Origin: Oscillospiraceae bacterium
Lineage (GTDB): Bacteria; Bacillota; Clostridia; Oscillospirales; Acutalibacteraceae
Assembly: GCA_015065425.1 (NCBI GenBank)
Contig: SVQH01000024.1
Location: 1 to 48,334 of the forward strand
Length of the DNA stretch: 48,334 nt
Reading direction: 5' to 3'
Every line of letters starts with the position of its first letter. The stretch's first letter is position 1. Under the pieces are notes generated by a model. It worked only from the letters and a program-made list of their open reading frames with translations. It was not told the origin of the DNA and ran no database searches. Made by a program: the position numbers and the translations under genes. Below are positions 1 through 48,334 of the stretch, piece by piece.

Positions 1-57
1 CAGAACGAAGTGCATAAGAAATTATGTATAAGATTTTATTTCTATCCGAAATTTTCA

Positions 58-630
58 TTATTTAATAATAAGCGGCATAACAAGTGAAACAAGAAGATAA
101 ATTACGCCCGACAACAAAATTATAAGTATGGGAGAGAGTTTTGTTTTTCTCAGAAGAATAAAGGAAATTACACAAAGGAAAAGGCTTATTAAATCGAGGG
201 ATGAAAAACCGATTTCTCCGTTTTGCCATAAGGCATACTGCAGAAGGGATATCCCCGCCGACAGGATAAGCCCTATTGTGGCAGGGCGGATACTTTTCAG
301 AACGCTTTCAAGGGTTTTAGCCCCTTTGTACTTATAATAAATAAAGGCAAGAAGGGAAGAAATGACTATTGAAGGGGTAATACACCCCATGGTAGCAATA
401 AGAGCCCCCGGAAAACCTGCTATTTTTATCCCCACAAAGGTGGCAGCATTTACTGCTATGGGGCCCGGCGTCATTTCCGCAATGGTGGTAAGGTCAGAAA
501 ATTCTGCCATGGAAAGCCACATATTTATTTCCACTACCTGCTCTCTTATAAGGGCAATGGCAGCATAGCCGCCTCCCACCGAGAAAAGACCTACCTGTAA
601 AAAAGAGAGAAAAAGCTGAAGATATATCAT
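58..630 (-). CDS. Chromate transporter family protein, second subunit (single CHR domain)
   Basis: This 190-residue integral membrane protein has one CHR domain. The N-terminal half carries the family signature FSVGGGYAAIALIREQVV and a TPGPIAVNAATFVG motif at about residues 55-68, followed by several hydrophobic helices. Single-domain CHR proteins of this length normally occur as adjacent pairs thought to act together as a heteromer; full-length ChrA proteins are about 400 residues with two domains. Its start overlaps the stop of the upstream CHR gene by four bases (ATGA), so the two are translationally coupled. The real substrate is uncertain: the family is named for chromate, but anaerobe members are mostly uncharacterised. 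Identification of the family is firm, the substrate is not. Confidence 0.9.
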   Translation of the reverse strand: MIYLQLFLSFLQVGLFSVGGGYAAIALIREQVVEINMWLSMAEFSDLTTIAEMTPGPIAVNAATFVGIKIAGFPGALIATMGCITPSIVISSLLAFIYYKYKGAKTLESVLKSIRPATIGLILSAGISLLQYALWQNGEIGFSSLDLISLFLCVISFILLRKTKLSPILIILLSGVIYLLVSLVMPLIIK

Positions 631-1208
631 TTCTTCACCGCCTTTCTTTTTCTTACAAGTACGGCAACAAGACCGATAAGAGCAGCAGCAAGAATAATTA
701 TTATTACATTTACCTTAAAGAAAAATACAAGCACAAATGAAATTGCAATAAGAATTATTTCGAATACTTTCCTGTTTTTGAAATATCCCGATGAAAGAGA
801 ATATACAACATCAAGTATTACCGCCGCAACTCCTGCCTGCATACCTCTGAGAACCAAAGCGACATATCTGTTTTCCGCAAAGGCATTATAGAAAAATGAA
901 ATTACGGTTATTATCACAATAGGAGGAATTACCGTTCCGAGGGTTGCAGCAATAATACCGGCAGTACCTCCGAGCTTTTTCCCGACGATAACCGCCGCAT
1001 TTACGGCAATGGCTCCGGGGGTCGACTGAGCTATAGAGGTTATGTCAAGCATTTCCTGCTCCCCGAGCCACCCATAATCGTCAACAAATTTTTTCTTCAT
1101 GAGAGTAACTATGACAAATCCCCCGCCAAAGGTAAACGCACTTATATAAAGCATGGAGAAAAACAGCTTGACTAAAAGCTTTATATCAAAAGATTTCTTA
1201 TTTTTCAA
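627..1208 (-). CDS. Chromate transporter family protein, first subunit (single CHR domain)
   Basis: This 193-residue membrane protein is paralogous to the downstream gene. It shows FTFGGGFVIVTLMKKKFV near residue 25 and STPGAIAVNAAVIVG near residue 62, then alternating hydrophobic segments and a short basic C-terminus (VRKRKAVKK). The start is a TTG (on the plus strand CAA at 1206-1208) six bases after GGTGAT, which fits the 3' end of 16S rRNA; I see no in-frame ATG nearby. It is the promoter-proximal member of a two-gene operon. A Fur-like palindrome sits directly upstream, hinting at metal or oxidative regulation. The two subunits presumably form one antiparallel transporter. Confidence 0.88.
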   Translation of the reverse strand: MKNKKSFDIKLLVKLFFSMLYISAFTFGGGFVIVTLMKKKFVDDYGWLGEQEMLDITSIAQSTPGAIAVNAAVIVGKKLGGTAGIIAATLGTVIPPIVIITVISFFYNAFAENRYVALVLRGMQAGVAAVILDVVYSLSSGYFKNRKVFEIILIAISFVLVFFFKVNVIIIILAAALIGLVAVLVRKRKAVKK

Positions 1209-1231
1209 ATTTCATCACCCGAAAAAAGTAT

Positions 1232-1250
1232 GATAATATTATACATTATC
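1232..1250 (-). promoter_or_regulatory. Fur-like box overlapping the -10 of the chromate transporter operon
   Basis: GATAAT (1232-1237) and ATTATC (1245-1250) form a 6-7-6 inverted repeat that matches 15 of 19 positions of the classical Fur box. On the minus strand the middle of the box is TATAAT preceded by TG, i.e. an extended -10 about 30 bases before the TTG start. No good -35 is visible. Function as a Fur, PerR or Zur site is inference; AT-rich sequence can produce such palindromes by chance. Confidence 0.4.
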
Positions 1251-1461
1251 TGAAAGCAGAAAAAAACTCTGTGTAAATCATAATACATTTTTTGTAATAA
1301 TATGCTACGGAACCGATGGGATGCCCGAAAAGGAGCATAAATATAAAAAAAATACAAACAGTCTCCTTTTGCGGTTTTCCGATTTTTTCACAACTAACAA
1401 TTTACCACATATTTGTTTTTCAGGCAATGACTTTATTGTGTTTTTCTTTTTAAGGCATCCG

Positions 1462-2355
1462 TTAATTATATATCCACTGTATGAAGCTGTAGCCTTTGTC
1501 GGTGTCGCGGTACTTGGCTGAAACAGGAAAACTCAGGTCATATACAACGGGTGAGCAGATATTATCCGGTCTTATTATTTCGTGTGAAACAAGATATTTT
1601 CCGTCAGGTGATACCGTACAATAATTGTTGCTCTGTATTCTTGCAAACCTGAGGTGCTTCATATCGCCGGTTTCGACATCGTATTCATATATTCTGCCAA
1701 AGCTGAAAAAGTGGTTAAGCAGCTTAAAAACCAGAACAGTTTTTTCATCCTTTATTCCGAGTAAAGCAAAGCTGTCTCCCGAAATATCGGTTTTTTCAAG
1801 ACCGTTTCCCAAATTTCCGACAAAAATATCACCGTCACTGTTCTGTGCACAAATAAGATTATGTGCAGAATGAACTCTTGTGGCATTCTCTCCGAGTATA
1901 ATTCCGTCTGCAGACAACGTTTCTTGTTTTTTCTCAAAATCATATAAAACAAAGCTGTATGTTACATCATCCTCTTCGCAGAACATCAGAGGCTTCCCTT
2001 CGTATTCATAAAGCATAAGTGTCTGTCGGTCAATCTGCACACTTTCAATCACTTTAAAATTTTCATCAAGCTTACAAAGAGTATTATTTTCGGCAATTCT
2101 GCTCACACTGAAAAATGAGCCGTCGGAATTTTTACACAATAAGGCATTCTGTCCGTCAACCGATAGCTTTCTGCTTTCAAATGACGGAAAATCAGTCTGT
2201 TCGGTTCTGTAGCCTTCAGAATGATAAGCATCTTCAAACAGATAAATATTAAGCAAGGAAAAATCAAGAGTATGAATCTTAATTCCGTGATATAAAAATA
2301 CACCCGTAACACAAATCACAAAAACAGCAACGACCAAAATGATTTTCTTTTTCAT
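1462..2355 (-). CDS. Membrane-anchored extracytoplasmic protein of unknown function
   Basis: I do not recognise this 297-residue protein. I place the start at the ATG at 2355 because AAGAAGGGA lies just upstream and the protein then begins MKKKIILVVAVFVICVTGVFLYHG, a basic stretch plus one hydrophobic helix that acts as a signal anchor. The rest is soluble, presumably outside the membrane. It contains repeated short beta-rich blocks (for example DGSFFSVSRIAENNTLCKLDENF, GKPLMFCEEDDVTYSFVLYDF) that look like blades of a WD40- or TolB-like propeller. It ends ...SFIQWIYN. It is transcribed away from the ZIP gene terminator and is probably monocistronic. The function is unknown. Confidence 0.7.
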   Translation of the reverse strand: MKKKIILVVAVFVICVTGVFLYHGIKIHTLDFSLLNIYLFEDAYHSEGYRTEQTDFPSFESRKLSVDGQNALLCKNSDGSFFSVSRIAENNTLCKLDENFKVIESVQIDRQTLMLYEYEGKPLMFCEEDDVTYSFVLYDFEKKQETLSADGIILGENATRVHSAHNLICAQNSDGDIFVGNLGNGLEKTDISGDSFALLGIKDEKTVLVFKLLNHFFSFGRIYEYDVETGDMKHLRFARIQSNNYCTVSPDGKYLVSHEIIRPDNICSPVVYDLSFPVSAKYRDTDKGYSFIQWIYN

Positions 2356-2500
2356 CTGAATCCCTTCTTTCCGTAATATGAGAACATAAGCCGTATTTTT
2401 TAATTTTATTTTATAAATAATTTCCGATAACTTCAACAGATATTGAAAAACTTAATGTTTTTATAATGTTTTCATAACTCAGCATTAATAAAAGACAAAA

Positions 2501-2537
2501 TACCCTCTGTCCGCTCTTTTATAAGGGACAGAGGGTA
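2501..2537 (-). terminator. Intrinsic terminator of the ZIP gene
   Basis: TACCCTCTGTCC (2501-2512) pairs perfectly with GGACAGAGGGTA (2526-2537). Read on the minus strand it follows the ZIP stop codon by a few bases and is followed by TTTTGTCTTTT. Confidence 0.85.
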
Positions 2538-2540
2538 AAT

Positions 2541-3296
2541 TCAACCTAAAAGATAATCTGTTACAAGCATTACTGCAAAGCCTATAAGAAGTGCGTAAGT
2601 AGCTCCTCTCTGGCTTCCGTGACCGTGGGTTTCGGAGAGCATTTCGTCACTTACCACATAAAGCATGGTTCCGCCTGCAAATGCAAGAGCTACGGGGAGC
2701 ACTACCGTGGAAATGCTTACGGCAAAATATCCCATAAACGTTCCGACAACTTCAACAATACCCGTGATCAGTGCAATTACAAAAGCCTTCATGGGCTTTA
2801 CTCCGGCAGAAAGCATAGGACCAATAATTATCATTCCCTCAGGGACATTTTGCAGGGCGATTCCTATAGCAATCATAAGTGCACCCGACGTGTCACCCGA
2901 GCCGAAGCCCACGCCTGCGGCAATACCTTCGGGGAGATTGTGTATACCAATGGCAAGAACGAAGAGAAGAACCTTATTAAGATTTGACTTACGGTGCTCT
3001 TCCGTATCATCGGGTCCTACCAGTTTATGAAGGTGAGGCACTAATTTATCAATAAGATTAAGACAGGCGGCACCGAGGAAAATTCCGACTATGGTCTTAA
3101 CAAGTGCAAATTCTCCGCCGTAATCAAGTGACGGTAAAATAAGACCAATGACAGAAGCCGCAAGCATGATACCTGCCGCAAAAGATAAAACTATGTCGGA
3201 AAATCTGTGTGATATTCTTTTAAATATAAATCCCAGCACTGCACCGATAACGGTAGCACCGCCGACACCGAATGCAGTCAATATAACAAGCCTCAT
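2541..3296 (-). CDS. ZIP family divalent metal transporter
   Basis: This 251-residue membrane protein belongs to the ZIP (ZRT/IRT-like) family, GufA/ZupT branch, which imports zinc, iron or manganese. The two metal-binding helices are clear: HNLPEGIAAGVGFG at about residue 118 and QNVPEGMIIIGPM at about residue 148. Between TM3 and TM4 there is a histidine-containing cytoplasmic loop (PHLHKLVGPDDTEEHRK). The second signature starts with Gln rather than His, which is common in the GufA branch. It has its own promoter (TTGATT, 17 bases, TATTAT) and its own terminator, so it is a single-gene unit. Metal specificity cannot be read from the sequence. Confidence 0.92.
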   Translation of the reverse strand: MRLVILTAFGVGGATVIGAVLGFIFKRISHRFSDIVLSFAAGIMLAASVIGLILPSLDYGGEFALVKTIVGIFLGAACLNLIDKLVPHLHKLVGPDDTEEHRKSNLNKVLLFVLAIGIHNLPEGIAAGVGFGSGDTSGALMIAIGIALQNVPEGMIIIGPMLSAGVKPMKAFVIALITGIVEVVGTFMGYFAVSISTVVLPVALAFAGGTMLYVVSDEMLSETHGHGSQRGATYALLIGFAVMLVTDYLLG

Positions 3297-3318
3297 ATTA
3301 TCCCTTCCTTACGGATTT

Positions 3319-3347
3319 ATAATAACCCATAATATAACAAAAATCAA
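3319..3347 (-). promoter_or_regulatory. Sigma-A type promoter of the ZIP gene
   Basis: On the minus strand TTGATT (3342-3347) and TATTAT (3319-3324) are separated by exactly 17 bases, ending 22 bases before the ATG. Confidence 0.6.
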
Positions 3348-3380
3348 TCACTATAAAAGCATCTGATAAATTATTTTCAA

Positions 3381-4043
3381 TTATTTGTACAGTCTGAAAA
3401 AATTTTTATGAGCGGCAAGTATACCTTCTTTCTGCAGTTTTCCTATCTCTGCCGAAAGACCGCTTCTGTCAACCTCAAGATAATCTGCAAGTTCCTGTCT
3501 GTCAAAAGGAATGAAAAACTCACTGTTACCCTCCTTACGGGACATCATGCTGAGATAAGCAAGAAGCTTTTCTCTTGTACTTCTTTTGGATATGACCTCT
3601 ATTCTCTGATGAAACTGCACCGTTTTTGCGGCGATATCCTTCATGAGATTATATATCAGCTGAGAGTGAAAGCCGCAGCTGTTTTTGCAGGTATGAAGAA
3701 TATGGGAACATTCAATAAACATTATTTCGCTCTCCTTTGTAGCAATTACCGACACGGGGAGCTTTTCTGTTTCATTGCAGGAAAATGCCTCACCGAAAAT
3801 TTCTCCTTCACCTATAACACTGAGTATACTCCTGTTACCGTAAAAATCTGTCTGCTCTGTCTGGACACTGCCTGAAAGAACTATACCGATATATTTTGCA
3901 GGGCTTCCCTCTGCCATTACCGTATATTTTTTGTCAAACACGTCTGTTCTTGCACCAAGACAGTGAAGCATTGTTATAAGGTCGTTATCACCTATTCCGT
4001 AAAAAAGCGGACATTTTTTCAGAATTTCAAGATATTTTTTCAT
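3381..4043 (-). CDS. Crp/Fnr family transcriptional regulator
   Basis: This 220-residue protein has the Crp/Fnr architecture: an N-terminal cyclic-nucleotide-binding-like beta barrel (residues about 10-125, with GSVQTEQTDFYGNRSILSVIGEGEIFGEAFS), a long dimerisation helix and a C-terminal winged helix-turn-helix (FDRQELADYLEVDRSGLSAEIGKLQKEGIL). It has scattered cysteines (residues 11, 28, 88, 112, 119, 123) but not an obvious classical FNR four-cysteine arrangement, so the effector is uncertain. It is divergently transcribed from the D-2-hydroxyacid dehydrogenase. A 7-2-7 palindrome between them is placed for autoregulation and for activation of the dehydrogenase promoter. The context (ferredoxin, flavodiiron protein, hydrogenase maturation) suggests a redox, NO or oxygen response. 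Confidence 0.9.
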   Translation of the reverse strand: MKKYLEILKKCPLFYGIGDNDLITMLHCLGARTDVFDKKYTVMAEGSPAKYIGIVLSGSVQTEQTDFYGNRSILSVIGEGEIFGEAFSCNETEKLPVSVIATKESEIMFIECSHILHTCKNSCGFHSQLIYNLMKDIAAKTVQFHQRIEVISKRSTREKLLAYLSMMSRKEGNSEFFIPFDRQELADYLEVDRSGLSAEIGKLQKEGILAAHKNFFRLYK

Positions 4044-4057
4044 AATTTTTTTCCTTT

Positions 4058-4073
4058 TGTTGAATTTTCAACA
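4058..4073. promoter_or_regulatory. Candidate Crp/Fnr operator in the divergent promoter region
   Basis: TGTTGAA (4058-4064) and TTCAACA (4067-4073) form a perfect 7-2-7 palindrome resembling FNR/CRP half-sites. Its centre (4065.5) lies about 41.5 bases before the start site expected from the TATACT hexamer at 4095-4100, the classical position of a class II activator; no -35 hexamer is present there. On the other side it is 15 bases from the start codon of the regulator. Confidence 0.6.
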
Positions 4074-4127
4074 TATATTCTGACTTAATTTTACTATACT
4101 AATATCGGAAATACAAGGAGGAATTAT

Positions 4128-5162
4128 ATGAAAATCGCTTTTTTTGATACAAAACCCTATGACAAACCTGCATTCGATAAATATGCAGGTGAAAACGGGA
4201 CAGATATAAAATATTTTGAAACAAAACTTAATGAAGATACGGTATTTCTCGCAAAAGGCTCCGATGCCGTATGCGTTTTCGTAAATGACACGGTAAACCG
4301 TGAAGTCATAGATGCCCTTCACGGTATGGGGATAAAGATACTGCTTCTCAGATGTGCAGGCTTTAACAACGTCGACATGAAATATGCTTACGGCAAAATA
4401 CATGTTCTGAGAGTACCTGCATATTCTCCCTATGCCGTTGCAGAACATGCCATGGCACTGCTTTTGACATCGGTAAGAAGAATACACAAGGCATACATCC
4501 GTTCAAGGGATTTCAATTTCAGCCTTTCGGGGCTTACGGGCTTTGACCTTCACGGAAAAACGGTGGGGGTCATCGGGACGGGAAAAATAGGCAAAGTCTT
4601 CATTGATATATGCAAAGGCTTCGGAATGAAGATTCTCGCATCTGACAAGTTCCCCGACAAAAGCCTTGAAGACGGAGAAAAAGTAAAATATGTGGAATTG
4701 TCCGACATTTTTGCAAACAGTGATATAATCTCTCTTCACTGCCCTCTTACGGAAGAAACCCATCACCTTATAAATGAAAATACTCTCTCCGAGTGCAAAA
4801 AGGGCGTTGTCATTATCAATACTTCACGCGGTGCACTTGTGGATACGGAAGCACTTCTTGAAGGGATAAAATCAAGAAAAGTGGGAGCAGCCTGTCTTGA
4901 TGTGTATGAAGAAGAAAGCGACCTTTTCTTTGAGGATAATTCGGGACACATACTTGACGATGACATTCTTGCAAGGCTTATTTCCATGCCCAATGTGATA
5001 GTCTCCTCCCATCAGGCTTTTCTTACTGAAGAGGCACTGGAAAACATCGCACAGACCACGGTAAACAATCTTATTGAATTTACTAAAAACAATCAAAGCA
5101 AAAACGAGCTTTGCTTCAGAAACAATGCCCCCGAGGACTGCAAAAACGGAAAATGCTTTTAA
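4128..5162 (+). CDS. D-2-hydroxyacid dehydrogenase (D-lactate dehydrogenase type)
   Basis: This 344-residue NAD-dependent enzyme of the D-isomer 2-hydroxyacid dehydrogenase family most likely interconverts pyruvate and D-lactate. It has the Rossmann motif GVIGTGKIG (147-155) and the catalytic residues Arg234 (NTSRGALVD), a Glu near 261-263 (DVYEEES) and His295 (SSHQAF), the order found in D-LDH. It starts after AAGGAGGAATTAT. The protein is some 10-15 residues longer than usual: the C-terminus is a short tail with three cysteines (CFRNNAPEDCKNGKCF). The Fe-S protein follows by 11 bases, so the two are co-transcribed. Fermentative D-lactate formation is the likely role, controlled by the divergent Crp/Fnr protein. 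Confidence 0.88.
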   Translation: MKIAFFDTKPYDKPAFDKYAGENGTDIKYFETKLNEDTVFLAKGSDAVCVFVNDTVNREVIDALHGMGIKILLLRCAGFNNVDMKYAYGKIHVLRVPAYSPYAVAEHAMALLLTSVRRIHKAYIRSRDFNFSLSGLTGFDLHGKTVGVIGTGKIGKVFIDICKGFGMKILASDKFPDKSLEDGEKVKYVELSDIFANSDIISLHCPLTEETHHLINENTLSECKKGVVIINTSRGALVDTEALLEGIKSRKVGAACLDVYEEESDLFFEDNSGHILDDDILARLISMPNVIVSSHQAFLTEEALENIAQTTVNNLIEFTKNNQSKNELCFRNNAPEDCKNGKCF

Positions 5163-5173
5163 GGAGAAAAAAC

Positions 5174-5872
5174 ATGATAAGAAAAATAATTAAAATAGAT
5201 GAAGAAAAATGCACGGGCTGCGGACTTTGTGCCGAAGCGTGTCACGAAGGAGCAATAGAAATAATAAACGGTAAGGCGATTCTCACAAAAGAGGATTATT
5301 GCGACGGGCTGGGAGACTGTCTTCCCGCCTGTCCCGAAAATGCCATAAGCTTTGAAGAAAGAGAAGCTCCCGCATATAATGAAGAGGCAGTAAAGCGGGC
5401 AAAGGCGGAAAAAAACGGAAATAATGCTCCCTGTGCCTGTCCCGGCACCAAGGCAAAAAAAATAACAAGAGAAACACCGCAGGAAGACATGAATGTTTCT
5501 TTTGTCACAAGCAGACTTCAGCAGTGGCCGTGTCAGATTAAACTCGTGCCTGTCAATGCCCCTTATTTTGACGGTGCAGACTTACTTATAGCCGCAGACT
5601 GTACGGCTTATGCTTACGGAAATTTCCATAACGATTACATGAAAAACCGAATAACTCTAATAGGCTGTCCCAAGCTTGATGAGGGGGACTATTCCGAAAA
5701 GCTGACAGCAATAATAAAAAACAACAACATAAAAAGTGTTAAAATAGTCCGCATGGAGGTTCCCTGCTGTTCAGGACTTGAAAATGCAGTAAAAAAAGCC
5801 CTTATGGCATCGGGGAAATTTATCCCGTGGCAGGTTGTAACTGTCACAACTGACGGAAAAATCTGCGACTGA
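5174..5872 (+). CDS. 2x[4Fe-4S] ferredoxin-type protein with extra C-terminal domain
   Basis: This 232-residue protein begins with a two-cluster ferredoxin domain (residues about 3-60). The first motif is CTGCGLCAEACHEGAI and the second is CDGLGDCLPACPENAI. The second has an enlarged first gap (C-x5-C instead of C-x2-C), so that cluster may differ. The C-terminal 150 residues form a conserved-looking domain with paired cysteines (WPCQIKL, ADCTAY, GCPKL, VPCCSG) that could bind another cluster. I start at 5174 (MIRKIIKIDEEKCTGCG) after AAGGAGAAAAAAC. It lies downstream of the D-lactate dehydrogenase and upstream of the flavodiiron protein, pointing to electron transfer in the same redox response. 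The exact partner is unknown. Confidence 0.82.
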   Translation: MIRKIIKIDEEKCTGCGLCAEACHEGAIEIINGKAILTKEDYCDGLGDCLPACPENAISFEEREAPAYNEEAVKRAKAEKNGNNAPCACPGTKAKKITRETPQEDMNVSFVTSRLQQWPCQIKLVPVNAPYFDGADLLIAADCTAYAYGNFHNDYMKNRITLIGCPKLDEGDYSEKLTAIIKNNNIKSVKIVRMEVPCCSGLENAVKKALMASGKFIPWQVVTVTTDGKICD

Positions 5873-5876
5873 TATA

Positions 5877-5905
5877 TTGTAAAATTAAAACTTATATGAT
5901 AAAAT
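5877..5905 (+). promoter_or_regulatory. Promoter of the flavodiiron protein gene
   Basis: TTGTAA (5877-5882), 17 bases, TAAAAT (5900-5905), followed by ACGGAGGATAAAAAAATG at the gene start. Confidence 0.55.
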
Positions 5906-5935
5906 TTACATAATAAACCAACGGAGGATAAAAAA

Positions 5936-7726
5936 ATGTCTGTTACCAATGATATAAAATATGTAGGTGTAAACGATCACAGCATTGACCTTTTTGAAGG
6001 TCAGTATGTTGTACCCAACGGTATGGCTTATAACTCTTATGTCATACTTGACGAAAAAATTGCCGTTATGGATACGGTGGACATGAATTTCACTCATGAG
6101 TGGCTTGATAACATAGGTAATGCTCTCGGAGAAAAAAAGCCCGACTATCTTATAGTTCAACACATGGAGCCTGACCATTCGGCAAACATAGTAAACTTCC
6201 TGAAAGCTTATCCCGATGCAAAAATAGTTTCATCAGCAAAGGCATTCAAAATGATGAAAAACTTCTTCGGTACGGATTTTGAGGATAAGAGAATGGTTGT
6301 GGGCGAAGGAGATACTTTGTCTCTCGGAAAACATGAACTTACTTTTGTTACAGCTCCCATGGTACACTGGCCTGAGGTTATTGTAACCTATGACAGCACC
6401 GACAAAGTGCTTTTCTCTGCAGACGGCTTCGGAAAATTCGGTGCTCTCGACATTGAAGAAGACTGGGCTTGTGAAGCAAGAAGATATTATTTCGGTATTG
6501 TAGGAAAATACGGTGCACAGGTACAATCTCTTCTTAAAAAAGCCGCAGGACATGACATTGAAATAATCTGTCCCCTCCACGGTCCCGTACTTACGGAAAA
6601 TCTCGGATATTATCTCGGACTTTATAATACATGGTCAAGCTATCAGCCCGAAGAGGAAGGAATCGTAATTGCCTATACATCTGTTTACGGCAACACAAAA
6701 AAGGCTGTCATGCAGCTTGCTGATAAGCTCAGGGCAAAGGGCTGTCCCAAGGTAGTGGTAAACGACCTTGCACGCTGTGACATGGCAGAGGCGGTTGAGG
6801 ATGCCTTCAGATATTCAAAGATGGTACTTGCCACCACCACATACAATTCTGAAATCTTCCCCTTCATGAGAGATTTCATCCACCATCTCACGGAAAGAAA
6901 TTACATGAACCGCACCGTAGGCTTCATTGAAAACGGCTCATGGGCACCTCTTGCAGCAAAAATCATGAAAAACATGTTTGAGAAAAGCAAGAACCTCACC
7001 TTCTGCGAAAACAAAGTTTCAATAATGTCCGCAATGAATGAAGAAAATGCACAGGAAATTGAAGCTCTTTCAGACGAGCTTTGCAAGGACTATATTGCAA
7101 GAAGCAGTGATACTGCAAACAAAAATGACCTTACTGCACTTTTCAAAATAGGCTACGGTCTTTATGTCGTCACATCAAATGACGGCAAGAAGGACAACGG
7201 ACTTATAGTAAATACCGTAACACAGGTGACAAATACTCCCAACAGAATTGCAGTTACCATAAACAAGGAAAACTATTCACATCACGTAATAAAGCAGACA
7301 GGTAAGATGAATGTAAACTGCCTTTCAGTCGAAACACCCTTCAGCGTGTTTGAGGCATTCGGCTTCAGAAGCGGCAGAAATGTTGATAAATTCGCTGACT
7401 GCACACCCCTTCGCTCCGACAACGGGCTTGTATTCCTTCCCCGTTACATCAATTCCTTCATGTCCCTTAAGGTTGAAAATTATGTGGATTTAGGAACTCA
7501 CGGTATGTTCATCTGCGAAGTAACGGAAGCAAGAGTAATTTCCGACAAAGAAACAATGACCTATTCATACTATCATCAGAATGTAAAACCCAAGCCTCAG
7601 ACAGAAGGCAAAAAGGGCTGGGTATGTACTATATGCGGTTATGTTCACGAGGATGAAGTCCTTCCCGATGATTTCATCTGCCCTCTGTGCAAGCATCCCG
7701 CTTCAGATTTTGAACCCATAAAATAA
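5936..7726 (+). CDS. Multidomain flavodiiron protein with flavin reductase and rubredoxin domains
   Basis: This cytoplasmic 596-residue fusion reduces O2 to water and/or NO to N2O. The N-terminal metallo-beta-lactamase-like domain holds the diiron site: His76, Glu78, Asp80 and His81 (HMEPDH), His144, Asp163 and His215. A flavodoxin domain starts near residue 243 (IVIAYTSVYGNTKKA) and binds FMN. Residues about 400-550 are a flavin-reductase (NAD(P)H:FMN) domain. The last 40 residues are a rubredoxin with CTIC and CPLC pairs. All electron-transfer modules from NAD(P)H to the diiron centre are thus on one chain, as in high-molecular-weight anaerobe and cyanobacterial forms. Directly upstream of the oxygen-sensitive hydrogenase maturation operon it makes sense as an oxygen or NO shield. 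Confidence 0.93.
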   Translation: MSVTNDIKYVGVNDHSIDLFEGQYVVPNGMAYNSYVILDEKIAVMDTVDMNFTHEWLDNIGNALGEKKPDYLIVQHMEPDHSANIVNFLKAYPDAKIVSSAKAFKMMKNFFGTDFEDKRMVVGEGDTLSLGKHELTFVTAPMVHWPEVIVTYDSTDKVLFSADGFGKFGALDIEEDWACEARRYYFGIVGKYGAQVQSLLKKAAGHDIEIICPLHGPVLTENLGYYLGLYNTWSSYQPEEEGIVIAYTSVYGNTKKAVMQLADKLRAKGCPKVVVNDLARCDMAEAVEDAFRYSKMVLATTTYNSEIFPFMRDFIHHLTERNYMNRTVGFIENGSWAPLAAKIMKNMFEKSKNLTFCENKVSIMSAMNEENAQEIEALSDELCKDYIARSSDTANKNDLTALFKIGYGLYVVTSNDGKKDNGLIVNTVTQVTNTPNRIAVTINKENYSHHVIKQTGKMNVNCLSVETPFSVFEAFGFRSGRNVDKFADCTPLRSDNGLVFLPRYINSFMSLKVENYVDLGTHGMFICEVTEARVISDKETMTYSYYHQNVKPKPQTEGKKGWVCTICGYVHEDEVLPDDFICPLCKHPASDFEPIK

Positions 7727-7749
7727 AACAGGATATATAAATTTTCCTG

Positions 7750-7778
7750 TTGATAAAAAATCAAAACAGATATATAAT
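7750..7778 (+). promoter_or_regulatory. Promoter of the hydrogenase maturation operon leader
   Basis: TTGATA (7750-7755), 17-base spacer, TATAAT (7773-7778). Transcription would start near 7785, giving a leader of about 160 bases before the first gene. Confidence 0.7.
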
Positions 7779-7784
7779 AGTGTA

Positions 7785-7945
7785 ACCTGACATGAAGAAG
7801 TAAAGCTTCTGAAGATAAGGTGTACGGAATATGATATCAAGTATATTGCCGCACCTTATCGGAGTGCGGCAATTTTTCTGTTTTTTATACTAAAAATACT
7901 ACAATTTAACGGTCAGACGACCCATATAAACCAAGGAGGCTCAGT
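7785..7945 (+). promoter_or_regulatory. Structured leader with mutually exclusive hairpins (candidate riboswitch or attenuator)
   Basis: The leader contains a small hairpin (AGAAG/CTTCT, about 7797-7810). It then has GATAAGGTG (7814-7822), which pairs perfectly with CACCTTATC (7852-7860). That second strand overlaps the 5' arm and loop of the terminator at 7845-7873, so the two structures cannot coexist: one is an antiterminator, the other stops transcription before the operon. I do not recognise any known riboswitch class in it. It lacks T-box, TPP, cobalamin and SAM-I signatures. The pairing is seen in the sequence; control by a ligand or protein is inference. Confidence 0.6.
7845..7878 (+). 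terminator. Conditional intrinsic terminator in the hyd leader
   Basis: ATTGCCGCAC (7845-7854) pairs perfectly with GTGCGGCAAT (7864-7873), 9-base loop, followed by a run of Ts (7873-7877). It is 68 bases upstream of the first gene's start. Confidence 0.85.
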
Positions 7946-8203
7946 ATGCAGACAAGAGTTGCAGTAATGAGTATTATAGTTGAAAACAATGATACCGTCG
8001 AAAAGCTCAACGGTATACTTCACGCTTACGGACAGTATATTATCGGAAGAATGGGTATTCCCTACAGACAAAAAAACATAAATATTATAAGCATTGCTCT
8101 TGATGCTCCTCAGAATGTAATTTCAGCTCTTTCCGGGAAAATAGGAAATCTTGACGGAATAAGTGTCAAAACTGCGTACTCGGGTGTGATAAGCGATGAG
8201 TGA
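7946..8203 (+). CDS. TM1266-type iron-only hydrogenase system regulator
   Basis: This 85-residue protein resembles TM1266 of Thermotoga, a small ferredoxin-like (ACT/NikR C-terminal-like) fold protein that is nearly always encoded with the [FeFe]-hydrogenase maturases. The characteristic features are the start MQTRVAVMSIIVENNDTVEKLN, the middle GQYIIGRMGIPY, and the end SVKTAYSGVISDE. It begins after AAGGAGGCTCAGT. Its 3' end overlaps hydE by eight bases, so translation is coupled. It has no DNA-binding domain; the regulatory label comes from the family name and structure, and its biochemical role is not established. Confidence 0.85.
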   Translation: MQTRVAVMSIIVENNDTVEKLNGILHAYGQYIIGRMGIPYRQKNINIISIALDAPQNVISALSGKIGNLDGISVKTAYSGVISDE

Positions 8204-9239
8204 AGTGATAAAAAAACTTATCAGAGAAAGAAAACTGAGCGAGGATGAATATGAGCTTCTTATAAAAGAATATTCTCCCGAAAATGCAGATTTACTTGCA
8301 CAGGAAGCAGTAAAAATAAGAAAAAGTATATACGGCAACAAGGTATATATAAGAGGTCTGATTGAAATAGGCAATGTCTGCAAAAATGACTGTCTTTACT
8401 GCGGCATAAGAAAAAGCAACAAAAACTGCGACAGATATACTCTCAGTGAAGAAGATATTCTCTCCTGCTGTAAAAACGGATATACTCTCGGCTTCCGTAC
8501 CTTTGTGCTGCAGGGAGGCGAAGGCGGACATTTTACCGGGGAAAGGCTCTGTTCTCTTGTGAGGAAGATAAAAGAAGCTTATCCCGACTGTGCTCTGACA
8601 CTGTCTTTGGGCGAGAAAACAAGAGAAGAATATGAAGCTCTTTACAAAGCAGGTGCAGACCGTTATCTTCTGCGGCATGAAACGGCTGACAGTGAGCATT
8701 ATTCCCGTCTGCATCCCCCGTCTCTTACACTTGAAAACAGAATGAGATGTCTTTATGACCTGAAGGATATCGGATTTCAGACAGGCTGCGGCTTTATGGT
8801 AGGTTCACCCTTTCAGACAGAAAGCACCCTTGCAAAAGACCTTAAGTTTACAGAAATTTTTCAACCCGAGATGTGCGGAATAGGTCCCTTTATTCCCCAT
8901 AAGGACACACCCTTCAGGGATTTTCCCGCAGGAAATGTCAACATGACCTGCTATCTTCTTTCGGTAATAAGAATTATCTGTCCGCAGGTGCTTTTACCTG
9001 CAACAACGGCTCTGGGTACACTCAGTGAAAACGGCAGGGAAAAAGGAATACTCTCGGGGGCAAATGTTATTATGCCGAATCTCTCTCCTGAGGATGCGAG
9101 AGAAAAATATATGCTTTACAACAACAAACTCAGTTCAGGTGCAGAATCTGCGGAAAAACTCCACGAACTGAAAAAAAGAATACAGAACATCGGCTACGAA
9201 ATAGTATGTGCACGCGGCGATGCGGAAAGGAAAAGATAA
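8196..9239 (+). CDS. hydE: [FeFe]-hydrogenase H-cluster maturase HydE (radical SAM)
   Basis: This 347-residue radical SAM enzyme takes part in building the [2Fe] subcluster of the H-cluster, acting on an organometallic precursor supplied by HydG. The cluster motif CKNDCLYCG (C-x3-C-x2-C) sits near residue 64, in a typical IGNVCKNDCLYCGIRKSN context. Further HydE-like stretches include GFRTFVLQGGEGG, LRHETADSEHYSRLHP and FIPHKDTPF. The length is normal. It overlaps the upstream regulator by eight bases and is followed almost at once by hydG. The products of hydE, hydG and hydF together mature the catalytic hydrogenase subunit, which is not encoded in this window. Confidence 0.95.
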   Translation: MSEVIKKLIRERKLSEDEYELLIKEYSPENADLLAQEAVKIRKSIYGNKVYIRGLIEIGNVCKNDCLYCGIRKSNKNCDRYTLSEEDILSCCKNGYTLGFRTFVLQGGEGGHFTGERLCSLVRKIKEAYPDCALTLSLGEKTREEYEALYKAGADRYLLRHETADSEHYSRLHPPSLTLENRMRCLYDLKDIGFQTGCGFMVGSPFQTESTLAKDLKFTEIFQPEMCGIGPFIPHKDTPFRDFPAGNVNMTCYLLSVIRIICPQVLLPATTALGTLSENGREKGILSGANVIMPNLSPEDAREKYMLYNNKLSSGAESAEKLHELKKRIQNIGYEIVCARGDAERKR

Positions 9240-9241
9240 AA

Positions 9242-10690
9242 ATGGCAATATACGACCCGAAATCATTAAAAGCAGAAGAATTTATCAATAACGAAGAGAT
9301 ACTTGCTACTCTCGAATATGCAGAGCAGAACAAAAACAACGAAGAACTGATAGATGCAATTCTTGAAAAAGCCCGTCCGAAAAAAAACGGGAATTCAACA
9401 GTTTGTGCAGGTCTTACCCACCGTGAGGCCTCCGTTCTTCTTGCCTGCGAAATTCCTGAGAAAATTGAAAAAATCTATGAGATAGCAGAGGAAATAAAAC
9501 TTGCCTTCTACGGAAACAGAATAGTTATATTCGCTCCCCTTTATCTTTCAAACTATTGTGTAAACGGCTGTGTATACTGCCCGTATCATCTTAAAAACAA
9601 GCATATTGCAAGAAAGAAGCTGACACAGGAGGAGGTAAAAGCCGAGGTCATTGCCCTTCAGGATATGGGTCACAAGCGTCTTGCCATAGAAGCAGGCGAA
9701 GACCCCGTAAATAATCCCATTGAATATATCATTGAGTGCATAAACACAATATACAGCGTTCATCATAAAAACGGCGACATCAGAAGAGTAAACGTCAACA
9801 TTGCCGCCACCACCGTTGAAAACTACAGGAAGCTCAAGGAAGCCGGTATCGGTACTTACATCCTCTTCCAGGAGACGTATCACAAGGACAGCTATCTTAA
9901 GCTTCATCCCACAGGTCCCAAGCACGATTATAACTATCACACCGAAGCCATGGACAGAGCAATGGAAGGCGGTATAGATGACGTAGGGCTCGGAGTTCTC
10001 TTCGGACTTGAGCTTTACAAATATGAATTTGCAGGACTTCTCATGCACGCAGAGCACCTTGAAGCCGTTCACGGTGTAGGTCCTCACACCATAAGCGTTC
10101 CGAGAATCAAAAAAGCTGATGACATTGACCCCACCGCTTTTGACAACTCAATTTCCGATGAGATGTTTGCAAAAATAACTGCCTGCATCCGTCTTGCAGT
10201 TCCATATACCGGAATTATAATCTCAACAAGAGAAACAGAAGCTACAAGAACAAAGCTTTTAAGACTTGGTGTTTCTCAGGTAAGCGGCGGTTCAAGAACT
10301 TCCGTGGGCGGTTATACTCAGGATGAGCGTCCCCATGACACAGAGCAGTTTGATGTATCAGACCAAAGAACTCTTGACGAGGTCGTAGCATGGCTTATGG
10401 AAAACGGACACATTCCCTCCTTCTGCACAGCCTGCTACAGAGAGGGCAGAACGGGTGACCGTTTCATGGCTCTTTGTAAGAACGGACAGATAATAAACTG
10501 CTGCCATCCCAATGCACTTATGACACTTACGGAATATCTTACGGACTATGCAAGTGACAGAACAAAAGAGATAGGCTTTAAGATGATAGAAAAAGAAATT
10601 GAAAAAGTCACAAGCGAAAAGGTAAAAGCCATAGCAAAGAAAAATATTGAAGATATAAAAAATTCCAACCGCAGAGACTTCAGATTCTGA
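9242..10690 (+). CDS. hydG: [FeFe]-hydrogenase maturase HydG (tyrosine lyase, radical SAM)
   Basis: This 482-residue enzyme is the radical SAM tyrosine lyase that produces the CO and CN ligands of the H-cluster. It has the SAM cluster motif CVNGCVYC (C-x3-C-x2-C) near residue 105. The C-terminal auxiliary cluster ligands are in FCTACYREGRTGD and the following cysteines (NCCHPNALMTL), which distinguish HydG from the related ThiH. I start at the ATG at 9242 (MAIYDPKSLKAEEFIN), preceded by GGAAAGGAAAAG, rather than at an upstream in-frame codon inside hydE. It lies two bases after the hydE stop and 25 bases before hydF. Confidence 0.96.
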   Translation: MAIYDPKSLKAEEFINNEEILATLEYAEQNKNNEELIDAILEKARPKKNGNSTVCAGLTHREASVLLACEIPEKIEKIYEIAEEIKLAFYGNRIVIFAPLYLSNYCVNGCVYCPYHLKNKHIARKKLTQEEVKAEVIALQDMGHKRLAIEAGEDPVNNPIEYIIECINTIYSVHHKNGDIRRVNVNIAATTVENYRKLKEAGIGTYILFQETYHKDSYLKLHPTGPKHDYNYHTEAMDRAMEGGIDDVGLGVLFGLELYKYEFAGLLMHAEHLEAVHGVGPHTISVPRIKKADDIDPTAFDNSISDEMFAKITACIRLAVPYTGIIISTRETEATRTKLLRLGVSQVSGGSRTSVGGYTQDERPHDTEQFDVSDQRTLDEVVAWLMENGHIPSFCTACYREGRTGDRFMALCKNGQIINCCHPNALMTLTEYLTDYASDRTKEIGFKMIEKEIEKVTSEKVKAIAKKNIEDIKNSNRRDFRF

Positions 10691-10715
10691 TAAAGATAAG
10701 AAACGTGGTGATAAT

Positions 10716-11909
10716 ATGAGCCTTAATCTTACCCCCTCCTCAGAGAGGGTGCATATAGCATTTTTCGGTCTGAGAAATGCGGGAAAATCAAGTCTTGTCA
10801 ATGCCGTCACGGGGCAAGCCCTGTCCGTCGTCTCCGATGTTCCGGGAACCACCACCGACCCCGTAAAAAAAGCCATGGAGCTTTTACCCGTAGGACCCGT
10901 TGTAATTATTGATACTCCAGGCTTTGACGATGAAGGAAGTCTCGGTGAGCTTAGAGTTCAGAAGACAAAGGAAATACTCGGAAAAACGGACATAGCCGTG
11001 TTTGTCAAGGATATAGCAAAAAAAATGACAAATGCCGAGAATGAACTTATCTCCGTTTTCAAAGAAAAAAATATCCCGTATATAATCGCCTTCAACAAAT
11101 GCGATACAGTGACGGAAGCTGAAACTAAAAATGAAAACGAGATAGCCGTCAGTGCGAAAACAGGACACAATATATATGAACTGAAGGAGCTTATAGCAAA
11201 AACCGTAAAAACAGAGACTTCAAAAAAAGCCTTGGTAAGCGACCTTATAAATGAGAAAGCCACGGTTCTTCTCGTTATCCCCATTGATAAAGCCGCTCCC
11301 AAAGGCAGACTCATCCTTCCTCAGCAGATGGTAATAAGAGACATTCTTGATTCAGGTGCAATACCTGTACTTTGCAGAGACAGCGAGCTTTCCGACACCC
11401 TCGGAAAACTAAATGCTCCCCCGTCACTGGTTATAACCGATTCTCAGGTGTTCGGAAAAGTTTCAAAAATACTTCCCGAAGACATTCCTCTTACTTCATT
11501 TTCAATACTCATGGCACGGTACAAGGGAGAGCTTCAGACGCTTATAAACGGTGCAAAGGTACTGCTGTCTCTTAAAGACGGTGACAGGGTACTTATAAGT
11601 GAAGGCTGTACCCATCACAGGCAGTGCGGAGATATCGGAAGCGTAAAAATACCTGCATGGATAGAAGAATTTACAAATGTAAAACCCGAATATTCCTTTA
11701 CAAGCGGCGGAGAATTCCCCGAAAATGTGAAGGATTTCTCTCTTGTGATACACTGTGGAGGCTGTATGCTCAATGAAAAGGAAATGCATACAAGAATTGA
11801 AAAATGCATTTCAGAGAATGTCCCCATAGTCAATTACGGCATTCTCATAGCACACACCCACGGTATCCTCAGAAGAAGCACCGAAGTTTTCAAAGATATA
11901 TCCCTTTAA
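10716..11909 (+). CDS. hydF: [FeFe]-hydrogenase maturation GTPase HydF
   Basis: This 397-residue scaffold GTPase receives the [2Fe] precursor and transfers it to apo-HydA. The N-terminal GTPase domain has the P-loop GLRNAGKS (18-25), switch II DTPGFDD near residue 67, and NKCD near residue 128. A dimerisation domain follows. The C-terminal iron-sulfur domain shows the HydF ligand pattern CxH...HCxxC (CTHHRQC and HCGGC). The length matches the family. It closes the operon, and a modest terminator follows at 11917. It starts after a weak ribosome site (ACGTGGTGATAAT). Confidence 0.95.
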   Translation: MSLNLTPSSERVHIAFFGLRNAGKSSLVNAVTGQALSVVSDVPGTTTDPVKKAMELLPVGPVVIIDTPGFDDEGSLGELRVQKTKEILGKTDIAVFVKDIAKKMTNAENELISVFKEKNIPYIIAFNKCDTVTEAETKNENEIAVSAKTGHNIYELKELIAKTVKTETSKKALVSDLINEKATVLLVIPIDKAAPKGRLILPQQMVIRDILDSGAIPVLCRDSELSDTLGKLNAPPSLVITDSQVFGKVSKILPEDIPLTSFSILMARYKGELQTLINGAKVLLSLKDGDRVLISEGCTHHRQCGDIGSVKIPAWIEEFTNVKPEYSFTSGGEFPENVKDFSLVIHCGGCMLNEKEMHTRIEKCISENVPIVNYGILIAHTHGILRRSTEVFKDISL

Positions 11910-11916
11910 TAAATGT

Positions 11917-11955
11917 CCCTCCGAAGTTTCTGATGAAATGACGGAGGGGTTATTT
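11917..11955 (+). terminator. Probable terminator of the hyd operon
   Basis: CCCTCCG (11917-11923) pairs with CGGAGGG (11942-11948), with an inner TTTC/GAAA step, followed by GTTATTT. The T-tract is short, so strength is moderate. Confidence 0.6.
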
Positions 11956-12005
11956 ATCATTACTTAAAATTATATACATTTTTCGGTAATTTCAACAAAC
12001 ATCTA

Positions 12006-12034
12006 TTGAAATACATATAAAAGAGTGCTAAAAT
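12006..12034 (+). promoter_or_regulatory. Promoter of azlCD
   Basis: TTGAAA (12006-12011), 17 bases, TAAAAT (12029-12034), 37 bases before the GTG start. Confidence 0.55.
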
Positions 12035-12071
12035 CCATTTGTTAAATCTGTAATCAAGAAGGTAAATTCCC

Positions 12072-12821
12072 GTGTCTTCCCCAACTGTTTATACATTAAA
12101 AGAAAACAAAAGCGAATTTATTCAAGGATTAAAAGACGGCTTTCCCATTGGTCTCGGGTATTTTGCAGTGGCTTTTTCTTTGGGCGTAGTCGCAAAGGAT
12201 GCAGGGCTCTCCCCTTTTCAGGGTTTTCTTGCAAGTGTGCTGTGTTCTGCCTCAGCAGGTGAATATGTAGCTTTCACTCTCATTGCGGCAAACGCATCAT
12301 ATCTTGAAGTGGCAATAGCAACCTTTGTGGCAAATGCAAGATATATGCTCATGTCCTGTGCTTTAAGTCAGAAAGCCTCCCCGGAGATGCCCTTCAGACA
12401 CCGTCCGCTGTCAGCTATGTACATAACAGATGAGCTTTTCGGCATATCCGTAGCAAGAAAGGGACACTTCAATCCCTACTATCATTACGGCGGCTCTCTT
12501 ACTGCTGTCCCCTTATGGGCAATAGGTACGGCACTGGGAGTAATTGCAGGAAACATCCTTCCTCTGTCTGTGGTAAGTGCTCTTTCCGTTGCACTCTACG
12601 GAATGTTCATGGCAGTTTTCATCCCTCCTGCAAAAAAAGACAAAATAATTGCCGTTCTTGTGGTGATAAGCTTTGCTCTGAGCTTTGCGGCAAGTCAGCT
12701 CCCCGTTATTTCGGAAATTGCCGAGGGCACAAGAACCATAATACTTACTGTGATAATAGCAGGAGCTGCGGCACTCCTTTTCCCGAGAAAAGATGAGAAG
12801 GAGGCAGAAAACGATGGATAA
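12072..12821 (+). CDS. azlC: AzlC family branched-chain amino acid export permease
   Basis: This 249-residue membrane protein of the AzlC family forms the larger subunit of a two-part branched-chain amino acid exporter. Family features are FIQGLKDGFPIGLGYFAVAFSLGVVAKDAGLSPFQGFLASVL near the N-terminus, a conserved small-residue helix (SASAGEYVAFTLIAANASYLEVAIATFVANARYMLMS) and further helices to the C-terminus. The start is a GTG (12072) after AAGAAGGTAAATTCCC. It overlaps the AzlD gene by eight bases, the usual azlCD arrangement. The substrate is inferred from the family. Confidence 0.92.
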   Translation: MSSPTVYTLKENKSEFIQGLKDGFPIGLGYFAVAFSLGVVAKDAGLSPFQGFLASVLCSASAGEYVAFTLIAANASYLEVAIATFVANARYMLMSCALSQKASPEMPFRHRPLSAMYITDELFGISVARKGHFNPYYHYGGSLTAVPLWAIGTALGVIAGNILPLSVVSALSVALYGMFMAVFIPPAKKDKIIAVLVVISFALSFAASQLPVISEIAEGTRTIILTVIIAGAAALLFPRKDEKEAENDG

Positions 12822-13122
12822 AAACATTTACATTTATATCCTCATAATGGGTGTTGTTTCCTATCTTATCAGAGCTCTTCCCATGACTCTTCTGCGAAAG
12901 CCCATAGAAAACAATTTCATAAAATCGTTTTTATATTATGTTCCATACGTCACTCTTGCTGTTATGACCTTCCCTGCCATAATAAATGCCACCCAGTCAC
13001 CGATATCGGGCGTTCTTGCCCTTATTGTCGGAATAATAACCTCCGCACTCGGCTTCAATCTCATAAAAGTCGCCGTTTCCTGCTGTGCTGTGGTATTTAT
13101 AGCAGAACTTATCATAATTTAA
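12814..13122 (+). CDS. azlD: AzlD family small membrane subunit
   Basis: This 102-residue protein has three or four transmembrane helices. It begins MDKNIYIYILIMGVVSYLIRALPMTLLRKPI, with the AzlD-typical YLIRALP motif, and has FLYYVPYVTLAVMTFPAI in the middle. I take the ATG at 12814 because AAGGAGG lies 9 bases upstream, inside the end of azlC. It works with AzlC as a branched-chain amino acid exporter. Confidence 0.88.
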   Translation: MDKNIYIYILIMGVVSYLIRALPMTLLRKPIENNFIKSFLYYVPYVTLAVMTFPAIINATQSPISGVLALIVGIITSALGFNLIKVAVSCCAVVFIAELIII

Positions 13123-13153
13123 CAGAAAATATATGGATTTTCATTTTTTGCTG

Positions 13154-13162
13154 TGTTATACT
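13154..13162 (+). promoter_or_regulatory. Extended -10 promoter of the DUF3737 gene
   Basis: TGTTATACT at 13154-13162 is an extended -10 (TGnTATACT), 31 bases before the start codon; the -35 region (TGGATT) is poor. Confidence 0.4.
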
Positions 13163-13193
13163 GATACAAATTTTACGGAAAGAGAAAGAAAGA

Positions 13194-14027
13194 ATGAATA
13201 TTATAGAAAATAAGACATTTGATGAAGAAAGGGCATTGTACGGCAGCAACGGTGTGAAGGCTGTGAATTGCCGTTTTGACGGGCCTGCCGATGGGGAAAG
13301 TGCATTCAAGGAAGGCAGTAATATTACAACGGAAAACTGCTTTTTCAACCTGCGTTATCCCTTCTGGCACATCCATACATTACTTATGACAGACTGCGAA
13401 ATGACATCTCTTTGCAGAGCCGCATTGTGGTACAGCGACAACATAAGCATTAATAATTCAAAGCTTCACGGAATAAAGGCACTCAGAGAATGTGAAAATA
13501 TTAATATGAACGGCTGCAGTATAATTTCTCCCGAGTTCGGCTGGTTTTCAAAGAACATAAGCATGAAAAGCACATCGGCAGAGGGCGAATATTTCATGCT
13601 GAAAGCAGAAAATCTCGATTTTACCGATGTTACGCTTAAGGGAAAATATTCCTTCCAGTACATAAAAAACTGCACCTTCACAAACTGTAATTTTGATACA
13701 AAGGATGCCTTCTGGCATGCTGAAAACATAACTGTAAGAGACAGTGTGATAAACGGAGAATATCTTGCATGGTACAGCAAAAACATCACCTTCATAGACT
13801 GCCGTATATCAGGCACTCAGCCTTTGTGCTATTGTGAAGGACTTAAAATGATAAACTGCACCATGGAAAATGCCGACCTTTCCTTTGAAAAATCAGAAGT
13901 CGAGGCTGAGCTTACCTCCCCAGTTATAAGCATAAAAAATCCCGCAAAGGGCTTTATAAAAGTCCCCTCTTACAATGAACTGATTCTTACGGAATGTTCC
14001 GAATGTGAAATAATAACAGAAAACTGA
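13194..14027 (+). CDS. DUF3737 family beta-helix-like protein
   Basis: This 277-residue protein matches the DUF3737 family, common in gut Firmicutes and of unknown function. It is made of short beta-helix-type repeats of the kind AxNIxxxNCxF or NCTFTNCNF, seen repeatedly as KNCTFTNCNFDTKDAFWHAENITVRDS and NITFIDCRISGTQPLCYCEGLKMINCTM. These stack into a right-handed parallel helix related to pentapeptide or pectate-lyase folds. There is no signal peptide, so it is probably cytoplasmic. It starts after GGAAAGAGAAAGAAAGA and has its own extended -10 promoter. It ends at a bidirectional terminator shared with the convergent PHP gene. Confidence 0.82.
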   Translation: MNIIENKTFDEERALYGSNGVKAVNCRFDGPADGESAFKEGSNITTENCFFNLRYPFWHIHTLLMTDCEMTSLCRAALWYSDNISINNSKLHGIKALRECENINMNGCSIISPEFGWFSKNISMKSTSAEGEYFMLKAENLDFTDVTLKGKYSFQYIKNCTFTNCNFDTKDAFWHAENITVRDSVINGEYLAWYSKNITFIDCRISGTQPLCYCEGLKMINCTMENADLSFEKSEVEAELTSPVISIKNPAKGFIKVPSYNELILTECSECEIITEN

Positions 14028-14034
14028 ATAAGTC

Positions 14035-14069
14035 AAAAAACGGTCTGAATTTTCATCAGACCGTTTTTT
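14035..14069. terminator. Bidirectional terminator overlapping the 3' end of the PHP gene
   Basis: AAAAAACGGTCTGA (14035-14048) is the exact reverse complement of TCAGACCGTTTTTT (14056-14069), 7-base loop. It serves the DUF3737 gene on the plus strand. Its right arm contains the stop codon and last codons of the convergent PHP gene. Confidence 0.85.
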
Positions 14070-14898
14070 GATGTCTTTTTAATCTTAAATAAAATTCCTC
14101 CGGCACAAACAGGTCACCTTTGCCTGTTATAAGAGTTATGTCAGGCTTATTGGCTCCGTGAAAATCACTTCCGCCGCTTTCGAGAAGTCCGTATTTTTTC
14201 GCCGTTGCCGATGCTGTTTCCGACATTTCCCGTGAATAAAGAGAATATCTCGTCTCCATCCCCAGAAGTCCCGCTTTTTTTGCTTCGGGCAGAAATTTTT
14301 CAAGAACTTCACTGTCTGCACTTATAAGAGGGTGAGCGAGAACGGGAACGGCATTGATGCTTTTTACGAAATCTATAATTTCAAAAGAGCTTTTTCTCTT
14401 TGGCGGAACATAATATCCCGTTTTTTTGTTAAGCACACCTCTGAAAGCCTCGTCAACGGAATCAACATATCCCTTTTTCTTCATTTCGGCTGCTATGACC
14501 GCTCTGTTGAAGCTGCCCGTGACGGCGTTTTGTTTCAGCTTTTCAAAAGAGATGTCATATCCCGCCTTGTTGAGTTTTTCTATAAGTTCAACATTTGATT
14601 CTTCCTTGCGTTTTTTGTAATCAAGAGATATTTCCTCCACAAGAGAATAATATTTACTCTCCACAAATAATGCAAGAATATGAAACTCCGCATTTTCAAA
14701 ATCGGATGAAAACTCCACGCCCGCCACGGCTTCCACCCCTTTTGCGTGTGCCGCCGCAACAAACCGCGGAAGTCCTGCAGCCGTATTATGGTCCGTAAGT
14801 GCAGGAACAAGTTCGTTTTCTTTTGCAAAACCTATAATGTCTTCAGGTGTCCATGTTCCGTCGGAAAAAACGGAATGACAATGAAGGTCATACTTCAT
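14056..14898 (-). CDS. PHP domain phosphoesterase
   Basis: This 280-residue protein has a polymerase-and-histidinol-phosphatase (PHP) fold. It shows the metal ligands in order: HCHSVFSDG at residues 6-14, ALTDHN near residue 34-39, GVEFS near 61, AHPL near 190 and GSDFHG near 244. Family members (YciV/TrpH-like) hydrolyse 3',5'-nucleoside bisphosphates such as pAp or degrade short RNA 5' ends, but other substrates are possible. It is the second gene after the ThuA-like gene (three bases apart), so the two are co-transcribed. Its stop codon is inside the shared terminator. Confidence 0.88.
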   Translation of the reverse strand: MKYDLHCHSVFSDGTWTPEDIIGFAKENELVPALTDHNTAAGLPRFVAAAHAKGVEAVAGVEFSSDFENAEFHILALFVESKYYSLVEEISLDYKKRKEESNVELIEKLNKAGYDISFEKLKQNAVTGSFNRAVIAAEMKKKGYVDSVDEAFRGVLNKKTGYYVPPKRKSSFEIIDFVKSINAVPVLAHPLISADSEVLEKFLPEAKKAGLLGMETRYSLYSREMSETASATAKKYGLLESGGSDFHGANKPDITLITGKGDLFVPEEFYLRLKRHQKTV

Positions 14899-14901
14899 TG
14901 C

Positions 14902-15624
14902 TTATTCTCCTACCTTGGGAAGATTGGGACAGTCCATACAGTTTTCAATTCTTGTAACAGGCTTTGCCCAGCGTACTGCATTTGTGATTATCTTCTGAAC
15001 TGCAGGATTTTTATATGTGGGATAAGTCTCATGTCCCGGCTGGAAATAGAAGACCTTTCCTCTCTCTCTGACATAAGTAAGTCCTGAACGGAAAACCTCT
15101 CCCGCATCATACCAACCGATAAATACGGTCTCATCGGGTGCAGGCACACCAAAGGGTTCACCGTAAGTCTCTTCACCTTCAAGCTCAAAATATCTGTCAA
15201 TTCCCTGTGCTATCGGATGCCCCGGAGCTGAGACCCATATTCTTTCCATGTCATCGGACTCTCTCCATGTAAGTGAACAGGATGTTCCCATAAGACGCAT
15301 AAAGGGCTTTGATTTATGAGCAGAATGAAGGAATACTGCTCCCATGCCGTTGAGCACCTCCTCCTGAACCAGCTGAGCCACTTCATCGGGAACCTTATGA
15401 TGTCCGCAGTGTCCCCACCAGATTATAACATCGGTATTTTTCAATATTTCTCTTGTGATACCGCAGTTTTCATCATCAAGTGTGGCAGTTGTAACCTCAA
15501 TATCCTCCTCTTTGTCGAGGAATTCCGCAATGCAGCCGTGAATACCCTCCGGGTATATCTCACTTGCTTTGCAGGATGGGTCTTTTTCGTGCATAAATTC
15601 ATTCCATACAAGTACTCTTATCAT
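14902..15624 (-). CDS. ThuA-like (class I glutamine amidotransferase-like) protein
   Basis: This 240-residue protein of the trehalose-utilisation ThuA family has a class I glutamine amidotransferase-like fold without a convincing catalytic cysteine. Typical elements are IRVLVWNEFMHEK at the N-terminus, DVIIWWGHCGHHKVPDEVA near residue 86, and AVFLHSAHKSKPF and FYFQPGHETYPTY in the second half. The C-terminus has two cysteines (NCMDCPNLP). The family is linked to metabolism of trehalose and other disaccharides via keto intermediates, but biochemical data are sparse. It is divergent from an AraC regulator whose cupin sensor probably binds a related sugar. Confidence 0.85.
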   Translation of the reverse strand: MIRVLVWNEFMHEKDPSCKASEIYPEGIHGCIAEFLDKEEDIEVTTATLDDENCGITREILKNTDVIIWWGHCGHHKVPDEVAQLVQEEVLNGMGAVFLHSAHKSKPFMRLMGTSCSLTWRESDDMERIWVSAPGHPIAQGIDRYFELEGEETYGEPFGVPAPDETVFIGWYDAGEVFRSGLTYVRERGKVFYFQPGHETYPTYKNPAVQKIITNAVRWAKPVTRIENCMDCPNLPKVGE

Positions 15625-15741
15625 ACTTTTAGCTCCTTTAACAATAAATTTTTGTTTTCATAAAAAAAGTATAGCATTCCGTAAAAACTTTTGCTATTAT
15701 ATATTTATACAAAAAATTGCAAAAAATTGTGGTGATATTAA

Positions 15742-16623
15742 ATGAAAAAGGCCGTTCTTGAAAAAGCGGTGGATGTTGACGGGGTCACGGTTCCCGTCGA
15801 ATGTATAGAAATGGAAAAAAGAGAAGATAAGCCCGACCATTTTGCCCACTTTCACGAATATCTTGAAATGCTTTATCTTCTTGACGGGCAGATGGATATA
15901 TGGCTCAATGACAAGCATTATCCTTTTTGCAAGGGTGAACTTATTGTAATCAATTCCAACGAGACACACAGACTGGCTTCCGTTACACCCGTCAGTAAAT
16001 ACATTGTTATAAAATTCACGCCGAAGCTGCTTTATTCCGCAGGACAGAGTGTAAAGGAGACACAGTACATCCTTCCCTTTCTTGCAGAACACAGCGAACA
16101 GCCGAGAGTATACAAAAAAGAGTTCGTGGAATCCTCGGGTATACCTCCTCTCATTCTTGATGCCATGGCTGAATGGAACAAAAAAGACACAGGCTACGAA
16201 CTTGCATTAAAGGCTGATGTTCTCAAAACCATACGTCATGTCGTTGCTTTTTTAAGCGAAAAGGGCATAAATGTAAAGGTATCCTCAGGCAGCGGTAACA
16301 TTCAGCAGATTATAAGCACCATACTTGAATATATAAATGAAAATTTCAAAACCGTAAGCGAAATGGATGTTGCAGAGCATTTCAGCATAAGCTACAGCTA
16401 TTTTTCCCGTTCCTTCAAGCAGATAATGAACATGAGCTTCAAGGAATATATAAATTATCTCAAAATAAACGAAGCACAAAGGCTTCTTCTCACAACGGGG
16501 AAAAGCATCACCGACATTTCTCTTGAACTGGGATTTTCCTCGTCCAGCCACTTCATAAATGTATTCAAGAAATACAAAAACTGCTCCCCCAAGCAGTACA
16601 AAAAAAATATCACCAAGAGTTGA
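15742..16623 (+). CDS. AraC family transcriptional regulator with cupin sensor domain
   Basis: This 293-residue regulator has an N-terminal cupin domain (FAHFHEYLEMLYLLDGQMDIWLND..., with HFHEYLE near residue 35) and a C-terminal AraC DNA-binding domain with two helix-turn-helix motifs. The first is VAEHFSISYSYFSRSFKQ. The second is SITDISLELGFSSSSHFINVFKKYKNCSPKQYK, the classical AraC signature. It is transcribed divergently from the ThuA-PHP pair across a 117-base gap, so it most likely regulates that pair in response to a sugar. I did not find a clear direct-repeat operator in the gap. The start is ATG after a weak TGTGGTGATATTAA. Confidence 0.9.
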   Translation: MKKAVLEKAVDVDGVTVPVECIEMEKREDKPDHFAHFHEYLEMLYLLDGQMDIWLNDKHYPFCKGELIVINSNETHRLASVTPVSKYIVIKFTPKLLYSAGQSVKETQYILPFLAEHSEQPRVYKKEFVESSGIPPLILDAMAEWNKKDTGYELALKADVLKTIRHVVAFLSEKGINVKVSSGSGNIQQIISTILEYINENFKTVSEMDVAEHFSISYSYFSRSFKQIMNMSFKEYINYLKINEAQRLLLTTGKSITDISLELGFSSSSHFINVFKKYKNCSPKQYKKNITKS

Positions 16624-16642
16624 GAAAAATTTGTTTTTCCTC

Positions 16643-16671
16643 TTGCATTTTTCAGTACCGTGGTATATAAT
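16643..16671 (+). promoter_or_regulatory. recA promoter
   Basis: TTGCAT (16643-16648), 17 bases, TATAAT (16666-16671). The SOS box begins nine bases further on, over the expected start site. Confidence 0.8.
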
Positions 16672-16679
16672 TAACACAT

Positions 16680-16693
16680 CGAACAAATGTTTG
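16680..16693 (+). promoter_or_regulatory. LexA (SOS) operator of recA
   Basis: CGAACAAATGTTTG matches every position of the Gram-positive SOS box CGAACRNRYGTTYG and covers the predicted transcription start, so LexA would block initiation. lexA itself is not in the window. Confidence 0.9.
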
Positions 16694-16712
16694 TTATGAA
16701 AGGAAACATAAA

Positions 16713-17822
16713 ATGGCAGATAAGTCAAAAGCACTTGAAACAGCTTTACAGCAGATAGAAAAACAGTACGGCAAGGGAGCCATAATGAGGCTCGGACAGA
16801 CAAATGCACTCAATGTTGAAGCAATTTCCACAGGCTCCATCACACTTGACCAGGCAACAGGCATCGGCGGACTTCCAAAGGGAAGAATTGTTGAAATTTA
16901 CGGTCCCGAATCTTCTGGTAAAACAACTCTTGCTCTTCATGTTGTTGCAGAAGCACAGAAAAACGGCGGCGAGGCAGCCTTCATAGATGCTGAACACGCA
17001 CTTGACCCCACCTATGCCGAAGCACTTGGTGTAGATGTTGATTCCCTTCTTGTTTCCCAGCCCGACAACGGTGAGCAGGCTCTCGAAATTGCAGAGTATC
17101 TTGCCCGTTCAGGTGCTCTTGATATAATAGTAATAGACTCCGTTGCTGCCCTTGTTCCGAGAGCTGAAATTGAGGGCGAAATGGGCGACAGCCTTGTTGG
17201 CTCTCACGCCCGTCTTATGTCAAAGGCTATGAGAAAACTTGCAGGTGCAATTTCCCGCTCAAATACTCTTGTTATTTTTATAAATCAGCTCCGTGAAAAG
17301 GTCGGCGTTATGTACGGCAATCCCGAGGTCACCACAGGCGGCCGTGCCCTTAAGTTCTTCGCCTCCATGCGAATCGATGTAAGAAAAATTGAGCAGCTCA
17401 AGGCACCCGGAAATGAATTCATCGGTTCAAGAACAAGGGCAAAAATCGTAAAGAACAAGGTTGCTCCTCCCTTCAAGGAGGCTGAATTTGACATTATCTA
17501 CGGTAAGGGTATATCAAAGGAAAGCGAGCTTCTTGACATTGCAGTTGAGCTTGACATCATTCATAAGAGCGGTGCATGGTTCTCCTACGGTGAACAGAGA
17601 ATCGGTCAGGGCAGAGACAACGCAAGACAGTACATTACAAACAATCCCGATTTTGCAAAGGAAGTTGAAGCAAAGGTAAGACAGAGCGATGCTTTCAAGC
17701 CTAAAAAGGCAGGGGCAGGCGACATGAAGGACACTGTCGGCAATAAAGATGATGACGATGATGTTCTTGCTCCCAACAACGGCAAGCTTCCCAAAATCAA
17801 AATTGACATAGCCGCAGACTGA
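16713..17822 (+). CDS. recA: DNA recombination and SOS coprotease RecA
   Basis: This 369-residue ATP-dependent recombinase polymerises on single-stranded DNA, drives strand exchange and stimulates LexA autocleavage. The Walker A motif is GPESSGKT (64-71), with the typical [16 protein letters not shown] context. The L1/L2 region ([50 protein letters not shown]) is intact. The C-terminus carries an acidic stretch ([12 protein letters not shown]), as in many RecA tails. It starts after GAAAGGAAACATAAA and is preceded by a consensus promoter and SOS box. It overlaps recX by one base (TGATG). Confidence 0.98.
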
Positions 17823-18418
17823 TGGAAATTTCCGTAAAATCAGCCAAGGGCGGTAAAATAAAAATCTGTGCAGACGGTGAAGAGCTCTTCACCGTCCCTT
17901 GTGATATATGGTATTCGTCTCACTTAAGAGAAGGTGACGAAGTAACATGGGAGGAGTTATCCGTACTTAAAAGCTCGGGGGACTCCTCTCTTGCATTGGA
18001 AAGTGCCTTCAGAATGCTGAATCTCAGAGACCATTCGGAATATGAGCTGAGAAGCAAACTCTCCCGCAGTTTTCCGGATGAAGCCGTAGACTCTGCCGTA
18101 CTTAAGCTTAAGGAGCTGGGGCTTATCAACGATGCCGAATTTGCAATCATGTTCGCCGAAGATCTTTATGAAAGAAAGGCTTTTGCACCGAAAAGAATAC
18201 TTCTTGAACTTAAAAACAGAGGCATCAGGGGTGAAATTGCCGAAAATGCAATAAATGCCCTTGATATTGATTCAAAAATCGGTATAATTAAAGTAATTGA
18301 AAAATATAGGCTGACAAGCGAAAGCACTGCAAAGGAAAAGGACCGAGCCATAAGAAAACTGCTCAATATGGGATATTCCTTTTCCGACATTTCAAAATAC
18401 ATAAATATTCACGAATAA
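17822..18418 (+). CDS. recX: Regulatory protein RecX
   Basis: This 198-residue RecX-family protein binds RecA filaments and modulates their extension. It consists of an N-terminal segment typical of Firmicutes RecX (VKSAKGGKIKICADGEELFTVPCDIW), then tandem three-helix repeats: ALESAFRMLNLRDHSEYELRSKLSRSFPDEAVDSAVLKLKELGLINDAEFAIMFAEDL and a second set around ILLELKNRGIRGEIAENAI. The position immediately after recA, with stop and start overlapping, is canonical and gives SOS co-regulation. The start has no separate strong ribosome site, consistent with coupling. Confidence 0.92.
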   Translation: MEISVKSAKGGKIKICADGEELFTVPCDIWYSSHLREGDEVTWEELSVLKSSGDSSLALESAFRMLNLRDHSEYELRSKLSRSFPDEAVDSAVLKLKELGLINDAEFAIMFAEDLYERKAFAPKRILLELKNRGIRGEIAENAINALDIDSKIGIIKVIEKYRLTSESTAKEKDRAIRKLLNMGYSFSDISKYINIHE

Positions 18419-18429
18419 GGAAGATACTG

Positions 18430-19758
18430 ATGCACGAAAAAATTGGTTTTATTTCTCTCGGCTGTCCGAAAAATCAGGTGGACTCCGAGCTTATGCTCTC
18501 AAAACTTGACAATGCAGGTTTCGAGATAATCGACACCGCCTTCGGAGCTGATGTGGTCATCATAAATACCTGCGGCTTTATTGAGGCGGCAAAGCAGGAG
18601 GCTATTGACAACATTCTTGAAATGGTACAGCTCAAAGAGGACGGAGAGCTTGGTAAAATAATAGTTATCGGCTGTCTTGCAGAAAGATACCGCGACGAGA
18701 TACTTAATGAAATACCCGAAGTGGATGCAGTAGGAGGTCTCGGTATAAACGGTGACATTGTAGACTTTGTCAATGAGGTACTGAAGGGAAGCACTTCTTC
18801 AAGCTATCCCGAAAAGGAAAAGCTTCCTCTGTGCGGTCAGAGAATTCTCACCACACCTTCCCACTGGGCATATCTTAAAATATCCGACGGCTGTTCCAAC
18901 TGCTGTACATACTGTGCCATTCCCTCCATAAGAGGTCCTTTCAGAAGCAGGACAAAGGAGGATATCATTCTTGAAGCAAAGGCTCTTGCTTCTTCAGGAG
19001 TAAAAGAGCTTATTCTCATAGCACAGGATACCACAAGATACGGCGATGATTTATACGGAAAACCCGTTCTTCACGAGCTTTTGTATGAGCTCAATAAAAT
19101 CAACGGCATAGAGTGGATAAGACTTCTTTACTGTTATCCGGACAGACTTTCCGATGAACTTCTGAAAGCCATGACGGAATGTGAAAAGGTTCTTCATTAC
19201 ATTGACCTTCCCCTTCAGCACGCATCGGGGAAAATTCTCAAAGCCATGAACAGACACGGCGATGAAATAAGCCTTCTTGAACTGACAGAGAAAATCCGTT
19301 CATATATGCCCGATTGTATAATAAGAACAACATTCATAACAGGCTTCCCCGGAGAAACAGAGGAAGACTTTGAAATACTGTCCGATTTTGTAAACAAAGC
19401 GGAATTTGACAGGCTCGGCTGTTTTTCATATTCACCTGAAGAGGGCACACCTGCCGAAAAGCTTCCCGACAGAGTTGAGCCTGAAACTGCCGTAAGCAGA
19501 GGCGAAGCCATTATGAGTCAGCAGTACGGCATTTTCTCACGTAAGCTTGAAAATCTTCTCGGTACGGTTCAGAAATGCATTATAGAAGATTATGACGGTT
19601 ATTCCGATTCTTATTCGGGAAGAACCTGGATGGATGCCCCCGAAATCGACTCAGGTATCACCGTCGTATCAGACAGAGAGCTTGCTGTCGGTGAGTTCAC
19701 AGATGTTCTGATAACCGCTGTCAATGAATATGACCTTATAGGCACTACTGATTTTTAA
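18430..19758 (+). CDS. rimO: Ribosomal protein S12 methylthiotransferase RimO
   Basis: This 442-residue radical SAM methylthiotransferase modifies the conserved Asp of ribosomal protein S12. The N-terminal MTTase domain has three cluster cysteines (GCPKNQVDSE, NTCGFIEAAKQE, IGCLAERY). The radical SAM motif is CSNCCTYC (C-x3-C-x2-C) near residue 157, followed by AIPSIRGPFRSR. The C-terminal TRAM domain binds substrate. RimO is distinguished from MiaB by the N-terminal GFISLGCPKN and the central LLYCYPD. It sits in the recA operon, 11 bases after recX, upstream of pgsA, an order often seen in Firmicutes. Confidence 0.95.
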   Translation: MHEKIGFISLGCPKNQVDSELMLSKLDNAGFEIIDTAFGADVVIINTCGFIEAAKQEAIDNILEMVQLKEDGELGKIIVIGCLAERYRDEILNEIPEVDAVGGLGINGDIVDFVNEVLKGSTSSSYPEKEKLPLCGQRILTTPSHWAYLKISDGCSNCCTYCAIPSIRGPFRSRTKEDIILEAKALASSGVKELILIAQDTTRYGDDLYGKPVLHELLYELNKINGIEWIRLLYCYPDRLSDELLKAMTECEKVLHYIDLPLQHASGKILKAMNRHGDEISLLELTEKIRSYMPDCIIRTTFITGFPGETEEDFEILSDFVNKAEFDRLGCFSYSPEEGTPAEKLPDRVEPETAVSRGEAIMSQQYGIFSRKLENLLGTVQKCIIEDYDGYSDSYSGRTWMDAPEIDSGITVVSDRELAVGEFTDVLITAVNEYDLIGTTDF

Positions 19759-19770
19759 GAGAGGACAAAT

Positions 19771-20337
19771 ATGAATTTACCCAATAAGCTCACCGTAATA
19801 CGAATGGTGCTGACCCCTGTTTTTCTTGTTGTTTTTCTTGCACCCTTCATTCCGTATCATTATTTTATCGGTCTTGCCGTGTATATAATCGGCTGTATAA
19901 CAGATTTCCTTGACGGAAAAATCGCACGGAAATACAATCTTATCACCACCTTCGGAAAACTTGCCGACCCTGTGGCTGACAAAATGCTTACAACAGCGGC
20001 ACTTCTTGCACTGATGGATGCAGGCTACTGCAGTCTGTACATAGTTTTCATCGTACTGACCCGTGAATTCGCTGTGACATCAGTGAGACTTGCGGCATCT
20101 GCACAGGGTGTTGTAATTCCCGCAAATATATGGGGAAAACTCAAAACAGCATCACAGATGCTCTCCACCGTGGTAATTATGTTCTTCATAGCTCTCAATT
20201 CCGTAAGTATTATCCCCGAGAGCTTTCCCCTTGATACCGTCTCCTCGGTACTTTTATGGATAACCGCCGTACTTGCCGTTATCTCAGGTATCATCTATGT
20301 AAAAGACGGTGTAAAAGTTATTGATTTCAGTAAATAA
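19771..20337 (+). CDS. pgsA: CDP-diacylglycerol-glycerol-3-phosphate 3-phosphatidyltransferase
   Basis: This 188-residue membrane enzyme makes phosphatidylglycerol phosphate, the precursor of phosphatidylglycerol and cardiolipin. The full CDP-alcohol phosphatidyltransferase motif is present near residues 47-70 (DGKIAR, then eight residues, GKLADPVAD), matching DG-x2-AR-x8-G-x3-D-x3-D. Starting MNLPNKLTVIRMVLTPVFLVVFL is typical for PgsA. It is 12 bases after rimO and 12 before the deaminase gene. Confidence 0.93.
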   Translation: MNLPNKLTVIRMVLTPVFLVVFLAPFIPYHYFIGLAVYIIGCITDFLDGKIARKYNLITTFGKLADPVADKMLTTAALLALMDAGYCSLYIVFIVLTREFAVTSVRLAASAQGVVIPANIWGKLKTASQMLSTVVIMFFIALNSVSIIPESFPLDTVSSVLLWITAVLAVISGIIYVKDGVKVIDFSK

Positions 20338-20349
20338 TTTCAGAAAAGG

Positions 20350-20847
20350 ATGATAAATTTGGAACGCAGAGATAAAATCAATTATTATCTTGACCTCGCG
20401 GAAATAGTTTCACAGAGAACCACCTGTCTCAGAAGAAGATACGGTGCTGTCATCGTAAAAAATGATGAAGTAATTTCAACCGGCTACGTAGGTGCACCAA
20501 GAGGCAGAAAAAACTGCACAGATCTCGGATATTGCATCCGTCAGGAAATGGGCATCCCCAGAGGCGAAAGATATGAACTTTGCCGCTCCGTACATGCAGA
20601 AGCAAATGCAATAATCAGTGCATCCCGCGATAAGATGATAGATGCCACACTATACCTTACGGGTGTAGAGGTCTCTGACGGCAGCTATGTCTCAAATTCC
20701 TGCTGCTGCTCCATGTGCAAACGCATGGTAATAAACGCAGGCATAAAAGAAGTAGTCATCCGTGACGACAAGGACAACTACAGAATAATCGATGTAAACG
20801 ACTGGATAGCAAACGACGAATCCCTTGAAGGGAAAAAAGGATATTAA
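20350..20847 (+). CDS. comEB: dCMP deaminase (ComEB type)
   Basis: This 165-residue zinc-dependent deaminase converts dCMP to dUMP for thymidylate synthesis. The zinc site is HAEANAI (His with catalytic Glu) near residue 93 and the CSMC pair near residue 122. Instead of the usual PC-x2-C the second part reads SNSCCCSMCKR. The listed start is ATG at 20350, but AAAGG ends directly in front of it. The in-frame TTG at 20359 (giving MERRDKINYYLDLAEIV) has better spacing and may be the real start. It is the last gene of the recA operon and is followed by a strong terminator. Confidence 0.9.
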   Translation: MINLERRDKINYYLDLAEIVSQRTTCLRRRYGAVIVKNDEVISTGYVGAPRGRKNCTDLGYCIRQEMGIPRGERYELCRSVHAEANAIISASRDKMIDATLYLTGVEVSDGSYVSNSCCCSMCKRMVINAGIKEVVIRDDKDNYRIIDVNDWIANDESLEGKKGY

Positions 20848-20880
20848 ATAGCCGGACTTTTGTTTATGCTATTAGAGTAA

Positions 20881-20926
20881 AAAGAGAGGTAACGCGGATA
20901 CCGTCCGTGCTGCCTCTCTTTTATTG
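20881..20926. terminator. Bidirectional terminator between comEB and the DUF6036 gene
   Basis: AAAGAGAGG (20881-20889) pairs with CCTCTCTTT (20913-20921), with TTTT on the plus side and TTTTTACTC on the minus side. The apical part (AACGCGGATACCGTCC) resembles the conserved 3' end of T-box leaders, but nothing else of a T-box is present. Confidence 0.85.
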
Positions 20927-21643
20927 GTTCTCTTCTTCCTTACGCCTTTTCAAACTCTTGATAATATCGTTTATGTTATCCATGTTGGTGACACCGGGAT
21001 ATTTCTTTTCAAAATTCACCAAAGATTCTTTTGCGGCTTTTTCGTTGCTGCGGTACTGCTCATAAAGTATTTCAAGCTGACCGCCCCGCATAACCTCTGT
21101 TATAAAATCTCTTGAATCCTGCGGCAGATTATCCCAACTGCCATAAAGATTACATACTGCAGTTTTTATCATTTCAAGAGTAAGCGGCTTACCTCGAGCT
21201 TTTTCTTCTCTGAGAATACCGATAACATCTGATATATCATTTTTATACTGACGCCCGGACATCAGCTTCATTGCCACAAGATATTCACCCGATACGGTGC
21301 GAACCTCCAAAACATATCCGAACTTCTTATAAAATTCGGAATACTGCAGCAATTCAGGCGAGTATGATTTTGTTCTTGTGAAATCCGAGTTGAGCCAACC
21401 GTTCGGGAGTCCCATTTCATCGCCAACCTTATTTATGGCATCCTTAATAGAGGACGAAGCACGGATAACAGCATCAATATCGTAAGTCATATCACGAAAA
21501 CCGTAATTGGCAAGAACAGCAGCACCGCCGATCAGAATGATTTCAGCAGGCACCTTTGTACCGTTTAATTTACGGAATTCTTTTGCAAGCCTGCTCAGGC
21601 ACACATCTAAATTTTCTTTTGTAAATGCAATATCAGCAGACAT
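20921..21643 (-). CDS. DUF6036 nucleotidyltransferase-like protein
   Basis: This 240-residue protein begins MSADIAFTKENLDVCLSRLAKEFRKLNG. It shows a nucleotidyltransferase-type core, EIILIGGAAVLANYGFRDMTYDIDAVI (GG...DxD), typical of DUF6036 and related AbiEii-like proteins. The remainder is alpha-helical with a lysine-rich C-terminus (KSLKRRKEEENQ). I start at the ATG at 21643, within the last codons of the XRE gene (11-base overlap), rather than at the upstream GTG. Such pairs of an XRE regulator and a nucleotidyltransferase-like protein resemble toxin-antitoxin or abortive-infection modules. No activity can be asserted from sequence alone. Confidence 0.75.
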   Translation of the reverse strand: MSADIAFTKENLDVCLSRLAKEFRKLNGTKVPAEIILIGGAAVLANYGFRDMTYDIDAVIRASSSIKDAINKVGDEMGLPNGWLNSDFTRTKSYSPELLQYSEFYKKFGYVLEVRTVSGEYLVAMKLMSGRQYKNDISDVIGILREEKARGKPLTLEMIKTAVCNLYGSWDNLPQDSRDFITEVMRGGQLEILYEQYRSNEKAAKESLVNFEKKYPGVTNMDNINDIIKSLKRRKEEENQ

Positions 21644-22220
21644 TTCTGATCTCACTTTCCACTATGTTAAAGTTTAAAAATTCAGGTATTGCATTTCTTA
21701 TACATTCCTCGCGGTGCTTATCGGTTTTCATTGCAGCATCAGAAAGCACAGCACTTGCGGGGTAGATAAGCTCCTGTAGCTTTTGGTTACGAATATCATT
21801 ATAATTTGTACAGAGGGGAACATCGTTTTCTCTCGACAAATAATCCACCATAGCAAGAAGATAAAAGGCTTCAGCATACCATTTACGATTGTACAGGGTT
21901 CTGACCTCATCTGTGGTAAGGGTATCAATAATAAAATCAATATCACCTTTATCCTTTACGAAGTGGCAGACATTGCTCTTGAACACCTCAAAGGAATGCC
22001 TTTTCGGCTCTTGAATATGGCTTTCCATTTCCCGTTCAATCAGACTTTCCATAGAAACATCAAGAACCTTTGCGATTTTATATATGGTATCGGCAGAACA
22101 TTTTTCAATGCGAGCCTTCCTGCTGCATATATCCGAAATAGTTGTTTGCGGAATGCCGCTTTCCTTTGCAAGTCGATATTTAGACATTTTCTTTTCGGTC
22201 AACAAATCGTTAAGATACAC
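21633..22220 (-). CDS. XRE family helix-turn-helix regulator with C-terminal domain of unknown function
   Basis: This 195-residue protein starts with an XRE helix-turn-helix (MSKYRLAKESGIPQTTISDICSRKARIEKCSADTIYKIAKVLDVSMESLIE, residues about 12-62), fused to a 130-residue mostly helical domain I do not recognise. The start is GTG at 22220, eight bases after GGAGG; the GTG at 22229 lies inside the ribosome site itself. It overlaps the DUF6036 gene by 11 bases. Its promoter is a perfect consensus with a palindrome in the spacer, so it probably represses its own operon, as antitoxins do. Confidence 0.82.
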   Translation of the reverse strand: MYLNDLLTEKKMSKYRLAKESGIPQTTISDICSRKARIEKCSADTIYKIAKVLDVSMESLIEREMESHIQEPKRHSFEVFKSNVCHFVKDKGDIDFIIDTLTTDEVRTLYNRKWYAEAFYLLAMVDYLSRENDVPLCTNYNDIRNQKLQELIYPASAVLSDAAMKTDKHREECIRNAIPEFLNFNIVESEIRNVC

Positions 22221-22241
22221 TATTCTCACCTCCGTACTATT

Positions 22242-22270
22242 ATTATATCGGTCAACCGAACTATTGTCAA
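22242..22270 (-). promoter_or_regulatory. Consensus promoter with internal palindrome for the XRE-DUF6036 operon
   Basis: On the minus strand TTGACA (22265-22270) and TATAAT (22242-22247) are separated by exactly 17 bases. The spacer contains the inverted repeat TCGGT-TG-ACCGA (22248-22259), a likely operator for the XRE protein. GGAGGTGAG follows. Confidence 0.75.
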
Positions 22271-22437
22271 CGGTTTTACGTAAGTATCATAAAATATTCA
22301 GTTTTCTTGTAGTGAGATATCTTAAAAAGAAAACAGAAATATGTCTGTTGATATACATTGTTCCCCAAGAGATACGGAATATGATTATTTTAATACCGTG
22401 CGGCAAGACACCTCGGACGCTGTTCTCTATAAATATA

Positions 22438-22461
22438 GGGTGTTCGCCATGGCGAACACCC
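22438..22461. terminator. 24-bp perfect palindrome, probable transcript end of the AI-2E gene
   Basis: GGGTGTTCGCC is followed by AT and then by its exact reverse complement, making a gap-free palindrome in the gap between the AI-2E gene stop and the XRE promoter. There is no strong T-run on either side, so terminator function is plausible but not certain. The rest of the 290-base gap holds the XRE promoter and a small AACAGA/TCTGTT hairpin near 22335; I see no gene in it. Confidence 0.5.
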
Positions 22462-22462
22462 C

Positions 22463-22480
22463 GCTGAATTATGATTTATT
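22463..22480. repeat. 18-bp dispersed repeat (copy 1)
   Basis: GCTGAATTATGATTTATT is identical to 32633-32650. Both copies lie beside a hairpin downstream of minus-strand genes. Confidence 0.6.
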
Positions 22481-22510
22481 ATTAATCACACTTTTTTGAG
22501 AAGACCATTT

Positions 22511-23731
22511 TTATTCTTTATTTTCTTCCGTCTCTTCTTTTATATCTGCTGTTGGCTCTGTGGGATTCTCGGGGGAAGATACGGGAACGGAAATTTTCTT
22601 TTCACGGTTACGGGTGGCTTCTTTTACAAGGGAATACGCCGTCGATGCACAGGGGACGCTTATGAGCATTCCGAGCGGGCCTGCGACACTGCCGCCGATA
22701 CTTACAGCGGCGAGTATCCACATGGCGGGGAGCTTTACACGGGTACCCATTACCTTGGGATAAATGAAATTTCCTTCCACGTTCTGAAGCACTATAAAGA
22801 AAACGATGAAAATAACTGCTTTTATGGGACTTACCGTAAGAATCATCACAGTACCGATTCCGACACCGATAAAACCGCCCACAACGGGAATGAGAGCCGT
22901 TACACCTACGAGTGCACCTACCATGGGAGCATAAGGTATCTGAAGAATCAGCATTCCCAACATACAAAGAACACCCAGTATCATTGCTTCAAGGGTCTGC
23001 CCTGCAATGAAGTTTCTGAAATTGGAATTTGCCACTTTTACCGCATAAATAAACCATGAGCCGAATTTTTCGGGTAGCCATGCTTTTACAAGACGGACCG
23101 ACTGGGAAACAAGCTTATCCTTATTAAGAAGCACATAACAGGCGAAGACAAGTGCGACACCTATGTTTACCACTCCTGTAACAACGGAGCCTATGGTATC
23201 AAAGGCAGTATTCATAATGGTTCCGCCTCTGTTTTTTACCCAGTCAAGGGCAGAATCAAGGGCTTTTTTCCAATCAAAATCACGGATAAATTCGAGAAGC
23301 TTTTCTCCGTAAGGAAGTGCCTCTATCTGTTCCATGTCAAGATTGCTTATTTTGTTGAAAAAATCCGTAACAATCTGAACAATGACCTTTACCGCCTCTA
23401 CAAGCTCGGGAATAACAAGAACAATAACGCCTGCAACTATACTTAAAATAACAATAATTGACACCACAAAGGCAAGAGGCCGTCTTATTTTCTGAAGAAA
23501 CGGCTTTTTTGTCTTTGAGAAAATGTGATTTTCAAAAAATCTCAACGGAACATCAAGTACCAATGCAAAGGCAAAGCCGAGAATTATGGGCATAATAAGA
23601 CTTACAACCCAACCGACAGCACCCATGACACTGCTTATATTCTGCACACCGAGGAAAATCAGACTGCATGCAGTAAAAACACCGATTATCCACAAGGCAA
23701 GTTTTTTTTTATTTATGCTTGAAAAATCCAT
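22511..23731 (-). CDS. AI-2E family transporter (PF01594-type permease)
   Basis: This 406-residue membrane protein of the AI-2E/UPF0118 family has about eight helices. The N-terminal helices are followed by a large extracytoplasmic or amphipathic middle region (residues 125-175), and the C-terminal half has the family signature VGALVGVTALIPVVGGFIGVGIGT and IQNVEGNFIYPKVMG-like QNVEGNFIYPKVMGTRVKLP. The C-terminus is acidic (ADIKEETEENKE). The name comes from TqsA in E. coli, yet most family members are probably sodium/proton antiporters or have unknown substrates. It lies downstream of the beta-galactosidase gene in the same orientation, but may be independent of that cluster. Confidence 0.9.
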   Translation of the reverse strand: MDFSSINKKKLALWIIGVFTACSLIFLGVQNISSVMGAVGWVVSLIMPIILGFAFALVLDVPLRFFENHIFSKTKKPFLQKIRRPLAFVVSIIVILSIVAGVIVLVIPELVEAVKVIVQIVTDFFNKISNLDMEQIEALPYGEKLLEFIRDFDWKKALDSALDWVKNRGGTIMNTAFDTIGSVVTGVVNIGVALVFACYVLLNKDKLVSQSVRLVKAWLPEKFGSWFIYAVKVANSNFRNFIAGQTLEAMILGVLCMLGMLILQIPYAPMVGALVGVTALIPVVGGFIGVGIGTVMILTVSPIKAVIFIVFFIVLQNVEGNFIYPKVMGTRVKLPAMWILAAVSIGGSVAGPLGMLISVPCASTAYSLVKEATRNREKKISVPVSSPENPTEPTADIKEETEENKE

Positions 23732-23798
23732 AATTTTTCTCCTTGATTTCCGCTATGTAATTATCCGCAAATGAGTCATCCGACGGAGTTTTCGTTCA

Positions 23799-26759
23799 TT
23801 ATACGGGTTTTACTATATATTCAAAGCTGAAATGCTTTTCGGTGAAAGCTCTTTCGGGTTCGAGATATGCAAGTTCCTGATTCTCTGCATGAAGCTTGTA
23901 ATCAATATTGACAACGGTCTCATTGAGAGGTTTCAGTTCATCGTGATGCTTCACGCTGTCCATCTGAACATCACTGAAATGAAGTGCCTTGAAGGAGAAG
24001 CCGTCAGAGGACTTGTCATAAAACTCAATGCCGTTTCCGTCAGAAGTACCGATGGAAGCGTATTTTGTCTTATAATGGGCAGAGCATTCACGGGGATTTA
24101 CATAGTCTTCATACTCGTCTGTAACGGTGGAGGAATATCTTCCCAGATGCATTGCCTTGTGTCTGTCACTGTAGCTTTCCTTAGGACCGTAGCCGTAATA
24201 CTCCACAGCCTCAAAATCATTTGTAAGAGAGAATTTCAGACCGAATCTCGGAAGAGGCTGTGCATTTTCGGTTACATCACCCGTAAAGGCAATTTCAAAT
24301 CTTCCGTCATTAAAAAAGGTGTAAACAGCCTTACCTCTCAGTGCAGGAGGCATTGCGGGGGACGCAAAGGAGATATCCGCCGTCACGGTAACAGTCTCTC
24401 CCTTCTGCACACTTACGGAATATGTTTTCTGATATGCGTGGAAATATCTTGCTCTGTCGCTGTCTTCCTTATGATTGAAGCTCTGTCTCCACATAGAGAA
24501 TTCAACTGGAGAGGTAAGATATTCTTTTCCGTCTTTCTTTATTGAAATCAGCTTTCCTGTAATTTTGCTGAAAATATAAGAAAATTTTCCCGCAGTTATA
24601 TAAATATTACATTTATCTTCGTAAGCATCAAGAGAATTCTTTTCACCCTCCTGATATTTTACTGCAGAATCTGAAAGAATAAGCTGAATAAATCCTGCAT
24701 TGAAGCCTTTTTCTGCATAGAACATATCACGGTTGAGAGTAAGCACAAAAGTAAGTGCTACATTATCTCCCGACAAATCGGCTTTCACATCAAAAGCCTT
24801 TTCATCTCTCGGAGGAATGTCCCCGGCACCGAAATTCAACTGTTCCGAAACCTTTCCGTCCTTCAGAATATAAAGAAGCATGTCATACTCACTAAGAGAT
24901 GTGAAATATCTCTTATTGAAAACCTTAAGCTTTCCGTTTTCAAAGATGATTTTTGCGGGAAGATAAGTCTCCTTCATGTCATAAAAACCGGGGCGAGGTC
25001 TTCTGTCGGGGTACACGAGTCCGTCAACACAGTAATATTTATCGTGGGGATAATCACCGAAGTCACCGCCGTAACGGTAACGGGGATTCTCCTTTGTTCC
25101 GATGTTCACGGCATGGTCGCAGAATTCCCAGATACAGCCGCCTGAATAGTTATCATATTTTTCAAAGTCTTTCCAATGAAGCGGAATATCACCTGTTGAA
25201 GTACAGGAAACATATTCACAGTAATAAAAAGGCTTTGTATGTTTTTCGTCATTAAGATACTCTTCGAGGTATTTGAGAGAGGCATACATACGGCTTTCCA
25301 CATCAGAAATATCCTTGAAATCCCTTCCGCCTACTCTTTCTTCGTATTCAAGTCTTGCATTTTCATAGTGTATAATGGCATTTTTGTCACGGGAGCGTAT
25401 CCAATTCGCCATGAGGCGGTGGTTTTCACCGCAGCCCGATTCGTTACCGAGACTCCACATAACTACACAGCCGTAGTTTTTGTCTCTTTCAAAAAGACGC
25501 TCCGCTCTGTCAAGACAGGCTTCTTTCCATTCGGGGACATCGGCAAGATGTGCCCAGTAATCCCAGTACCAGTCGCCGTAATTATAGCCCATGCCGTGAG
25601 TTTCAAGGTCGGCTTCGTCAACAAGCATAAATCCCATTTTTTCACATAAATCGACAAATCTCGGGTCATTTGGATAATGGGAGGTTCTTATCATATTGAC
25701 ATTTGCACCCTTTAAGATGTGAAGGTCGTTTATCATATCTTCAACTGTCACGGCATAGCCTGTTTCAGGGTTTGAATCGTGGCGGTTTATTCCGTAGAAT
25801 TTGATTTTCTTACCGTTTATAAGGAAGCACTTGTCCTTTATTTCGGCTTTTACTAAAGCCAAGGGCAAATTTATTACCTCTTCACCCGAAGAAATCATAA
25901 GTCTATAGCGAAGCGGAATTTCAGAATTCCACAAAACAGGGTTTACAATATCAAAAGAAAACTCACCGTTTGCACTGCCTTTTATAATTTCTTCACCCGA
26001 GGGAGAGAAAACAGTCCAAACAAACTCGGTATTTTCGGAGAAATCGGGCTTCACGGTAATTTTCGCATTATTAAAATCGTCGGAAATATCTCTTAAAATG
26101 TGAATATCTTTAAGATGCTTTTTGTCTCTTTCAAGAATATATACATCACGGAATATACCCGACAGACGGAAAAAGTCCTGGTCTTCAAGATATGAGCCGT
26201 CAGTGTGCTTGATAACAAGGGCTTCAATTTTATTTTCACCGTTTATGAGCTTATCCGTAATATTGAATTTACTTTCTGCGTGGCTTACCTGTGAATAACC
26301 CGTAAATTCACCGTTTATCCACAGATAAAAGCCTGCAGAAACACCCTCAAATGAAAGATAATATACCTTATCTGACTTTTTGCTGAAATCTATAGTTCTT
26401 CTGTATAAAGCACAGGGGATAACATCGGGAAGATGAGGAGGGTCAACGGGATAGGGATAGTCCTGATTTATATAATTGGGCACATCATAGCCTTTATCCC
26501 TTTCAAGCTGCCAGTTAAAAGGCACCTTCATCTTATCGGGACATTCCTCTGAAGAGGGAAAATCTGTTCCTTCAATGTCAAGCTCTCTTACATTAGGATA
26601 GAACTTAAAATCCCACATACCGTTGAGAAGTGTAAACCTTGAAGAGTCTTCTCTTTTGTTTTCAGGATTTTCACCTTTATTAAAAGGGATAAAATAAGCT
26701 GCAGGTTTTTCACAGCCTATATGCAGGTATTCAGGGGAAAGATAATATTTTTCTATCAT
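23799..26759 (-). CDS. Glycoside hydrolase family 2 beta-galactosidase-like enzyme
   Basis: This 986-residue cytoplasmic enzyme (no signal peptide) has the full LacZ layout: sugar-binding domain (about 40-210), immunoglobulin-like domain, TIM barrel (about 310-600) and a C-terminal small-chain domain (about 700-975). The acid/base Glu440 is in VVMWSLGNESGCG. The nucleophile is Glu515, in FYYCEYVSCTSTGD, which differs from the usual CEYxHAMGNS of LacZ, so the subsite around the nucleophile is altered. The stop/start with the upstream DUF4838 gene overlaps by four bases. It probably hydrolyses oligosaccharides or glycosides taken up by the cell; true lactose specificity is not assured. Confidence 0.93.
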   Translation of the reverse strand: MIEKYYLSPEYLHIGCEKPAAYFIPFNKGENPENKREDSSRFTLLNGMWDFKFYPNVRELDIEGTDFPSSEECPDKMKVPFNWQLERDKGYDVPNYINQDYPYPVDPPHLPDVIPCALYRRTIDFSKKSDKVYYLSFEGVSAGFYLWINGEFTGYSQVSHAESKFNITDKLINGENKIEALVIKHTDGSYLEDQDFFRLSGIFRDVYILERDKKHLKDIHILRDISDDFNNAKITVKPDFSENTEFVWTVFSPSGEEIIKGSANGEFSFDIVNPVLWNSEIPLRYRLMISSGEEVINLPLALVKAEIKDKCFLINGKKIKFYGINRHDSNPETGYAVTVEDMINDLHILKGANVNMIRTSHYPNDPRFVDLCEKMGFMLVDEADLETHGMGYNYGDWYWDYWAHLADVPEWKEACLDRAERLFERDKNYGCVVMWSLGNESGCGENHRLMANWIRSRDKNAIIHYENARLEYEERVGGRDFKDISDVESRMYASLKYLEEYLNDEKHTKPFYYCEYVSCTSTGDIPLHWKDFEKYDNYSGGCIWEFCDHAVNIGTKENPRYRYGGDFGDYPHDKYYCVDGLVYPDRRPRPGFYDMKETYLPAKIIFENGKLKVFNKRYFTSLSEYDMLLYILKDGKVSEQLNFGAGDIPPRDEKAFDVKADLSGDNVALTFVLTLNRDMFYAEKGFNAGFIQLILSDSAVKYQEGEKNSLDAYEDKCNIYITAGKFSYIFSKITGKLISIKKDGKEYLTSPVEFSMWRQSFNHKEDSDRARYFHAYQKTYSVSVQKGETVTVTADISFASPAMPPALRGKAVYTFFNDGRFEIAFTGDVTENAQPLPRFGLKFSLTNDFEAVEYYGYGPKESYSDRHKAMHLGRYSSTVTDEYEDYVNPRECSAHYKTKYASIGTSDGNGIEFYDKSSDGFSFKALHFSDVQMDSVKHHDELKPLNETVVNIDYKLHAENQELAYLEPERAFTEKHFSFEYIVKPV

Positions 26760-28954
26760 TTTTTTGATTCCTTAACTATATTTTTTAGCATTATTATGAG
26801 TATTATTACAGCTTCGATACCTGTTATAAGATATGCCGCACCGATACCCAGAGCATTTGCCGAGCCTCCGAAAATAAGATTATTGAGTATCAGAGTTGAT
26901 GCTTCATAGAGAATAAACCAACCGAATGAGCAGACGAGTGCGGAAATAATACGCTGTTTCTTTCCTCTTACCATAAGAGCACCGCCGAAAGCAAAGAGGA
27001 AGAATATGAGAATAAGAGTAATTGCATACCCAAACATATCTGTCCAGGCAAGGAATGCTCTTCTGTGCCAGCCGAAAATTTCAAAGAAAACACCTATGAG
27101 AACGGGCAGTGCAATATAAACATATTTCTTATTCTTTATTGCTATTATCATAACGATAACCGAAAGCAACACCGCAATACCGTAAAAAACTATTGATGCG
27201 GGGAATAAAACATCATTACCGAGAGACTTGAAACGGTCAGCGGCAAAATTAATTTTGTCGGGGCCTATCGTGTCACCCTCCTGCACCATTGTGATACCGA
27301 AATCCTTGATATCTGCAATCAGCTTTTCAGCTTCCTTTTTGTCATATTTATTATAAGCCTTCCAATATCTCCAGCAGATTTCACTTCTCTGTGTACGCTG
27401 AAGGAAGGTTTCATTTTCTGCCTGAGCCTTTGCATTTTCCCATAAAAGGTCAGCTTTTTCAATATCTTTTTTATCAAAGCCTAAGGTTTCCGGCATGGAA
27501 ACATAGATTCTCAGATGTTCACCCTCAGGAGTAGGCTTTTCTATGGTCATATCAATAAACTGACGTATGTTCTCCCATCCATTACCGTAGTAAGCCTCAA
27601 GAAATTCATTCATATATGCATCGTAATCCATATACGGATTTTGCATAAGCTTTGAAAGAAGGAAGGAACGAAGCTCACCGAACTCACCGTCACATGATGC
27701 CATGTAATAGTTACCTTCCTCATATACGCCCACTACATTGTTTTCATAGAACACCTGAACATTTCTCTGAAGCACACCGAAATCGGGGAAAATTCCGAGA
27801 GTATGTGCATAGTTTGTTGCATAGTCCCATACATAAATACGGTCACAGATTTTACTCCAATCGGAAAGATCATTCATAAGTGCGACATTTTCCGTACAAG
27901 TGCTGTCATCAAGGGCATGAGAAAAACAGCATTCAATCGTACAAAGGCGTACAATTACGTTATCCTCGGGAACGACCTTAGAGGGTGCTTTTCTCGTATA
28001 TCTGTAAGCAAAGGTATCAATAGCAACATTGTCATAGCCTGCAGCTTTGACTTCCCTTGCAATACGGTTTACAAAATTTATCATAGTACCCGAATGTGAG
28101 CCGTTTTCATCATCTATGGCTTTGCAGTTATCGCACTGACACATTTTTGCATCCTCACCGCTGTCGCCCTGTGTCAGAGAAATAATCTGAAGTGACTTTT
28201 CGGGGTCGTGCTTTTCTTTAAGAAGTGCCATTACTTCCCCTAAAATAAGGTTATATACATCTTCATTTGTAAGACAAAGCTGCTCGTCCTGTCTTTTGCC
28301 GTCATGAAGTGCGAAGTATTCGGGATTTGATTCAAAATATGTCGCTTTTGAGCAGAACTGAGAAGCTAAAGTATGGCAGAAATCTGATATATATTCAACC
28401 GTTCCGCCAAGCTCCGAGGGAATAGTTCTGTAAGGACTGCCGTTGAGTCCGTTTGCAAGAGAATATTCAACATCTCTCGGGCTCACCCAGTCGGTATCGG
28501 TATATTCAAAGAAGGGCTCATATTCCGTTTTTTCACCTGCAGGAATTACAAGTTCTTCATTTTTCGGAATTGAATAAAGAGTAGATGTGTACCAGTCACA
28601 GCCCGCATATTTTTCAAGAAATGCGTAAACACCGTGAATAACACCTCTTGTGCCGTTACCCTTGATTGAAACCTCGTTTTCGGCAGTTTCAATTATATAT
28701 CCGTTGTCGGCAGCTTCGTCGGAATAGTCAATAACAAACTTTATTCCCGTTCCGTCAGCGGCTTGGGGAAATTCCTTGTCTGTAATTTCGCCGAGATAGC
28801 GTGAAAGCGTGTCTGCAGCCGCCGAAAGTCTCTCATCGGGCTTTTCGGGAAGTACAATGTAACCGCCTTCCGTAAGCTTAGCGGCAGAAGAAAAGACGGG
28901 TAATACACAAGTAAAAACAACGAGAAGTGCCAAAATTAAACCGATTTTTTTCAC
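26756..28954 (-). CDS. DUF4838 domain protein with signal peptide and C-terminal membrane domain (copy 2)
   Basis: This 732-residue protein starts at GTG 28954 (the only start well spaced from AGGAGG) with a signal peptide VKKIGLILALLVVFTCVLPVFSSAA. Next is an alpha-glucuronidase N-terminal-like domain (GTRGVIHGVYAFLEKYAGCDWYTSTLYSIPKNEELVIPAGEKTEYEPFFEYTDTDW). Then comes the DUF4838 core with its cysteine cluster (KMCQCDNCKAIDDENG) and EEGNYYMAS. Finally four to five transmembrane helices fill residues 575-732. DUF4838 proteins are GH20/GH67-like and predicted glycosidases; the polytopic membrane tail is unusual. The gene is a close paralogue of the one upstream, from tandem duplication, and is translationally coupled to the beta-galactosidase gene. 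Confidence 0.85.
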   Translation of the reverse strand: MKKIGLILALLVVFTCVLPVFSSAAKLTEGGYIVLPEKPDERLSAAADTLSRYLGEITDKEFPQAADGTGIKFVIDYSDEAADNGYIIETAENEVSIKGNGTRGVIHGVYAFLEKYAGCDWYTSTLYSIPKNEELVIPAGEKTEYEPFFEYTDTDWVSPRDVEYSLANGLNGSPYRTIPSELGGTVEYISDFCHTLASQFCSKATYFESNPEYFALHDGKRQDEQLCLTNEDVYNLILGEVMALLKEKHDPEKSLQIISLTQGDSGEDAKMCQCDNCKAIDDENGSHSGTMINFVNRIAREVKAAGYDNVAIDTFAYRYTRKAPSKVVPEDNVIVRLCTIECCFSHALDDSTCTENVALMNDLSDWSKICDRIYVWDYATNYAHTLGIFPDFGVLQRNVQVFYENNVVGVYEEGNYYMASCDGEFGELRSFLLSKLMQNPYMDYDAYMNEFLEAYYGNGWENIRQFIDMTIEKPTPEGEHLRIYVSMPETLGFDKKDIEKADLLWENAKAQAENETFLQRTQRSEICWRYWKAYNKYDKKEAEKLIADIKDFGITMVQEGDTIGPDKINFAADRFKSLGNDVLFPASIVFYGIAVLLSVIVMIIAIKNKKYVYIALPVLIGVFFEIFGWHRRAFLAWTDMFGYAITLILIFFLFAFGGALMVRGKKQRIISALVCSFGWFILYEASTLILNNLIFGGSANALGIGAAYLITGIEAVIILIIMLKNIVKESKK

Positions 28955-29001
28955 AACAAACAACCTCCTGAAAATATAGTGATAAAAGATAACTGATTTT
29001 A

Positions 29002-31218
29002 TTATTTCTTAGTCTCTTTAATTAAGTTTCTGAGCATTATTATGAGTATTATTACAGCTTCGATACCTGTAACTATATATGCCGCACTGATACCCAGAGC
29101 TGCTGCTGATGCTCCGAAAATAAGATTATTGACTATCAGAGTCACGGCTTCATAGGAAATAAACCAACCGAAGGAGCAGACAAGAGCAGAAATTATCCGT
29201 TGTTTTTTGCCTTTAAGAGTTAAAATTGCTCCCGCAAAGGCAAAGAGGAGGAATATGAGAATAAGAGAAACCGAATAAGAAACCATATCCGTCCACTTAA
29301 GGAATACGCTTCTGTGCCAGGAGAAAACAGCAAAGAAAACACCTATAAGAACGGGCAAAGCGACATAAATATATTTCTTAGCTTTTATTGCAATTATCAT
29401 AGCAATAAGAGAAAGTACAGCCGCAATAACGTAAAGAACTATTGCTGCGGGTAAGAAAACCTCATTTCCGTATACCGTTCTGAATAAGTCTTCAAGAAAA
29501 GTTATTCCGTCGGGACCTTTGGCTTCATCGGGTTTTCTGTGTTCGGCCTCATTTACCGCGGTTATTCCGAAGGCCTTCATATCTTCAATCAGCTTCTCTG
29601 CATCTTCTTTATTGTACTTATTGTATCCTTTCCAGTATCTCCAGCATATTTCACTTCTTTTTATACGCTGAAGAAAGGTGTCATTTTCTGCCTGAGCCTT
29701 TGCATTTTCCCAGAGTTCATCCGCTTTCTTTATGTCATTTTTGCTGAACCCGAGTGTATCCGTCATAGGATAATAAATTCCCAAATGCTCACCTTTTTCG
29801 ACAGGTTTCTCTATGGTCATATCAAGGAAGCTACGGATATTTTCCCACCCCTTGCCGTAATAGGCTTTAAGGAATTCATTCATATATGCATCATAGTCTA
29901 TATATGGGTTCTGCATAAGTTTTGAAAGGAGATAGGATCTGAGTTCGCCGAACTCACCGTCACACTTCGACATATAACCGTTGCCCTGTTCATAAAGTCC
30001 GACAACATTGTTTTCATAGAACACCTGAACATTTCTCTGAATCACTCCGAAATCAGGAAAAATACCAAGTGTATATGCAAAATTTGTTACATAGTCCCAA
30101 ACATAAATACGGTCACAGATTTCGCTCCAGTCGGAAAGGTCAGACATAAGCTCAACATTTTCTTCACAGGATTCATCATCAAGCGGATGGGCAAAACAGC
30201 ATTCTATTGTGCAAAGACGGACTATAACATTATCCTCGGGCACTACTTTTGAGGGAGCTTTTCTTGTATATCTGTAAGCAAAAGTATCAATGGCAACATT
30301 GTCATAGCCTGCCGCCTTTACTTCACGGGCAATACGGTTTACAAAAGTTATCATTGTACCTGAATATGAGCCGTTTTCATCATCTATGGCTTTGCAGTTA
30401 TCGCACTGACACATTTTTGCATCCTCACCGCTGTCGCCCTGTGTCAGAGAAATGATCTGCAGTGACTTTTCGGGATCGTGCTTTTCTTCAAGAAGTGCCA
30501 TTACTTCACCGAGGATAAGGTTATATACATCCTCGTTTGTAAGACAAAGCTGTTCGTCCTGTCTTTTGCCGTCATGAAGTGCAAAATATTCGGGATGGGC
30601 TTCAAAATATACTTCTTTGGAGCAGAAGTCTGCTCCGAGAGTGTGAGCAAAATATGAGAGATAATCGACTGTACCGCCAAGTTCAGAGGGTATTTTTCTG
30701 TAAGAATCGCCGGTAAGTCCGTTTGCAATAGAATACTCTAAATCACGGGGGCTTACCCAGTTTGTATCGGTACGTTCAAAGAAGGGTTCATATTCCGTCT
30801 TTTCACCTGCGGGAATTGTGAGATTTTCATTTTTCGGGATACTGTAAAGAGTGGAAGTGTACCAGTCACAGCCCGCATACTTTTCCAGAAATGCGTAAAC
30901 ACCGTGAATAACACCTCTTGTTCCGCTTCCTTTAATTGACACTTCATTTTCAAAAGTCTCAATAACATATCCGTTATCGGGAATATCCGATGAGTAGGAG
31001 AGAGAGAATTTCAGTCCCACACCGCTTTGTGCAACAGAAAATTCGTTATCCGTAACCTCTTTCATATATCTTGCAAGAGTATCGCCTGCAGCAATAAGCC
31101 GGGCATCATTTTCATCAGCTAAAACAACATAACCGCCATTCTCTGTTGCCCCTGCAAAGAGCGGAAGAGGAAATGTGAATAATAAAACCAAGACAAGCAA
31201 AAGACTGATTTTTTTCAC
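29002..31218 (-). CDS. DUF4838 domain protein with signal peptide and C-terminal membrane domain (copy 1)
   Basis: This 738-residue protein starts at GTG 31218, seven bases after GGAGG, with signal peptide VKKISLLLVLVLLFTFPLPLFAGA. The domain order is the same as in its neighbour: an alpha-glucuronidase N-terminal-like region, the DUF4838 core with CQCDNCKAIDDENG, and about five hydrophobic helices near the C-terminus (LPAAIVLYVIAAVLSLIAMIIA onward). The two copies are nearly identical through the core (for example the run around ESLQIISLTQGDSGEDAKM) and diverge more in the first 150 residues and in the linker before the membrane domain. This copy has an insertion around AEHRKPDEAKGPDG. The active site faces the outside, so it would act on polysaccharide or glycoside before uptake. 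Confidence 0.85.
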   Translation of the reverse strand: MKKISLLLVLVLLFTFPLPLFAGATENGGYVVLADENDARLIAAGDTLARYMKEVTDNEFSVAQSGVGLKFSLSYSSDIPDNGYVIETFENEVSIKGSGTRGVIHGVYAFLEKYAGCDWYTSTLYSIPKNENLTIPAGEKTEYEPFFERTDTNWVSPRDLEYSIANGLTGDSYRKIPSELGGTVDYLSYFAHTLGADFCSKEVYFEAHPEYFALHDGKRQDEQLCLTNEDVYNLILGEVMALLEEKHDPEKSLQIISLTQGDSGEDAKMCQCDNCKAIDDENGSYSGTMITFVNRIAREVKAAGYDNVAIDTFAYRYTRKAPSKVVPEDNVIVRLCTIECCFAHPLDDESCEENVELMSDLSDWSEICDRIYVWDYVTNFAYTLGIFPDFGVIQRNVQVFYENNVVGLYEQGNGYMSKCDGEFGELRSYLLSKLMQNPYIDYDAYMNEFLKAYYGKGWENIRSFLDMTIEKPVEKGEHLGIYYPMTDTLGFSKNDIKKADELWENAKAQAENDTFLQRIKRSEICWRYWKGYNKYNKEDAEKLIEDMKAFGITAVNEAEHRKPDEAKGPDGITFLEDLFRTVYGNEVFLPAAIVLYVIAAVLSLIAMIIAIKAKKYIYVALPVLIGVFFAVFSWHRSVFLKWTDMVSYSVSLILIFLLFAFAGAILTLKGKKQRIISALVCSFGWFISYEAVTLIVNNLIFGASAAALGISAAYIVTGIEAVIILIIMLRNLIKETKK

Positions 31219-31242
31219 AACAAAACCTCCCAAAATTATAGT

Positions 31243-32589
31243 TTAATGCATTTTTCCTATTTTTGACCAGATTTTATCTGCTTTTTTACACCAATCATTG
31301 AAGCCGTCGGGTGTTTTCGGGAAATTCAGGTAGTGGTTTTTGAGATTTATTCCGAGAACAACACCTGAACCTACTGTTTTTACGGTTTCTTTCGTTATCA
31401 TGCCTTTTTTCATTCCCTTGGCAATGTTTACAACCATATTTTTAATAATATCAGGGGTAAGAGGGATTTCTCCGCCGGTTGAAACGGCATTCATGAGTTC
31501 TTCTGAGAAAATTATATCATTTTGGAAGAAATACTCCCATTCCTCGGCTTTCGCATTAACCGCTTTTGTCAGAACCGCACGAAGGAAACAGAAATCCGCT
31601 CCCTGTGCTTTATTGTAAAGGGTGTTTATCTCCCACAAATCCTCTTTACGGGTCCTGCCCTTTTTAAGTGCTTTACCCAACACCTTTGCGGCAATTTCAA
31701 TATGTACCATACTGCTGGTAACACCTTCACCGTTAAGAGGCTTTGTAAGACATGCGGCATCTCCCGTTGCAATAAAATTATCTGCCACAAAGGAATAGGG
31801 ACAGCGGCAATAGGGAGTTGTACCTCTTTCAAAATACTGAATTTCGTGTTCGGGGAGAGGAATGTTCGTCTCAAACTTTTTATAAATTTCTTCGGCATAA
31901 TCGAAACTGTTACAGGCTCCTATGCCTAAAATTGCACCGTGAGGGTCATGCTGAGGGGCTATCCACGTTTTGTAATAGGGCCAGCCGCAGGAGCCGTTAA
32001 GGTAATCCTTTTCATTGAAAAGCTTTACATAACGAAGAATTACATAAAACATATCATTTCCGCCGAGACTGAAATTTTCCACTCCGTAGCCGTCGGGCAG
32101 AGAGGTTCTCAATGCTCCGCCCATTCCCGAGCAATCCACGGTAACACGGGCAAAAATTTCTTTTTCCTTACCGTCTTTAACGTATTTTACTCCTGCTATT
32201 CTGCCTCCGACGAAAATTGGAGAAGAAAATTTTGCACCGTAAAAAAACTCTGCTCCGGCTTCCTGTGCCCACCTGTTCATTTTCAGCACGTATTCGTGCA
32301 TGTGCATACCAATGACGGTATCATAAGTGGTTTTGGGATAATTATTGAAGGGTGAGGCTGTCAGTCCTTCACTGAATTCAAATGCCCATGTACCGTCATC
32401 CTTCGAGGGGAGAGGCAATCCGAAATTTTCGAAATCTCTCTTACAGACATGAAAAATATCATACTTTGAACCGATTTTTTCCTTCTCTGACGCATCAAGC
32501 ACAGCGACGGAAAAACCTTTTTCAGCCATACGTCGGGCAAAAAACGAACCCGAAGTAGCACCGCCGATAATGAGAACATCGTAAACCAT
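31243..32589 (-). CDS. FAD-dependent oxidoreductase (geranylgeranyl reductase-like)
   Basis: This 448-residue flavoprotein starts at 32589 (MVYDVLIIGGATSGSFFARR) after GGGAGAG. The N-terminal dinucleotide motif IIGGATSGSFFA is a variant of GxGxxG. The second FAD motif is FIATGDAACLTKPLNGEGVTSSM near residue 277 (GDAA). Overall it resembles the geranylgeranyl reductase / digeranylgeranylglycerophospholipid reductase superfamily. In this cluster, between a glycosidase-like gene and a Gfo/Idh/MocA fusion, a role in oxidising a sugar or glycoside is an attractive guess, but no substrate can be read from the sequence. Confidence 0.85.
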   Translation of the reverse strand: MVYDVLIIGGATSGSFFARRMAEKGFSVAVLDASEKEKIGSKYDIFHVCKRDFENFGLPLPSKDDGTWAFEFSEGLTASPFNNYPKTTYDTVIGMHMHEYVLKMNRWAQEAGAEFFYGAKFSSPIFVGGRIAGVKYVKDGKEKEIFARVTVDCSGMGGALRTSLPDGYGVENFSLGGNDMFYVILRYVKLFNEKDYLNGSCGWPYYKTWIAPQHDPHGAILGIGACNSFDYAEEIYKKFETNIPLPEHEIQYFERGTTPYCRCPYSFVADNFIATGDAACLTKPLNGEGVTSSMVHIEIAAKVLGKALKKGRTRKEDLWEINTLYNKAQGADFCFLRAVLTKAVNAKAEEWEYFFQNDIIFSEELMNAVSTGGEIPLTPDIIKNMVVNIAKGMKKGMITKETVKTVGSGVVLGINLKNHYLNFPKTPDGFNDWCKKADKIWSKIGKMH

Positions 32590-32607
32590 AAATCTCTCCC
32601 TTTCACA

Positions 32608-32648
32608 AATCATAACTTAGCAGTCAAAGACTGCTGAATTATGATTTA
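32608..32648. repeat. Imperfect inverted repeat with AAATCATAA ends
   Basis: AAATCATAACTTAGCAGTC (32608-32626) and GACTGCTGAATTATGATTT (32630-32648) form a hairpin with a 3-base loop and two mismatches. The right arm runs over the stop codon of the GNAT-Gfo gene. The right half contains the 18-bp repeat also found at 22463-22480. Confidence 0.7.
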
Positions 32649-34462
32649 TTGAATTTTTCTTTAAGCTTTTCATATACCTCATCGGGTATTTCGGGATTGC
32701 CCTTGGAGTATGAGGGGATATACATATCGCCTGCTTTTTCTTTTACTGTGCAGGTGGTGTCATTTCTCCACTTGTCTCTTTCGCTCTTTTCTCTGAGATT
32801 GGGGATATCAAAGCTCTGATTGTTATTCATTGCACTTAAGTATCCGAAGTGACCGGGAAGGAACATATCCATTGCTTCGTATACATCAACTATTTCTGCA
32901 TTGCGGTTTCCTTTTATAGCCTGGATAAAATGATACATGGTATAAAAGTCTGAACCGCCGTGGCCTGATTCTTCGGCAAGCTTGCTGAGAGAATCGCTTG
33001 TATCCATTTCCTTCGGATTGTCGTTGTTGTCGCCCTCGTTTTCATCAAGATTTGCGAAAAGTGTGCCCACACCTTCTTTTTCGGAATCATCTTCTCTTGC
33101 ACTTTCAAGTCTTCCCTTGCTTCCGTAAATTGAGTACCATACGGAATTTCTTGAGGGACCGACACCGTGTATACTTTTGAGAACGGCACCGTTTTCGAGA
33201 GTAATCATTTCTACTGCCATAGCCCCCGCATAGGCTCCCATACGGTACATTCTGTCATTGAAGGGAATTTCAAAGCCCGATACCTTTACGGGACGAAGAC
33301 CTGTTATGTGAATAAGCGGACCTGCGGAGTGTGTGCAGTAATAGAATGCACTCATTGTATTTCTCCAGTGATTAGGGTCACAGTTTGTATATCCGTGCCA
33401 ACCGGGCTCGCAGTTGTGAACATATTCACCCTCGCCGTATTCAAATTTACCGAGATTGCCCTCTTTATACTGAATTCTCATTTCACGGGGAGCGGGCATA
33501 TAGCAGTAATTTTCAGCATAAGCGTATATCATTCCCGTTTCTTCAACGGTTTCAATAAGCTCTACGGCTTCTTTTATATGCTGACAAGGCAGAACTTCAC
33601 TTAAAACATGCTTTCCTGCTCTCATTGCCTTTATTGCAAGAGGAGTATGCTCATTTGCAAAGTTAGCAAGAACAACGCCGTCCATGTCATGCTTTATAAA
33701 TTCGTCAAAATTATCATAATATGTAATACCGTCATCACCGTATTTTTCTTTTGCATTCTTAAGAAAATCGGGTGCATTGTCACAAATGGCAACTATTTCG
33801 GCATTGAAACCTGTTTTAAGGTAATCAAGCATTGTCTGTCCTCTTCTTGCACCGACAACACCTATCTTAACCTTTTTTGCAAGGGATTCTCTGTATATCT
33901 TCTTATAAAGTGTGCAATCCTCATAAAGCATATCCACACTGTCAATGCCGTATTCTTCAAGCACCTTGCTCCAGCGTTCTTCCATACCCATGTCGTACTG
34001 AACGGGCACAAATCCTGAGGTAAGATAGCTCTTTACTGCACCTTTTCTCCACTCGTCTGTGGTAAGCCTGATATACTTTACACCTTCCTCACTGAGCTTA
34101 TGTATACATCTGTTGTTGAGATATTTTCCCAGCCCCTTGCCTCTGAATTCGGTCTTCATGCCCACCATGTGCATATTACCCATATTGAGGTCTGTGTGAT
34201 TTATAGCGGTAATAGTTCCGATATGCTCTCCGTTATAATCAAGGAAGAAAACATCGTCATAGGGGTCGCAGGCTTCTATGCCTAAAATACTGTCGTCAAA
34301 CTGTTTTTCCGTCGCATCGTCACCTACAAGACCGTTTTTGCAGCATTCAACCCAAGCCATTTTATCTGCTTCGCAGGTATATTTTGAGAATGAATATCCC
34401 TCGGGCAGAGGAAGTAATTCAACCTTTTTGTCATTTATCCAATACATTTTTAACTGTGCCAT
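32639..34462 (-). CDS. GNAT acetyltransferase domain fused to a Gfo/Idh/MocA oxidoreductase
   Basis: This 607-residue protein has two domains. Residues 1-190 are a GNAT N-acetyltransferase, with the acetyl-CoA motif FRGKGLGKYLN (106-116) and GFVPVQYD at the end. Residues 198-607 are a Gfo/Idh/MocA dehydrogenase, with nucleotide motif KIGVVGARRGQTMLDYLK and a C-terminal beta-sheet domain (HWRNTMSAFYYCTHSAGPLIHITGLRP). The motif normally written EKP reads HVLSEVLPCQHIKEAVELIE, so the usual Lys is replaced by Val. The dinucleotide loop is GxxGxRG rather than GxGxxG. The whole is on one open frame with no sign of sequencing error. It probably acts on an amino- or keto-sugar derived from the surrounding glycosidases. 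Confidence 0.88.
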   Translation of the reverse strand: MAQLKMYWINDKKVELLPLPEGYSFSKYTCEADKMAWVECCKNGLVGDDATEKQFDDSILGIEACDPYDDVFFLDYNGEHIGTITAINHTDLNMGNMHMVGMKTEFRGKGLGKYLNNRCIHKLSEEGVKYIRLTTDEWRKGAVKSYLTSGFVPVQYDMGMEERWSKVLEEYGIDSVDMLYEDCTLYKKIYRESLAKKVKIGVVGARRGQTMLDYLKTGFNAEIVAICDNAPDFLKNAKEKYGDDGITYYDNFDEFIKHDMDGVVLANFANEHTPLAIKAMRAGKHVLSEVLPCQHIKEAVELIETVEETGMIYAYAENYCYMPAPREMRIQYKEGNLGKFEYGEGEYVHNCEPGWHGYTNCDPNHWRNTMSAFYYCTHSAGPLIHITGLRPVKVSGFEIPFNDRMYRMGAYAGAMAVEMITLENGAVLKSIHGVGPSRNSVWYSIYGSKGRLESAREDDSEKEGVGTLFANLDENEGDNNDNPKEMDTSDSLSKLAEESGHGGSDFYTMYHFIQAIKGNRNAEIVDVYEAMDMFLPGHFGYLSAMNNNQSFDIPNLREKSERDKWRNDTTCTVKEKAGDMYIPSYSKGNPEIPDEVYEKLKEKFNKS

Positions 34463-34498
34463 TTGTAAATTCTCCTTAGATAATATATAACATAGGAA

Positions 34499-35614
34499 TT
34501 ATTTTCCTATTTTTTGCGTAAATTTTTCCATAATATCCGGAATGTCTATACACTGCGGACACAGCTCCTTGCATTTTCCGCAGGAAATACAGGCAGAGGG
34601 TCTGTTTTCCTCGGGAATACTCTGAAGCTTCATGGGTGCTAAGAATCCGCCGCCCGTGAAGGTATGCTCGTTGTACATGGCGATTATATCGGGAATATTT
34701 ATTCCCATGGGACAATCCTTTGCACAATATCTGCAGGCTGTACAGGGAACTCCGCGTGTCATGCTGTCTGCAAGTGTGAAAAGCTCCTTCATCTCACTGT
34801 CGCTGAGAGGGTCATCTTCGCTGAAAAGACTCACATTCTCTTGCATCTGTGAAACGGAAGAAGCACCCGACAGCACTGTAACCACGGAAGGAATACTCTT
34901 AAGAAAACGGTAGCTCCATTTTACGGGCGAAAAATCGGGATATTTTTTTCTTATTTCCGTCATAGCTTCATTTTCTTTTGCAAGCTTACCTCCCCTGAGA
35001 GGTTCCATTACCCATACGGGAATACCGAGATTATTGAGTATTCTGATTTTTTCCTTTGCATTCTGAAAATCGTAATCCACCCAGTTGAGCTGAATCTGGC
35101 AGAACTCCATGTTTTCGCCGTATTTTTCAAGAAAACGATTCATAGTCTCAGTGCTTCCGTGAACGGAAAAGCCGAGATGCTTTATTCTGCCGTTTCGCTT
35201 CTGCTCCAGAAGATATTCATAAGTGCCGTGAACAGGGTTCAGATATTCGTCAATATTAAGCTCACACACATTGTGGATGAGATAAAAATCGAAATATTCC
35301 ATGCCTGTTTTCTGAAGCTGCTTTTCAAATATCTCCTCGACTTTTCCCATATTATTAAGGTCATAGCCGGGGAATTTTGTTGCGATATAATAAGATTCTC
35401 TCGGATAACGGTTAAGTATTTTTCCGACTACCCTTTCACTCTCTCCCCCGTGATAGCCCCAGGCAGTGTCAAAATAATTCACACCGTTTTTAAGTGCATA
35501 ATCTATCATGAGAGCCGTTTCTTCCTCATCAATAACGGAGTCTTTCACAGGGAGACGCATTGTACCCATAGAAAGCAGAGAAAGCTTTTTGTCCTTGAAT
35601 ATTCTGTAAAGCAT
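34499..35614 (-). CDS. Aldo/keto reductase with C-terminal 2x[4Fe-4S] domain
   Basis: This 371-residue protein joins an aldo/keto reductase barrel to a two-cluster ferredoxin-like tail. The barrel catalytic residues are Asp49, Tyr54, Lys80 and His114 (VNYFDTAWGYHGG, IATKFPGYD, DFYLIHN). The tail has CTACRYCAKDCPMGINIP and CISCGKCKELCPQCIDIP. Such Fe-S AKRs occur widely in anaerobes and reduce carbonyl groups using ferredoxin-linked electrons or NAD(P)H. It is the first gene of the minus-strand glycoside cluster; the GNAT-Gfo gene follows 36 bases downstream. It has its own promoter (TTGTAA, 17 bases, TATTAT). Confidence 0.92.
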   Translation of the reverse strand: MLYRIFKDKKLSLLSMGTMRLPVKDSVIDEEETALMIDYALKNGVNYFDTAWGYHGGESERVVGKILNRYPRESYYIATKFPGYDLNNMGKVEEIFEKQLQKTGMEYFDFYLIHNVCELNIDEYLNPVHGTYEYLLEQKRNGRIKHLGFSVHGSTETMNRFLEKYGENMEFCQIQLNWVDYDFQNAKEKIRILNNLGIPVWVMEPLRGGKLAKENEAMTEIRKKYPDFSPVKWSYRFLKSIPSVVTVLSGASSVSQMQENVSLFSEDDPLSDSEMKELFTLADSMTRGVPCTACRYCAKDCPMGINIPDIIAMYNEHTFTGGGFLAPMKLQSIPEENRPSACISCGKCKELCPQCIDIPDIMEKFTQKIGK

Positions 35615-35645
35615 AATTATTCCTTCTTTTACTATATTTAATTTT

Positions 35646-35674
35646 ATAATACATCAAAAAAAATTTTTTTACAA
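35646..35674 (-). promoter_or_regulatory. Promoter of the AKR-led glycoside cluster
   Basis: On the minus strand TTGTAA (35669-35674) and TATTAT (35646-35651) are 17 bases apart. It is back to back with the plus-strand promoter at 35680. Confidence 0.55.
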
Positions 35675-35679
35675 TATAC

Positions 35680-35708
35680 TTGACAAATAAACATAGAATG
35701 ATTATAAT
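35680..35708 (+). promoter_or_regulatory. Consensus promoter of the candidate small RNA
   Basis: TTGACA (35680-35685), exactly 17 bases, TATAAT (35703-35708): both hexamers are perfect. No protein gene starts within the following 260 bases. Confidence 0.85.
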
Positions 35709-35715
35709 AAAAATG

Positions 35716-35735
35716 TAGTTAGCATCTGCTAACTA
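35716..35735 (+). promoter_or_regulatory. Palindromic operator at the small RNA start site
   Basis: TAGTTAGCA (35716-35724), TC, TGCTAACTA (35727-35735) is a perfect 9-2-9 palindrome sitting on the transcription start. Its TTAGC/GCTAA form recalls DtxR-family (iron or manganese) boxes; that assignment is from memory and unverified. Confidence 0.65.
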
Positions 35736-35863
35736 ATCACACAGCATTCGGAGGGTCATACTTCCTTTATTCCTTTCAATAAAACTCCTCCATTGGTTTT
35801 GTCTTCATTTTATTATGACCCTCCGCAAATTCGCCCCCCTTTCCTTAATATATATCTCCAAAA

Positions 35864-35905
35864 GAAGGCTTCATGTATCCGCACATGAAGCCTTCGACTT
35901 TTTTC
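35864..35905 (+). terminator. Strong intrinsic terminator of the candidate small RNA
   Basis: GAAGGCTTCATGT (35864-35876) pairs perfectly with ACATGAAGCCTTC (35883-35895), 6-base loop, then GACTTTTTTC. It ends seven bases before the promoter of the beta-helix gene. Confidence 0.9.
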
Positions 35906-35911
35906 AGAATA

Positions 35912-35940
35912 TTGACATCCTGCTCAGGTTGTGCTATTGT
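35912..35940 (+). promoter_or_regulatory. Promoter of the beta-helix protein gene
   Basis: TTGACA (35912-35917), 17 bases, TATTGT (35935-35940), 35 bases before the ATG. Confidence 0.75.
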
Positions 35941-35974
35941 TTATTTGATTATTAAAGCAAGGAGAGATAACATA

Positions 35975-37618
35975 ATGAAAAAAATATTAAGTGTTTTTCT
36001 TGCAGCTGTCATTGTATTCTCTACAATGGCATTTACACTTCCCTTTGCAGGAGCATTGACTGCAAATACTTATTACATCGACTCTCTTGAAGGAGACAAC
36101 AGCAACAGCGGTAATACTCCTGAAGAAGCATGGAAAGACCTTGGCGGTTTCACCAATGAGTCGCTCGGTGCAGGTGATAAGGTTCTTTTCAGAAGCGGCG
36201 GCACTTATGACTGTGCGGTTACCCTTTCAGGTCTTAAAGGTACAAAGGATGCCCCCTTTGTCATCTCTTCCTACGGTGAGGGCGACAGACCGATACTGAA
36301 AACTGAACTTCATGAGGAAGTTTTTACATTTATTGACTGCTCATATATCACTGTTTCTGACGTTCAGATAACTGCTCCCAACGGCGGCGGAATATGGATT
36401 GACACAATAAATGAAGAAAGTGTCGGCATGACAATAGAAAACGTTTACTTTTTCGGACTTCCCAACGGCAAGGTAACGGGAAGAGATGATATGTCAAGAG
36501 GTGCTGCTCCTGCCCGTGCCGCTGTCGTAGTAAAAGGACTTCCCGCAAATTCAAGATATCCCGTAAATGACCTTACAATTACAGGCTGTGAGGTATACGA
36601 CTCGGCAAACGGTTTTCTTATCTGGGGTTCGTGGAACGATGAGCAGAATCCCTGGTGTGACGATGATGAAAAAGACCCCATATACAATGAGGGTGTTCTC
36701 ATTTCGGACTGCTATTTTCACGAAATGGATGCGGAAGCCGTAATAATCGGTATATGTGATGGTGCACTCGTAACGCACTGCAGAGCCATAAACACCTGTC
36801 AGGGTGAAGGCGTTGACGAAAACGGCGAGATACTTTATTTCACAGCTGCCATGTGGTTCTGGGGTTCAGAAAACAGCACCATACAGTACTGCGAAATTGC
36901 AGGACAGAAAAATATCGGTGACGGTATGACCGTTGACTTTGACTCAGGCACAAACAACTGCACATATCAGTATATCTATTCACACGATAATCAGCGTTTT
37001 GTTGTAAACAATGCAAAGGATGACCCGCAGAAAAACAACACCGTAAGATACTGTCTTTCCGTCAATGACAATAAAGGCAGAAGCTCTATAGCCTCGGGTA
37101 ACGGTGAAGACGGTCTTAAATTCTACAACAACACCATTGTTAACTGCGGTGAATTTCAATTCTATCATCTTTCAAACAGCCTTATTGCCAATAACATCAT
37201 TATCCCTATGGTTGGTGAGGTTATAAATTTTGATATTGAGGATGAATTTTACGGAAAGAATACCTACAAAAACAACTGTTATTACAATACTCTTAATCCC
37301 GGCTGCGACCTGCTTTCAATGAATACCTTGCCCGCTTTCGTCGGCGGTGAGGGTACCGAAGCATATAAACTTGCAGTAAACTCACCCCTTCTCGGAAAGG
37401 GAATGGAAATTGACGACGGTGTGCTTTATGACTTCTACGGCAATGAAATAACAAGCACAAACATCGGCTGTTATATGGGACAGGGAGAAGAGCCTGAAGC
37501 AGAGACCGAAAACTGCTTTATAAAATTCTTCAGAATGATAAAGAATTTATTCGACAGAATAATGCACGAACTGAAAGTTATTGAAAGAGAACTGAAAGAA
37601 AAGTTGGGAATTGAATAA
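35975..37618 (+). CDS. Secreted right-handed beta-helix protein
   Basis: This 547-residue extracellular protein starts at the ATG at 35975 after AAGGAGAG, with a signal peptide MKKILSVFLAAVIVFSTMAF and cleavage near AGALT. The N-terminal part reads TYYIDSLEGDNSNSGNTPEEAWKDL, the typical start of pectate-lyase-like or DUF1565 surface proteins. The body is a chain of beta-helix coils (VTHCRAINTCQGEG, NSTIQYCEIAGQKN, VRYCLSVNDNKGRSS). The C-terminus departs from the helix. After a Glu-rich linker it has NCFIKFFRMIKNLFDRIM and a charged coiled-coil-like tail, a pattern similar to the end of the secreted protein at 37707. It may be a polysaccharide lyase or a carbohydrate-binding surface protein. 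Confidence 0.85.
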   Translation: MKKILSVFLAAVIVFSTMAFTLPFAGALTANTYYIDSLEGDNSNSGNTPEEAWKDLGGFTNESLGAGDKVLFRSGGTYDCAVTLSGLKGTKDAPFVISSYGEGDRPILKTELHEEVFTFIDCSYITVSDVQITAPNGGGIWIDTINEESVGMTIENVYFFGLPNGKVTGRDDMSRGAAPARAAVVVKGLPANSRYPVNDLTITGCEVYDSANGFLIWGSWNDEQNPWCDDDEKDPIYNEGVLISDCYFHEMDAEAVIIGICDGALVTHCRAINTCQGEGVDENGEILYFTAAMWFWGSENSTIQYCEIAGQKNIGDGMTVDFDSGTNNCTYQYIYSHDNQRFVVNNAKDDPQKNNTVRYCLSVNDNKGRSSIASGNGEDGLKFYNNTIVNCGEFQFYHLSNSLIANNIIIPMVGEVINFDIEDEFYGKNTYKNNCYYNTLNPGCDLLSMNTLPAFVGGEGTEAYKLAVNSPLLGKGMEIDDGVLYDFYGNEITSTNIGCYMGQGEEPEAETENCFIKFFRMIKNLFDRIMHELKVIERELKEKLGIE

Positions 37619-37631
37619 AATATAATAATGC

Positions 37632-37674
37632 ATGACCCCGGGCATACAAAAGCAGTATGCCCGGGGTCATTTTA
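37632..37674 (+). terminator. Terminator of the beta-helix protein gene
   Basis: ATGACCCCGGGCATAC (37632-37647) pairs perfectly over 16 bp with 37655-37670, 7-base loop, followed by TTTTA. Confidence 0.8.
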
Positions 37675-37706
37675 CAGCAATTACAAATCATAAGTATTTT
37701 TACGGA

Positions 37707-38843
37707 TCAGAAATGATATGCTCCGCATTCACAAATCAGGTTTATACGGAAAAGATTATTGAAAAATCTGATTATTTTCCAAAGAAGGGAAAAAACGGGA
37801 TTTTTACTGTGACAAATATGTGAGCAATCGGGGAGGGGAACTTCACCACCGCATATTTCACAATATCCGTCTCCGTTGATATCCCAGTGGCCATACATAG
37901 GTATTTCTTCATGCCCTGAAATAAATTCCCCGCAATCTTCACAGTAAAGACCGTCTTCAGCACCGACCTCGGTACAGGTTGGTACATCTCCGTAAACGTA
38001 AATCAGTGGATGAAAACTTCCGTCTTCAGCTTCATGAGTTGCTTTTTCAAGAGTTACTTCAAAGGAGAAACCGGATTCGGCATAATCACAGACAACAACA
38101 TAATATGTCTTTCCCGTTTCAAAATTTTCAGTCATAACGAAATCAAGTCCGTCTTCATCATCACCAAAAGTTATGTAGTGAAACTCTTCGTCGTATATGT
38201 CTGCTGCAGGGTCTGCACCTTCTGTTTCACTGTGAGATGAAAAGATGTATGCTCCGTCTTCCTCGGGAACAAATCTGAAAACCTTTATGGCTTCTTCTCC
38301 GAAATTAAGAGAAACCGTATCACCTTCGTATATGTCGGTACCTGAAAATACTTTGCCGCACTCACAAAGTCCGAGATATTTTTCAATCGGAACATGAGGA
38401 CATTCCTCGGAACAGTTTTCACAAACTCCGTCAATGTAGGCATGGGCACAGCCGAGAGAAATTTCAAACTCAGCTTCACCATTGTAATCATAAACAAAGA
38501 AATAATAAGATTTTCCCGATTCAAAATAATATTCAAGACTGAAATCATATCCGTATTCATCATCGGAATACTCAATGGTTCCGATGGTATTCGACTCATA
38601 GAGCTCGCAATACGGGTCATTAAGTTCAAAATCAGAGTGTGAACGCAGTGCGTAAAATCCGCTTTCTTCGGGAGTAAAGTCAACATAAGCAAAGGGGAAT
38701 AACGATGATTCGGGAATTTCTACCGTTATGGTTTCACCGTATTTGATTTCATATTCAGGGTATAAACTGAAAGCCCCGACAGTGACAAAGGATGAACAAA
38801 AAATCATGGTTACAACTAAAATAACTGCCAAAATTTTTTTCAT
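37707..38843 (-). CDS. Secreted protein with two PPC-like domains and Cys-rich C-terminal tail
   Basis: This 378-residue protein starts at the ATG at 38843 after AAGGAGT, with signal peptide MKKILAVILVVTMIFCSSFVTVGA. Two homologous beta-sandwich repeats follow, each ending in a similar block (FESGKSYYFFVYDY and FETGKTYYVVVCDY). They look like bacterial pre-peptidase C-terminal (PPC) domains. Between and after them are cysteine pairs resembling small zinc knuckles (GVCENC, GLCECG, CEDCGEF, GYCEICGG). The last 40 residues are CSHICHSKN, an amphipathic/aromatic helix (LLWKIIRFFNNLF) and CECGAYHF. I believe similar tails end other secreted proteins of gut Oscillospirales, but cannot verify this here. 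It is probably surface-associated. Confidence 0.78.
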   Translation of the reverse strand: MKKILAVILVVTMIFCSSFVTVGAFSLYPEYEIKYGETITVEIPESSLFPFAYVDFTPEESGFYALRSHSDFELNDPYCELYESNTIGTIEYSDDEYGYDFSLEYYFESGKSYYFFVYDYNGEAEFEISLGCAHAYIDGVCENCSEECPHVPIEKYLGLCECGKVFSGTDIYEGDTVSLNFGEEAIKVFRFVPEEDGAYIFSSHSETEGADPAADIYDEEFHYITFGDDEDGLDFVMTENFETGKTYYVVVCDYAESGFSFEVTLEKATHEAEDGSFHPLIYVYGDVPTCTEVGAEDGLYCEDCGEFISGHEEIPMYGHWDINGDGYCEICGGEVPLPDCSHICHSKNPVFSLLWKIIRFFNNLFRINLICECGAYHF

Positions 38844-38871
38844 AGCAAAAACTCCTTTATAATTTTTTGTA

Positions 38872-39567
38872 TCAAAATCCGAGACATTCCCGGTTTGTAC
38901 CGTAGAAAACATCTCTCTTCCCCGATAATCTTCTGCACATTTCTTCAGCAAAATCCCAGTTGTCGGCAAAATCGAATTCATAGCTGTGTCCCCAGATGTA
39001 TAGCAACTTCGGAGTTTCTGTTTCAAGGGCAACAAATTCATCAATAAGCTTCATACATCTGTCAGTATCGTTATGATGTACCGTGGGATTAAACACGTAT
39101 AAATCCTTCTGAAGTTCAAAATCAAAGGTGTGAACGGTGGTTCTTGCGTACTTTACACCTGTATTATTCTTAATTATATCGGCAACTCTCAAATCAAAAT
39201 TCACTCCGCCGCCGGGATATGCCATGCCTATGACTTCATACCCTGCAAGCTCGCTTAAGTTCTGCCTGTCTTTTTCTACCTGACGGATAATTTCCTCTTC
39301 GGAAAGAGCAGGCAGATGGGGATGCGTAAGAGTGTGAACGGCAACTTCATGACCGTCATAAAGAGTTTTAATCTCCTCACGGCTTACTTTATTGTGTGCA
39401 ACACTTTTGCTGCCATAAGTAAGGGTGTTTTCCGTACCGAGGAACTCCGAATTTATGTTGAATGTACCCTTAAGACCGTATTTATTGAATATTTCAATAA
39501 GCCGTCTGTCCTGTGTAACACCGTCATCGTAGCTGAAGGTGACAGCCTTAAGCTTTCCGTTAAACAC
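38872..39567 (-). CDS. Polysaccharide deacetylase family protein
   Basis: This 231-residue NodB-homology protein removes acetyl groups from peptidoglycan or another polysaccharide. The first catalytic Asp is in TFSYDDGVTQD near the N-terminus. The metal-binding His pair is HTLTHPHL near residue 78. Further conserved stretches are IGMAYPGGGVN and LLYIWGHSYEFD. I start at GTG 39567 (VFNGKLKAVTFSYDDG) because longer forms run deep into the GDPD gene and begin with a lysine/arginine-rich shadow. The overlap with GDPD is then eight bases. There is no signal peptide, so it may act on intracellular or exported substrate by another route. Confidence 0.85.
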   Translation of the reverse strand: MFNGKLKAVTFSYDDGVTQDRRLIEIFNKYGLKGTFNINSEFLGTENTLTYGSKSVAHNKVSREEIKTLYDGHEVAVHTLTHPHLPALSEEEIIRQVEKDRQNLSELAGYEVIGMAYPGGGVNFDLRVADIIKNNTGVKYARTTVHTFDFELQKDLYVFNPTVHHNDTDRCMKLIDEFVALETETPKLLYIWGHSYEFDFADNWDFAEEMCRRLSGKRDVFYGTNRECLGF

Positions 39568-40339
39568 TTGCCTTCGCCTTCTTCTCTTCGTATTCGTCAA
39601 TGATTTCTCTTGTTTCAAGGGGCTTGTCGGTGATTATTCCGTCAACACCTAAATCAAGAAGCTTACAGATAGTCCTTTTGTCATTGACCGTCCAGACATT
39701 AATCTTAAGACCCAACTTTCTTGCAATTTTAACGGCTCGTTCCGTAACAGCAAGTGCATTGGGGTGAATTACATCACAGCCTATTCTTTTTACCGTGATA
39801 AAGGGATTTATCTGAGGTGGACAGACATTGAACTGGCTTGTGGGATAAAGAAAAGCCGTCTTACATCTTGCATCTGTCTCTTTTATTATTTTCAAAATTT
39901 CGGGAGAAAAGCTTGATATGAGGACTCTGTCAAGACAGCCGAATTTTTTTACGGATTCGAGAGTTTTTTCCGCAAGAAGTCTCATGCCGTTTCTCGGACA
40001 TTTGAGTTCAAGATTGATAATTTCCGCACTGCTTTTTGAAGTCACATCAAGAAATTCATCAAGAGTGGGAAGGGATGTCCCCTTGAATTTATCGGAAAAA
40101 TAAGCACCGAAATCAAATTTTTTAATTTCATCAAGCGTGTAAGATGAAACCTCACCCACACCGTCCGAAGTCGCATCAATAGTATAATTATGGCAAATTA
40201 CGGGCACATAGTCCTTTGTGAGATGAACATCTGTCTCAAAACCGTTGGCACCTTCGTTTATTGCCGTAATAAATGCCGGCATTGTATTCTGAGGAGCTTT
40301 CTTATTTGCACCTCTGTGAGCAATTACATTACAACCCAT
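39560..40339 (-). CDS. Glycerophosphodiester phosphodiesterase
   Basis: This 259-residue GDPD-type TIM barrel hydrolyses glycerophosphodiesters to glycerol 3-phosphate and an alcohol. The motifs are HRGANKKAPQNTMPAF near residue 7 (HRG...ENT-type, here QNT), ETDVHLTKDYVPVICHN near residue 37 (the conserved ExD and HD-like HN), and LELKCP near 112. The C-terminus has the family's typical VWTVND and GVDGIITDKPL. It is cytoplasmic. It lies between a lipoprotein and a deacetylase gene in one operon, consistent with recycling of lipid or teichoic-acid head groups at the envelope. Confidence 0.9.
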   Translation of the reverse strand: MGCNVIAHRGANKKAPQNTMPAFITAINEGANGFETDVHLTKDYVPVICHNYTIDATSDGVGEVSSYTLDEIKKFDFGAYFSDKFKGTSLPTLDEFLDVTSKSSAEIINLELKCPRNGMRLLAEKTLESVKKFGCLDRVLISSFSPEILKIIKETDARCKTAFLYPTSQFNVCPPQINPFITVKRIGCDVIHPNALAVTERAVKIARKLGLKINVWTVNDKRTICKLLDLGVDGIITDKPLETREIIDEYEEKKAKASV

Positions 40340-40363
40340 ATAAAAACCTCCGCTTACGAAAAA

Positions 40364-41137
40364 TCACTTATTTACTTCTGCAAGTATTTTTTCCACATCC
40401 GTTACAACATTCGCATTGCTGAAAGGGTCAGTTTTCTCTGACACAGGTTCGTCACAGAAAAAGACCTGTGCATTGGCAATGAAGGATTCTGCAGGCGGAG
40501 TATTGGCAAACCTTGCACTTGAATATACAGTCTTTTCTTTACCGTCTTCAGTATATTTCAAAGCAAAGAGATAATATGTTGTTCCGTCACTCACCTGACT
40601 TATACACGCCACATCCGTAACAGTTACGGACTTATCTTTATTATATTCAAGGAAGCCTTTTATGTAGCTTACCGCAGAAGCGTTTGCTGCCTCAAAGGAT
40701 GCAAAATATTCTTCTGCCTTGCTGATTATTTCATCAAAAGCATAAAGAGCCTTCTTTGCTTCGTCTGCCGCATCATATCTTTCTTTAAGCTCAGTATATA
40801 CTTCGGAAATGTCCTCATAGCTTGTGCCGTATTCACTCAGCACCTTGTCAAGCTTTGCATCAAGCTCTTCTGCCTTATCGGCAAAATCCGTTATATCATC
40901 ATAATACTCTCTTGCCGCAACAAGCTTATCATAGTTTTTTACATCCTCCTTATCCTCTGCACTGAGCAAAGCATAAGCCTTTTCTGCCATTTCTATTGCA
41001 GTAAGTTTATCAAAACCGACATCACCGATAGAATTTATTTTTGCTTCCGCTTCTTTTACCGCTTCACTTTTTGAGCAGGCACAGAAACATATAAGCACCG
41101 CCGCAAAAACCGATATAATCGTTAAAATTCTTTTCAT
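40364..41137 (-). CDS. Lipoprotein with helical (coiled-coil) domain, unknown function
   Basis: This 257-residue protein starts at 41137 after AGGAGG. The signal MKRILTIISVFAAVLICFCAC ends in a lipobox-like FCAC, so it is anchored to the membrane by lipidation. The mature part is mainly helical and charged (for example EAKINSIGDVGFDKLTAIEMAEKAYALLSAEDKEDV and two repeats of similar spacing), followed by a small beta domain (VTVTDVACISQVSDGTTYYLFALKYTEDGKEKTVY). I do not recognise a named family. It is the first gene of the operon that continues through GDPD, deacetylase and the Cys-rich secreted protein. Confidence 0.75.
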   Translation of the reverse strand: MKRILTIISVFAAVLICFCACSKSEAVKEAEAKINSIGDVGFDKLTAIEMAEKAYALLSAEDKEDVKNYDKLVAAREYYDDITDFADKAEELDAKLDKVLSEYGTSYEDISEVYTELKERYDAADEAKKALYAFDEIISKAEEYFASFEAANASAVSYIKGFLEYNKDKSVTVTDVACISQVSDGTTYYLFALKYTEDGKEKTVYSSARFANTPPAESFIANAQVFFCDEPVSEKTDPFSNANVVTDVEKILAEVNK

Positions 41138-41211
41138 ATATTTGCCTCCTAATGGTATATATAAATATAATAGCATATATCCCTCTGCATTACTGCACAA
41201 AATTCGAGCAA

Positions 41212-41226
41212 CAATTTGTACACTTT
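41212..41226. repeat. Direct repeat 1 in the LysR upstream region
   Basis: CAATTTGTACACTTT differs in one position from CAATATGTACACTTT at 41265-41279. The two are 53 bp apart (about five DNA turns), suiting a looped regulator-binding arrangement. Confidence 0.5.
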
Positions 41227-41260
41227 TCCCTTTATGTTCAGCATTTTCAGAATATTTTTC

Positions 41261-41289
41261 TTGACAATATGTACACTTTGCTGTATTAT
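41261..41289 (+). promoter_or_regulatory. Promoter of the LysR gene, containing direct repeat 2
   Basis: TTGACA (41261-41266), 17 bases, TATTAT (41284-41289). The second copy of the direct repeat (41265-41279) lies in the spacer, so a protein binding it would block RNA polymerase. Confidence 0.65.
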
Positions 41290-41344
41290 AATATTACTTA
41301 ATAGACTTTCAGATATTGATAATTTTTTTTAATCGGTGATGTTT

Positions 41345-42241
41345 ATGGATGTAAGAAACTTAAAAACTTTCCTGAAAGTGTCTGAACTTAACAATTTCAC
41401 AAAAGCGGCATCGGTGCTCGGATATTCACAGTCTGCCGTTACCGTACAGATGCAGCAGCTTGAAACCGAGCTTGGAGTGCCCTTGTTTGACAGAATAGGA
41501 AAAAACATCAGACTTACCCAGTACGGAGTAAACTTTGTTGAATATGCCACCTCTGTTATAGAAGCCATTGAAAGGGCACAGAATTTTGCAACTGAATGTG
41601 AAGACCTGAGAGGTACCATCCGTTTCGGTCTTGTTGACTCAATTCTTAAATCATGCTTCATCCCCATTTTTCCCGAATTCAACAGAAGATATCCCCATAT
41701 CAATTTAAGTGTTTTTGTAGGTTCCGCCAGGGAAATTGAGGCAAAAGTCCGTGCAAACGAGCTGGACCTTTGCTATATGCTTGACTATAAAGTACCGAGA
41801 AAAGAATGGGTCAGAGTCCGTGAAGAGGTAGAACCCATAATTTTTGTAACAAATCCCGAAAATCCCCTTGCAGATAAAGAAGAGGTCACCTTTGAAGAAA
41901 TCACCAAGGAAAAACTGATTCTCATGCCTCAGGGAGAGGGATACAGATATCTCTTTGACGATGAACTGGCAAAAAGAAACCTGTTTGTGACTCCTTCCAT
42001 TGAAATTGCCAATACCGATACAATAATGAGGCTTACAAGGACATCCGATTATGTTACGATGCTTCCCGTTTTTGAGGTAAGAAAAAGCCTTCAGGAGGGC
42101 AATCTCAAAAAGATAAATGTACCTGAATGTGAATTCAATCAGTGGTCACAGATGGCATATCTCAAGGGAAAAGCACTGACCCCCCAGCTTCAGGTATTCA
42201 TTGATACGGTACTTGAACTGCTCCCTCCCATAATTGACTGA
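41345..42241 (+). CDS. LysR family transcriptional regulator
   Basis: This 298-residue regulator has an N-terminal winged helix-turn-helix (MDVRNLKTFLKVSELNNFTKAASVLGYSQSAVTVQMQQLETELGVPLFDRIGKNIRLT) and a C-terminal periplasmic-binding-like effector domain (FRGLVDSILKSCFIPIFPEF, FVGSAREIEAKVRANELDLCYML, FVTNPENPL). I choose the ATG at 41345 since the usual LysR start is M-D-(I/V)-R. It is divergent from the lipoprotein operon across about 200 bases with paired direct repeats. It therefore probably controls itself and perhaps that operon; the effector is unknown. Confidence 0.9.
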   Translation: MDVRNLKTFLKVSELNNFTKAASVLGYSQSAVTVQMQQLETELGVPLFDRIGKNIRLTQYGVNFVEYATSVIEAIERAQNFATECEDLRGTIRFGLVDSILKSCFIPIFPEFNRRYPHINLSVFVGSAREIEAKVRANELDLCYMLDYKVPRKEWVRVREEVEPIIFVTNPENPLADKEEVTFEEITKEKLILMPQGEGYRYLFDDELAKRNLFVTPSIEIANTDTIMRLTRTSDYVTMLPVFEVRKSLQEGNLKKINVPECEFNQWSQMAYLKGKALTPQLQVFIDTVLELLPPIID

Positions 42242-42264
42242 TAATATACAATAAAACGCCTTTG

Positions 42265-42331
42265 CCGTACGCCTACGGCGGAACGTTTTCGGATAGTCCA
42301 TCGCCGAGTGAAGTTTACTTCCCGTTCGGCG
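42265..42331. repeat. Structured intergenic repeat (two hairpins)
   Basis: CCGTA/TACGG (42265-42278) is followed by a larger hairpin CGCCGA (42302-42307) with TCGGCG (42326-42331), enclosing GAAGT/ACTTC. GC content is higher than in the flanks. Its reverse strand translates to a basic peptide (SRRTGSKLHSAMDYPK) that I recall as a spurious product of dispersed repeats in gut Firmicutes; not verified. Confidence 0.5.
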
Positions 42332-42343
42332 GGACATAAAATT

Positions 42344-42378
42344 TTTTTGTGTTATAGGAATTTCCTATAACACAAAAA
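42344..42378. terminator. 17-bp-arm palindrome, bidirectional terminator
   Basis: TTTTTGTGTTATAGGAA is followed by one base and its exact reverse complement. T-runs occur at both outer ends, fitting a terminator for the LysR gene and possibly also for the opposing antiporter. Confidence 0.65.
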
Positions 42379-42380
42379 TA

Positions 42381-42424
42381 CGGCTTAAGTTTACTCTTTT
42401 CCCGTAAACTTAAGCCGTTTGTTT
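42381..42424. terminator. Terminator of the antiporter gene
   Basis: CGGCTTAAGTTTAC (42381-42394) pairs perfectly with GTAAACTTAAGCCG (42404-42417), 9-base loop, with TTTGTTTT on the plus side and TATTTTTG on the minus side. Confidence 0.8.
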
Positions 42425-42472
42425 TAATTATGTTTATTTTCCAACTGAAACATTATATAATAATAACTGAGA

Positions 42473-43735
42473 TTATTCTTTTGTTCTTGCACTGGTCTTT
42501 CCTTCGGGAGTGATTTCTCCTGCTTTCTGAAGGGCTTTCTTTGTGAGGAAGGGACCGACAAGCTCATATATGAGCACTGAGAAAAGAGTGATATTTGCAA
42601 CTATCACACCGGGGTCTCCGAGAGTTTCCGCTTTAATTGCCATACCGAGGGCAACACCTGCCTGAGGGAAAAGGGTGATTCCGAGATACTTTACGATATT
42701 GGGATCACACTTTGTAGCTTTTGCACTTAAGGAAGCACCGAAATATTTACCGAGACAACGGACAGCAATATAAACAAGTCCTATGAGGACTATCATGTAA
42801 TCTTTGAATACGGACAGTTCAAGCTCGGCACCCGAAATTACAAAGAAAAGAATGTAAAGAGGTGCTGTCCAGCGGTCGAGTCTGTCCATGAGCTCTTCCG
42901 AAAAATCGCATATATTGCAGAACACAGTACCCAGCATCATGCAAACGAGAAGAGAGGAAAATGCAATATGTATTCCGCCTACATGGAATTCAAGCATTGA
43001 AAGAGACACTGTCAGAAGGACAAAAGTAACACTCATTGCAAGTCTCTTTGAACGGGAATGGAAAAACCTTTCGCAGAAGGTAAAAAGAAGTCCCATAACA
43101 CCGCCGAGAAGAAGTGAGAGAACCACTTCAAGAATGGGTTCAACTATAACTGAGAGAATATCGGCATTTCCGAGATGTATTGCCTTTGCAATTCCGAAGG
43201 AAACCGCAAAAAGCACAAGTCCCACAGCATCGTCAAGGGCAACTATGGGTAAAAGGATATTTGTGACGGGACCCTTTGCCTTATACTGACGGACAACCAT
43301 AAGTGTTGCGGCAGGAGCGGTAGCAGATGCCACGGCACCAAGCACTATTGCAGCAGGAAGAGGGAATTTTTCGGGGATTATAAAATGTACGCCTATAAGT
43401 GCGGCATCCACAAGAACTGTTGTCATTACAGCCTGGAAAATACCGATAACGGTAGCCTGTTTTCCTATTTGCTTCAGCTGACTCATTCTGAATTCATTAC
43501 CGATGGAAAATGCAATAAAACCCAGTGCCACATCGGGAATTATACCGAATGAATCTATGTATTCCATACTGCCGAAGCCAAGACCCTTGACACCGAGGGC
43601 ACCGAGAAGATAAGGACCTATGAGAATACCTGCGACAAGATATGCCGTAACTGCAGGAAGCTGGACTTTCTTTGCAAGTCGGGACAGCATAAGTCCTGCA
43701 AAAAGAGCAACGGACAGTGCGAGTAAAGTTTCCAT
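42473..43735 (-). CDS. Cation/proton antiporter (CPA2-type)
   Basis: This 420-residue protein has about twelve transmembrane helices of the monovalent cation:proton antiporter-2 type. The start METLLALSVALFAGLMLSRLAKKVQLPAVTAYLVAGILIGPYLLG is typical. Later it has IGNEFRMSQLKQIGKQATVIG, a GAVASATAPAATLMVVRQYKAKGP loop and ALDDAVGLVLFAVSFGIA, a conserved ALDD motif that holds the transport aspartates. There is no C-terminal TrkA-N domain. I start at the ATG at 43735, after GGAGG, rather than at the far upstream codon. It probably exchanges Na+ or K+ for protons and has its own consensus-like promoter. Confidence 0.9.
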   Translation of the reverse strand: METLLALSVALFAGLMLSRLAKKVQLPAVTAYLVAGILIGPYLLGALGVKGLGFGSMEYIDSFGIIPDVALGFIAFSIGNEFRMSQLKQIGKQATVIGIFQAVMTTVLVDAALIGVHFIIPEKFPLPAAIVLGAVASATAPAATLMVVRQYKAKGPVTNILLPIVALDDAVGLVLFAVSFGIAKAIHLGNADILSVIVEPILEVVLSLLLGGVMGLLFTFCERFFHSRSKRLAMSVTFVLLTVSLSMLEFHVGGIHIAFSSLLVCMMLGTVFCNICDFSEELMDRLDRWTAPLYILFFVISGAELELSVFKDYMIVLIGLVYIAVRCLGKYFGASLSAKATKCDPNIVKYLGITLFPQAGVALGMAIKAETLGDPGVIVANITLFSVLIYELVGPFLTKKALQKAGEITPEGKTSARTKE

Positions 43736-43766
43736 AATAACCTCCAAAGTGTTTTTGACCGAGTTG

Positions 43767-43795
43767 ATTGTAGTACTTTCACAATAAAAAGTCAA
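43767..43795 (-). promoter_or_regulatory. Promoter of the antiporter gene
   Basis: On the minus strand TTGACT (43790-43795), 17 bases, TACAAT (43767-43772). Confidence 0.7.
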
Positions 43796-43829
43796 GCATT
43801 TTGGTATATTTACATAAATTTCTGATTAA

Positions 43830-43859
43830 TTGAGATATTTCACACTAAAAGAGTAGTAT
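43830..43859 (+). promoter_or_regulatory. Possible promoter of the sigma factor gene
   Basis: TTGAGA (43830-43835), 18 bases, TAGTAT (43854-43859). An autoregulated ECF-type promoter may exist instead. Confidence 0.4.
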
Positions 43860-43883
43860 ATAGATGAAAGGACGGTGAGAAAT

Positions 43884-44438
43884 TTGGACGATAGTAAGAT
43901 AATCGGGCTGTTTTTTGAGCGCTCACAGCAGGCGATAGCAGAACTATCGGCAAAATACGGAAAAATTTCCATGAGGATATCGGAGAATATTCTTAAAAAC
44001 AAAGAAGATGCGGAGGAATGTGTTAATGATTCGTACCTCTCGTTATGGAATAACATCCCACCCGAAAAACCCGACCCGCTTATAACATATCTCCTGAAAA
44101 CTGTCAGAAATCAGTCTTTGAAAAAATATCACAGCAACACAGCCGTAAAGAGAAACAGTTATTATGATACGGCACTTCATGAGCTTGAAGAAATACTCAG
44201 TGACAGGAATTCCCCCGAAAATGAGTTTTCTCTGAAAGAACTCACACAGGCGGTAAACAGTTTTCTTGCTTCTCTTAATAAGGAAAACAGAATTATTTTT
44301 GTCCGTCGTTACTACTACGGCGACAGCGTTAAGGATATCGGAGTTTTTATGGATAAAAGTCCTCATTTCATTTCCGTAAGACTTTCCCGTATACGGGAAA
44401 AACTCAAAGAATTTCTTCTGAAGGAGGAACTAATATGA
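43884..44438 (+). CDS. RNA polymerase sigma-70 family (ECF-like) factor
   Basis: This 184-residue sigma factor has region 2 (residues about 20-85, with NKEDAEECVNDSYLSLWNNIPP and LLKTVRNQSLKKYH) and region 4 (NKENRIIFVRRYYYGDSVKDIGVFMDKSPHFISVRLSRIREKLKEFL). I place the start at TTG 43884 (DDSKIIGLFFERS), five bases after GGTGA. The GTG at 43875, three codons earlier, is possible. The stop overlaps the next gene by four bases (ATGA). This sigma/anti-sigma pair type is common in Firmicutes and usually answers to an envelope signal. Confidence 0.85.
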   Translation: MDDSKIIGLFFERSQQAIAELSAKYGKISMRISENILKNKEDAEECVNDSYLSLWNNIPPEKPDPLITYLLKTVRNQSLKKYHSNTAVKRNSYYDTALHELEEILSDRNSPENEFSLKELTQAVNSFLASLNKENRIIFVRRYYYGDSVKDIGVFMDKSPHFISVRLSRIREKLKEFLLKEELI

Positions 44439-45580
44439 AAAAAGAAGACATTTCCGGAATAATATCGGGTATTGATGATAATTACATTCAGGAATCGGCT
44501 TTATATACAAAAAAAAGACATACTCTCAGATATGCGGCTGTTGCCGCCTCAGTTGCAGTTGTGGTTATTACAGCATTGGGCTTTGCACATTTTTCTGACG
44601 GCATTTTCACACCCCCGTCTCCTACTTCGGCAAGCGGTGAAGAGAATACATCCGATGTAAAAAATCAACAGGAGCTCGGCACTGCTCCCGCCATAGGCTC
44701 CCCGGAAAATGAAATGACAATATCACCCCAATGGACTGATATGATAACTTCTCAGAAATTCGGTGAATTCACCCTCGATTCCGTAAGATATTCCACAAAG
44801 GTAACCGAGATACCGGAAAATCATATAGGACAGTACATCCGTGACACTGCCTTTTCCGGATATGATATATATGAAGATAAGACTTATGAGACTAAAGGCA
44901 GTGTATATGAAATAAAAGACATATCCCCCGAATGTGCACTGGCTGTAAAATTTGACGGTGAAGAGGGTTTTCATGTCTATGTAAACGCTGAGTATACTCC
45001 CGATACTCTCGGTCAGTTCATTGATGACCTCAATATGAGAAGCACTGTTTCATTCGGTAAGGCTTATTCGGATAAAACCGAAAACAGAGAATATACGAGT
45101 ATAATATATGCTGATTTTGATGACAGCATAGTATGGGATATGCTTTTGTCAGACACAAGTGTAAAGAATATATCCTACGACAGATTTTACGATAAAATTG
45201 CGGGTATAAGTGTTGATATCCCTCTTCTCGGATATAAAAATGTTTCCTTGGGTGTCACAAAAGACGGATATATAATTACTAATATTCTTGAGACACAAAA
45301 GTGTTTCTTCATAGGAAAAGAAAAAGCAGAAGCCTTCGGAGAATACCTTCAGGAAAACATTCCCTTCAAGGAAAATGTTACCGTATTTGAAAATCCTGAC
45401 GGTACTATCCCCGGAAAAGGCGACAGCGGAGAATCCGTACCGGGATATAATCCCGATGCACCGGAGACAGTCTCCCCTCCCTACGACCCGTCATCGGGAA
45501 ATCCTCCCCCTTCAGCCGGCATCTCCTCAGTCACTCCCGTACCTGATGATATGATAGTCGAAGAAACAACAAAATCATAA
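44435..45580 (+). CDS. Putative membrane-anchored anti-sigma factor
   Basis: This 381-residue protein has a short cytoplasmic N-terminus (KKEDISGIISGIDDNYIQESALYTKKRHT), one transmembrane helix (about residues 31-52, YAAVAASVAVVVITALGFAHF) and a large extracytoplasmic domain ending in a Pro/Ser/Thr-rich tail (SPPYDPSSGNPPPSAGISS). The N-terminus fits a short sigma-binding segment; I see no zinc-binding HxxxCxxC motif. It is translationally coupled to the sigma gene and convergent with blaR1, sharing a hairpin that contains both stop codons. The anti-sigma assignment rests mainly on context. Confidence 0.75.
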   Translation: MKKEDISGIISGIDDNYIQESALYTKKRHTLRYAAVAASVAVVVITALGFAHFSDGIFTPPSPTSASGEENTSDVKNQQELGTAPAIGSPENEMTISPQWTDMITSQKFGEFTLDSVRYSTKVTEIPENHIGQYIRDTAFSGYDIYEDKTYETKGSVYEIKDISPECALAVKFDGEEGFHVYVNAEYTPDTLGQFIDDLNMRSTVSFGKAYSDKTENREYTSIIYADFDDSIVWDMLLSDTSVKNISYDRFYDKIAGISVDIPLLGYKNVSLGVTKDGYIITNILETQKCFFIGKEKAEAFGEYLQENIPFKENVTVFENPDGTIPGKGDSGESVPGYNPDAPETVSPPYDPSSGNPPPSAGISSVTPVPDDMIVEETTKS

Positions 45581-45612
45581 TCTGAAGGGCAAAGCCCCTC
45601 AGATTATGATTT
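45572..45612. terminator. Shared hairpin containing the stop codons of the convergent anti-sigma and blaR1 genes
   Basis: AAATCATAATCTGAAGGGC (45572-45590), loop AAA, GCCCCTCAGATTATGATTT (45594-45612): 19-bp stem with one G-T/A mismatch. The left arm contains the anti-sigma stop TAA and the right arm contains the blaR1 stop TGA (read on the minus strand). Ends AAATCATAA match the repeat at 32608. Confidence 0.75.
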
Positions 45613-47902
45613 CATCTGAAACAAATATTGCATTATAATTTTTTATATCTTTTACAGCTTCGCGGCTTATTTTGATTATCCCGAAATATCCTTTTTCGGG
45701 ATATCTCTTTTTGTCTGCACCGAAATCTGTCAGAATTACCCGTAATTCTTCATCTTTTATTGACACAGTTTCAAACCATGCAAAGGATGTGGGAGAATAT
45801 ATCACAAAAAGCACATTGTCTTCAAAGAAATTCGATGTACAATCCCGTGTAGAACTGTAAAATGAAGGAAACTCGTCTGTCCCGTCACTGAGATTCAGTT
45901 TATCATCAACTGTCTCTATGAAGGCAACATAATCTCCGTCAGATTCGATTTTTATTACGGGAAGATGCAGAGGATCTGTATAATCCTTCTTATCAGGGTT
46001 TTCGGACATACTGAAAAGGCTGCTCATATCTGCTCCGAGTCCCGCATAAGCCGTTATTTTTTCATAAACTGCGGCAGATATTCCGTCTGATGCCGTGTCT
46101 TGTGTGTTATGCGGCTTTACGCTCTTCTCTTCAAGGGTGCATATCCAACGGAGATACGAGCTGTCGGAATTGGGAGATGTCATTCCTTCTACATTATACT
46201 CTCCCTGCCCGAAAAGAAATGAACCGTCATTCTGCTGAAGAAAAACATACAAAATTCGTCTGTCGTCGTTTATACCTTGATTTACATGAATCTGCCAGGC
46301 TCTTTTGTTTTCAGCACGTATTTGTGCAGCAGAAAGTGAGCCTTCAACACCTGAACCTCTTATTCTCTCATCCAGATTATCTTTAGAAAGAGTTATTTCA
46401 TCAAGCCCTCCCATCTCTTTCCACACATCATCTTCTTTTACGGATAATGTCATATAAGGAGAAATTCTTATATCGGGAAGTACTTCAACTTTCGGAATAA
46501 AAGAAAACATTCCGTTGACATAAGTCATATCTTTCATTGAAAACTGCCGTGTTGTACTTTTTTCGATTCCTTTTTCTGTCTCAAATTCTATAAATACACG
46601 GTAATTTTCGCTTCTTATGCCCTTTTCTTCCGTGTTGAATGCAGTTTCAAAACGGTATATGCCCTTTTCAGGAATTTTTTCACTATCGAGATAATATTTT
46701 TTCTCATGCTCTCCGTGACTTTTAATCATATAAGCAATGGCTATCCATGTATCATTATCCATAGTGGATGTGAAGCTTCCGTCTTCACTCTTTTTAAGAA
46801 TGTCGTAAAAGGCTCCGAAAACACATTCCTTGCTTCCCTTGTTTTTCCATTTTATTTTTATATACGGACTTATTCCCGAAAGCTCTGCTTCGGTTATCTC
46901 AATGCTGACATCAGGATAATCACTTCCCGAGGATATGACGGAAATTCCTTCAACTTCAGCTTCGTTATTTTGCGGCGGGTCTGTAAGAAAACCGACAGCA
47001 ACGGCAATCACAAGAACCAGAGATATAATTATGAGCCAGAATGCAGGCTTTTTATAGCTGAGAACTGTCTTTATTCTTTCCTTTACCCCCGTTTCACCAA
47101 AAGCAAGAGGACAGGCAGTTATCATTTTTCCCTTTACGGCACAGTTGAGAAGTGCCGAACTGTAGCCTTTTATTTGGACACAGCTCATATCCTTGATTAC
47201 CTTTTCATCACAGGAAAGCTCTATATCACGGCAAAGAAAATAATATGCCACCCATAATACAGGGTTGAACCAATGTACCGACAACAGAAAAAATCCCAAG
47301 GGCTTCCATATATGGTCTTTCCTTTTTATGTGTGCCCTTTCATGTGCAAGTACATATTCTCTTTCAGAATCAGTAAGTATCTCGGATAAAATTATCTGAG
47401 GCTTTATAACCCCTAAAATAAATGGGGATGCCGCAAAATCGCAAACAAACACATTTTTTTCAATTTCTATCTTTTCTGCTGTCTTTCTTTTAAGTGTCAG
47501 GAAGCTGAAAAAGAAATACGAAAGCATTAAAAATACCCCGACAAGCCATACAACAGAAACGATTTCAAGCACATCTGAAAATCCGAAGGATGAAAAAACA
47601 TCACTGTCCGCAGGCGGTACGTCAATAACAGCACCTATTACGGAATCCACCCTGTTAATTCCTGTGTCTATTACGGGAAATATGCCGTCATCGGACACTC
47701 CCACAGGCGAAGAAGAAGGCAGAAGGCTCAGAATACTTTCAAAGGAAAAAGGCAGAACAAGTCTTATTCCGACAAAGCTCCAGAGAATAACTCTTATATA
47801 CTTCGGTGCTTTTTTGAGCACAAGCCTTAATATAATAACAGCAACTGCGATTAAGGAAGCGGTTATACTCATATTAAGTACCTGAAGAAATATATCACCC
47901 AT
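45599..47902 (-). CDS. BlaR1/MecR1-like M56 sensor protease with unusual C-terminal domain
   Basis: This 767-residue membrane protein has an N-terminal M56 metallopeptidase region of about 310 residues with four to five helices. The zinc site is HERAH (187-191), followed by the usual LSCDEKVI; another helix is near residues 290-310. BlaR1 normally continues into a penicillin-binding sensor domain, but here the C-terminal 450 residues lack SxxK/SxN/KTG motifs. They look like beta-rich extracytoplasmic domains (VSSGSDYPDVSIEITEAELSGISPYIKIKWKNKGSKECVFG), repeatedly similar to immunoglobulin-like folds. It probably cleaves BlaI after sensing an envelope signal that is not a beta-lactam. It is immediately downstream of blaI (two-base gap). 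Confidence 0.85.
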   Translation of the reverse strand: MGDIFLQVLNMSITASLIAVAVIILRLVLKKAPKYIRVILWSFVGIRLVLPFSFESILSLLPSSSPVGVSDDGIFPVIDTGINRVDSVIGAVIDVPPADSDVFSSFGFSDVLEIVSVVWLVGVFLMLSYFFFSFLTLKRKTAEKIEIEKNVFVCDFAASPFILGVIKPQIILSEILTDSEREYVLAHERAHIKRKDHIWKPLGFFLLSVHWFNPVLWVAYYFLCRDIELSCDEKVIKDMSCVQIKGYSSALLNCAVKGKMITACPLAFGETGVKERIKTVLSYKKPAFWLIIISLVLVIAVAVGFLTDPPQNNEAEVEGISVISSGSDYPDVSIEITEAELSGISPYIKIKWKNKGSKECVFGAFYDILKKSEDGSFTSTMDNDTWIAIAYMIKSHGEHEKKYYLDSEKIPEKGIYRFETAFNTEEKGIRSENYRVFIEFETEKGIEKSTTRQFSMKDMTYVNGMFSFIPKVEVLPDIRISPYMTLSVKEDDVWKEMGGLDEITLSKDNLDERIRGSGVEGSLSAAQIRAENKRAWQIHVNQGINDDRRILYVFLQQNDGSFLFGQGEYNVEGMTSPNSDSSYLRWICTLEEKSVKPHNTQDTASDGISAAVYEKITAYAGLGADMSSLFSMSENPDKKDYTDPLHLPVIKIESDGDYVAFIETVDDKLNLSDGTDEFPSFYSSTRDCTSNFFEDNVLFVIYSPTSFAWFETVSIKDEELRVILTDFGADKKRYPEKGYFGIIKISREAVKDIKNYNAIFVSDEIII

Positions 47903-47904
47903 GC

Positions 47905-48267
47905 TTATTCCTCCCCGTATTTGTCAATGAGCTCCCGAAGCTCCTTTACCTCTTTAGCAGAAAGTGATTTTCTCGATGTAAAAGCAGCAACAAAAGCAGG
48001 GAGAGAGCCTCCGAAGGTCTCTTCAACAAATTTTTCACTCTGTAATGAAAAGAACTCCTTTTTTGATATAAGAGAGGTAACAACACCGTTCACATTCTGA
48101 AAAATCCCCTTTTCACACAACCTCTTTAATACAGTATACGATGTCGTCTTTTTCCATTTTAGCTCGTTTTCACTGTTTTTTACAAGTTGCGAAGCAGTTA
48201 TCGGCTCATTTTCCCATATAATATCAGCAAATCTTGCTTCACCCGTTCCGAGAGTAAGTTCAGCCAT
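47905..48267 (-). CDS. BlaI/MecI/CopY family transcriptional repressor
   Basis: This 120-residue winged-helix repressor has a typical N-terminal DNA-binding region (GEARFADIIWENEPITASQLVKNSENELKWKKTTSYTVLKRLCEKGIF) and a C-terminal dimerisation segment (FVAAFTSRKSLSAKEVKELRELIDKYGEE). BlaI proteins bind TACA-N3-TGTA operators and are cleaved by their cognate BlaR1. Two such operators lie directly upstream. It starts 9 bases after AAAGG. Confidence 0.93.
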   Translation of the reverse strand: MAELTLGTGEARFADIIWENEPITASQLVKNSENELKWKKTTSYTVLKRLCEKGIFQNVNGVVTSLISKKEFFSLQSEKFVEETFGGSLPAFVAAFTSRKSLSAKEVKELRELIDKYGEE

Positions 48268-48293
48268 AAAATCACAACCTTTTTACAATCTAT

Positions 48294-48308
48294 TCTACAT
48301 CTTGTAGA
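48294..48308. promoter_or_regulatory. BlaI operator 1
   Basis: TCTACA-TCT-TGTAGA, a 6-3-6 palindrome of the TACA-N3-TGTA type, 27 bases upstream of the repressor start. Confidence 0.8.
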
Positions 48309-48315
48309 CAACCAT

Positions 48316-48334
48316 ATTCTACACCATGTAGAAT
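48316..48334. promoter_or_regulatory. BlaI operator 2 at the window end
   Basis: ATTCTACA-CCA-TGTAGAAT, an 8-3-8 palindrome with a TACA-N3-TGTA core, centred 24 bp from operator 1. It ends exactly at the last base of the window and may extend further. Confidence 0.8.

What the first reader, a model, noticed from the sequence alone, without database searches (positions are those of the whole stretch)
35680..35905. Free-standing, metal-operator-like controlled small RNA with C-rich loops
Between the minus-strand glycoside cluster and a secreted beta-helix gene there is a complete transcription unit without a protein. It has a perfect promoter (TTGACA, 17, TATAAT), a perfect 9-2-9 palindrome on the start site (TAGTTAGCA...), a 12-bp long-range helix (CGGAGGGTCATA) enclosing a pyrimidine-rich loop with ACTCCTCCA, a C-run at 35834-35839 followed by TTTCCTT, and a 13-bp terminator with T6. 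The next gene has its own promoter after that terminator. Small RNAs with unpaired C-rich stretches that mask Shine-Dalgarno sites (for example FsrA of Bacillus, Fur-controlled, iron-sparing) have just this design. I do not recognise the sequence as any named RNA family. The iron or manganese link via a DtxR-type box is inference.
Basis: partly seen in the sequence, partly recalled or inferred. Interest (0 to 1): 0.82.

Follow-up and report, generated by a model that had tools for sequence, protein, structure and literature searches.

The report
Iron-switched small RNA in gut Clostridia
A short stretch of DNA in a gut bacterium appears to encode a small regulatory RNA that is switched on by the same signal as the cell's iron importer when iron runs low, and that probably blocks translation of selected messages by covering their ribosome-binding sites.

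Summary
A consensus promoter, a perfect palindrome at the start site, a 12-bp long-range helix and a terminator form a unit of about 187 nt with no evident protein. The fold is far stronger than shuffles (z -8.4). Two of 25 other genomes of the genus carry clear homologues; 5 of 10 helix pairs changed on both sides with pairing kept. Promoter, operator, AAACUCCUC and UAAUAUAUAUCUCCA are conserved; the C6 run is not. The palindrome is an iron operator: it recurs before feoB and, less exactly, feoA in the same genome, and before feoA/feoB in 49 of 118 named loci. A DtxR-family repressor is present. It is not the next gene's leader. Unpaired CUCC recurs in 4 of 11 other ORF-less units against 1 of 80 protein-gene leaders. 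Best reading: an iron-repressed trans-acting RNA masking Shine-Dalgarno sites. Predicted targets show no iron-sulfur enrichment; one ferredoxin-oxidoreductase operon is a lead. No Rfam match. Transcription and targets are untested.

The parts
35680..35708 (+). sigma-70-type promoter TTGACA-17-TATAAT
   Evidence: 12 of 12 consensus; -35 to operator 25 of 36 columns invariant in three species
35716..35735 (+). iron operator: perfect 9-2-9 palindrome on the predicted start site
   Evidence: same box before feoB, variants before feoA; 18 of 20 columns invariant
35716..35904 (+). small RNA gene, about 187 nt; start inferred as 6-8 nt after the -10 box
   Evidence: fold z -8.4; homologues in G013 and G019
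35749..35760 (+). 5' strand of the long-range helix (CGGAGGGTCATA)
   Evidence: 10 aligned pairs, 5 with changes on both sides in 3 sequences, 29 of 29 scored cells paired
35814..35825 (+). 3' strand of the long-range helix (TATGACCCTCCG)
35782..35790 (+). AAACTCCTC: conserved, mostly unpaired anti-Shine-Dalgarno-like loop element
   Evidence: 9 of 9 identical in three species while the flanking loop is 17-26% invariant
35846..35860 (+). TAATATATATCTCCA: conserved single-stranded tail before the terminator
   Evidence: 15 of 15 identical in three species; neighbouring linker 16% invariant
35864..35904 (+). intrinsic terminator, 13-bp stem and T6
   Evidence: homologues end in terminators of different sequence and comparable size

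Best explanation
The unit is a free-standing gene for an iron-repressed, trans-acting small RNA. When ferrous iron is plentiful, a DtxR-family repressor probably binds the palindrome at the start site and blocks transcription, as it would at feoA and feoB. When iron is short the RNA is made, held together by the long-range helix, ended by the terminator, and presents CUCC elements (loop AAACUCCUC, tail UAUCUCCA) mostly as single strands. These pair with the Shine-Dalgarno region of target mRNAs and stop their translation. Shown by computation: unit anatomy, conservation, helix covariation, operator shared with feoAB, and independence from neighbours. Inferred: the repressor's identity as binder, transcription, pairing with targets, and an iron-sparing role. 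The best single target candidate is the first gene of a 2-oxoacid:ferredoxin oxidoreductase operon.
For: Fold z -8.4. Homologues G013 and G019 keep promoter, operator, helix (5 of 10 pairs with double changes), loop and tail motifs. Own-genome places within 3 mismatches of the 20-nt palindrome: the RNA and two at feoB and feoA (3 places, against 1 for the reversed control). Promoter-coupled operators in 26 genomes of the genus: 17 against 0 for the reversed control; 7 before feoA, 3 DUF3793, 1 P1B-ATPase, 6 without a match to these references. A DtxR-family gene in all three genomes, divergent from feoA with boxes between in G105 and G121. Fully unpaired CUCC in 7 of 11 hand-picked units against a shuffle mean of 1.7 (0 of 200 shuffles reach 7); in 6 of 13 mechanically chosen units, two of them homologues of this RNA, against a mean of 2.2 (1 of 100), and in 1 of 80 protein-gene leaders. 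Target lead: 12 contiguous pairs between AAAACUCCUCCA and the site before a ferredoxin-type gene, the longest of 226 start regions in G000; 5 of 400 mock RNA sets have a best loop score as good.
Against: No transcript data. Iron-sulfur genes as a class do not pair better than others: p 0.46, 0.45 and 0.17 in three genomes; 68 conserved triads p 0.81. Loop-plus-tail scoring puts a gene without an iron-sulfur motif first and the ferredoxin gene third. In G013 the pairing with that gene uses a different part of the loop; the longest contiguous match in G019 (13) and in G013 (11) is to other genes. The conserved tail has no close complement beyond chance in the three genomes: 6 one-mismatch places, about as many as the reversed control, none at an obvious gene start by eye. 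Only 3 of 26 genomes carry the family, so covariation rests on three sequences. At 2 mismatches the 16-nt core is about as frequent as its reversed control in the own genome (6 against 5), so only exact or promoter-coupled sites inform.
Confidence: 0.68

Rival explanations
1. A regulated 5' leader (attenuator) of the downstream secreted-protein gene rather than an independent RNA.
For: It lies directly upstream of that gene on the same strand, in the window and in G019.
Against: A 13-bp terminator with T6 and a separate 10-of-12 promoter lie between. In G006 the same two neighbours flank a short spacer with no operator and no RNA. In G013 the nearest long ORF beyond the RNA points towards it.
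Confidence: 0.06
2. The RNA acts mainly by binding a protein (for example an RNA chaperone or ribosome component) or as a sponge for another RNA, with CUCC and the AU-rich tail as binding sites, not by masking mRNA start sites.
For: The 15-nt AU-rich tail beside the terminator is identical in three species, yet close complements in these genomes are no commoner than the control. No enrichment for iron-sulfur targets.
Against: CUCC, complementary to Shine-Dalgarno cores, is exposed more often than chance in ORF-less units under the same operator.
Confidence: 0.2
3. The operator answers to manganese or another metal rather than iron.
For: DtxR-family proteins include manganese sensors (recalled); a P1B-type ATPase with heavy-metal domains carries a two-mismatch variant of the box in three genomes.
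Against: The commonest operator partners are feoA/feoB, ferrous iron importers; a flavodoxin, a classic low-iron substitute (recalled), also carries it.
Confidence: 0.12
4. A small-protein gene.
For: The unit is long enough for a short ORF.
Against: No closed ORF of at least 8 codons with a Shine-Dalgarno-like site in the three homologues; conservation of the frames was not tested.
Confidence: 0.03

Closest known systems
FsrA of Bacillus subtilis
   Same: Iron-repressed small RNA of a Gram-positive bacterium that reaches Shine-Dalgarno sites through a C-rich motif (passages of PMC9410917, and of PMC12871923).
   Different: FsrA is 84 nt and helped by the Fur-controlled FbpA/B/C. This RNA is about 187 nt with a 12-bp helix, and its operator goes with a DtxR-type gene. 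No Rfam match.
IsrR of Staphylococcus
   Same: Iron-repressed, several single-stranded C-rich regions, sites overlapping Shine-Dalgarno sequences, terminator of variable sequence (passages of PMC9410917).
   Different: Fur boxes; two stems with conserved sequence and little covariation; targets verified. Here the helix covaries and targets are only predicted.
MrsI of Mycobacterium tuberculosis
   Same: Small RNA made on iron starvation, with a site for IdeR, a DtxR-family regulator, in its promoter (passages of PMC8628891). Closest in type of control.
   Different: About 100 nt with a six-nucleotide seed; another phylum; no direct sequence comparison was made here.
Other ORF-less operator units (L084, L129, L134, L213 and others)
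   Same: Promoter, same operator at the start site, terminator, unpaired CUCC.
   Different: No sequence or helix homology with this RNA visible by eye; not tested by alignment.

Membership tests
any Rfam 15 family (RyhB- and FsrA-type families are held there by recall) | covariance-model score above the curated cut-off | tested here: not met
   No match at the gathering score in the window; a permissive scan of 35600-36000 at E up to 10 gave 7 hits, all far below their cut-offs, none of this kind. Homologues L002 and L003: none.
iron-sparing small RNAs (functional class) | transcription repressed by an iron-sensing regulator | tested here: inconclusive
   Operator shared with feoA/feoB and a DtxR-family gene present; no expression data.
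iron-sparing small RNAs (functional class) | free-standing RNA with its own promoter and terminator | tested here: met
   Predicted from sequence:
iron-sparing small RNAs (functional class) | represses mRNAs of iron-containing proteins | tested here: inconclusive
   No class enrichment; one ferredoxin-oxidoreductase operon candidate.
FsrA/IsrR-type C-rich RNAs | unpaired C-rich stretches complementary to Shine-Dalgarno sites, conserved | tested here: met
   Loop and tail elements identical in three species. The tail CUCC is fully unpaired in all three predicted folds; the loop CUCC fully so in G013 and partly paired in the window RNA and G019, where the window's overlapping second CUCC is unpaired. 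The C6 run is not conserved.
FsrA/IsrR-type C-rich RNAs | control by Fur | tested here: inconclusive
   A DtxR-family gene is present in the three genomes and beside the boxes elsewhere; presence of Fur was not searched.
DtxR-family regulator | Fe_dep_repress and Fe_dep_repr_C domains | tested here: met
   PF01325 and PF02742 above cut-off in proteins of three family relatives; best matches 63-66% identical to one of them in G000, G013, G019, not themselves scanned.

The most novel reading that the evidence does not exclude
Anaerobic Clostridia hold a widespread, repeatedly re-invented class of small RNAs under one DtxR-type iron operator. The RNAs share no sequence, only a design: operator at the start site, exposed CUCC elements, intrinsic terminator. 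Each rewires which start sites are masked when iron is short, and in this genus the RNA follows the start site of a 2-oxoacid:ferredoxin oxidoreductase operon as it changes.
Probability: 0.35. Interest if true: 0.78.

Novelty: new member of a known kind. Interest (0 to 1): 0.62.

Why it matters
Iron-sparing small RNAs are described for enteric bacteria, Pseudomonas, Bacillus, Staphylococcus and mycobacteria (list in a passage of PMC9410917). Clostridia of the herbivore gut depend on ferredoxin, hydrogenase and radical-SAM enzymes (general knowledge), so an iron-sparing RNA there would act on the core of their energy metabolism. The searches made here listed no report of one (one search was too broad to inform). 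The operator found here gives a simple rule for finding more: look for it at start sites that lead to a terminator and not to a protein.

Tried and rejected
Leader of the downstream gene: rejected. Small protein: no support. Known Rfam family: none. Weak model hits beyond three genomes of the genus: the 23 loci read by eye were mostly operator copies before other genes, or chance; searches of 300 genomes of the family and 394 of the order gave nothing above 31.3 bits apart from the own genome, which scores 157 (stricter filters). Complement of the conserved tail: 6 one-mismatch places in three genomes, as many as the reversed control, none at an obvious gene start by eye. Class enrichment of iron-sulfur genes among pairing targets: negative; in a first run the tail score alone gave p 0.011 in G019, and after shuffle correction the tail score reached p 0.049 and the other two p 0.71 and 0.85, all uncorrected for multiple tests. 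rnfG ranks first by raw energy but eighth after shuffle correction. The loop score of the ferredoxin gene moved from -3.5 to -2.5 with a new set of shuffles, so these scores are rough. The gene caller is a simple script and some starts are wrong (for example a mutS-like fragment). The gene sample was drawn around iron-sulfur hits, so neighbours are not an unbiased control. The unit list was hand-picked with hand-set ends. The mechanical list took 21 flagged units of 135, dropped 7 whose locus carries a labelled protein and one duplicate, missed the window unit itself and misplaced some terminators, and gave a weaker result. Absence of unpaired GGAG in these units says nothing, since shuffles also give almost none.

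Full report
WHAT IS THERE. The RNA folds at -53 kcal/mol against a shuffle mean of -24.4 (z -8.4, 0 of 200 shuffles as good). Among ORFs of 8 codons or more closed within the RNA, in this unit and its two homologues, none has a Shine-Dalgarno energy better than -2.2 kcal/mol. The window has no Rfam match, and a permissive scan of the region gave only hits far below their cut-offs.

CONSERVATION. A DNA search of 59 related genomes (own included) gave two foreign matches below E 1e-11, G013 (L002) and G019 (L003); all other foreign matches were at E 2.5e-4 or weaker. G019 corresponds to the public contig JAFSGH010000008.1, Clostridia bacterium RGIG3116 from goat rectum. A covariance model from the three finds strong matches only in these 3 of 26 genomes of the genus, and nothing above 31.3 bits, against 157 for the own copy, in 300 genomes of the family or 394 of the order. 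In the three sequences all 29 scored cells of the 10 aligned helix pairs form, with both partners changed in 5 of the 10; partner shuffles reach this in 1 of 500, and sliding the partner destroys it. Three sequences are few, and the structure was drawn from them. By segment, invariant columns are: promoter 25 of 36, operator 18 of 20, helix strands 5 of 11 each, AAACTCCTC 9 of 9, TAATATATATCTCCA 15 of 15, against 16-27% in the remaining linkers, loops and terminator. The last two motifs were picked because they are invariant.

INDEPENDENCE FROM NEIGHBOURS. The gene on the other side, divergent, is an aldo/keto reductase with a C-terminal 4Fe-4S domain (PF00248, PF13187). In G006 that gene (82% identical) and the downstream secreted-protein gene (recognised by eye) lie about 110 nt apart, with neither operator nor RNA between. 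In G013 the nearest long ORF beyond the RNA points towards it. The unit is therefore a cassette gained or lost on its own, not a leader.

THE OPERATOR IS AN IRON BOX. In the own genome, places within 3 mismatches of the palindrome are the RNA and two others, against 1 for the reversed control. One lies before feoB, the other before feoA (PF02421, PF04023); the feoB copy has the exact 16-nt core. Promoter-coupled operators occur 17 times in 26 genomes of the genus and 0 times for the reversed control: 7 precede feoA, 3 DUF3793, 1 a P1B-type ATPase, and 6 have no match to these references (this RNA, its two homologues, L213, L214, L215). A P1B-ATPase also carries a two-mismatch variant of the box in the own genome and both homologue genomes. 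Clustering of downstream ORFs puts feoA/feoB in 49 of 118, DUF3793 in 17, enolase in 9, DUF2325 in 8 and a flavodoxin cluster in 3 (one member per cluster scanned with Pfam). The distance from TTGACA to the operator peaks sharply: 95 of 118 at 29-32 nt though 26-36 were allowed. That places the operator at the expected transcription start, where a repressor would block polymerase (inference). A DtxR-family gene match occurs once in each of G000, G013 and G019. In G105 and G121 it stands divergent from feoA with the boxes between them; in G154 boxes precede it. At 2 mismatches the 16-nt core is hardly commoner than its control in the own genome (6 against 5), so weak copies were not used.

DESIGN SHARED WITH OTHER UNITS. 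Other ORF-less, terminator-ended units stand under the operator in the genus and elsewhere. L134 (Erysipelotrichaceae) shows two unpaired CCUCC; L084, L129 and L213 one CUCC each. In 11 hand-picked units, unrelated by eye and including this one, 7 have a fully unpaired CUCC against a shuffle mean of 1.7 (0 of 200 reach 7). In 13 mechanically chosen units 6 do, against a mean of 2.2 (1 of 100 reach 6); two of the 13, both positive, are the homologues of this RNA, which leaves 4 of 11. Of 80 leaders of labelled protein genes under the same operator, 1 does, where shuffles give 1.5. This supports an anti-Shine-Dalgarno role.

TARGETS. Start regions were collected around Fer4_7 and radical-SAM hits in the three genomes: 226, 173 and 147 genes in G000, G013, G019, 68 conserved triads. 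Iron-sulfur genes do not pair better as a class (p 0.46, 0.45, 0.17; triads 0.81). Real RNAs pair slightly better with start regions overall than shuffled ones (2, 0 and 5 of 25 shuffles as good in G000, G013, G019). The best loop candidate is the first gene of an operon for a 2-oxoacid:ferredoxin oxidoreductase (71-aa ferredoxin-type protein, L281:1477; the next ORF reads as its alpha-type subunit, named by recall). AAAACUCCUCCA pairs without a gap over 12 bases with UGGAGGAGUUUU ending just before its start codon, the longest of 226 in G000. In G019 the same loop element pairs; in G013 another loop segment does; and the longest contiguous matches in those two genomes are to other genes. In a test with mock RNAs, 5 of 400 sets have a best loop score over 68 triads as good; with loop and tail together a gene without an iron-sulfur motif comes first and this one third. 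It is a lead, not a result.

LITERATURE. Passages on IsrR (PMC9410917), FsrA (PMC12871923), MrsI (PMC8628891) and the iron response of C. difficile (PMC6311696; one match for 'small RNA', in the reference list, none for 'sRNA') were seen; no paper was read whole. Searches for iron-responsive small RNAs in Clostridia and for the operator sequence listed no prior report in the held library; some listings were capped, one search was too broad to inform, and subscription papers are mostly not held.

VERDICT. A conserved, free-standing RNA gene, by all sequence evidence, under an iron operator; of a known functional kind but a new family. Iron control is well supported by sequence; Shine-Dalgarno masking is likely; the targets are open.

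Noticed in passing
L100, L119, L144, L148, L161, L162, L163, L178, L187 (downstream of the operator): The same promoter-coupled iron operator stands before enolase genes in 9 of 118 loci: 6 titled Lachnospiraceae or Butyrivibrio, and one each Oscillospiraceae, Saccharofermentans and Treponema. Why a non-iron glycolytic enzyme should be in this regulon is unexplained.
   Followed up: no
L097, L103, L104, L108, L128 and others; L209, L216, L222: DUF3793 (17 of 118 loci) and DUF2325 (8 of 118) genes recur under the iron operator; their functions are unknown.
   Followed up: partly
L238:2713-5217, L239:228-2726 (minus), L237:1538-3016: A P1B-type metal ATPase carries a two-mismatch variant of the iron box at its promoter in G000, G013 and G019.
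   Followed up: partly
L134, operator match 3546-3596: Erysipelotrichaceae MAG with an ORF-less unit under the operator showing two unpaired CCTCC elements and a terminator; a separate candidate iron RNA.
   Followed up: partly
L131 and L160 (Ruminococcaceae RUG14762, RUG13936): A near-identical ORF-less unit in two genomes with a CCCTCCC/GGGAGGG helix; the anti-Shine-Dalgarno strand is sequestered, not exposed.
   Followed up: no
window 34499-35614 minus: The divergent aldo/keto reductase has a C-terminal 4Fe-4S domain; whether it shares the promoter region's control is open.
   Followed up: no
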